This document shows, one piece after another, positions 1-39,136 of a stretch of 39,136 nucleotides of DNA. The notes beneath the pieces are model-generated. The model made no database searches. It had not been told where the DNA came from and worked only from the letters and a program-made list of their open reading frames with translations. Source of the DNA: Parcubacteria group bacterium GW2011_GWA2_43_13 (GTDB taxonomy: Bacteria; Patescibacteriota; Patescibacteriia; UBA9629; GWA2-43-13); assembly GCA_000999025.1 (NCBI GenBank), contig LCFM01000010.1, forward strand, positions 1 to 39,136. The letters are read 5' to 3'. Numbering within the stretch: the stretch's first letter is position 1; the number at the start of each line of letters is the position of its first letter. The position numbers and the translations under genes are program-made.

Positions 1-18
1 ATTATGGGATTTCACGGC

Positions 19-35
19 TTCCGCCGTAGGCGGAA
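19..35. repeat. REP-like GC palindrome, copy 1
   Basis: TTCCGCC-gta-GGCGGAA is a perfect 7-bp-arm hairpin. A second hairpin follows at 58-82 (GCGATTTT ... AAAATCGC). The CCGCC-NNN-GGCGG core recurs near 3460-3475 and 4488-4505, so this looks like a dispersed short palindromic family. It lies downstream of the tRNA-Leu gene on its transcribed strand and could also help end that transcript. Confidence 0.5.
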
Positions 36-114
36 AGGGTTTTGGCGAAAATCAAAGCGCGATTTTGGCTTCTGCAAAATCGCTCCATATTCTTAATTCC
101 GAACAAGTTACTAC

Positions 115-199
115 TGGTGCCCTCGGGAGGACTTGAACCTCCATGCCTTGCGGCAACAGATCCTAAATCTGTCGTGTCTGCCAATTTCACCACGAGGGC
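115..199 (-). tRNA. tRNA-Leu (anticodon UAG)
   Basis: The minus strand folds as a class II tRNA: acceptor GCCCTCG (199-193) pairs with CGAGGGC (125-119), the discriminator is A (118) and CCA is encoded (117-115). The anticodon stem ACAGA/TCTGT encloses the loop TTTAGGA, giving anticodon UAG for codon CUA. A long variable arm and the T-loop GGTTCAAGTCC are present. The encoded CCA contrasts with the second tRNA-Leu at 4663-4746, which lacks it. Confidence 0.95.
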
Positions 200-207
200 G
201 GAAAACA

Positions 208-226
208 ACAAAAAACAAGAAACAAA
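208..226. repeat. 19-bp inverted repeat, left copy flanking the four-helix-bundle gene
   Basis: The 19-nt sequence TTTGTTTCTTGTTTTTTGT occurs here on the minus strand and again on the plus strand at 636-654, so the two copies bracket the gene at 241-615 as inverted repeats. A related TTGTTTTTTG-rich run is present at 3138-3165. Confidence 0.6.
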
Positions 227-240
227 AAACTTATAAACAT

Positions 241-615
241 TTATTTTGAGGGCTGAGTAAGCAACCATGTACGAAAACTCACCAACTGGTCTGCTAACTC
301 ACCAGCTTTACTTACATAACACTCAAGTAACTCTGCTGTAATATACCCGTCTTGATGTGCCGCATCAAGACACGCAACGACCTCACTCAATGAAGCATGG
401 GCAGTATTCAAGAAATGCGCGAAATCCTTATCCGTACCGCGAGCTGATCCTTCAGCAATGTTAAAAATAACGGAATCCAAAGCCCTCCACAACTGTGCGC
501 TTAAACAATGCCTTTCTGCTATTGGGAATTGTTCTCTACTCAATATCTTAACTTCCCGACGAAATTGGTGGGATTGCTTGTATACCGGAAAATTCCGAAA
601 CCTAAACTTTTCCAT
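241..615 (-). CDS. four helix bundle protein (S23 / 23S rRNA IVS-type)
   Basis: The 124-residue product has the hallmarks of the S23 four-helix-bundle family: an early F-PVYKQSHQF segment, the central FNIAEGSARGT motif (about residues 51-61), then the AHASLSEV helix and a C-terminal helix with QLVSFRTWL. Family members were first seen in intervening sequences of 23S rRNA genes and are also common as stand-alone chromosomal genes; they form small oligomeric bundles of unknown biochemical role, perhaps nucleic-acid binding. Length is typical. The ATG at 615 fits the usual N-terminus, but no clear Shine-Dalgarno is seen. The gene sits beside tRNA-Leu and between 19-bp inverted repeats (208-226, 636-654), a setting that suggests a small transposable or passenger unit. 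Confidence 0.85.
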   Translation of the reverse strand: MEKFRFRNFPVYKQSHQFRREVKILSREQFPIAERHCLSAQLWRALDSVIFNIAEGSARGTDKDFAHFLNTAHASLSEVVACLDAAHQDGYITAELLECYVSKAGELADQLVSFRTWLLTQPSK

Positions 616-635
616 ACGTTAGATGTTTTTTGTTA

Positions 636-654
636 TTTGTTTCTTGTTTTTTGT
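636..654. repeat. 19-bp inverted repeat, right copy
   Basis: Plus-strand copy of TTTGTTTCTTGTTTTTTGT, exactly inverted relative to 208-226. The four-helix-bundle gene is the only gene between the two. Confidence 0.6.
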
Positions 655-710
655 CAAAAACGACACTTATCCACTTCTCAAAAAGATATCAATCCATTAA
701 GATACCAGAT

Positions 711-2768
711 ATGAAAATGCTTGTCGTGTCTATCGCGCTTCTTGTCGCGATAGTTGGAGTATATTTTATCAGATACGAGAACGCAAGTGCCCAAAATTCA
801 CACCTCGTTTTTACCGAAATCATGTATGATGCCGAAGGCAGTGATACAAAACGAGAATGGATAGAAATATATAACCCAACCGATACACCAATCACCATTA
901 TCGAAGGCGCGGGCGATGGGAGCTGGCGCTTTTTTGATTCATCAAACCACACACTTACACTTATTACAGGCAACGCACTCATCCCGCCAGAAGGCGTTGC
1001 CATTATAGCAAGCGACAACGCGACATTTATTGCCGAACATCCCTCATTTTCCGGTACGCTCTTTGACACAACTATGTCACTAAACAACACATCAGCAAAT
1101 CTAAAATTATCCAATGATAAAGGCGCGACATATTTTGAAACACTCACCTATGCGTCTGACTGGGGCGGCGCAGGCGATGGCTTTTCATTAGAAAAAATTG
1201 ATACCGACGAAACAAATGACACATCGAATTGGAAACAAAGCGCGTATAAAGGAGGATCTCCCGGAGAAGTCGTCATCGCATCCTCTCAACCACAAAATCA
1301 ACAAAATACATATCCACTACCATCATCAGACGAATCATCTCCACCGCCATCATCGCCAAACGTATTTTTCCCCGAAGGTATTGCGATAAACGAACTCTAT
1401 CCATGGCCGCGCGATACTGAAGACGAATTTATTGAGCTTGCCAACCACACAGAACAAGCCATTGATATTTCATTATGGATAATTTCCGATTCAAGCGGAA
1501 AAAAATACACTATTCCCCAACAAACAACTATTCCATCATACGGATTTATAACACTCTATCGAGAAAAAACAAAAATTGTTCTCAATAACAGTAATGATAC
1601 TATCTCTCTTATTTTCCCATCGTCAAAAATCACGTCAAAAACATCATATACCCAAGCAAGACAAGGAATATCATGGGCGCGAAATGAAGAAGATGAGTTT
1701 CAATGGTCAAAAATACCCACGCCGAACGTAATCAATGTATTTCCTCTGCCACCGTACGCAACCGTAAAAGCAGATCCCCTTTTTGCTGACATCAACCAAC
1801 CAATCACTCTCGATAGCACCGGATCTATCGGTACGATTTTAGAATGGAATATCCCAGACGCACCGATTTTTACAACACCAAAACTTTCATACGCATTCTC
1901 AATACCCGGTAATTATCCAATCACCCTGACTGCAAAAAATTCAATCGGCGAAACAGCCCAACAGAGCGTAACCATAACAGTGATTGATCAAAGCAAACCT
2001 GACATCTCAATTCTCATCCCTCAAACAAAACACACAGATATCATTCTTTCAGAACTTTTGCCAAACCCAATTGGCAATGACAAAAACGAATGGATCGAAA
2101 TCTATAACCCAACATCTGCCACGGTTGATATCACCAACTGGGCAATCGGGAAAGAAGAAGATGCGCGGAATGCGTATGTGATTTCAGATCAAACAACTAT
2201 CGCGCCCGGGACATATCTTATTATTCCGCGTATATTATCAAAGATTACCCTTATCAACACAGCTGATACTGTTTATTTTTTTGATGCGAAAAAGAATATT
2301 GCAGATAAAATCACCTATAGCGAGAGTGAAGAGGGCGCAAGTTTTGCGCGAGATGCAGATGATATATGGTTATGGACATACACACCTACACCAGGAGAAG
2401 CAAACAAATTTGCTGAAAAATTCACCCCAACTCCGATGTCTCTTTCATCTGCTTCATTAGAACCCCAATCAACTGATCCTATAATTGTTGATCTTTCGGA
2501 CATTCGCGATATTGAAAATGGGACAATAATAACCACCGAAGGCGTGGTTACTGTCCAGCCGAAGATATTCGGCACAACTCAATTCTATATCATGAGCGAC
2601 GCAGGCATTCAAATATATTCCGCATATTACAGTACTTGCGCAAGGAACACCCGCCGCTCCTCAAGAGATAGCGATTGCAGATATATCTCAAAACGAAAAA
2701 GGCGTGCTTATCACTTTTTCAGGAACAGTATTAGAAACATCCGGACGCACCATTTTTGTGCGAGATGA
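711..2768 (+). CDS. lamin-tail-domain surface protein, N-terminal part (frameshifted)
   Basis: The start at 711 is chosen because it begins a clear signal peptide (MKMLVVSIALLVAIVGVYF then ASAQ); upstream in-frame codons are T/G-rich repeat. Domains in order: LTD1 (about residues 29-190, TEIMYDAEGSD...EWIEIYNP), LTD2 (220-345, INELYPWPRDTEDEFIEL), a PKD-like domain (348-425, ending YAFSIPGNYPITLTAKN), LTD3 (440-565, LSELLPNPIGNDKNEWIEIY) and the start of an OB-like domain (590-640, TTEGVVTVQPKIFGTTQFYI). Downstream of GIQIYS near 2620 the frame becomes arginine-rich nonsense while frame +1 resumes a sensible protein, so the last 45 or so codons are out of frame. LTDs are found in exported bacterial proteins and nucleases. 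The intact protein would be secreted and anchored by the membrane helix encoded at 2704-3129. Confidence 0.85.
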   Translation: MKMLVVSIALLVAIVGVYFIRYENASAQNSHLVFTEIMYDAEGSDTKREWIEIYNPTDTPITIIEGAGDGSWRFFDSSNHTLTLITGNALIPPEGVAIIASDNATFIAEHPSFSGTLFDTTMSLNNTSANLKLSNDKGATYFETLTYASDWGGAGDGFSLEKIDTDETNDTSNWKQSAYKGGSPGEVVIASSQPQNQQNTYPLPSSDESSPPPSSPNVFFPEGIAINELYPWPRDTEDEFIELANHTEQAIDISLWIISDSSGKKYTIPQQTTIPSYGFITLYREKTKIVLNNSNDTISLIFPSSKITSKTSYTQARQGISWARNEEDEFQWSKIPTPNVINVFPLPPYATVKADPLFADINQPITLDSTGSIGTILEWNIPDAPIFTTPKLSYAFSIPGNYPITLTAKNSIGETAQQSVTITVIDQSKPDISILIPQTKHTDIILSELLPNPIGNDKNEWIEIYNPTSATVDITNWAIGKEEDARNAYVISDQTTIAPGTYLIIPRILSKITLINTADTVYFFDAKKNIADKITYSESEEGASFARDADDIWLWTYTPTPGEANKFAEKFTPTPMSLSSASLEPQSTDPIIVDLSDIRDIENGTIITTEGVVTVQPKIFGTTQFYIMSDAGIQIYSAYYSTCARNTRRSSRDSDCRYISKRKRRAYHFFRNSIRNIRTHHFCAR

Positions 2769-3129
2769 TTCAGACGCAGAGATAAAAGTATATTATAAAG
2801 ACGGCATTGAAAAACCAAAAATGTCCGAGAATATGGCAATTACCATAACAGGCGTTGTAAGCGAAACGTCGTCCGGCCTGCGTGTCTTGCCTCGCATGAG
2901 CGAGGATACTATACTAACATCAGCAGAACCTATTGAGGCAGAGCAAACAAATGAAGAAGTAGCTGGCATTCGATTACAAGAAACAACGCAAATCCCCAGC
3001 GCATTGCCACAAAAACAACAATCATTCCCCCCTCTGGTTTTTGCCTCAATCGGACTTGGCATTCTTTCAATCGTACAAACAGCAGTGATTGTATATCTCC
3101 TCAAACGAAAACCCCCTCCTCCATCCTGA
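2704..3129 (+). CDS. C-terminal part of the LTD surface protein (OB-fold plus membrane anchor)
   Basis: This frame is open from 2596, and the residues before the GTG at 2704 (LAQGTPAAPQEIAIADIS) already look like genuine coding sequence, so it is best read as the continuation of the gene at 711. It holds an OB-like domain (LITFSGTVLETSGRTIFVRD ... ITGVVSETSSGLRVLPR), an acidic linker, and a C-terminal membrane helix (PLVFASIGLGILSIVQTAVI, then KRK) that would anchor the extracellular LTD protein. Related LTD proteins carry two complete OB units; here the second half of the first appears to be missing, so a deletion that is not a multiple of three is more likely than a one-base slip. As an independent gene it would lack a signal peptide. 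Confidence 0.7.
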   Translation: MLITFSGTVLETSGRTIFVRDDSDAEIKVYYKDGIEKPKMSENMAITITGVVSETSSGLRVLPRMSEDTILTSAEPIEAEQTNEEVAGIRLQETTQIPSALPQKQQSFPPLVFASIGLGILSIVQTAVIVYLLKRKPPPPS

Positions 3130-3178
3130 TAACCTGTTACTTGTTTTTTGTTTTTTGTTTTTTGTCACTTATTTTCCT

Positions 3179-3361
3179 ATGTCCTCATTATTTCAATCAC
3201 GAGAATTTTGGAAACTGTTTATCTTAATTATTATCGGCATCAGCGCGAATGGCATTGTGTTGTACTCGCTCCAAATGGGAGATAACCTTGAAAACACCAC
3301 AAATGCCGTTGTTAAAGCCCGCCGCACCCTTGAAACAGAACTTGAAAATTCTGATCAATAA
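3179..3361 (+). CDS. small single-pass membrane protein (60 aa)
   Basis: ATG at 3179 opens a 60-residue protein: a short basic/aromatic N-terminus (SREFWK), one membrane helix (LFILIIIGISANGIVLYSLQM), then a polar, probably helical tail (ENTTNAVVKARRTLETELENSDQ). It follows the LTD gene by 49 bp on the same strand and may be cotranscribed. The T/G-rich repeat run fills the gap, and no strong ribosome site is visible. Its stop overlaps the convergent EamA reading frame by 7 bp. No family is recognised; the composition and hydrophobic pattern support a real gene. Confidence 0.6.
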   Translation: MSSLFQSREFWKLFILIIIGISANGIVLYSLQMGDNLENTTNAVVKARRTLETELENSDQ

Positions 3362-4347
3362 CTTTCTACCCTTATTCTTCCCTTATAAAAATCCCCAATC
3401 ATTGGGGATTTTAAAATTTCAGAAATACAGTATTCTTGAATTAGTCCGAACACATTTCGCCACCGTAGGCGGCGGAGCCGCACGAATGACAATTTCAAGT
3501 TTTTCTTTGGCGGTTGTTTCTGAACAGCCTGCTTTGCGAGCCAGCGTGAGAGATACCACGCTCCGTAGAGCGCAATCACTACGCCGACCCACTGAACAAG
3601 CGTGAGATGTTCGCCGAGTAGAACAGTTGCGCCGAGGATAACCGCGGGCGTTTCTCCTTGCGCCAGTACGCTGGCTTCCGTTGTCGGCAAGTTCTCGAAG
3701 GCGAGCAAGTTCGCAATCCAGTAGAGGAATCCTCCAACGAACGCGAAGCCGAGAACGAGCAGGGCGACATTTAGTTCTGCGATGGGTGTCCACGAGGCGT
3801 TAGTGCTCATGACGAGACCGAGTGTCCCCGTGCCCATGCAGGCCCAAAAGCATTTCTGCAACGAAGTCGCCTTTGCGCGAGCAAAGAACTCGTAGAGAAT
3901 GCCGTTCATGATAGTGCCGAACAACGTCCACGCGAACCCCACCCATTGGAAGTGTCCACCCCATCGCGCCATCACTACACCACCGAGCACGAGAACGAGT
4001 CCGGTGATCGAAGCTGATGAAACCCGTCGGCCCAAGAAAGCACCAATGACGAGGTTTACCAGTGGGGTCGCGGTAATGATGATGATTGTCGGACCCGCGC
4101 CCCAATGCCGAATGCCCTCGAACAATCCGAGTGTGGCGAACGGCAGGATCAGAGCGATGAGGTAGGTATGCTTGTCCACGCGCCCGATAACTCCGCGAAG
4201 TCCGATGAACGCCATTGTGGCGGTCAGAAATCCGCGAAAGACCATCAACTGCGGCGGCGTGAACATATTCAGGACGTTAACGAAAGGCAGGGCCAACCCT
4301 GCCGTGAGCCAAATGCCCAGAACTCCATAAAAGTCAAGGAGTGGCAC
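3355..4347 (-). CDS. DMT superfamily transporter, EamA domains
   Basis: The product (330 aa) has about ten hydrophobic helices in two EamA halves (GLALPFVNVLNMFTPPQ...; second half ALLVLGFAFVGGFLYWIANL ... PAVILGATVLLGEHLTLVQWVGVVIALYGAWYLSRW), typical of drug/metabolite exporters; the substrate cannot be told. The start is GTG at 4347, supported by AAGGAG seven bases upstream. The last 45 or so residues (after KQPPKKNLK) are arginine-rich and do not look like the family; they are encoded by a REP-like repeat (3445-3480) and then by the terminator hairpin at 3388-3412, so the original stop seems to have been lost. GC content is clearly higher than in flanking genes, which may mean transfer. 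Confidence 0.85.
   Translation of the reverse strand: MPLLDFYGVLGIWLTAGLALPFVNVLNMFTPPQLMVFRGFLTATMAFIGLRGVIGRVDKHTYLIALILPFATLGLFEGIRHWGAGPTIIIITATPLVNLVIGAFLGRRVSSASITGLVLVLGGVVMARWGGHFQWVGFAWTLFGTIMNGILYEFFARAKATSLQKCFWACMGTGTLGLVMSTNASWTPIAELNVALLVLGFAFVGGFLYWIANLLAFENLPTTEASVLAQGETPAVILGATVLLGEHLTLVQWVGVVIALYGAWYLSRWLAKQAVQKQPPKKNLKLSFVRLRRLRWRNVFGLIQEYCISEILKSPMIGDFYKGRIRVESY
3388..3412. terminator. bidirectional intrinsic terminator (inside the EamA tail)
   Basis: AAAATCCCC-N7-GGGGATTTT forms a strong hairpin with A and T runs on both sides, able to stop the LTD/small-protein transcript and the opposing EamA transcript. It currently lies inside the extended EamA reading frame. Confidence 0.75.
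3445..3480. repeat. REP-like palindromic repeat, copy 2
   Basis: CCGAACACATTTCGCC followed by ACCGTAGGCGGCGG matches, in opposite orientation, the copy at 4485-4520 (GTTCGAACGCATTTCGCC plus a GC hairpin) and shares the CCG-NNN-CGG core with 19-35. It falls inside the EamA C-terminal codons. Confidence 0.55.
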
Positions 4348-4662
4348 TTGCCGCTCCTTGGAAGAAATCCTTATGAAAATTTTTCTTTTCTGCTTCTACA
4401 AAATATAGTTCGAGCCGATGTTGTTACAGGTTCTTTGGTAGTTTTTCGGTTCGTGGCGAAGCCACTCATTTTTGCGCGGGGCTTCCTCGCCGCCGCAGGC
4501 GGCGAAATGCGTTCGAACTATTTTAAGAACGGAGCACCACATAGTGTGCATGGTGTTCCAAACCCTCAATCCCTTGCGGGCCCAGGATTTTACCCAGCAC
4601 CACACAGGGTACTGGGTACCCCAAACCCATCGCGGCCTGGGGTAAGTCCTTCTCTACCTTAA
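4348..4662. other. non-coding gap with REP-like copy 3 and degenerate tandem repeats carrying a tRNA-Leu fragment
   Basis: 4485-4520 is a third REP-like palindrome (CGCCGCC/GGCGGCG with the ATTTCGCC flank). From about 4533 to 4650 lie two diverged tandem units, each starting AGCACCACA and containing CCAAACCC about 25 bp later. The first unit continues into 32 bases (4561-4592) identical to 4681-4712 of the tRNA-Leu gene (T-arm to anticodon side). No protein gene is supported here. Confidence 0.6.
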
Positions 4663-4746
4663 TGCTCGGAGAGGGAGTCGAACCCTCAATCCCTTGCGGG
4701 CCCAGGATTTTAAGTCCTGTGCGTATACCAATTCCGCCATCCGAGC
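4663..4746 (-). tRNA. tRNA-Leu (anticodon UAA)
   Basis: The acceptor GCTCGGA (4746-4740) pairs with TCCGAGC (4670-4664) and the discriminator is A. The anticodon stem CAGGA/TCCTG holds the loop CTTAAAA, giving UAA. The long variable arm carries GGGCCCGCAAGGG, and the T-loop is GGTTCGACTCC. CCA is not encoded. There is no intron in this copy. A 32-bp identical fragment lies about 120 bp downstream (4561-4592). Confidence 0.95.
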
Positions 4747-4798
4747 ATACTTCTATCATAACCTTACGAAATTTTTTTCAAATGCGCAAGAACAAAAA

Positions 4799-4816
4799 CA
4801 AGGGAATATCCCCCTG
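4799..4816. terminator. probable intrinsic terminator of hicBA
   Basis: CAAGGG-aatat-CCCCCTG can pair. The minus strand runs on into TTTTTG, as expected for the hicBA transcript, and an A run on the other side could serve the opposite direction. Confidence 0.5.
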
Positions 4817-4824
4817 TAAAAAAA

Positions 4825-5061
4825 TTATCTTTTCAATAGTGCTATAAATTCATCACGGGTAACTCCAGATTGTTTTATAATACTGTGTAAAGTGCCTTTC
4901 TTAATATCTCGATGCCCATGAATGGGGACAGGAATAATCCGCTTATTTTCAGAATGACGAAAAATTTTATGAGAACCGCTTTGACGCATTTCAATAAACC
5001 CCAACTTCTGTAGTACGCCTATCACTTCCATTGGTTTAAGCGACGAAAGCGCAGGAGACAT
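4825..5061 (-). CDS. hicA: HicA-type toxin (mRNA interferase), system 1
   Basis: Starting at the ATG 5061, the 78-residue product has the HicA double-stranded-RNA-binding-like fold: KPMEVIGVLQKLGFIEMRQSGSHKIFRH with the catalytic histidine in GSH, then the PVPIHGHRDIKKGTLHSIIKQSGVTRDEF segment. HicA cleaves mRNA independently of ribosomes and is blocked by HicB. Longer upstream codons in the same frame overlap hicB and are not homologous. It starts two bases after the hicB stop, so the pair is translationally coupled in the order antitoxin then toxin. Confidence 0.9.
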   Translation of the reverse strand: MSPALSSLKPMEVIGVLQKLGFIEMRQSGSHKIFRHSENKRIIPVPIHGHRDIKKGTLHSIIKQSGVTRDEFIALLKR

Positions 5062-5062
5062 A

Positions 5063-5326
5063 CTATGCAAAAATTTTAGTTGCAACACGTGAAACAATAA
5101 TGTTCTCACGCTCCACCGGGACATCATCGCCAGAATCCTTTAATGTTTCTATATACAACTGAATAACATCTTCTGCCATAGCACGAGCTTCTTCAAAAGT
5201 TTCTCCTTGAGTTACACAACCAGGCAATGACGGAACATGTACAACATATCCACCTTCTTCTGCTGGCTCAAACAATACCGTATATGAATATATTGTCTCT
5301 TGTCGTTGTCCCATAGAAAACTTCAT
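5063..5326 (-). CDS. hicB: HicB-type antitoxin, system 1
   Basis: The protein carries the partial RNase-H-like HicB fold: YSYTVLFEPAEEGGYVVHVPSLPGCVTQGETFEEARAMAEDVIQLYIETL. It is short, with no obvious C-terminal HTH or RHH domain, so DNA binding is uncertain. ATG 5326 is chosen; ATG 5347, ATG 5314 or a TTG at 5359 are alternatives and no strong Shine-Dalgarno decides. It is cotranscribed with hicA immediately downstream and lies next to a TrmB regulator on the same strand. Confidence 0.88.
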   Translation of the reverse strand: MKFSMGQRQETIYSYTVLFEPAEEGGYVVHVPSLPGCVTQGETFEEARAMAEDVIQLYIETLKDSGDDVPVERENIIVSRVATKIFA

Positions 5327-5396
5327 ACTCACTGTATCCCAGTCCATCCAAGTCGTCAATCATAATATGCGTATCATAATCGCAACGTTCATCCCG

Positions 5397-6143
5397 TTAT
5401 TTTGCCAACTTCCATAACAGCTCAAAAGAATCAAGGTATCCTTGTGCAACTGCTGAATTCTTTATTTGAATAATAGTCAGAGACGGCTGATAAATTTCTA
5501 TTGAAACCATGCCCTCGGTTATGCGTGTATATATTGGAGAAGATAATCCTTGTGGAATAACTTTTAATTCTGTCTTCCCTTCTTTGGCAAATTTCTCTTT
5601 AAACTCTCGAGAATATGATGCTGGTGCCACAAGTCGTTTTTTTATATCTTTCTGTTTTAAAAGGTTCCGGTAAGCTTCATACCACCCTCCTATGGCGGTA
5701 TAAAAATCAGTATCAGAAGCGCCACCAATAATACTAATCTGTTTTGATTTACATCGAGCTACTGATTCAACCACTTCCTGTAAGTTCGTAATAAATCCCT
5801 CATGCCCTACTAACGTTCTTACCTCAACCGCAGTATCTCCGGACAATTGAAGTTGTCTCAAAAGTGGTACTAATTCATGTGCTGTATCATGTAACTGATT
5901 TATTTTTTCTAAAAAAATATCAGGATCTCCTGCCTGAAAAAGCTTGATCCGTTTTTTTTGATGAACAGTCACATACCCTTTATCAACAAGTTCATTAAGA
6001 GCATTGTAAACCAACATTCTATGTAATTTCGCTTTTTTAATTATTTCACCCGCCTGTGTTAATCCCAACTCCAATAAAACAAGATAAACGGTTGATTCAT
6101 TTTTTCCTAATCCCAAGGATGTTAATTGCACTTTTATATTCAT
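5397..6143 (-). CDS. TrmB-family HTH transcriptional regulator 1
   Basis: The ATG 6143 is preceded by GAGGGTACT and gives 248 residues. The N-terminal winged helix (VQLTSLGLGKNESTVYLVLLELGLTQAGEIIKKAKLHRMLVYNALNELVDKGYV) is followed by a helical linker and a C-terminal sensor-like region (GHEGFITNLQEVVESV ... ISIIGGASDTDFY) of the kind seen in TrmB-like proteins. Family members bind palindromic operators and often sense sugars or other small ligands; the ligand here is unknown. It is divergent from a methyltransferase gene, with two palindromes and a promoter between them (6179-6244), so auto- and cross-regulation is likely. Three other TrmB-like genes occur in the window. Confidence 0.85.
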   Translation of the reverse strand: MNIKVQLTSLGLGKNESTVYLVLLELGLTQAGEIIKKAKLHRMLVYNALNELVDKGYVTVHQKKRIKLFQAGDPDIFLEKINQLHDTAHELVPLLRQLQLSGDTAVEVRTLVGHEGFITNLQEVVESVARCKSKQISIIGGASDTDFYTAIGGWYEAYRNLLKQKDIKKRLVAPASYSREFKEKFAKEGKTELKVIPQGLSSPIYTRITEGMVSIEIYQPSLTIIQIKNSAVAQGYLDSFELLWKLAK

Positions 6144-6178
6144 AGTACCCTCTATTATAACATACCAGGAATCTGTCA

Positions 6179-6244
6179 TCAATAGCTATTGACAAATTTA
6201 AACACATACTACATACTAACATTAGTCATCACTTATTGATGACT
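6179..6244 (+). promoter_or_regulatory. promoter with two palindromic operators between TrmB-1 and the methyltransferase
   Basis: TTGACA at 6189-6194 with a CATACT -10 at 6212-6217 (17-bp spacer) points toward the methyltransferase. The perfect palindrome TCAATAGCTATTGA (6179-6192) overlaps the -35. A second inverted repeat, AGTCATCA-N5-TGATGACT (6224-6244), covers the start region. GGAGG at 6250-6254 is the ribosome site. Both repeats are candidates for TrmB-1 binding. Confidence 0.65.
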
Positions 6245-6261
6245 AAAATGGAGGATATAAC

Positions 6262-7080
6262 ATGAATATGCTCATCAAAAGTGCCAATCAACACCTCTGG
6301 GCCCGCATTCGTGCGGGATTCAACCAATATAAACCCATCCTGTATCCATACATACTATTAATGGTACGAGAACTGGAGCGTCTGTCTGATGACGCACAAA
6401 ATACTCGTAATACTGTTGTACATCGCCGCCAATTGATAGAATCTATTCTATCAGTGTTTGAGCACACAATAGATGAACAAACCGCGGCTTTTCGAGTAAA
6501 CAAACTCCTCGGACACCACCGAATCGACAAGGCATTGACGCAACGCGCTTGCCTTATCGCCGAGCAAATTACCCCCCACATTCCACCAACATCACGCGTA
6601 TTGAGCTTTGGATGTGGAGATGGCCAAGTGGATTGGAATATCCAAAATCAGGTCGCCTCTATCCAGCTCTACGATGTTGCTGATTACCGGCAACCTCATG
6701 TAACCCTTCCTTTCACTACAGAACGCAAACGTCTTGGCAACGACTTTGATGTTGCGACACTCATAGCAGTGTGGCATCACTGCATTGACTACCAAGATGA
6801 GATCTCGTGGATCACAAAACGCGTAGATCAACTTGTTGTCATCGAATCCGTTCTCGATGATATCATGCCTTGGGAAGTACAAGCGGCGATTGACTGGTTA
6901 TATAATCGTGGTATGCACGCAGGTGCCAACATCCCCGTCCCCGGACACTTCCATACGGTACAGGAATGGGAAGCCATTCTTGCAAAACATGGTTTTGCAG
7001 TTGGATCGCAAGAGGATTACGGAATCGACATCCCTCTTGTCCCCGAACACCATGTTCTTATGGTGTTCAACAAACAGTGA
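6262..7080 (+). CDS. SAM-dependent methyltransferase-like protein
   Basis: ATG 6262 has GGAGG seven bases upstream. The 272-residue protein begins with a helical region of about 105 residues (VRELERLSDDAQNTRNTVVHRRQLIESIL), then a class I methyltransferase core: motif I VLSFGCGDGQVDW (about 113-125), the acidic VDV-like strand IQLYDVADY, a motif IV region DFDVATLIAVWHHC, and a C-terminal part with HFHTVQEWEAILAKHGF, common in small-molecule methyltransferases. The substrate is unknown. It is the only gene on its transcript, controlled by a promoter with two palindromes shared with TrmB-1, and closed by a hairpin at its stop codon. Confidence 0.75.
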   Translation: MNMLIKSANQHLWARIRAGFNQYKPILYPYILLMVRELERLSDDAQNTRNTVVHRRQLIESILSVFEHTIDEQTAAFRVNKLLGHHRIDKALTQRACLIAEQITPHIPPTSRVLSFGCGDGQVDWNIQNQVASIQLYDVADYRQPHVTLPFTTERKRLGNDFDVATLIAVWHHCIDYQDEISWITKRVDQLVVIESVLDDIMPWEVQAAIDWLYNRGMHAGANIPVPGHFHTVQEWEAILAKHGFAVGSQEDYGIDIPLVPEHHVLMVFNKQ

Positions 7081-7104
7081 ATGCAACCGCGTTCACTGTT
7101 TGTT
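7069..7104. terminator. bidirectional terminator between convergent genes
   Basis: AACAAACAGTGAA-N10-TTCACTGTTTGTT is a perfect 13-bp stem that includes the methyltransferase stop codon. It faces the 3' end of the HD gene on the other strand. Confidence 0.7.
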
Positions 7105-7126
7105 CTAACCCGCCAATTTTTACGCA

Positions 7127-7681
7127 TTACCCCTCAAACCTCCGCACCCACTCATCAAATTTTTTCACATCATCTATGCCAAATTTTTCTCTGCCCTTGC
7201 GGACTTCTTCTATTGTCCGTTCTACCCATAGATAGTCAGGAACTTTTGTATAAAACAAATCCGCGTAACTGATAATTTCCTCTTCCACTGTTTCCGGAAC
7301 AAAGTCCTCCTCCAGCAGTGGCAACTCTTGCTTGTGTATAATCTCCTTTGTAATGCCTGTACCGGTGTGGTTCGCCGCGATACGAGCGTGCTGTGGCAAC
7401 CCCTCTGCAATCAAAATATCTCTGCCAGCAGTCATGTGCGCCAAATACGGCAACTCCCCCTCACATCCTAAATACGGATCATGGACTTTGCAAATGCCAA
7501 TATCATGTAACATGCCAGCAGATTCAATAAATTGTTGCTGATCTTTTGATAACTCGAGTCGTTGTGTAATTTTTAACGCACGAGCGGTTACCTGCACAAC
7601 ATGCGGAATATACAGCCGATACGCAAGCGTATCAGCAGGGATATATTTTTGAATGATGCTAAAATAATCAACTTTTTTCAT
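7127..7681 (-). CDS. HD-domain metal-dependent hydrolase
   Basis: The 184-residue protein shows the HD signature H...HD...D: YIPHVVQVTARAL, then SAGMLHDIGICK (HD at about 59-60), extra histidines in YLAHMTAGRDIL and AANHTGTG, and the closing aspartate in ISYADLFYTK. These residues bind one or two metals in phosphohydrolases acting on nucleotides or phosphodiesters; the overall pattern resembles the short HDIG-type proteins of archaea and bacteria. ATG 7681 is the natural start. It follows the YibE/F gene by 8 bp on the same strand and so is probably the last gene of the ZIP-YibE/F-HD operon. Confidence 0.82.
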   Translation of the reverse strand: MKKVDYFSIIQKYIPADTLAYRLYIPHVVQVTARALKITQRLELSKDQQQFIESAGMLHDIGICKVHDPYLGCEGELPYLAHMTAGRDILIAEGLPQHARIAANHTGTGITKEIIHKQELPLLEEDFVPETVEEEIISYADLFYTKVPDYLWVERTIEEVRKGREKFGIDDVKKFDEWVRRFEG

Positions 7682-7689
7682 ATTGCACT

Positions 7690-8820
7690 CTAAACATGAT
7701 GTGTCTTTTTACCAAACACAGTTGCCGCGATCAATGTTGTAATAGGCACAGCAAGCACTAATACTGTACTTCCGACTAATGTTCTGATAATTTCCTCTGC
7801 TAAAAATTCACTGTTAAATAATAGCCACACCGGCTGTTCGCTTTTATTTAAAGGAATGTATAAAAAGAGAGGAAACGATGCTCCAATATATGCCAATGCA
7901 AGCGTGTTGACAAGAGAGGTAATATGCTCGCGCCCCACAGAAAGCCCTCGCGCATAGAGTTCTGCCCGAGAAAACGAAGGATTTGCCAGATGCAATTCTC
8001 CAACCACAGCGGATTGCGCTGTTGTCACATCGTCTAACACGCCTAATGTGCCGATAATCATTGCGCCCAAAAGCAAACCACGTAAATCAAGCGACATTCC
8101 AAGTTGCGTAAGCTGGAGATAAAACGCATCCTCGTTTCCCGCCCCACTCAATCGAGTCAACCACACAAACAGCGCTCCGACTCCAACAGACAGTAAAACC
8201 GTAATAAGAGTTCCTACTACCGCAATACTTGTCCGCGTTGAAAACCCATGCGCTAAATACAGCGAAACAATAGCAATAATAAGCGCTCCGGCCAAACACC
8301 ACACAAGCGGATTACCTCCTGATAAAATTTGAGGAATCACAACAAATCCTAAAATCGCAACACTCACTGCCAACCCCACTAATGACATCACTCCACGTTT
8401 TCGCGTAAAAAAAATAACAAGGCCAATGAAGATAGCAAACGCCCACCCCATATTCGGCAACCGATACTGATCAATCACATCCCACCGTATTTCTCCTGAA
8501 TTAAGTGTTGTCTTTGCTACCACAACTACATTCCCTTGTTCAATATTCTGTTTTTTTGTGCTCGTAAATTCCGGATTTGGCGTTATATCATACTCATTCC
8601 CTTTTTCAGAGCCGCTCAAAATACGCACGCGAATTTTTTGAATTATTGAAACATGTGCGTCGTCTTTTTTTACAACATCCTCTGACGCCTGTATAACCCG
8701 CGCTCGAAAAAACTCATCTTTTACAGTATTCTGTTGCGCAAACACAACGGAAGGAATCAATGATCCTCCTATCGCAAAAATAATACCTATGCAAATATAC
8801 TGTTTTAAGCGCATATACAT
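7690..8820 (-). CDS. YibE/F family integral membrane protein
   Basis: A signal peptide or first helix (QYICIGIIFAIGGSLIPSVVFAQ) is followed by an extracytoplasmic beta-rich domain of about 90 residues and then seven or so membrane helices with the YibE/F landmarks: FFTRKRGVMSLVGLAVSV, LGMSLDLRGLLLGAMIIGTLGVLDDVTTAQ, and SVGREHITSLVNTLALAYIGASFPL. The family is widespread in Firmicutes and CPR; its transport role is unproven. Start and stop are coupled to the ZIP gene through TAATG (8822-8818). Confidence 0.88.
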   Translation of the reverse strand: MYMRLKQYICIGIIFAIGGSLIPSVVFAQQNTVKDEFFRARVIQASEDVVKKDDAHVSIIQKIRVRILSGSEKGNEYDITPNPEFTSTKKQNIEQGNVVVVAKTTLNSGEIRWDVIDQYRLPNMGWAFAIFIGLVIFFTRKRGVMSLVGLAVSVAILGFVVIPQILSGGNPLVWCLAGALIIAIVSLYLAHGFSTRTSIAVVGTLITVLLSVGVGALFVWLTRLSGAGNEDAFYLQLTQLGMSLDLRGLLLGAMIIGTLGVLDDVTTAQSAVVGELHLANPSFSRAELYARGLSVGREHITSLVNTLALAYIGASFPLFLYIPLNKSEQPVWLLFNSEFLAEEIIRTLVGSTVLVLAVPITTLIAATVFGKKTHHV

Positions 8821-9572
8821 TATTCATGCCCGGCAAAAATTCCAACCGCGTACATAATGCCAATTCCCAGCGCAATCCATATCACCTGGGTCCATATTCT
8901 GTGAGGATTTTCTTCTTGATGCAATTCAGGTATAAGATCAGACATAGCAAGATAAATAAAATTTCCCGTTGCAATGGCAAGCAGTATTGGAACAATACCT
9001 GAAACCGCATTCGCAGCAAAAACAACTACCACGCCACCCAATACACTGGTTAATCCAAACAACACATTATACAAAACGGCCTTCACGCGCGTAAGCCCGC
9101 CATACACGAGAATGGAAAAATCCGAAACCTCTTGCGGAATTTCATGCAAAGCAACAGCAATGGTAGTTGCAATTCCTAATCCAGGATTTACTAAAAATGC
9201 GCCTGCGATAATAGTTCCATCAACAAAATTATGAATGCCGTCGCCAATAAGATTAGTATACACAAGATGCGCTTTGCGCTGACTTTTTTCATGCTCATGG
9301 CAATTACAGTGGTGATAATGAATCGTTTTTTCAATAACGAAAAATACTAAAATACTAATAAAAATAATCAATGCGGCAGTATGCGAATCTTCAAACGCCT
9401 CCATGGCCTCTGGTAAAAGATCAAAAAATACAGCCCCGAGTAAAGTACCGGTTGCAAGGCCAATCAACCTGCGCGTCCATACTTTGTGCTCAAGTGTTTT
9501 TGAAAGCGCTAAAATGCCAATAAAAGAAATCATGCTGACCGCGAGCGTGGCAATAATGATAGAAAAAAGCAT
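8820..9572 (-). CDS. ZIP-family divalent metal transporter
   Basis: The product has about eight membrane helices with the two metal-site helices of ZIP proteins: HNFVDGTIIAGAF (TM4) and HEIPQEVSDFSIL (TM5), plus a histidine/cysteine-rich loop (HYHHCNCHEHEKSQ) between TM3 and TM4. It should import zinc or a related cation. ATG 9572 is preferred because further upstream codons to 9590 run into a palindromic repeat (9589-9610). No good Shine-Dalgarno supports either start. It overlaps the YibE/F start by one base, pointing to cotranslation. Confidence 0.88.
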   Translation of the reverse strand: MLFSIIIATLAVSMISFIGILALSKTLEHKVWTRRLIGLATGTLLGAVFFDLLPEAMEAFEDSHTAALIIFISILVFFVIEKTIHYHHCNCHEHEKSQRKAHLVYTNLIGDGIHNFVDGTIIAGAFLVNPGLGIATTIAVALHEIPQEVSDFSILVYGGLTRVKAVLYNVLFGLTSVLGGVVVVFAANAVSGIVPILLAIATGNFIYLAMSDLIPELHQEENPHRIWTQVIWIALGIGIMYAVGIFAGHE

Positions 9573-9588
9573 ATTACACAACAACGTC

Positions 9589-9610
9589 ATTCCGGCCTGT
9601 GAGCCGGAAT
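9589..9610. repeat. palindromic intergenic repeat
   Basis: ATTCCGGC-N6-GCCGGAAT is a perfect 8-bp-arm hairpin at the 5' end of the ZIP gene. The flanking CGTCATTCCGGC...GGAATCTAC layout resembles short repeats dispersed in bacterial intergenic DNA. Confidence 0.5.
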
Positions 9611-9690
9611 CTACGTTGACTCATAATCTATATTAAAAATCTCCATATCCATAGTAGCATACTTTTAAAAATCATCCATACCGCGAGGGT

Positions 9691-9726
9691 TTATGCTATA
9701 CTATACGCACTATATGCGTAGCATAT
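9691..9726 (+). promoter_or_regulatory. probable ldh promoter/operator
   Basis: TATACT at 9697-9702 is a good -10 but no convincing -35 is seen. It lies in an imperfect inverted repeat (TATGCTA ... TAGCATA) centred near 9710, a possible operator. Confidence 0.4.
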
Positions 9727-9786
9727 AAACTCATTCGCTCGGAAATGCTTGATTATAATCAAGCATTTCACTCACTTATTTCGTTT

Positions 9787-10707
9787 ATGAACAATAAAAT
9801 TACAATCATCGGCGCGGGAATGGTAGGAAGCACAACCGCATACAGCTTGTTAGCATCCAACAACGTTGGGGAAATAGCACTTATTGACATCAACCAAAAA
9901 CTCGCTCACGCGCAAGCCATGGATTTACAACATTCAGTCCCATTTTTAGGATACACTTCTATTCACAATGGAACGTATGCAGATATTAAAAATAGTTCTA
10001 TTGTTATCATCACCTGCGGTGCCGCTCAAAAACCAGGCGAAACACGCCTTGATTTGGTGAAAAAAAATTCAGCTATTATCAAAGACATTTTAATAAAAGT
10101 ATATCATCAAAACCCTCATGTCATTATAATTATGGTTACCAACCCGGTAGATATTCTTACCCATATCGCCTGCACACTGTATCCTAAAAATAAAAGTTGC
10201 ATTATCGGAACTGGCACCATACTTGATTCAGCCAGATTCCGATTTTTACTTGGCGAATATTTACACATCAACCCCCAAAGTGTACACGCGTATATTGTCG
10301 GTGAACACGGCGATAGCGAAGTCCCATTATGGAGTACAGCGACAGTTGGAAATACTCCAATAGAAAAAGTAAAAAAACTTTCCGCAACAGTAAAAAAAGA
10401 AATTTTTGAAAATGCAAAAAACGCCGCCTACGCGATTATCGAAGGCAAACAAGCAACCTATTACGCCATAGCCACAGGCGTTGCGATGTTAGTTGATGTC
10501 ATCACGCACGACAAAAAAACAGTGCTCCCTGTTTCCCGATACATCAATGGAGAATATGGCATACGCAATGTATGCTTAAGTATGCCGGCAGTGATTGGGA
10601 AAGAAGGCATTATATCAACCATCCCACTTACTCTCTCCTCCCAAGAAAAATCCGCTCTTAAAAAATCCGCCAAAACATTACAATCCATACTCAAAGCTAC
10701 AGATTAA
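9787..10707 (+). CDS. ldh: L-lactate dehydrogenase
   Basis: The ATG 9787 begins right at the Rossmann strand (KITIIGAGMVGSTTAYSLL), so upstream in-frame ATGs (9745) are rejected. The 306-residue protein carries AAQKPGETRLDLVKKN, with glutamine where malate dehydrogenases have arginine, then MVTNPVDI, DSARFRFLLGEYL and the catalytic histidine in VGEHGDSEVPLWS. It reduces pyruvate to L-lactate and recycles NAD+, the usual fermentative end step in CPR bacteria. It stands alone between the ZIP operon and a convergent aspartokinase gene and ends in a clear terminator. Confidence 0.93.
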   Translation: MNNKITIIGAGMVGSTTAYSLLASNNVGEIALIDINQKLAHAQAMDLQHSVPFLGYTSIHNGTYADIKNSSIVIITCGAAQKPGETRLDLVKKNSAIIKDILIKVYHQNPHVIIIMVTNPVDILTHIACTLYPKNKSCIIGTGTILDSARFRFLLGEYLHINPQSVHAYIVGEHGDSEVPLWSTATVGNTPIEKVKKLSATVKKEIFENAKNAAYAIIEGKQATYYAIATGVAMLVDVITHDKKTVLPVSRYINGEYGIRNVCLSMPAVIGKEGIISTIPLTLSSQEKSALKKSAKTLQSILKATD

Positions 10708-10712
10708 AAAAG

Positions 10713-10740
10713 CCCTGTGCGTATGCAGATTCGCACAGGG
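10713..10740. terminator. bidirectional terminator between ldh and aspartokinase
   Basis: CCCTGTGCG-N10-CGCACAGGG is a perfect 9-bp stem between convergent stops. An A run precedes it on the plus strand, giving a T run for the minus-strand transcript. Confidence 0.75.
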
Positions 10741-10768
10741 GGATGGAGAAAGACAGGATCGTCTCTTG

Positions 10769-11935
10769 TTACGACGAAAAGAAATGCGCATGCAATGCCC
10801 TTACCACGGCTTTAGAGACGTCGCTCTCCACGAGAATGGAAATAGCAATCTCCGAAGTCGTGAGCAAATGAATACGCACGCCCAACTGGGCCTCCACGAC
10901 AGTACGAACATCGGCAAGCACGCCAGAATTCTCACGCATACCCTCCCCGACGAGGGTAATTTTGGTAAACGCAAGAGGAATCGTTTGCTCGCATATCGCA
11001 GGTACCAATGACAACACGCGCTCACTGATATCCGTGCTCATCGCCGTAACACTCACGCCATCTGACATGTCAACAGAAACGCCCGCTTGATCCAAGGTTA
11101 CAAGGAGCTCTCGCGCGCCAGCCGGAGTCGAATCACGTGGAGTGATTTTTATGTATCCAGCTTGCGTGGAAATCCCTACTACTACGCGCGAAGTGCCCGA
11201 TTGAAATGAAATGAGCGTTCCCGACGCCTCAGGACTAAACGTTGAGCGGACAAGGATAGCAACATTATGCTGCCGAGCGGCATCCGCGGCTTCAAGAGCA
11301 ATCGCTTCTGTGCCGTTCCGTGCTAACTCAACCATCTCTGCATGAGAAAGGCGAGAGAGCTTAATCGCGTGAGAAACCTCACTTGGTCGCGCGGTATAGA
11401 TGCCTTCAACATCTTTAAACACAACGACCAATGGCACATCAAGCGCATACGCCATGTCAACCAACGTTGTCTCGCTCCCGCCACGCTTGAACGCGGTTAT
11501 GTCTTTGCCACATACGCCCTGAAATCCGGCAATCACCGGGACCACGTTGTCACGCCATGCTTGTTGGATAGGAGTCGGATCAATCGCTACGACAGACGAT
11601 GCTCCGTATACGCCGTCAGTAGCGATACCGGCTTGCTGGCCAGTGAATGACCGAGCATTCATGCCCATAGAACACAGCACTATCGCAAGCTTTGCCGCTG
11701 ACCGTATTTCCCCAGTTGTAATTAACTGGTCAACTTCCCGGCGCGATGCATTAGGATCCAAACGATACGCCTCTGTAAGTAATGTATCTGTTGTTATGCC
11801 TTGTGCAGAGACAACAACAAATACATCATAACCATCGCGAATGTATTCCTGAACACGAAGTGCCACTGTACGAAGACACTCATCATCAGCAACGCTCGTG
11901 CCACCGAACTTCAGGCCAATCCGCTGTCTTTTCAT
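10769..11935 (-). CDS. lysC: aspartate kinase
   Basis: The 388-residue product starts with GLKFGGTSVAD and contains the amino-acid-kinase features GITTDTLLTEAYR, DQLITTGEIRSAAKLAIVL, GFQGV, KRGGSETTLVDMAYALDV and VFKDVEGIYTARP, followed by two ACT-like regions (from about residue 260: YIKITPRDSTPAGARELLVTL ... TKITLVGEGMRENSGVLADV). It phosphorylates aspartate, the first step toward lysine, threonine and methionine or diaminopimelate. GGSETT replaces the commoner GGSDTT. ATG 11935 has AAGGGGA eight bases upstream. No other pathway gene is nearby, so its role in a reduced genome is unclear. Confidence 0.9.
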   Translation of the reverse strand: MKRQRIGLKFGGTSVADDECLRTVALRVQEYIRDGYDVFVVVSAQGITTDTLLTEAYRLDPNASRREVDQLITTGEIRSAAKLAIVLCSMGMNARSFTGQQAGIATDGVYGASSVVAIDPTPIQQAWRDNVVPVIAGFQGVCGKDITAFKRGGSETTLVDMAYALDVPLVVVFKDVEGIYTARPSEVSHAIKLSRLSHAEMVELARNGTEAIALEAADAARQHNVAILVRSTFSPEASGTLISFQSGTSRVVVGISTQAGYIKITPRDSTPAGARELLVTLDQAGVSVDMSDGVSVTAMSTDISERVLSLVPAICEQTIPLAFTKITLVGEGMRENSGVLADVRTVVEAQLGVRIHLLTTSEIAISILVESDVSKAVVRALHAHFFSS

Positions 11936-11975
11936 GACAGATCCCCTTCATAAAAGATTGATAGCCATTAAACCG

Positions 11976-12004
11976 ATTCTCGCTCACGAACTCTTTTCTG
12001 TCAA
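11976..12004 (-). promoter_or_regulatory. probable aspartokinase promoter
   Basis: On the minus strand TTGACA (12004-11999) is followed after 17 bases by GAGAAT. A near-palindrome TGTCAAATGTTGACA overlaps the -35. The -10 is only a fair match. Confidence 0.4.
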
Positions 12005-12074
12005 ATGTTGACAAGGATGCGTTGACGGTTGTGATACACCAATGTTGCACTTATTTTACTATGCCTACTCTCAA

Positions 12075-12118
12075 GGGACTGTCGCCAAATGCCATATTTG
12101 GCATTTGGCGACAGTCCC
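12075..12118. repeat. 44-bp perfect palindrome (20-bp arms, 4-bp loop)
   Basis: The arm GGGACTGTCGCCAAATGCCA is followed by a tatt loop and its exact reverse complement. There is no T run, so it is not a typical terminator. It resembles the long hairpins mobilised in trans by REP-associated Y1 transposases, but no such gene is in the window. Confidence 0.8.
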
Positions 12119-12155
12119 ATCAGCTACAAGTCAGATACAACATATAACATCTAAA

Positions 12156-12191
12156 CCAAAAACAATCCGCCAGATAGCGGATTGTTTTTGG
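12156..12191. terminator. strong terminator downstream of tRNA-Gly
   Basis: CCAAAAACAATCCGC-N6-GCGGATTGTTTTTGG is a perfect 15-bp stem with T runs in both directions. It lies 3' of the tRNA-Gly transcript. Confidence 0.75.
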
Positions 12192-12196
12192 TTGTG

Positions 12197-12271
12197 TATC
12201 TATGAAATAAGAGCGGGTAACCTGCCGATTTGGCAGGTCTCTCGTCTATCTATGCAATAAGAGCGGGTAAC
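12197..12271. repeat. direct repeat of the tRNA-Gly 3' end and flank
   Basis: TATCTATG-A/C-AATAAGAGCGGGTAAC occurs at about 12197-12221 and 12247-12271, 50 bp apart, with a single internal mismatch. The second copy is the real tRNA acceptor end. Between them is the hairpin CCTGCC-gattt-GGCAGG. It looks like a small tandem duplication of the tRNA 3' end. Confidence 0.7.
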
Positions 12272-12333
12272 GGGAATCGGACCCGTTTCTCGTCCTTGGC
12301 AAGGACGCATAATAGCCATTATACGATACCCGC
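12262..12333 (-). tRNA. tRNA-Gly (anticodon GCC)
   Basis: The acceptor GCGGGTA (12333-12327) pairs with TACCCGC (12269-12263). The anticodon stem GTCCT/AGGAC-type arm holds the TTGCCAA loop, giving GCC. The T-loop is GGTCCGATTCC. CCA is not encoded. Confidence 0.95.
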
Positions 12334-12389
12334 TCTCATTGCACTTGGGAAAACACTGCTATCGTAGCAAATCACAAAATTTTGTAAAG

Positions 12390-12614
12390 TTATTTAATGA
12401 TTTCAATAATCTTCTTACTCGACATTTCGCCTGCGGAAATGCGCACTTGGTATGGCCTCAAACTCAACTCTTCCGCTATCACTTCGCATACCTCCTTATT
12501 CGCCTTCCCTTTTTCAGGAGCCGCGTGCACCCACACCTTTGCCTCGGTATCAGATACCCACTCTATGCCCCTTTGCGTTGAACGGGTAATAACGCTCACA
12601 AAAATTTTTCTCAT
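12390..12614 (-). CDS. DUF167 / YggU family protein
   Basis: ATG 12614 lies two bases after the nfo stop and has GAGAAGGG upstream, so it is preferred over the TTG at 12620. The 74-residue protein has the family pattern IFVSVITRS...GIEWVSDTEAKVWVHAAPEKGKANKEVCEVIAEEL...PYQVRISAGEMSSKKIIEI. The GKAN/K-x-SKKI core is characteristic. The family is very widespread and structurally known, but its function is not established. It is coupled to nfo. Confidence 0.88.
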   Translation of the reverse strand: MRKIFVSVITRSTQRGIEWVSDTEAKVWVHAAPEKGKANKEVCEVIAEELSLRPYQVRISAGEMSSKKIIEIIK

Positions 12615-12616
12615 AC

Positions 12617-13459
12617 TCAAACCCTTCTCATTTTTTTAAGCAACGCAATGTCTTGTTTCATACCTTCTGGGGTCGGTGTTTCTACAATACAATCCACTTC
12701 GTGCAACTTAGGATGACGAACCAACGCCTGAAAACCCACCTTCCCAATCTCTCCCTTTCCTATATGATCATGCCTGTCTTTACGCGCTCCTAACCCCACC
12801 ATTGAATCATTGCAATGAAATACCCCTAACCGTTCCAGCCCCAATACAGTATCAATCTTTTTTACAAACACATCACTATCTTTTTTTGTGCGCATGTCAT
12901 ACCCACTTGCAAATGCGTGAGCAGTATCAATGCACACTCCGATCTTTTTATTACGCGCAAGTCCGGCTTCGCGTATCAGCCAATCTAACTCCTCTAATGT
13001 ATTTCCGACAACATTTCCTGCTCCAGCAGAAATTTCTAATAAAAATTTCGTGTCGCCCTTATATCCGTCCATGATTTTTGAAATACCGTCTGAAACCAAC
13101 TCCAGCGCTTCGCTCCTCTCCATATCTTTAGAACTTCCAAGATGAGTCATAATCGCTGTGGCGCTGATTGCATGACCGCGATCAAGTTCTTCTCGAATCA
13201 CTCGGATGGAATCATTCCGAATATGGGATTTTGATGATGCCAAATTCAAGTAATACGGTGTATGGATATACCACGCATGCTGGTTATACTCTTTACATTG
13301 TGCTAAAAAATTTTTAACAATCTCATCTGTGAGCGCTGGCGCCGCGCCTCCACGCGGAGAGCGAGAAAATATCTGAAACACTTCGCATCCAAAATCAGCC
13401 GCGCGTTGAGGTGCGTTCCCTAATCCCCCTGCAATGGAAACATGAGCGCCAAAATACAT
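12617..13459 (-). CDS. nfo: deoxyribonuclease IV (AP endonuclease)
   Basis: The 280-residue TIM-barrel protein has the metal ligands and motifs of endonuclease IV: GAHVSIAGGL, FQIFSRSPRG, HTPYYLNLAS, THLGSS, LLEISAGAGNVVG, GVCIDTAHAFASGYD, FHCNDS, RHDHIGKGEIG and VETPTPEG. It cuts the phosphodiester bond 5' to abasic sites in base-excision repair, using three zinc ions. The ATG 13459 directly precedes the conserved MYFGAHVS start. It is followed in an operon by DUF167. Confidence 0.95.
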   Translation of the reverse strand: MYFGAHVSIAGGLGNAPQRAADFGCEVFQIFSRSPRGGAAPALTDEIVKNFLAQCKEYNQHAWYIHTPYYLNLASSKSHIRNDSIRVIREELDRGHAISATAIMTHLGSSKDMERSEALELVSDGISKIMDGYKGDTKFLLEISAGAGNVVGNTLEELDWLIREAGLARNKKIGVCIDTAHAFASGYDMRTKKDSDVFVKKIDTVLGLERLGVFHCNDSMVGLGARKDRHDHIGKGEIGKVGFQALVRHPKLHEVDCIVETPTPEGMKQDIALLKKMRRV

Positions 13460-13460
13460 A

Positions 13461-13569
13461 AAGCAATACCAATCTACGAATGTTATCCGAATCTACTAAT
13501 CCACGAATACGACGGCAGTATTTGTAGCATTCGTAGATTCGGATGCAATTAGTAGATTAGGATTGCTTA
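13461..13569. repeat. long imperfect inverted repeat between nfo and tig (MITE-like)
   Basis: The outer ends AAGCAAT and ATTGCTT pair, and several inner blocks pair in order (AATCTAC with GTAGATT, ATCCGAATCTAC with GTAGATTCGGAT, CGAATG with CATTCG). The whole element of about 109 bp could fold into one hairpin and reaches into the last codon of the trigger factor gene. Confidence 0.65.
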
Positions 13570-14862
13570 CGTAATAATCTTATCTTTCAAAAACTCAATT
13601 GCTTTACGATTGCGTAAAATCATTTTTACATGCTCGCGATGCGCTTTTGAATTAATTTTCTGTTTTGCCTCTTCACCTAAAGATCCATACTGTTCCATCA
13701 TGCGAGAAATTTCCTGCTCAATTTCAGCATCATCCGCAACAATCTCTTCTTTCAACGCAACCGCGCGGATTAGAAGCCCTGCCTTAAACCGCTGTTCTGC
13801 TTGGGGATCTGCATCTTTGATCATTTCATCTTCTGTTTTTTTGATATGAGCCAAATAGTCCTCCCACTTCAGCCCGCGCGATTGAATGGAATCCTGCATC
13901 TCATGCACCATGCGATGCGCTTCCGCCTCAATAAGCGATGGTGATATTGGCGAGTATTCAGATTTTTTTACCAACGCAGAAAGCAATTGCTCTTCGCATC
14001 GCTGATCTTCGTCATGCTGTTTTTCCGATTCAAGATTTTTGGAAATCATAAAGCGAAACTCACTCACTGTTTTCACATCCCTGCTTATGCGAGAAACAAA
14101 CTCATCAGTCACTTCAGGCGCAACCAACTCATACACTGACTGCAAAATCAAACGCGCGCGCGCCTGTTTCCCTTGCAATTCTTTCTTAAAATAATCAGCA
14201 GGGAATCTCACATCAAACGACTTCTCTTCACCAGCGATCATACCGATAACCTGCTCATCGAATTCCGGCACTACCTGTTTTTTTCCGATCACAAAAGGAT
14301 GTTTTTTTCCTTGCCCATCCTCAATAGGAACCCCTCCGATCTCAAGAAAAAAATCAACTTCAACTTTATCACCAACCCTTGCTTCGCGTAACACAAGCGC
14401 TTCTTGCGTCCGTGATTCTCGAATATGCTGTATCACTGCATCAATTTCTTGATCCTCTACCTTGATATCCTTTTTTTTGACTGACACCTTGTCATACGCC
14501 ACAGGCGTTACTGTTGGCACCAGCGCAACACTCGCGGAATAAACGAGTGGCTTATCAGCGTCTCCTGCTTGCTTAATATCTATCCGAGGAGGGCCCATGG
14601 TTTCTATCCCCTCTTTTTTTATTGCGTCAAAAACGGTTTTTGAAACGATTGACTCAAGCGCATGCTCAACAATCACACTATCACCAAACCGCTTGCGCAT
14701 AATATCAAAACTTACCAAGCCGGGACGAAATCCCTTGACCGGACTTTTTTCTGAAAGATGACGAGCCGCCTCTTCTAAATACGGACGCACCTCTTGAGGC
14801 GAAAGCTCAATGCTTAATTCAACCTCATGACTTTTTTCAAGATTTTTTCGTTCAATCTGCAT
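13567..14862 (-). CDS. tig: trigger factor (ribosome-associated chaperone/PPIase)
   Basis: The 431-residue protein has the three trigger-factor domains: an N-terminal ribosome-binding domain with VKGFRPG (about 42-48, the GFRxGK signature, with the K replaced by L here), a PPIase-like domain (about 155-240, VGDKVEVDFFLEIGG ... FVIGKKQVVPEFDEQVIGM) and a long helical C-terminal chaperone domain (SEFRFMISKNLESEKQHDE ... ). It binds nascent chains at the ribosome exit. ATG 14862 is homologous; no Shine-Dalgarno is seen, and a GTAGAGACGC hairpin repeat begins 6 bases upstream, so the leader consists largely of repeat. Confidence 0.93.
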   Translation of the reverse strand: MQIERKNLEKSHEVELSIELSPQEVRPYLEEAARHLSEKSPVKGFRPGLVSFDIMRKRFGDSVIVEHALESIVSKTVFDAIKKEGIETMGPPRIDIKQAGDADKPLVYSASVALVPTVTPVAYDKVSVKKKDIKVEDQEIDAVIQHIRESRTQEALVLREARVGDKVEVDFFLEIGGVPIEDGQGKKHPFVIGKKQVVPEFDEQVIGMIAGEEKSFDVRFPADYFKKELQGKQARARLILQSVYELVAPEVTDEFVSRISRDVKTVSEFRFMISKNLESEKQHDEDQRCEEQLLSALVKKSEYSPISPSLIEAEAHRMVHEMQDSIQSRGLKWEDYLAHIKKTEDEMIKDADPQAEQRFKAGLLIRAVALKEEIVADDAEIEQEISRMMEQYGSLGEEAKQKINSKAHREHVKMILRNRKAIEFLKDKIIT

Positions 14863-14868
14863 ATAGGT

Positions 14869-14926
14869 GTAGAGACGCCCCCTTGGGGCGTCTCCTCTAT
14901 GAGATGCGGCAACGCCGCGTCTCTAC
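14869..14926. repeat. GTAGAGACGC hairpin repeat, double copy
   Basis: GTAGAGACGCCCC/GGGGCGTCTC is followed by GAGATGCGGC/GCCGCGTCTCTAC. Related copies lie at 21934-21965, 27069-27095 and 29777-29802: conserved GTAGAGACG ends with variable, self-complementary centres. Confidence 0.75.
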
Positions 14927-14936
14927 AAAAAAATCT

Positions 14937-23449: not shown

Positions 23450-24189
23450 ACCTGTGTATCCATATAAAATTTCAAAAACGCCAAGCATCCCCGAAACTCA
23501 AAACTTGAAGAAGCGATTTTTATATCAGCCTGCGCTGTCTTAATCTGAACCACTGCATCCCCACTATAAAAAAATAGTTCCATATGCTCCGCCTGCACAA
23601 CTTTTTTCACAAACTTCAAACCATTTCCTCTATTCTCTGGACTCCTGCCAGTGATCACTTCGGTAAATGCAACCCGCAAGGCGTCTTCGTGGCTGGCAAG
23701 ATCAGGCCGAATTCGCTTTAATGTTTTCAAAATCCCCTGCCCCTTATCAGCAAGCACTACATATCCCCGAACTAAATCGTGTGCAAAAAAAATACCAACA
23801 TCCTCTGGCCAATTACCTAAATTATGATCAAAGGAATTATTGCCTATCTCGCCGACAACAGCCAAAATCAATGGATAAATCTTTTCTAATTCTTTGCGTG
23901 AAGCTAATTCCTGTTGGAACCTCGCTGAGCGCATCTGAAAAATACCGCTATTCTCACAATATTGATCCTGCGGTATGTTCTGAAGGGACAATTCGCCCAT
24001 TACCCATTTTTTTGCTTCTGCAAATATATCCCGCATATACGCATCCACTTGCTGTTTAGGATAAAACCTATGACCACGGGGACCTTTTTTGATTGCAGGA
24101 AAGTATCCCTTTCTATCCCACCGCCGCAGGGTGTCAACAGATACCCCCAACCGCAGGGATACCTCCCGTATTGTTAAGTAATCTTGCAT
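23446..24189 (-). CDS. MerR-type HTH fused to a GHKL (HATPase_c) domain
   Basis: Residues 4-50 form a MerR/excisionase-type winged helix (YLTIREVSLRLGVSVDTLRRWDRKGYFPA, then RGHRFYPKQQVDAYM). A linker precedes a GHKL ATP-binding domain with N-box EIGNNSFDHN (114-123), G1 box VLADKGQGIL (145-154) and G2 box RSPENRGNGLKFVKKVV (182-198), as in SpoIIAB-like anti-sigma kinases; there is no histidine-kinase dimerisation domain. Fusing a DNA-binding domain to this ATPase, with a STAS-like partner overlapping by four bases, suggests a switch in which ATP/partner state controls promoter binding. Four TATGCAA-type boxes at its own start (24184-24245) suggest autoregulation. The transcript opposes nothing and lies just downstream of trxB. 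Confidence 0.82.
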   Translation of the reverse strand: MQDYLTIREVSLRLGVSVDTLRRWDRKGYFPAIKKGPRGHRFYPKQQVDAYMRDIFAEAKKWVMGELSLQNIPQDQYCENSGIFQMRSARFQQELASRKELEKIYPLILAVVGEIGNNSFDHNLGNWPEDVGIFFAHDLVRGYVVLADKGQGILKTLKRIRPDLASHEDALRVAFTEVITGRSPENRGNGLKFVKKVVQAEHMELFFYSGDAVVQIKTAQADIKIASSSFEFRGCLAFLKFYMDTQV

Positions 24190-24245
24190 AGTTTAAGTAT
24201 ATCAAATTATGCAATACTATGCAACACCTGCCCAAAACTATACAA
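24184..24245 (-). promoter_or_regulatory. phased TATGCAA operator array upstream of the MerR-HATPase gene
   Basis: TATGCAA occurs at 24208-24214 and 24218-24224, with TATACAA at 24239-24245 and an inverted TTGCATA at 24184-24190 over the start codon. Direct copies are 10 and 21 bp apart, i.e. on one helix face. This layout suits cooperative binding of the MerR-type domain encoded just downstream. Confidence 0.55.
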
Positions 24246-24260
24246 ATAGAGAGCATCGCA

Positions 24261-25346
24261 TTACTTTCCCTCCCGAATAAACTGTATCGCGCGGACGGCG
24301 GCAAGGCATCCTTGGCCTGCCGAGGCGACCAGTTGTTTGGTGAATATGTTCGTGAGATCTCCCGCGGCATACAGACCAGGGGTTTTTGTTTCCGCTTTTT
24401 CGGTTACGATAATTTCTCCCCATTTGTTTGTCTCCACCAAATCCCCCAACCATTCGGTGTCCGCCTGCCAACCGATTTCTATAAACACTCCGTCTAATGC
24501 GATTTCTTTTTGCTCTCCGGTTGTTCTGTTTTTATATACCAGCCCTTTCACCTTTGTATCGCCTTTAATTTCCAGCGTTTCCGCGTTATATATTTTTTCC
24601 ACCTTATCGCTCGCCATAACGGTTTTAATCAATGCCGGTTCTCCTTGATATTCTTTGTCCCACACAATGCCGTACACCTTGGTTGCAACGCGGGATAAAA
24701 ACTCCACCGCCTCTAACGCGGAATTCCCTCCGCCAACAACCGCCGCGACTTTGTTTTTATAAAACGGAGCATCGCAGGTCGCGCAATACGCAACTCCATG
24801 GCCTTCAAATCTTTCTTCGCCCGGCACATTTAAATGTTTATGCTTCATGCCGGATGCCAAAATAACAACTTTTGCAGTATATTCCCCTGCATCCGTTGTT
24901 ATCTTAAACCCCGATACACCCCCCACCCCCGCTCCAAGAGGGGAATCACCGTCGTCACCCCTCCTTACTTGCCCCGACCCTGTGTCTGGGGAGGAGGGAT
25001 TAAGAGAGGAGGCGACGCCGTCGTCGTCTCCCTCTCCTAACATAGGAGAGGGCTGGGGTGAGGTATTATTTGATATTTGAAATTTGATATTTGAAACTTG
25101 TTTAACCCACTCATACCTAAACTCCGTTCCTGTTTTTTCCGCATGCTTTTGAAATTTCTGCATCAACTCCATCCCGCCGACTGATTCAAACCCGGGATAA
25201 TTTTCAATCACCTCGGTTGTCGCCGCCTGGCCACCAATATCCTTGGTAAAAATCACGGTTTTCAAATCATACCGCGTCGTATAAATCGCAGCCGCCATAC
25301 CGGCTCCACCGGCACCAATAATAACAACATCAAAATCGTAGTTCAT
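24261..25346 (-). CDS. trxB: thioredoxin reductase with an in-frame repeat insertion
   Basis: The protein starts with the FAD-binding Rossmann motif DVVIIGAGGAGMAAAIYTTRY, carries IENYPGF, the redox-active CATCDAP (the usual CATCDG with A), the NADPH-binding VVGGGNSALEAVEFLSR and the closing GLYAAGDLTNIFTKQLVASAGQGCLAAV. It reduces thioredoxin (gene at 25906-26232). About 62 residues at 24909-25094 (SNIKFQISNN...SPQPSPMLGEG...GGVSG) have no counterpart in the family and are encoded by repeat DNA inserted between VKQV and FKITTDAGEYTAKVVILASG. ATG 25346 is chosen; ATG 25367 is possible, lying 8 bp after a TATAAT box and so potentially leaderless. Confidence 0.9.
   Translation of the reverse strand: MNYDFDVVIIGAGGAGMAAAIYTTRYDLKTVIFTKDIGGQAATTEVIENYPGFESVGGMELMQKFQKHAEKTGTEFRYEWVKQVSNIKFQISNNTSPQPSPMLGEGDDDGVASSLNPSSPDTGSGQVRRGDDGDSPLGAGVGGVSGFKITTDAGEYTAKVVILASGMKHKHLNVPGEERFEGHGVAYCATCDAPFYKNKVAAVVGGGNSALEAVEFLSRVATKVYGIVWDKEYQGEPALIKTVMASDKVEKIYNAETLEIKGDTKVKGLVYKNRTTGEQKEIALDGVFIEIGWQADTEWLGDLVETNKWGEIIVTEKAETKTPGLYAAGDLTNIFTKQLVASAGQGCLAAVRAIQFIREGK
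24909..25094. repeat. composite palindromic repeat inserted in frame within trxB
   Basis: The stretch contains several hairpins (CTCTCCT/AGGAGAG, CCCTCTCC-type, CTCCTCCCC, GACGACGACGG/CCGTCGTCG) and the ACACCCC and GGAGGGATTAAG motifs also present in the elements at 38523 and 39025. It has no stop codon in the trxB frame. Confidence 0.75.
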
Positions 25347-25375
25347 AGCATCAAAGAATAATTCCATCTTCCCGT

Positions 25376-25406
25376 ATTATACACCCCACCCTATTCGTGC
25401 GTCCAA
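25376..25406 (-). promoter_or_regulatory. trxB promoter
   Basis: A perfect TATAAT (25381-25376, minus strand) is preceded after 19 bases by TTGGAC (25406-25401). TTGGACG also forms the -35 of the thioredoxin gene. Confidence 0.45.
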
Positions 25407-25418
25407 GATCATAAAACT

Positions 25419-25643
25419 TTATATTTCTCCATCGCGAAAATCGCTTTCCTTAAGACCGGATTGCAATACAATAGCCCTAAATGTTCCATATGGGATTTCT
25501 TTTTTGCTCATTTTTACAATAACTGTCCGTGTTGGGACTCCAACTCTGCGAAATTTTGCATGAGAACCCTTCTGTGAAACAAAAAAGAAGCCCATTTGGG
25601 CGAGTGTAGATAAAACCAATTTCAATAAGATTGGCCTAGGCAT
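25419..25643 (-). CDS. hicA: HicA-type toxin, system 2
   Basis: From ATG 25643 the 74-residue protein has the HicA layout: PRPILLKLVLSTLAQMGFFFVSQKGSHAKFRRVG with the catalytic H in KGSHAKF, then TVIVKMSKKEIPYGTFRAIVLQSGLKESDF. It is distant from system 1. The start overlaps the end of hicB by eight bases, so translation is coupled. Confidence 0.88.
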   Translation of the reverse strand: MPRPILLKLVLSTLAQMGFFFVSQKGSHAKFRRVGVPTRTVIVKMSKKEIPYGTFRAIVLQSGLKESDFRDGEI

Positions 25644-25854
25644 ACTCAAATACACTTGGCACAATATCAGCTCGCTCTACCTTTTGTATTTTAGAGGGCG
25701 GAACATCTTCAAAATACAGCTCTAATGCCTCGTGAAGCGCTTCTAATGCCTCTTTCCTGTTATCACCAAAACTCGATACCCCAGTGTTAAGGTTCAGCGA
25801 AACATAACATTCCCCCTCTTTCCACACAATATTTTTAAGATTAACCTTATTCAT
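25636..25854 (-). CDS. hicB: HicB-type antitoxin, system 2
   Basis: The 72-residue protein has the HicB strand-helix pattern: IVWKEGECYVSLNLNTGVSSFGDNRKEALEALHEALELYFED. It lacks a C-terminal DNA-binding domain, so transcriptional autoregulation is not evident. It lies between thioredoxin and thioredoxin reductase on the same strand. Confidence 0.85.
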   Translation of the reverse strand: MNKVNLKNIVWKEGECYVSLNLNTGVSSFGDNRKEALEALHEALELYFEDVPPSKIQKVERADIVPSVFEYA

Positions 25855-25905
25855 AAAAGTATTGTTATTGTAAGGACTAACACATCAATAGTCAACGTTA
25901 CATTC

Positions 25906-26232
25906 TTACCCCATTATCACATTCATTTTTTCTTTTAACGCCACCTCCGACTGCATGCCACGAAGCTGATCCACTATCTCGCCGTTTTTAAAAAATAACA
26001 ACGTGGGAATACTTAAAATACCGTATTTTTCAGCAATATCCACATTTTCATCAATATTCACTTTCCCAATCACAATATCTTTGCCCTCATATTCTTGAGC
26101 CAATTTTTCAACAATCGGGCCTAATTGCTGGCAAGGCCCGCACCATGGAGCATAAAAATCAACAAACACGGGATGAGGTGATTTTAAAACCTGATCATCA
26201 AAATTTTGATCAGTAAAATGAATAAGAGCCAT
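25906..26232 (-). CDS. trxA: thioredoxin
   Basis: The 108-residue protein is a canonical thioredoxin: VFVDFYAPWCGPCQQLGPIVEKLAQEY with the WCGPC active site (about 31-35), VNIDENVDIAEKYGILSIPTLLFFKNGE with the cis-proline (IPT), and a typical length. It is the partner of TrxB two genes downstream, with HicBA in between. A promoter lies 50 bp upstream (26281-26310); no clear Shine-Dalgarno precedes the ATG. Confidence 0.95.
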   Translation of the reverse strand: MALIHFTDQNFDDQVLKSPHPVFVDFYAPWCGPCQQLGPIVEKLAQEYEGKDIVIGKVNIDENVDIAEKYGILSIPTLLFFKNGEIVDQLRGMQSEVALKEKMNVIMG

Positions 26233-26280
26233 AGGGGAAGAGAGTTAAAAAAGCACACGCGCGTTTGTAACGCATTGTAT

Positions 26281-26310
26281 AGTATACTGCGAATTTTTTT
26301 GACCGTCCAA
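26281..26310 (-). promoter_or_regulatory. thioredoxin gene promoter
   Basis: Minus strand TTGGAC (26310-26305), 18-bp spacer, TATACT (26286-26281). The same TTGGACG -35 occurs upstream of trxB. Confidence 0.5.
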
Positions 26311-26344
26311 TTTAAATAGAAGTACGCTTGTAAAAAGAAAAAGA

Positions 26345-26375
26345 GCTCACATTCACCCGTGCAGTGAATGTGAGC
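26345..26375 (-). terminator. terminator of the receiver-domain gene
   Basis: GCTCACATTCAC-N7-GTGAATGTGAGC is a perfect 12-bp stem followed on the minus strand by TCTTTTTCTTTTT. Confidence 0.8.
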
Positions 26376-26382
26376 ATGACTC

Positions 26383-26820
26383 CTAGTCACCCTTATTAGT
26401 GTCGAGGAATCTCTTCACGTCATCAGGATCATATAGGTTTCCTGCAAAAAATCTCTCGTCGAGATACCCCTGATGGTCAGATGATATCCCGATAACGCGC
26501 TTTCGTTCGAATAAGATGCCTTTCTCCCGACACCAAGCGAGCCAGTCCTCGCCTGTTATGGGAAACATGTTGTGATCAAGAAAAATCACGTCAGCTTCCC
26601 GAGCAAGCTTGATCATCCGCTCAACGGGGATCTTCTCTTCCCCCCCATATACCGTGCCATTATCTCCTTCCTGGCTCCCGTTCATAGTACACAACCGGCT
26701 CCTGAACGGCTTAAAGCTAATGTTTGGGGCAAGACCCCAAACATCAAGCCCAGCGCCAGTGAGAATTGGGATGACACGCTCCAGCAAGTTCCAATTGTCA
26801 TCAACAAAAAGGATCTTCAT
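26383..26820 (-). CDS. orphan response-regulator receiver-like protein
   Basis: From ATG 26820 (AGAAGGGGC upstream), the 145-residue protein shows a CheY-like fold: KILFVDDNW (acidic pair D7-D8), DVIFLDHNM with the probable phosphoacceptor D82, then RVIGISSD. A long insertion (about residues 33-63) lies between the first and third strands, and the usual lysine near the end is replaced (FFAGNLYDPDD), so phosphorylation is not certain. There is no output domain and no kinase gene nearby. It is expressed alone from a consensus promoter with a palindromic operator and ends in a strong terminator. Confidence 0.75.
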   Translation of the reverse strand: MKILFVDDNWNLLERVIPILTGAGLDVWGLAPNISFKPFRSRLCTMNGSQEGDNGTVYGGEEKIPVERMIKLAREADVIFLDHNMFPITGEDWLAWCREKGILFERKRVIGISSDHQGYLDERFFAGNLYDPDDVKRFLDTNKGD

Positions 26821-26882
26821 CGATCTTTGCCCCTTCTCGTCAGTTAGCACCCTGTTAAAACCAACGATAGCTTTAACAACGT

Positions 26883-26911
26883 AGTATACGCCAAAAACGG
26901 CGTATTGTCAA
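26883..26911 (-). promoter_or_regulatory. consensus promoter with palindromic operator in the spacer
   Basis: Minus strand TTGACA (26911-26906), 17 bp, TATACT (26888-26883). The spacer and the -10 edge form the inverted repeat ATACGCC-N6-GGCGTAT (26886-26905), an obvious repressor site. Confidence 0.75.
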
Positions 26912-26958
26912 CAATGTCCGTCTGTAGTTGAATTATATTTAAAGTAAGTGGCTGTAAT

Positions 26959-26987
26959 TTGACTAAAATAAAAGCATATTATATACT
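26959..26987 (+). promoter_or_regulatory. promoter upstream of TrmB-2 with a short open start
   Basis: TTGACT (26959-26964), 17 bp, TATACT (26982-26987), then the hairpin TCGTCG-N8-CGACGA (26995-27014). GAGGGGG at 27032-27038 precedes an ATG at 27047, but the frame stops after six codons (MRYCVK), immediately before a GTAGAGACGC-type repeat. Nothing else is coded in the gap 26821-27151. Confidence 0.65.
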
Positions 26988-27068
26988 TATATTGTCGTCG
27001 GAAAAATACGACGAAATTATAGAACCAGACAGAGGGGGTGGCTCTAATGCGATACTGTGTCAAGTGAT

Positions 27069-27095
27069 GGGGACGCGACACCGTCGCGTCTCTAC
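27069..27095. repeat. GTAGAGACGC hairpin repeat
   Basis: GGGGACGCGACA-CCG-TCGCGTCTCTAC: complementary arms of the same family, read on the minus strand as GTAGAGACGCGACGG. Confidence 0.7.
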
Positions 27096-27151
27096 ACACC
27101 GTCGTAAATTCGTGTATTATCCGTAATTATTTGTGAGTTATTTGTGTGCCT

Positions 27152-27901
27152 ATGAAAATAGAAAAGGTGCTCCAAGAATTAGGACTTACAAAAAACAAAG
27201 GGGTTGTATACCTTGCCGCCTTAAATACAGGCAAAGGGTCTGCGCTTGACATAGCAAAAAGAGCAGGATTACCCCGCACAACAACGCATGAAATTCTTCA
27301 ACACCTTATTGACCTTGGGTTGATTAGTTATGTATTAAAAGGTAGAAAACGAATATATAACGTAGAGCCACCAACAAAATTAAAAACACTCCTCCACGAA
27401 AAAGAGCGGATATTAGAATCCGCGCTCCCGGAATTAGCCTCTTTATTGAATACTACCGGAATAAAACCCAAAGTGCGGTTTTACGAGGGAGTTGCTGGCG
27501 TAAAAACGGTCTTTGAGGACACTCTCACTGTAAGCACCAAACTTCTGCGCGGTATTTTATCTATGGAAGATCTCTATAAAATACCCGGAAAGGACTTTAT
27601 GGGCGATTACGTAAAACGTCGCGTTGACACAGGGATTAAACTAAAAGTCATCCGGTCAGAACAAAAAGAAATAGAAACAACATGGTCGCTTAGCACGCAA
27701 GAAAATAGGGAACTCCACTATGCACCACAAGATATGATTTTCCCCATGACAATTTATATTTACGACAAAAAAGTTGGGATTATCGCTACGCAAAAAGAAA
27801 ATTTTGGTATGATTATAGAATCCGAGGATTTTTACACTACCCTCAAAAATTTATTTGAAATTATGTGGCAAGTAACCCGCGTCGGAGGCAAGATTGATTA
27901 G
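27152..27901 (+). CDS. TrmB-family HTH transcriptional regulator 2
   Basis: ATG 27152 gives 249 residues; the GTG at 27146 adds only two. An N-terminal winged helix (VLQELGLTKNKGVVYLAALNTGKGSALDIAKRAGLPRTTTHEILQHLIDLGLI) is followed by a YNVEPPTKLKTLLHEKERIL linker and a C-terminal sensor-like domain with RFYEGVAGVKTVFEDTL and MTIYIYDKKVGIIATQKENFGMIIES. Family members respond to small ligands; none can be inferred. A -10/-35 pair lies 165 bp upstream and the gene ends near a terminator shared with the convergent membrane protein. Confidence 0.85.
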   Translation: MKIEKVLQELGLTKNKGVVYLAALNTGKGSALDIAKRAGLPRTTTHEILQHLIDLGLISYVLKGRKRIYNVEPPTKLKTLLHEKERILESALPELASLLNTTGIKPKVRFYEGVAGVKTVFEDTLTVSTKLLRGILSMEDLYKIPGKDFMGDYVKRRVDTGIKLKVIRSEQKEIETTWSLSTQENRELHYAPQDMIFPMTIYIYDKKVGIIATQKENFGMIIESEDFYTTLKNLFEIMWQVTRVGGKID

Positions 27902-27967
27902 CCCCATCTCGCCATTAAAATCGTTTCACGCGAAATTATTTTTAAAACCGCTATTAAATAAAAAAAT

Positions 27968-27991
27968 CCCCCTCAATTCGCCCAGAGGGGG
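27968..27991. terminator. bidirectional terminator
   Basis: CCCCCTC-N10-GAGGGGG with an A6 run to the left, positioned between TrmB-2 and the convergent gene at 28019. Confidence 0.7.
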
Positions 27992-28018
27992 AGGTAACTA
28001 CAGAGAACAGTAAGTGCG

Positions 28019-28630
28019 CTACAAGCGCATTCGCCGTTGAATTTTCCATATCAGGTAAATAACAACCCCAGTGGACGGGACCGCCCTAATAAGGTAGATT
28101 GTGGCGAAAACGTCTTGTCTTACCACTGCCGGGTAAATTGCGCTTAGCCCGGCAACAAGCATTGCTATCCAAAAAAGCAACGGCTCTGTGATTGTATGTG
28201 CCTTTCTCAACTTATTCACAGTAGCCGCATACGCTAACAAGGCAATGGCTTGAATCGCGATGTAGGAAATAAGGTGGCTTTCTGTCACCACCCAGAAAAC
28301 AAACACCCCCACGCCACCCAATAAGCAAAGAATTTGAACAAGATCGAACGCCGCCCTCAAGGACATTCCGCGGTGAATGTTCATCCAAACCACTCCGGTA
28401 AGGATTATAAAAACATTCACAGCGCCGGCAATAATGCCGACGTTCGCGGTCAGTGATTTACTCGGGCTGTGTGCGTATGTCCACACAGATAGACCCATCA
28501 TTACCATCATCAGTATCCATGTGGCAATGACGGGCTTTGCTTTACCGCCCAGAGCACAATGGACGTAGTAGACCGCCCCACCCAAAGAAACAACAGCACA
28601 AATCACCACACAGCGTAGATACCACGACAT
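28019..28630 (-). CDS. polytopic membrane protein (about seven helices)
   Basis: ATG 28630 is chosen because GAGGAGGA lies six bases upstream; a TTG at 28636 is less likely. The 203-residue protein consists of about seven hydrophobic helices in a roughly repeated pattern (PVIATWILMMVMMGLSVWTY ... FDLVQILCLLGGVGVFVFWV ... YIAIQAIALLAYAATVNKLRKAHTITEPLLFWIAML). The helix order with a Q and P/W near TM turns vaguely recalls PQ-loop or SWEET-type carriers, but no diagnostic motif is present. Transcribed alone with its own terminator. Confidence 0.7.
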   Translation of the reverse strand: MSWYLRCVVICAVVSLGGAVYYVHCALGGKAKPVIATWILMMVMMGLSVWTYAHSPSKSLTANVGIIAGAVNVFIILTGVVWMNIHRGMSLRAAFDLVQILCLLGGVGVFVFWVVTESHLISYIAIQAIALLAYAATVNKLRKAHTITEPLLFWIAMLVAGLSAIYPAVVRQDVFATIYLIRAVPSTGVVIYLIWKIQRRMRL

Positions 28631-28723
28631 CAACAATCCTCCTCGTTGTACTACTTTTCATCGAATCCCCGGCCCGTTGTCAACGTGCCTTTTACCACAA
28701 CTCTTCTTAAAAGTCAATATTTT

Positions 28724-29080
28724 TTAATGTATATAAAAATAAAAAACTGCTTCGCGGGAAAAATCAAAACAAAAAAACAGTACTGGGAAGGATAATTTTG
28801 CCGTAAAAATCGAGTTGTTCTCTATTTTGATCCTTAAAATGCCCAAGCTTAAATAGCTATTATCCTCTGATTTATAGCCCAAAATCCTCTCAGCGTCTCC
28901 TTTTTTAAAAATCTCTTCGCCTTCAATTTTTTGCGCAACAGCATGGGCGGTATAAAGAAAGGTAAACTCCTTGTCGCCAAAATCTAACTTTTTCGAAAAA
29001 GGGGCTTTGAAAGGCGTTTTCACCTCTTTCAAGATTTTCGATTTTAAGCTTACTTTTGAGCGAAATTCAACTACGTTCAT
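28724..29080 (-). CDS. hypothetical protein (118 aa)
   Basis: The product (MNVVEFRSKVSLKSKILKEV ... FGDKEFTFLYTAHAVAQKIEGEEIFKKGDAERILGYKSEDNSYLSLGILRIKIENN ...) is lysine-rich with alternating hydrophobic stretches and ends in FYFYIH. No family is recognised. A TATAAT box (29094-29089) sits just eight bases before the ATG and ATGACA lies 16 bp further upstream, so the mRNA would be nearly leaderless. Coding-like composition supports it, but the aromatic C-terminus could reflect read-through. Confidence 0.5.
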   Translation of the reverse strand: MNVVEFRSKVSLKSKILKEVKTPFKAPFSKKLDFGDKEFTFLYTAHAVAQKIEGEEIFKKGDAERILGYKSEDNSYLSLGILRIKIENNSIFTAKLSFPVLFFCFDFSREAVFYFYIH

Positions 29081-29109
29081 AGGATGATATTATACCAAGA
29101 GACGTTTAG

Positions 29110-29212
29110 CTGTCATTGCGAGAAGTCCACAGACGACGACACAATCTCTTGATATCCCTCGGGGGATCTTTCGGCAAGCTTGGGACACAGTTCACCCCGC
29201 TCGGAATGACAG
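29110..29212. repeat. TGTCATTGCGAG-type inverted repeat
   Basis: The ends CTGTCATTGCGAG and CTCGGAATGACAG are inverted copies around a 75-bp centre with further hairpins (ATCCCTC-GGG-GGAT). This is a familiar class of dispersed intergenic repeat. Confidence 0.65.
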
Positions 29213-29285
29213 TATTATCGACTCTATCGCTTATCCTCTGTCTCATTTGACATAAAAGGTAACGAAAAATCTCACATGAAACATT

Positions 29286-29714
29286 TTACAAAAAATCCTT
29301 ATACTTTTCTAAAAAAAGTGGGGCTTGGGAGTGGAGAGGAGTTGGAAGATTTTCCAAAGAAAACCAATCAAGCGCGTCAATCATGAGTGGTTCGCAGTTT
29401 TTCACCGCATTCCTATCAACTAAAATCTTATAATCAAACCCTATCCAATGGGATTTTCCGCGCTCATCTTGACGATGAACGTCTCTAAACCCCATAAATT
29501 CAAATTCTAATGGCAAAACGCCGTATTCCTCCATTAATTCTCGAGCCAATGCATCCTCTAATCGCTCCCCGAACTCAACACCCCCACCACCCGGCTCCCA
29601 ACACCCATGTTCATCTCGGCAGTGTGCGCTTCTCTTACTAAACAAATAGTGGCCATTGCCGTCATGACAAATAAATGTAGCTGTAATCCCGGGATAATCT
29701 CTGCCCTTTTCCAT
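29286..29714 (-). CDS. Nudix hydrolase
   Basis: The 142-residue protein (ATG 29714) has a complete Nudix box at about residues 44-66: GGVEFGERLEDALARELMEEYGV, matching G-x5-E-x7-RE-U-x-EE-x-G-U. Upstream are the beta strands GITATFICHDGNGHYLFSKRS and CWEPGGGG; downstream are FRDVHRQDERGKSHWIGFDYKILV and DALDWFSLENLP. It likely cleaves a nucleoside diphosphate derivative, possibly a damaged NTP or sugar nucleotide. A GTG at 29726 is an alternative start. Confidence 0.93.
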   Translation of the reverse strand: MEKGRDYPGITATFICHDGNGHYLFSKRSAHCRDEHGCWEPGGGGVEFGERLEDALARELMEEYGVLPLEFEFMGFRDVHRQDERGKSHWIGFDYKILVDRNAVKNCEPLMIDALDWFSLENLPTPLHSQAPLFLEKYKDFL

Positions 29715-29776
29715 AATTGAAAACACACTATTTAATAAAATAGGCCGAAGTTATTTTTGCCTTACCCATTCCTCAC

Positions 29777-29802
29777 GGAGACGTAGCGACGCTACTCTCT
29801 AC
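29777..29802. repeat. GTAGAGA-type hairpin repeat
   Basis: GGAGACGTAGC-gac-GCTACTCTCTAC: divergent member of the GTAGAGACGC family, upstream of nudix on the minus strand. Confidence 0.6.
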
Positions 29803-29850
29803 ACATAAAAACACCTTTAAAATTATTTCACATGAAACGCTTTTTTAAAA

Positions 29851-29927
29851 TGGTGGACCCGAGGGGGATCGAACCCCTCACCTCGTGCATGCCATGCACG
29901 CGCTCTAACCAGATGAGCTACGGGCCC
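29851..29927 (-). tRNA. tRNA-Ala (anticodon GGC)
   Basis: The acceptor GGGCCCG (29927-29921) pairs with CGGGTCC (29861-29855), giving the G3:U70 pair that identifies alanine tRNA. The anticodon stem CGTGC/GCACG holds ATGGCAT, so GGC. The T-loop is GGTTCGATCC, and discriminator A and CCA are encoded. Confidence 0.96.
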
Positions 29928-30018
29928 ACGGAAAATAAATCACACCTATATTGCCAAATAAAAGACAAACAAATAACGAACAAAACACAAACTAAAACCA
30001 AAAATATTCAGTACAAAA

Positions 30019-30091
30019 TGCCCCTGGCAGGACTCGAACCTGCATTAAAGGCTTAGGACGCCTCTGTTCTATCCAATTGAACTACAGGAGC
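30019..30091 (-). tRNA. tRNA-Arg (anticodon CCU)
   Basis: The acceptor GCTCCTG (30091-30085) pairs with CAGGGGC (30026-30020) with one G-U pair. The anticodon stem GAGGC/GCCTT holds GTCCTAA, giving CCU for codon AGG. The T-loop is GGTTCGAGTCC. CCA is not encoded. Confidence 0.95.
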
Positions 30092-30128
30092 AGAAATCCT
30101 TGCACAAGGGGGGACGAGTAAGCACTCG

Positions 30129-30278
30129 TTACATGCGTATAAGGCCACGCGCAATCGTCTCAAGAATCTGCCATTTTTGGTCTACAATGCCAACGACGGC
30201 GAGCACAACCGACACAACAACAGACCACAGTAGGCACCTAAAAAATTCCTTTTTGTATGGTATATGATTATCTAACAT
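30129..30278 (-). CDS. 49-residue single-pass membrane protein
   Basis: Minus-strand ATG 30278 gives MLDNHIPYKKEFFRCL, a membrane helix (LWSVVVSVVLAVVGIV) and a short amphipathic C-terminus (DQKWQILETIARGLIRM). A TATACT box lies 11 bases upstream and no Shine-Dalgarno is seen, so a very short leader is implied. It lies between tRNA-Arg and the divergent bactofilin gene. No family known; the clear helix and K-rich flank support coding. Confidence 0.55.
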   Translation of the reverse strand: MLDNHIPYKKEFFRCLLWSVVVSVVLAVVGIVDQKWQILETIARGLIRM

Positions 30279-30416
30279 AAAACAGTAACAGTATAGTAAA
30301 AAAACAAAAAAAGGGCAATGGATTTCAAAAGCTCATTGACGCGCAGGCCTTCTATTGCCTACAATACAGTGTTACCCTCAAGGGACATAATCCTCATTAT
30401 TAAAAACATGCACACT

Positions 30417-30824
30417 ATGGCATTATTTCGACACGATCATTCACAACAAGAAGAAGATACGATAGAAACCGTCATCGGCCCTTCGGTTAAAGTTGAAGGG
30501 GATTTTATGAGCCGAGGTAATATTATTGTTGAAGGCCATGTTAACGGAAGCGTTAAAACGACAAGAAATTTAAGGATTGGAGAAAATGCGGTTATTCAAG
30601 CCAACGTTGAGGCGGAAAATGCCATTATCGCAGGTACTGTTGAAGGAAATATCGCCATTGTAAATAATTTAGAGGTCCTTTCAAGCGCGCGCGTATCAGG
30701 CGACGTTACCACTGGTCGGCTTACTATTCAAGACGGAGCGTATTTTTCTGGAAATTGCAAGATGAAAACAGATGAAAATAAAAAAATAAACGAGGAAACG
30801 CAAAAAGACGAAAACGACCAATAA
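30417..30824 (+). CDS. bactofilin (polymer-forming cytoskeletal protein)
   Basis: From ATG 30417 (MALFRHDH), the 135-residue protein has a short acidic N-terminus, then the bactofilin beta-helix repeats: ETVIGPSVKVEGDFMSRGNIIVEGHVNGSVKT, LRIGENAVIQANVEAENAIIAGTVEGNIA, LEVLSSARVSGDVTTGRLTIQDGAYFSGNCKM, followed by a charged disordered tail. Bactofilins polymerise without nucleotide at the membrane or cell poles. Upstream in-frame starts (30318, 30408) lack homology. It heads the bactofilin-DAGK-like-TsaE operon. Confidence 0.92.
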   Translation: MALFRHDHSQQEEDTIETVIGPSVKVEGDFMSRGNIIVEGHVNGSVKTTRNLRIGENAVIQANVEAENAIIAGTVEGNIAIVNNLEVLSSARVSGDVTTGRLTIQDGAYFSGNCKMKTDENKKINEETQKDENDQ

Positions 30825-30857
30825 TAGCGGATTTTTATCACCCTTAACGGGGCGTAT

Positions 30858-31655
30858 ATGTATTTTTACCTCCTGGACACCTTTTTGCAAAATAAAAAAT
30901 ATGAAAGGGAAATAACGCGTATTGAAACGCGTATTACTGATTTGGGCATTGGTGGTCAGGTTGCTCGGCTCAATATCTTAAAAGACATCAATGAACTTGT
31001 GCATGATGCCGTAAAGCGGGGAGTGAGCACCATCGTGGCTATTGGAGACGATTATACAATTGGCAAAATCATTGACGTTGTTGCTCGCTATGAGGTCGTT
31101 TTGGGTATTATTCCAATGGGAGACCGATGTACCATCGCCCGAATACTTGGCATTCCTCAAGGAGAGGCGGCGTGTGAAGGATTATCACGAAGAATTACCG
31201 AACACATTGACTTAGGCGTTGCCAATGGATTTTACTTTATAGGAGGGATTGAAACATCAAATACTGACGTTGTTCTTGAGTCGGAAAACGGATATCGCAT
31301 TGTGCCTCTTCCCACGGCCCAGCGGGTGGCCATTACAAACATCGCTCTTTGGGACGAAGCTTCTCAAAAATCACAAAAACCTCACCCGCAAGATGGCATT
31401 GTTGAAATTACTGTCCTTGGCAAACGGAAAAAACAAAAATTTTCTCTTGCAAAACGACAAAACAGCATGATTATAGAGCCAAAAGAATACGAGGATGTCA
31501 GTATAATTCCTATATCGCATATGAAATTAGAATCAGCCCCAGGATCGTCTGTTACAGTAATTATAGACGGCAAGCGCGTCATAAAACCCCCAATTGAAAT
31601 AAGCGTTGCTCCTGGAAAATTAAAAGTTATCGTGGGAAAAGAACGCTCTCTTTAA
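30858..31655 (+). CDS. diacylglycerol kinase-like protein with degenerate catalytic loop
   Basis: The fold of the DAGK/NAD-kinase catalytic domain is recognisable: VSTIVAIGDDYTIGKIIDVVARYEVVLGIIPMGDRCTIARILGIPQG aligns with the family's V-G-GDGT-N-E and GIIPLGTGNDFARALGIP. Here GGDGT has become GDDYT and GTGND has become GDRCT, so ATP binding and catalysis are doubtful. A beta-rich C-terminal half follows, as in YegS-like lipid kinases (VTVIIDGKRVIKPPIEISVAPGKLKVIVG). It sits between bactofilin and TsaE with short gaps, a recurrent CPR arrangement; it may be a pseudo-kinase with a membrane-lipid-linked role. Confidence 0.75.
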   Translation: MYFYLLDTFLQNKKYEREITRIETRITDLGIGGQVARLNILKDINELVHDAVKRGVSTIVAIGDDYTIGKIIDVVARYEVVLGIIPMGDRCTIARILGIPQGEAACEGLSRRITEHIDLGVANGFYFIGGIETSNTDVVLESENGYRIVPLPTAQRVAITNIALWDEASQKSQKPHPQDGIVEITVLGKRKKQKFSLAKRQNSMIIEPKEYEDVSIIPISHMKLESAPGSSVTVIIDGKRVIKPPIEISVAPGKLKVIVGKERSL

Positions 31656-31667
31656 AAAAACCATAGT

Positions 31668-32123
31668 ATGGAAGAACGTATATCTATTAAATCATTACAA
31701 GACCTTGACGAATTTGCAAAAAAATTTTATAAAACGCTGTCTCTTGGAGATATTATTCTTTTTTCAGGTCCAATCGGAGCAGGAAAGACAACTTTTGCCC
31801 AAAAAATAGGCGCATATTTTGGAACGATCTCTCCAATCACAAGTCCTACTTTTGTATATATCCACACCCATCCACTGCTAAAAATGAATAAAAAAGGCGC
31901 ATTATTAGCGCATATTGACTTATATCGAGTCACCAACGAACATCTTTTCCACAGTATCGGAGTGAGTGAATATATAGGCAATCCCCATGTTATTAACATT
32001 ATTGAATGGGGCGAATCCTTTGCTCATTTTTTTCCTTATATAAGCAAAAAAGTAGAATTTATCCCTGTTTCTGAAACCGAGCGTACACTTGTTATCCACA
32101 CCTATCCCACGCCCAGCCCCTAA
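31668..32123 (+). CDS. tsaE: tRNA threonylcarbamoyladenosine biosynthesis ATPase TsaE
   Basis: The 151-residue protein has the P-loop GPIGAGKTTF (about 34-43), the switch-like SPITSPTFVYIHTH, LLAHIDLYRV (Walker B-like D) and INIIEWGESF, all diagnostic of TsaE. It helps the TsaBD complex form t6A37 on ANN-decoding tRNAs. It ends the bactofilin operon and its stop overlaps the convergent PRC-barrel gene by four bases. Confidence 0.93.
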   Translation: MEERISIKSLQDLDEFAKKFYKTLSLGDIILFSGPIGAGKTTFAQKIGAYFGTISPITSPTFVYIHTHPLLKMNKKGALLAHIDLYRVTNEHLFHSIGVSEYIGNPHVINIIEWGESFAHFFPYISKKVEFIPVSETERTLVIHTYPTPSP

Positions 32124-32404
32124 TCCATGGCCGCAACAGCAGAGGAAACTGTTGCTTGTTCTTTAGCCACAATAACTGCGTCTTGAACAATTACACCGTC
32201 TTTATCTATCGAAATAATACTTGAACGTGGTATCATGAGAGCCCCGCGCACAAGAGCTTTTGCAAGATTAGATGGCCGAACTTCTATTTTTGCTATTTCC
32301 AGCGTATCCGCGTCAATCACAACATGGAGCACCTTGCCTATATGGGTACCCATTTTTGTTATAACACGAAGCCCTATAATATCCTGCTCTGATAACAATC
32401 CCAT
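32120..32404 (-). CDS. PRC-barrel domain protein
   Basis: The 94-residue protein has the PRC-barrel pattern: LLSEQDIIGLRVITKMGTHIGKVLHVVIDADTLEIAKIEVRP, then ALVRGALMIPRSSIISIDKDGVIVQDAVI. Such small beta-barrels occur in photosynthetic reaction-centre H subunits and RimM; stand-alone versions are unassigned. It starts three bases after dnaN on the same strand, so cotranscription is expected. Confidence 0.88.
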   Translation of the reverse strand: MGLLSEQDIIGLRVITKMGTHIGKVLHVVIDADTLEIAKIEVRPSNLAKALVRGALMIPRSSIISIDKDGVIVQDAVIVAKEQATVSSAVAAMD

Positions 32405-32407
32405 ATA

Positions 32408-33520
32408 TTACGACCGGATTGGCATAATAATATAAATATAATCGTCTTTCCCGTTTGGTCGAAGCACACCTGGCGACGTTGGCTCGTTCAACGCAAGAGT
32501 TACCTCGTCTTGATCAATAGTATTTAACCCATCTGAAAGGTACCTGTAATCAAACACAATCGCGCCTGCGACGCCATTACCCGAAACAGATAGCGTTGAT
32601 GCGTTTTCGCCGGTTTGCGTGTTTTGAGATGATATTTCCAAAAGATTTTCCTCCGGATGCAAGCGCACATTAATCCCATTTACGCCCATTTGAGTAAATA
32701 AGCCCGCGGCCTTTACGGCCCGCAGAAAACCCTCTTTTTGCACAACAAACGATGACTGAAATGTTTTTGGTATAATATGCTCGTAATCAGGATATTTCCC
32801 TTCTATCAAACGCGTAACAATGCGGATGTCAGTTGAAAGAAACAGGAGTTGTCCTTCATGCGTCGCTATAAGCACCCGCCCGTCAAGCGCCTCCTCAACA
32901 GTGCGTAAAACTTCGCGGATTGCCTTGAGTGGCACAATAACTTGGCCGGAAAGGCCTGCTCCTTCTTTTTTAACAACACCGACCTTTTTTTCGGCAAGCC
33001 GATAACTGTCTGTTGCCGCAATAGTAAGAATTGAATCAGAAAAACGAAATAACGCGCCATTTAATTCCGGCCTGCTCATGTCTTGAGACACAGCAACAAT
33101 GGCTTGGGAAAGAGCTTTTTTAAATGCGCTTGCCTCTACTAAAACACCATCTCCCTCATTGAGCGTCGGAATAATGGGAAAATCCGTTGCTTCTATTCCA
33201 TTAATTTTTGTTTTACTGCCTCCGCTTTTGATATGAAGGTTCTGCCCCTTTACCTCAAGCTCAACATTTTCATCAGGCAGGAGGCCAACAACATTATTCA
33301 TTATTTTAGAAGAAACCGTAAACGCTCCTTCTTGCTCTATTTTTCCGCGAATGGTCGCGGTTATGCCTATTTCAAGGTCTGTTGCGGAAAACGTTATCAT
33401 CCCTTTTTCCGCTTTTAATAAAATATTTTGCAACACAGGCAGAGTCCCTCCTTGCCCTGCGATGTGGCTGACAGCGACGATCCCCCTTTGAAGATTTGGC
33501 TGTGTGCAGATGATTTTCAT
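32408..33520 (-). CDS. dnaN: DNA polymerase III sliding clamp (beta subunit)
   Basis: The 370-residue protein has three clamp domains with MKIICTQPNLQRGIVAVSHIA...LPVLQNILLKAEKG, LSQAIVAVSQDMSRPELNGALFRF, EGKYPDYEHIIPK and the C-terminal YIYIIMPIRS. It tethers DNA polymerase III to DNA. The upstream region is non-coding and AT-rich rather than holding dnaA, unlike the classic dnaA-dnaN order. Confidence 0.96.
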   Translation of the reverse strand: MKIICTQPNLQRGIVAVSHIAGQGGTLPVLQNILLKAEKGMITFSATDLEIGITATIRGKIEQEGAFTVSSKIMNNVVGLLPDENVELEVKGQNLHIKSGGSKTKINGIEATDFPIIPTLNEGDGVLVEASAFKKALSQAIVAVSQDMSRPELNGALFRFSDSILTIAATDSYRLAEKKVGVVKKEGAGLSGQVIVPLKAIREVLRTVEEALDGRVLIATHEGQLLFLSTDIRIVTRLIEGKYPDYEHIIPKTFQSSFVVQKEGFLRAVKAAGLFTQMGVNGINVRLHPEENLLEISSQNTQTGENASTLSVSGNGVAGAIVFDYRYLSDGLNTIDQDEVTLALNEPTSPGVLRPNGKDDYIYIIMPIRS

Positions 33521-33805
33521 ATACTGTTAGTTGTTAACTATATATAATATATAAAAAGAAGTAGTAGTATTAGAGAGGTGGGGAGTGGGGATAGGTGTTT
33601 TTTTCTTTTTATTAACTCTCTTTTTTAAGAGGGATGGCTGTGTTTTTTGACAGTTGTTTTTTGTGAGCAAAGTGGATAGTTCATCTTAACGAAGAGGGTG
33701 TCCGTTGTAAAGCGAATGAGTTGGGGATAGCTTTGGGGTTTTTTGAAAAGATTTTAACACATTGTCAACCTGTTTTTAATAAAGACGAGGGGGTTTTCCA
33801 CAAAA
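33521..33805. other. non-coding stretch upstream of dnaN, strand-biased
   Basis: No credible gene is present. The dnaN side (33530-33560) is an AT-rich block with TATATAATATATA, probably the dnaN promoter. The rest is strongly G/T-rich on the plus strand (GGTGGGGAGTGGGG, T-runs), with weak DnaA-box-like sequences (AGTGGATAG near 33670, TTTTCCACA near 33793). An origin is conceivable but not shown. Confidence 0.4.
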
Positions 33806-33825
33806 AAACCGCAGATCCGCGGTTT
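33806..33825 (-). terminator. terminator of the 327-aa membrane protein gene
   Basis: AAACCGC-N6-GCGGTTT with seven T on the minus strand, 31 bp past the stop codon at 33856. Confidence 0.8.
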
Positions 33826-33855
33826 GTGCGCAAGGGTAATATGTATGTATTTTTT

Positions 33856-34839
33856 TTATGAACGGGATATATGGAAAGATAAAAAGTGCTCAATGCGTTC
33901 TTTGAATTTGGTTTTTATTGGGATTTTGAGATGTTCGTAAAATTTCACCCATACATTGTGGGTGCACGTAGCCCAAAAAGCACCAAAAATGAAGAGTCCG
34001 GCCACAGCCAAAAGGCCAGTAGCTCCTAAAATAATAAAGCCGGGCGTTGAGATATCCAGCAAATACAAAACAATTCCTATGCTTGCCAAGGGGAATAAAA
34101 TAATAATGAGAGCCGCCATATACGCCAAAGAGATCACAATTGTTGCACACAAAAGAACGGCAATAAATTCAAGCGATTGTTTCCAGTGAAGGGAGAAAAT
34201 TTTAAAAGAGTAAAAGAACGCGCCAATGGTGTGTTTTTTTTCTTTAAACAGGGCTATAACTGAAAATTTTCTCAATACATGGGAGATGAGCCCGAGTGGG
34301 AGCAGTACAATGGAGAAGATAATAGCAGACGATTGGGGAGAAAGAATACCTGCGAGCTTGAAAATTCCAATCAAGGAAAAAGCGATCGTGCTTACGCACA
34401 AAAGCATGATGCCGAGGTGCACAAGGTGAAGGATAATCACTCGCCCGCTCTGTTGAATGCCGGCAGTTATGTGTTTTTTTACATGCGCGTGGCCAGAAGA
34501 TAGATTCAGCGCCCAATGGATAAGCCCTGCTTGAGCCACAAACGCGCTATACGCGAGAATACTCGCGCAGAGAAAGATTATAGCCGCAGTAATAAATTCC
34601 GAAGGAGAAGAAATTATAATCAATGCACTGCGAGCAATGGTCGGGATAAGCGGCGATTGGAATATCGCAGGCACATAATCAGGTCCGGAAAGTGGGGGCG
34701 AGTATGATGCAATCGTGTTGATAAGAATATCCAGCTCTGCGCCATTGCCTAAAAGCGCGGCAAAAAATCCTAATAGCCAAATGTATTTATTGTGCAATGC
34801 TTGTTTGATTGCAGATTCAATAAGCGATCGGTAGTGCAT
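33856..34839 (-). CDS. polytopic membrane protein (327 aa)
   Basis: The protein starts MHYRSLIESAIKQALHNKYIWLLGFFAALLGNG, followed by six or seven helices: ITAAIIFLCASILAYSAFVAQAGLI, IILHLVHLGIMLLCVSTIAFSLI, IIFSIVLLPLGLISHVLRKF, LEFIAVLLCATIVISLAYMAALIIIL, TPGFIILGATGLLAVAGLFIFGAFWATCTHNVWVKFYEHL. The W-L-L-G-F-F start and the NVWVKFY end are like uncharacterised CPR membrane proteins often annotated as unknown. No catalytic motif is seen. Single gene with its own terminator; divergent from 34960. Confidence 0.72.
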   Translation of the reverse strand: MHYRSLIESAIKQALHNKYIWLLGFFAALLGNGAELDILINTIASYSPPLSGPDYVPAIFQSPLIPTIARSALIIISSPSEFITAAIIFLCASILAYSAFVAQAGLIHWALNLSSGHAHVKKHITAGIQQSGRVIILHLVHLGIMLLCVSTIAFSLIGIFKLAGILSPQSSAIIFSIVLLPLGLISHVLRKFSVIALFKEKKHTIGAFFYSFKIFSLHWKQSLEFIAVLLCATIVISLAYMAALIIILFPLASIGIVLYLLDISTPGFIILGATGLLAVAGLFIFGAFWATCTHNVWVKFYEHLKIPIKTKFKERIEHFLSFHISRS

Positions 34840-34959
34840 AGGGCGATATTATTTTTTGTAAGTATACCATAATCTATCTGTTATACATATTTCTTTTGCT
34901 TTTAAGTTTTTCGGGGTATATAATAAGAGCGATTTCTGATTATTCATCAACACACATCT

Positions 34960-35325
34960 ATGGCACTTGAATCAAAGGAAGGTGGCTCTCATCAGGAGTG
35001 GAAGGATGAGATTGGAAGCCGAGTGGAGTCCGTCGCTCGGTTTTTACAAAAATATTTTGAAATGTCCTTTAAAGACAGGCCTACGTATGACGCGATGACT
35101 GATCTTCACCTTTCCGCCGGTGGCCCCGAGGTTATTGAGAAGTTACGACAAGGGACGGGAACAATTTTTGAACTCAAAACATTATATAAAAATGGTACGC
35201 CCATTCAAATATATGTGGTATTTAGCAGTGAAGGCAGGGGGAACAATCTTGATGTGTATTTTTACAATAAAGCGCTTGCTGATTATCTGCATTCAATAGA
35301 GGGGACTGATAGTGAAGAGGAATAA
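34960..35325 (+). CDS. hypothetical acidic protein (121 aa)
   Basis: The product reads MALESKEGGSHQEWKDEIGSRVESVARFLQKYFEMSFKDRP, YDAMTDLHLSAGGPEVIEKLRQGTGTIFELKTLYKNG, PIQIYVVFSSEGRGNNLDVYFYNKALADYLHS, ending in acidic residues. It looks like a small soluble alpha/beta domain. Not recognised. A promoter is visible: TTGCTT (34896-34901), 17 bp, TATAAT (34919-34924). It stands alone between the divergent membrane protein and the convergent TrmB-3. Confidence 0.65.
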   Translation: MALESKEGGSHQEWKDEIGSRVESVARFLQKYFEMSFKDRPTYDAMTDLHLSAGGPEVIEKLRQGTGTIFELKTLYKNGTPIQIYVVFSSEGRGNNLDVYFYNKALADYLHSIEGTDSEEE

Positions 35326-35429
35326 AGAGGTGGAGCGTGTTTTAATGCGGTTGTACAGCGATGTACGATCGTTTTATTATCAAGCGAGTGAGCGAAGAGC
35401 AAAATCATTTGCTCTTTCGAGCGAGTGCA

Positions 35430-35461
35430 GATAACAAAGGGTTAATACCCTTTATGTTATC
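35430..35461. terminator. terminator hairpin spanning the TrmB-3 stop
   Basis: GATAAC-a-AAGGGT-taat-ACCCTT-t-at-GTTATC forms an 11- to 12-bp interrupted stem that includes the TrmB-3 stop codon. A second hairpin (GCGAAGAGCAAA ... TTTGCTCTTTCG) precedes it. Confidence 0.55.
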
Positions 35462-36195
35462 TCGTCGCACATATCCCACATAAATTGAAACCATGTGCGT
35501 ACGTCATCAGCGATTTGCTGGTTGATAATCATAGAGAACGAGATATTTTCATCAAAGTCACCGGTTTTAAGGCCAGTAAAGACCCCCATGTGGTCTCCGA
35601 AAGCTATGAGGGTTGATTTTGTCGGGTACTTTTCTGGGAGAAACCGGTAATCTGAATTGAGGTAGCCAGCAAAAGAGGTTCCACGCACGCTTGGATCATA
35701 GAGAACATGAAACACGATGCCTTTCTTTTGTATCTCGCGCTCAAAGTTTAGCATTGGGCCCTTAAGTTTTGGACTACTCCATGCGCTTTTTGCGCCGATG
35801 CCGTAGATATCTTTGCCTACGCGGAGAATGTCATTGATATAATTTTTCCAGCCCTCAATGCCTTTGTATATAAAGACCTCATTTTTATGCGGTGTGCCGG
35901 AATAGAGTTTTTCGAGGTCCGGCAGGATTTTTTCTATTGCTTCTTTTTTTTCTTCCACAACCTCCAGTAATTTTTTCGGAGGCACGGCTTGGTAGCGTCT
36001 CTCGTTTCGCCCAATAATTTCAAAAACAAGGCCTTTTTCTGTAAGACGGCTAAGCGAATCGTACACATTTCTGCGATTGACGCCGGAGTTTGTTGCGATT
36101 GCGCCGACAGATGACTCGCCATGCTCCAAAAGCGTCTCATAAATACGCGCTTCATTCTGTGCAAGCCCTGCTTCGCGGATAATTTCGGTAAACAT
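35452..36195 (-). CDS. TrmB-family HTH transcriptional regulator 3
   Basis: The 247-residue protein has the winged helix IIREAGLAQNEARIYETLLEHGESSVGAIATNSGVNRRNVYDSLSRLTEKGLVFEII, the YQAVPPKKLLEVVEEKKEAIEK linker and a sensor domain with IYKGIEGWKNYINDILRVGKDIYGIGAKSAW. It is a close paralogue of TrmB-4 at 37730 (shared YKGIEGWKN-I-DILR-G-D-Y-IGAK-AWS block and the INQQIADxxRTWFQxMWD end). Its own promoter carries a perfect ATGATATATCAT palindrome (36240-36268), so negative autoregulation is likely; the porin-like gene is divergent and may share this control. Confidence 0.87.
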   Translation of the reverse strand: MFTEIIREAGLAQNEARIYETLLEHGESSVGAIATNSGVNRRNVYDSLSRLTEKGLVFEIIGRNERRYQAVPPKKLLEVVEEKKEAIEKILPDLEKLYSGTPHKNEVFIYKGIEGWKNYINDILRVGKDIYGIGAKSAWSSPKLKGPMLNFEREIQKKGIVFHVLYDPSVRGTSFAGYLNSDYRFLPEKYPTKSTLIAFGDHMGVFTGLKTGDFDENISFSMIINQQIADDVRTWFQFMWDMCDEIT

Positions 36196-36239
36196 ATTGT
36201 GGTGATAAGTATTGCCTCGTGGCGATATTTACCACTCAA

Positions 36240-36268
36240 AGTATATGATATATCATTGGGCTTGTCAA
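36240..36268 (-). promoter_or_regulatory. TrmB-3 promoter with palindromic operator
   Basis: Minus strand TTGACA (36268-36263), exactly 17 bp, TATACT (36245-36240). The spacer contains the perfect 12-bp palindrome ATGATATATCAT (36245-36256) touching the -10. Confidence 0.75.
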
Positions 36269-36302
36269 CATAAGTGTTTGGGTCATAAAAGGAGTGGAAA
36301 CG

Positions 36303-37076
36303 ATGTTGAAGTACATTGCTATGGCTATGGCGTTGGTGGCTTTCGTGACGGTTAATGCGGAGACCGTCGTGAAACCGTACGGGTTTGGGAGTGTGTCTGT
36401 GCCGATGGACGGCGGCGGCGAATACGCGCTCCGATGGGCGCGGGTTGGCGCGAATGTCAATCCTCGCCCGTGGATGCGGATCCATACCGAGTACGACATT
36501 GCAACGTCGAAGCTATCTTATGGATACGCAGAGGTTGCTACGGATGTCGTTGGCGTGCGCGGGACGATTGCCGCTGGGCAGATGCTTAGCCCTGTTGGGT
36601 ACTTGTACCCGGGGCCGGCGATACTTGAGCTGACGTGCTGGCCGGATACACTGTCGGCTTACGCATTGCGTAACACCGGCATTGTGGTGTCTGCGAGTGG
36701 GGAAGAGTGGATCGTGCGCGTCTCCTGGTATGCAGAGCATCAACTGTCAGCGACAGCGACCTATAAGAAGGCATCGCTGTTCTGGCAGAAGGGTGCCGGT
36801 GGCGGAGCGATCATGCAACCCATTCTGATTCATCGCTATTTTCAGCCAAGTGCCGGAGTATCGGTGGAAACAGTGGAAACCGTTGCGTTCGTTCAAAACC
36901 GCGCCACAATCACTCCGTGGCTGAAAGCGTATGTTCAAGCGGATTACCATTCCGCAGAAGATGGTGTCTCAACCCTTTTGGGACTAACCGCGACATACGC
37001 ACCCCGATCGTTCGTCAAACTGTTCTGGGACGGAAAGGAGGAGACGTTCAAAACCGAAATAACGTTTGCGTTTTAG
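36303..37076 (+). CDS. exported porin-like beta-barrel protein
   Basis: ATG 36303 has AAGGAG eight bases upstream, better than the GTG at 36294. A signal peptide (MLKYIAMAMALVAFVTVNAE) precedes a chain of amphipathic strands (KPYGFGSVSVPMDGGGEYALRWARVGANVNPRPWMRIHTEYDIA, AGQMLSPVGYLYPGP, LRNTGIVVSASGEEWIVRVSWYAEHQ, WLKAYVQADYHSAEDGVSTLLGLTATYAP) and a final TEITFAF with C-terminal phenylalanine. The GQ-x-x-P-G-Y and RNTGI-x-x-S segments resemble phosphate-selective porins O/P, which sit in outer membranes. GC content is far above the neighbours, suggesting transfer. A membrane-exposed beta-barrel in a CPR-like genome is unexpected. Confidence 0.7.
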   Translation: MLKYIAMAMALVAFVTVNAETVVKPYGFGSVSVPMDGGGEYALRWARVGANVNPRPWMRIHTEYDIATSKLSYGYAEVATDVVGVRGTIAAGQMLSPVGYLYPGPAILELTCWPDTLSAYALRNTGIVVSASGEEWIVRVSWYAEHQLSATATYKKASLFWQKGAGGGAIMQPILIHRYFQPSAGVSVETVETVAFVQNRATITPWLKAYVQADYHSAEDGVSTLLGLTATYAPRSFVKLFWDGKEETFKTEITFAF

Positions 37077-37113
37077 GTGAGGTCTAATCCCCCCTCAAAA
37101 AAACGCAAAAATG

Positions 37114-37141
37114 CTCCGGTGCACGATGGCCGGAGTTTTTT
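37114..37141 (+). terminator. terminator of the porin-like gene
   Basis: CTCCGG-N10-CCGGAG followed by TTTTTT: a textbook intrinsic terminator 38 bp past the stop. Confidence 0.85.
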
Positions 37142-37142
37142 A

Positions 37143-37172
37143 TTGACAGATATATTATAGTTATATAAGATA
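37143..37172 (+). promoter_or_regulatory. toxin-antitoxin promoter
   Basis: TTGACA at 37143-37148 is followed at the right spacing by TAAGAT or a shifted TATACT (37181), within an AT-rich near-palindromic stretch (TATATTATAG...CTATAC) typical of antitoxin operators. Confidence 0.4.
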
Positions 37173-37205
37173 TATACTATACATAGTATTAAAATAGAGT
37201 ATTAT

Positions 37206-37484
37206 ATGACAACTCAAGTAATTTTTAAAATTGATAAAACATTAAAAGATAGGGCAATGAAGAAAGCTCAACAAAAAGGGATTCCTTTTTCCGCGGTTTT
37301 AAAACTTGCCACAAAGGCGTTTGTGGATGATCGGTTGGATATTGATGTTGCAATGCAACCGCAACTGAATGAAAAAACACGGAAAATGTTGAAACAAGCG
37401 GTAGAAGATATTAAACAAGGGAAAAATCTTTCTCCTGTTTTTGATAACGCGCGGGATATGAATAAGTATCTTGATTCGCTATGA
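37206..37484 (+). CDS. RelB/DinJ-type antitoxin
   Basis: The 92-residue protein has the RHH-type N-terminus of DinJ/RelB antitoxins (TTQVIFKIDKTLKDRAMKKAQQKGIPFSAVLKLATKAFVDDRLDI) and a basic, disordered toxin-binding C-terminus. It binds its own promoter and neutralises the toxin encoded immediately downstream by a 4-base (ATGA) overlap. Lies between two TrmB paralogues. Confidence 0.9.
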   Translation: MTTQVIFKIDKTLKDRAMKKAQQKGIPFSAVLKLATKAFVDDRLDIDVAMQPQLNEKTRKMLKQAVEDIKQGKNLSPVFDNARDMNKYLDSL

Positions 37485-37741
37485 AAATATTCTTGCATCG
37501 AAATTTTGAAAAACAATACCAAAAATTGCGCAAAGGAGAAAAGTTGAAATTTAAAGAGCGTCGAAATGTATTTTTGCGAGATCCGTTTTCTCTTGAATTA
37601 AGAAATCATGTACTGCGTGGACAGTATGATGGGTGTAGAAGTATTGATATTACTGGTGATTTGCGCGTAATTTATAGGGAAGAGGGTGGCGGCATCGTCT
37701 CCTTCCTTGCCATTGGTACGCATTCTGAATTATACGGATAA
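37481..37741 (+). CDS. YafQ/RelE-type mRNA-interferase toxin
   Basis: The 86-residue protein shows the RelE-superfamily pattern of YafQ: FLHRNFEKQYQKLRKGEKLKFKERRNVFLRDPFSLELRNHVLRGQYDGCRSIDITGDLRVIYREEGGGIVSFLAIGTHSELYG, with the LRNHxLxGxxxGCRSIDITGDLRVIY and GTHSELY catalytic blocks. It cleaves mRNA in the ribosomal A site. The end overlaps the convergent TrmB-4 by 12 bases. Confidence 0.92.
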   Translation: MKIFLHRNFEKQYQKLRKGEKLKFKERRNVFLRDPFSLELRNHVLRGQYDGCRSIDITGDLRVIYREEGGGIVSFLAIGTHSELYG

Positions 37742-38506
37742 GGTGGTTTCGTTTTCCTCGCTCACATCCCACATCAATTGAAACCATGTGCGGAAAGCGT
37801 CCGCAATTTGCTGGTTGATGACAACAGTGAGCGAGGCATGTTCATCAATGTGAGAGAATCCGATATTGGAAAGCAGGACAGTGCGATCTCCGAATATCTC
37901 TATCCCAACACTTGTTGGGTATTTTTCTGGCATAATTTTATAGTGGAGGTTGTTGTTTTTATTCAATAAAGAAATATTTAAGTCCACCTCTTGTAGTGCC
38001 TGGTGTTCGTAAATGACATAAAGTTGCATGTTCTTTTTTGTAAATTCTTTGGTCGCTTGTTCTACCGTAGATCGTAGCCGTGGATCGCTCCACGCGCCTT
38101 TTGCTCCGATGACATACACATCCTGTCCTATGCGCAGGATATCCCGAATATTATTTTTCCAACCCTCAATGCCTTTATAAATATATACAGATTCTTTTGC
38201 CGGCGTTGTGTTAAACATTTTTTCTAAATCCGGCATTGCGCTTGCGATTGCCTGTTGTTTTTCTTGGATAAATTCCGCGAGTTTATTGGGATGAACCGCT
38301 TGATAGCGGTTTTCTTTGCTTTCTAAAATTTCAAATACCAGCCCTTTTTCCAAAAGCCGATTAAGCGTGTCGTATACATTTCGGCGATGAATGCCAGATT
38401 TTTGCGATATCGCGCCTACCCCAAGCTCACCCTCTTTTACTAAGGTCTCATAAATTTCCGCCTCATTTTTTGCCATGCCTAATGTTTGAAAGAGTTCTGT
38501 GTACAT
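37730..38506 (-). CDS. TrmB-family HTH transcriptional regulator 4
   Basis: From ATG 38506 (MYTELFQTLGMAKNEAEIYETL) the 258-residue protein has the TrmB winged helix with GAISQKSGIHRRNVYDTLNRLLEKGLVFEIL, the YQAVHPNKLAEFIQEKQQAI linker and the sensor block IYKGIEGWKNNIRDILRIGQDVYVIGAKGAWSDPRL. It is a paralogue of TrmB-3. The upstream start at 38524 would begin inside a repeat element and is rejected. Its leader and the 3' end of the DUF559 gene are shaped by a repeat (38523-38596). Confidence 0.87.
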   Translation of the reverse strand: MYTELFQTLGMAKNEAEIYETLVKEGELGVGAISQKSGIHRRNVYDTLNRLLEKGLVFEILESKENRYQAVHPNKLAEFIQEKQQAIASAMPDLEKMFNTTPAKESVYIYKGIEGWKNNIRDILRIGQDVYVIGAKGAWSDPRLRSTVEQATKEFTKKNMQLYVIYEHQALQEVDLNISLLNKNNNLHYKIMPEKYPTSVGIEIFGDRTVLLSNIGFSHIDEHASLTVVINQQIADAFRTWFQLMWDVSEENETTLSV

Positions 38507-38522
38507 AGTGGAAAGCCGAAAC

Positions 38523-38596
38523 ACACCCCTTAATCCCCTCTCAAGAGGGGAAAACGCATCGTTTTTCCCTCCTTGAGGAGGGATTAAGGGAGGTGT
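38523..38596. repeat. palindromic element with terminal inverted repeats, left copy
   Basis: ACACCCCTTAATCCC at one end pairs with GGGATTAAGGGAGGTGT at the other; inner hairpins CCCTCTC-aa-GAGGGG and TCCCTCC-ttga-GGAGGGA. A matching copy lies at 39025-39101 in the same orientation. Confidence 0.75.
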
Positions 38597-39003
38597 TCGT
38601 TGTTCGCTCTTCCGCGAGGAAGGGTTGGGGAAGACGTTACATGTCGTTCAATCCAATCAATAATCGTATTAACAACCCCCTCTGTATTGTTTAAAATTTC
38701 GTTATCACTAAATCGCAAAACCGTTAATCCTAACCTAATTAAATCAGCATCCCTGTTTACGTCGTCCTCGGCTTTATAGACATGGCTAATCCCGTCAACC
38801 TCTATCACTAAGCCAAGTTCAGGCATGTAAAAATCTACAATATATCCAAGTATCGGCTTTTGACGATGAAAATCGTATCCCAACTGGTTTGTTTTTAGCT
38901 TATTCCATAACACAAGCTCTGCCTTTGAGCCATTTTTTCGTAAATTTTGCGCAAATTTTTTAAGATTAGGATTGTATGGAACAAAGGTAAATTTTTTATT
39001 CAT
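38584..39003 (-). CDS. DUF559 (Vsr-like) endonuclease-domain protein
   Basis: From ATG 39003 (MNKKFTFVPYN) the protein has the DUF559 core: NGSKAELVLWNKLKTNQLGYDFHRQKPILGYIVDFYMPELGLVIEVDG, where E in AELVLW, D in VDFY and the ExD of IEVDG form the PD-(D/E)XK-like site, then LTVLRFSDNEILNN. Such proteins are suspected nucleases related to very-short-patch repair enzymes. The last residues (SSPTLPRGRANNEHLP) are encoded by the left repeat element (38523-38596) and look like repeat translation rather than family sequence. It is bracketed by two near-identical elements. Confidence 0.88.
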   Translation of the reverse strand: MNKKFTFVPYNPNLKKFAQNLRKNGSKAELVLWNKLKTNQLGYDFHRQKPILGYIVDFYMPELGLVIEVDGISHVYKAEDDVNRDADLIRLGLTVLRFSDNEILNNTEGVVNTIIDWIERHVTSSPTLPRGRANNEHLP

Positions 39004-39024
39004 CATAGGGTAAAATCGCCTCAC

Positions 39025-39101
39025 ACACCCCTTCCGTTCCCCTTTCCGAGAGGGGATGTCGACGACGTCATCCCTCCTTGAGGAGGGATTTAGGGAGGTG
39101 T
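39025..39101. repeat. palindromic element with terminal inverted repeats, right copy
   Basis: ACACCCCTTCC... to TCCCTCC-ttga-GGAGGGA-TTTAGGGAGGTGTT, largely matching 38523-38596 and in the same orientation; the centre differs (GTCGACGACGTC instead of AAAACGCATCGTTTT). Confidence 0.75.
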
Positions 39102-39136
39102 TCTGGGTGTTTTAGCCATTATGTATAAGTATATCA

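Follow-up and report, generated by a model that had tools for sequence, protein, structure and literature searches.

A predicted 16-stranded porin fold in an undescribed protein family of a CPR class without detectable Omp85

The porin-fold gene analysed here lies in the window, i.e. the whole stretch of DNA under study, which is an entire contig of 39,136 bases from a CPR genome of 971 kb (93.5% complete, 0.87% contaminated). Judging from two structure predictions, its product very probably has a porin fold. Sequence comparisons indicate that it belongs to an undescribed family, patchily distributed within a single CPR class, which we take to be ABY1. Porins characterise outer membranes, and an Omp85 protein for assembling their barrels is expected in diderm lineages. 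A porin-fold family in a class described as monoderm and devoid of detectable Omp85 would therefore imply either an unrecognised outer layer or the export of a pore into other cells, and either answer would alter the picture of how dependent CPR bacteria meet their hosts.

The gene, its product and the predicted fold

The features of the locus are the following (positions in the window, strand).

35452..36195, minus: divergent TrmB-family regulator, possibly a local regulator (Pfam match to PF01978, 61.2 bits)
36228..36256, plus: promoter-like site of the porin-fold gene, TTTACC-17-TATCAT, 9/12 (promoter scan)
36240..36268, minus: promoter-like site of the TrmB gene, TTGACA-17-TATACT, 11/12 (promoter scan)
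36245..36256, no strand: perfect 12-bp palindrome ATGATATATCAT, a candidate operator overlapping both -10 boxes
36290..36294, plus: Shine-Dalgarno-like AGGAG, read from the sequence
36303..37076, plus: porin-fold gene, 257 aa (open reading frame, family and predicted fold)
36303..36359, plus: signal peptide of 19 residues with an AXA-like VNA^ET site, by inspection
36360..37073, plus: mature barrel of 238 aa with 16 predicted strands (AlphaFold2, pLDDT 78.7, pTM 0.71)
36588..36668, plus: loop after strand 5 (mature residues 77-103), at the position of the porin constriction loop L3 (AlphaFold2 and alignment)
37065..37073, plus: C-terminal Phe-Ala-Phe, beta-signal-like (sequence)
37113..37136, plus: intrinsic-terminator-like stem-loop with a GC stem and a T-run (terminator scan)

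The open reading frame and its C-terminal FAF are present as the original prediction had described them, and so is the signal peptide, read by inspection as MLKYIAMAMALVAFVTVNA^ET. An alternative start, an in-frame GTG, is found at 36294, three codons 5' of the start retained here. Ala, Val, Gly and Thr are abundant among the 238 mature residues. By inspection, an export signal peptide is found in the 14 aligned members of the family, the N-termini of the other 13 being, by eye, similarly hydrophobic. The motif originally given as GQ-x-x-P-GY does exist in the protein with another spacing, GQ-xxx-P-x-GY (GQMLSPVGY). The stem and T-run of the proposed terminator were likewise recovered; since 1.1 terminator-like sites are expected in a shuffled stretch, the site is plausible and represents no statistical surplus.

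The porin-like barrel proposed from the sequence received strong support from structure prediction and from structural matches. AlphaFold2 was run on two four-row alignments, and a 16-stranded barrel, in which strand 5 is followed by a loop with helical turns, was obtained both with the mature window protein and three relatives (job 1; pLDDT 78.7, pTM 0.71) and with an alignment led by a relative 30% identical to the window protein (job 2; pLDDT 77.0, pTM 0.70). The five models of each job do not agree equally well, their pLDDT running from 78.7 to 34.3 in job 1 and from 77.0 to 38.6 in job 2. Foldseek retrieved 32 PDB chains at E<=0.001 with the job 1 model and 56 with the job 2 model. Among the matches listed (all 32 of the former and the best 50 of the 56 of the latter), the titles all designate porins or outer-membrane proteins, with the exception of two artificial metalloproteins (9j9n and 9j9l) matched by the job 1 model. 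VIA-align gave a Z of 19.4 to OmpT for the job 1 model and of 19.7 to OprP and OprO for the job 2 model, with PorB, OmpC, OmpU and OmpF at about 18-19. The top BFVD match of the job 1 model comes from a phage and bears the name phosphate-selective porin O and P. The predicted models thus combine the structural traits of 16-strand porins, namely an antiparallel barrel, a match over most of the chain and a constriction loop. The loop after strand 5 contains a conserved P-x-P and R-W-P-D region, in which 13 of the 14 members have a conserved Arg and the window protein alone has Cys in its place; its confidence is low (pLDDT about 45-55, low at residues 88-99) and its exact path is uncertain.

The alternation of the strands, also part of the original prediction, was evaluated on the 16 predicted strands. 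With the Kyte-Doolittle scale, the hydropathy difference between strand faces reaches 2.57 versus 1.54 +/- 0.28 in shuffles, and no shuffle attained the observed alternation, either for the single sequence (0/5000) or for the mean of the 14-member family (0/5000). The alternation is weaker on the Wimley-White interface scale, where 375 of 5000 shuffles attained it for the single sequence and 34 of 5000 for the family. When the faces of the predicted strands are assigned by hydropathy parity rather than from coordinates, 17 of the 21 well-conserved strand positions (conservation in 11 or more of the 14 members) fall on the polar, lumen face. They include R47, E63, D65, Y75, G92 and D214, among which R47, E63 and D214 are invariant and D65 is kept in 13 of the 14 members. 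A conserved inside with a freer outside is the pattern expected from selection acting on a pore.

The C-terminus is less uniform. An aromatic-x-aromatic motif lies close to it in 12 of the 14 members and at its extreme end in 5 of the 14, and the full GxxPhiXPhi, described as the beta-signal of E. coli (PMC13067283), is found in a single member.

Distribution of the family and its gene neighbourhood

Searching with the single protein retrieved relatives in three other genomes out of 57, with E-values of 1e-17 to 1e-30; an additional match in G010 (E 0.119) was not recovered by profiles and was set aside. A profile of four rows matched 14 of the 380 genomes of the class, and a profile of 14 rows, built from members of 13 genomes, also matched 14 of the 380; in 13 the E-value was no higher than 1.1e-75, and in G295 it was 1.7e-6. 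A match of the first class search in G258 (E 0.002) was lost with the better profile and dropped. The G295 member (L068) is divergent, with an open frame of about 365 aa. G266 carries two copies, the second of which (L020), 505 aa long, has a long N-terminal extension of roughly 200 residues ahead of the barrel. Members are spread across the families of the class and are 24-34% identical to the reference member, five of them forming a cluster with 54-63% identity among themselves. Only 3 of the 11 inner branches of the gene tree are well supported.

Scanning genome contigs with two peptide patterns revealed three loci, two of them titled as CPR and one as 'bacterium': a 'Ca. Komeilibacteria' CG11 contig (L022), a 'Parcubacteria group' FeB_17 contig (L023) and SI048_bin106 (L021), whose proteins were recognised by eye as the G185, G008 and G266 members, respectively. 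The Komeilibacteria relative, from the same class as the window genome, agrees with the CPR setting originally deduced from the sequence. No relative outside the class was retrieved in searches of limited reach covering 379 genomes drawn from the phylum, plasmids, viral contigs and the two-pattern contig scan. The draw of 379 genomes gave two matches, both already known and both of the same class, and the viral contigs gave none with the single protein or with alignments of five or four rows. The plasmid tblastn matches (18% coverage, E 0.03) correspond to an annotated IS5 transposase and were rejected.

Sequence databases returned only chance-level matches, whether the window protein was compared with Pfam, the 14 members with Pfam, NCBIfam and PHROGs, or the single protein and the profile with PDB sequences, a thermolysin (0.14) being the chance match of a PDB search. 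None of the 14 members matched a porin family of Pfam or NCBIfam above the curated cut-off, the best match of any kind having an E of at least 0.05.

A conserved operon around the barrel gene could be ruled out. Besides the barrel, four gene clusters are common to three loci each; two of them are neighbours within one genus, and two lie at differing distances and on differing sides. On the SI048_bin106 contig, two large repeat-bearing putative surface proteins of 658 and 934 aa (L021:9879-14776) are located about 1 kb downstream of the porin-fold gene. In the window, a long surface-type ORF (630-2768) seemingly resumes in another frame (2704-3129), giving 630-3129 the appearance of a frameshift-like split.

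The porin-fold gene and the TrmB gene form a divergent pair, 107 bp apart. The promoter-like site of the TrmB gene is near-consensus and that of the porin-fold gene, facing it, is weaker; nine promoter-like sites were counted in 36150-37250 versus 1.9 expected. The palindrome ATGATATATCAT has its sole copy in the window here. As it overlaps both -10 boxes, the original suggestion that a TrmB operator governs both genes is plausible for this locus. It does not extend to the family: none of the ORFs called at the 13 remaining loci proved to be a TrmB relative, which rules out a conserved TrmB partner. Such a control would be local, and TrmB does not belong to the conserved features of the system.

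Other features of this kind surround the gene. A second TrmB-family regulator, 49% identical to the first, is encoded downstream at 37730-38524, and the two regulators flank the porin-fold gene together with a toxin-antitoxin-like pair (37206-37741). The second gene of this pair matches YafQ_toxin (PF15738, 44 bits) and ParE_toxin, and the first, at a position typical of antitoxins, has no Pfam match. Further away, a palindrome with 10-bp arms, TTAGTCATCAATAAGTGATGACTAA, at about 6222-6246 precedes another TrmB gene (5397-6182) and is a stronger inverted repeat than the one adjoining the porin-fold gene.

Place of action and origin of the barrel

The original prediction had left two alternatives, that the gene had been transferred and its product serves at the surface of the cell or on a host, or that a route of beta-barrel assembly remains in these bacteria. 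The second was not borne out by the searches for known machinery. No Omp85 was matched at E<=10 in the genome of the window, where a search for BamA-like proteins had originally been suggested, nor in any of the 13 member genomes at E<=1, and none of the 380 class genomes gave a match over the cut-off. Three matches below the cut-off appeared spurious by eye, one lying in a virus-like protein and two in frames with an internal stop. The control search exceeded the cut-off in E. coli, Caulobacter, Synechococcus, Thermus, Deinobacterium, Bacteroides and Thermotoga, and it thus reaches distant diderms. POTRA domains, TolC-type proteins and LpxC, which would point to an LPS-type outer membrane, were equally without a match over the cut-off in the 13 member genomes. 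Among the four weak POTRA or TolC-type matches, L049 and L050 resembled, by eye, an SMC-like and an HlyD-like protein, and L051 and L052 (E about 0.5) stayed below the cut-off.

A function on the cell surface or on a host is the leading interpretation. The gene product would be exported by Sec as a 16-stranded beta-barrel with the fold of general porins and would form a real, water-filled pore, with selection bearing on a lumen lined by Arg47, Glu63, Asp65, Tyr75, Asp214 and the loop after strand 5. We tentatively favour, as the most likely site of action, the outer membrane of another, diderm cell (a host or a neighbour), from which small solutes would leak through the porin to the dependent CPR cell. 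This site is preferred because no outer membrane of their own could be recognised in these bacteria, because the gene is patchy in a class which shows no Omp85 and whose members, like CPR bacteria in general, depend on partners, and because 12 of the 14 members keep aromatic-x-aromatic near the C-terminus, with no BamA detected in their own genomes that might read it. Two routes of insertion may be considered. Some porins and pore-formers insert directly into membranes, and the barrel could enter the host membrane in this way; or the BAM complex of the host could read the C-terminal aromatic signal. BAM inserts from the periplasmic side, so that a porin released outside the host would first have to get through the outer membrane there, or else insert by itself. 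This topology runs against the host membrane as the site, as do two observations: the full E. coli-type signal is found in only one of the 14 members, with the aromatic motif at the extreme end in only 5, and no secretion or delivery gene conserved with the family was found next to it at the family loci. The complete scenario, in which single-membrane CPR epibionts export a dedicated porin that becomes inserted into a diderm host's outer membrane, possibly with the help of the host BAM, is somewhat more doubtful than the site itself. If true, it would make the host surface a leaky source of nutrients, a new way of parasitic feeding, and the barrel family would be evolving without an assembly machine of its own.

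The closest rival to a pore in the host membrane, and one not much less probable, is that the bacteria possess an atypical outer membrane or lipid layer which holds the porin, assembled spontaneously or by some Omp85-free process not yet recognised. The Mycolata, for instance, have pores in their outer membrane and no Omp85. The signal peptide, the porin fold, the conserved lumen and the C-terminal aromatics would all fit a resident porin, and the lack of known genes is no proof of a lacking membrane. The absence of matches over the cut-off for Omp85 throughout the class, and for POTRA, TolC-type proteins and LpxC in the member genomes, argues against such a layer, as does the presence of the gene in merely 14 of the 380 class genomes, a distribution so scattered that the gene can hardly encode the principal pore of a common envelope. 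The phylum is moreover called monoderm in two papers (PMC11665869, PMC12857230).

It is improbable that the protein is a secreted component of the wall or S-layer, acting as an adhesin, a shield or a scaffold, which has a porin fold and forms no membrane channel. The second G266 copy has an N-terminal extension such as a tethered protein might have, and no membrane that could hold the barrel was recognised; a pore nevertheless agrees better with the lipid-type alternation of the strands and with an interior that is polar and conserved while the exterior varies more.

The base composition of the gene bears on its origin. As originally claimed, it is unlike that of its neighbours: the codon comparison gave GC1/2/3 of 0.57/0.47/0.62 versus means of 0.53/0.36/0.40 for the 38 other window genes, and its GC3 is the highest of the 39 window genes, with a standard deviation of 0.06 among the others. 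When this protein was re-sampled with the codon usage of the window, its GC3 came to 0.434 +/- 0.028, which indicates that the anomaly is synonymous and real and rules out amino-acid composition as its sole cause. At the 14 family loci (the window and L021-L033), where neighbouring GC3 spans 0.21 to 0.59, the GC3 of the member exceeds the mean of the mechanically called neighbour ORFs in 13 cases, with z>=2 in 11; the loci below this value are L025 (1.35), L029 (1.72) and L030 (-0.12). The EF-Tu gene has a lower GC3 than the barrel gene in 11 of the 12 genomes whose EF-Tu frame was verified (G283 being the exception, and G266, the thirteenth, being left out), which rules out that the high GC3 is due to codons optimised for high expression. 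Since a divergent family keeps this pattern, a recent transfer does not explain it either.

It is accordingly most improbable that the gene was recently acquired from a GC-rich diderm, which would be one form of the transfer originally envisaged, or that it results from contamination of the assembly and is uninformative on CPR biology: its high GC3 is the one point in favour, against which stand 13 other class genomes with relatives, the 24-34% identity of members to the reference across the families of the class, the family-wide elevation of GC3, the lack of relatives outside the class in the limited searches above, and, as regards contamination, the family spread together with the location of several members inside contigs of 222, 241, 344 and 698 kb.

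Comparison with known porins and pores

A close likeness is that to the general porins (OmpF, OmpC, OmpT and OmpU, PorB of Neisseria and the Rhodopseudomonas blastica porin, 1PRN), with which the window protein shares, in the predicted models, the 16 strands, the strand-5 loop, the polar lumen and the C-terminal aromatic, the match reaching a Z of about 18-19.6 over about 220-245 residues and a Foldseek E down to 3e-7. It differs from them by an identity of about 7-15%, by the lack of a Pfam or NCBIfam porin match in the family, by a mature chain of only 238 aa and by its occurrence in a bacterium without detectable Omp85.

OprP and OprO are the best structural match of the job 2 model (Z 19.7, 14% identity; 3.1 and 3.0 A over 244 residues), but the PDB profile search gave no match to them at the sequence level. 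They are also longer, with 411-426 aa versus about 240-260 aa in the family, and have an arginine ladder, whereas the conserved lumen-side residues of the family carry mixed charges (R, E, D, D).

OmpM1, the attachment porin of Veillonella parvula (8BYM), has the same barrel fold (Foldseek E 2.6e-6 with the job 2 model). Veillonella parvula is a diderm Firmicute of the Terrabacteria lineage, with an LPS outer membrane and Omp85 relatives; unlike OmpM1, the window protein has no room for an SLH-type tether. PorB of Neisseria is a host-directed porin which acts on host membranes, and the likeness to it (Z 18.6-19.1) is one of fold alone. The MspA-type pores of mycobacteria and corynebacteria occur, like the present family, in bacteria without Omp85, where they are placed in a mycolic-acid outer membrane, but their fold differs from that of the window protein.

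The literature search brought up no work on CPR porins or on outer-membrane barrels in these bacteria. The fold itself is a classic one; what is new, as far as this search shows, is the family, the lineage which carries it and its setting without Omp85.
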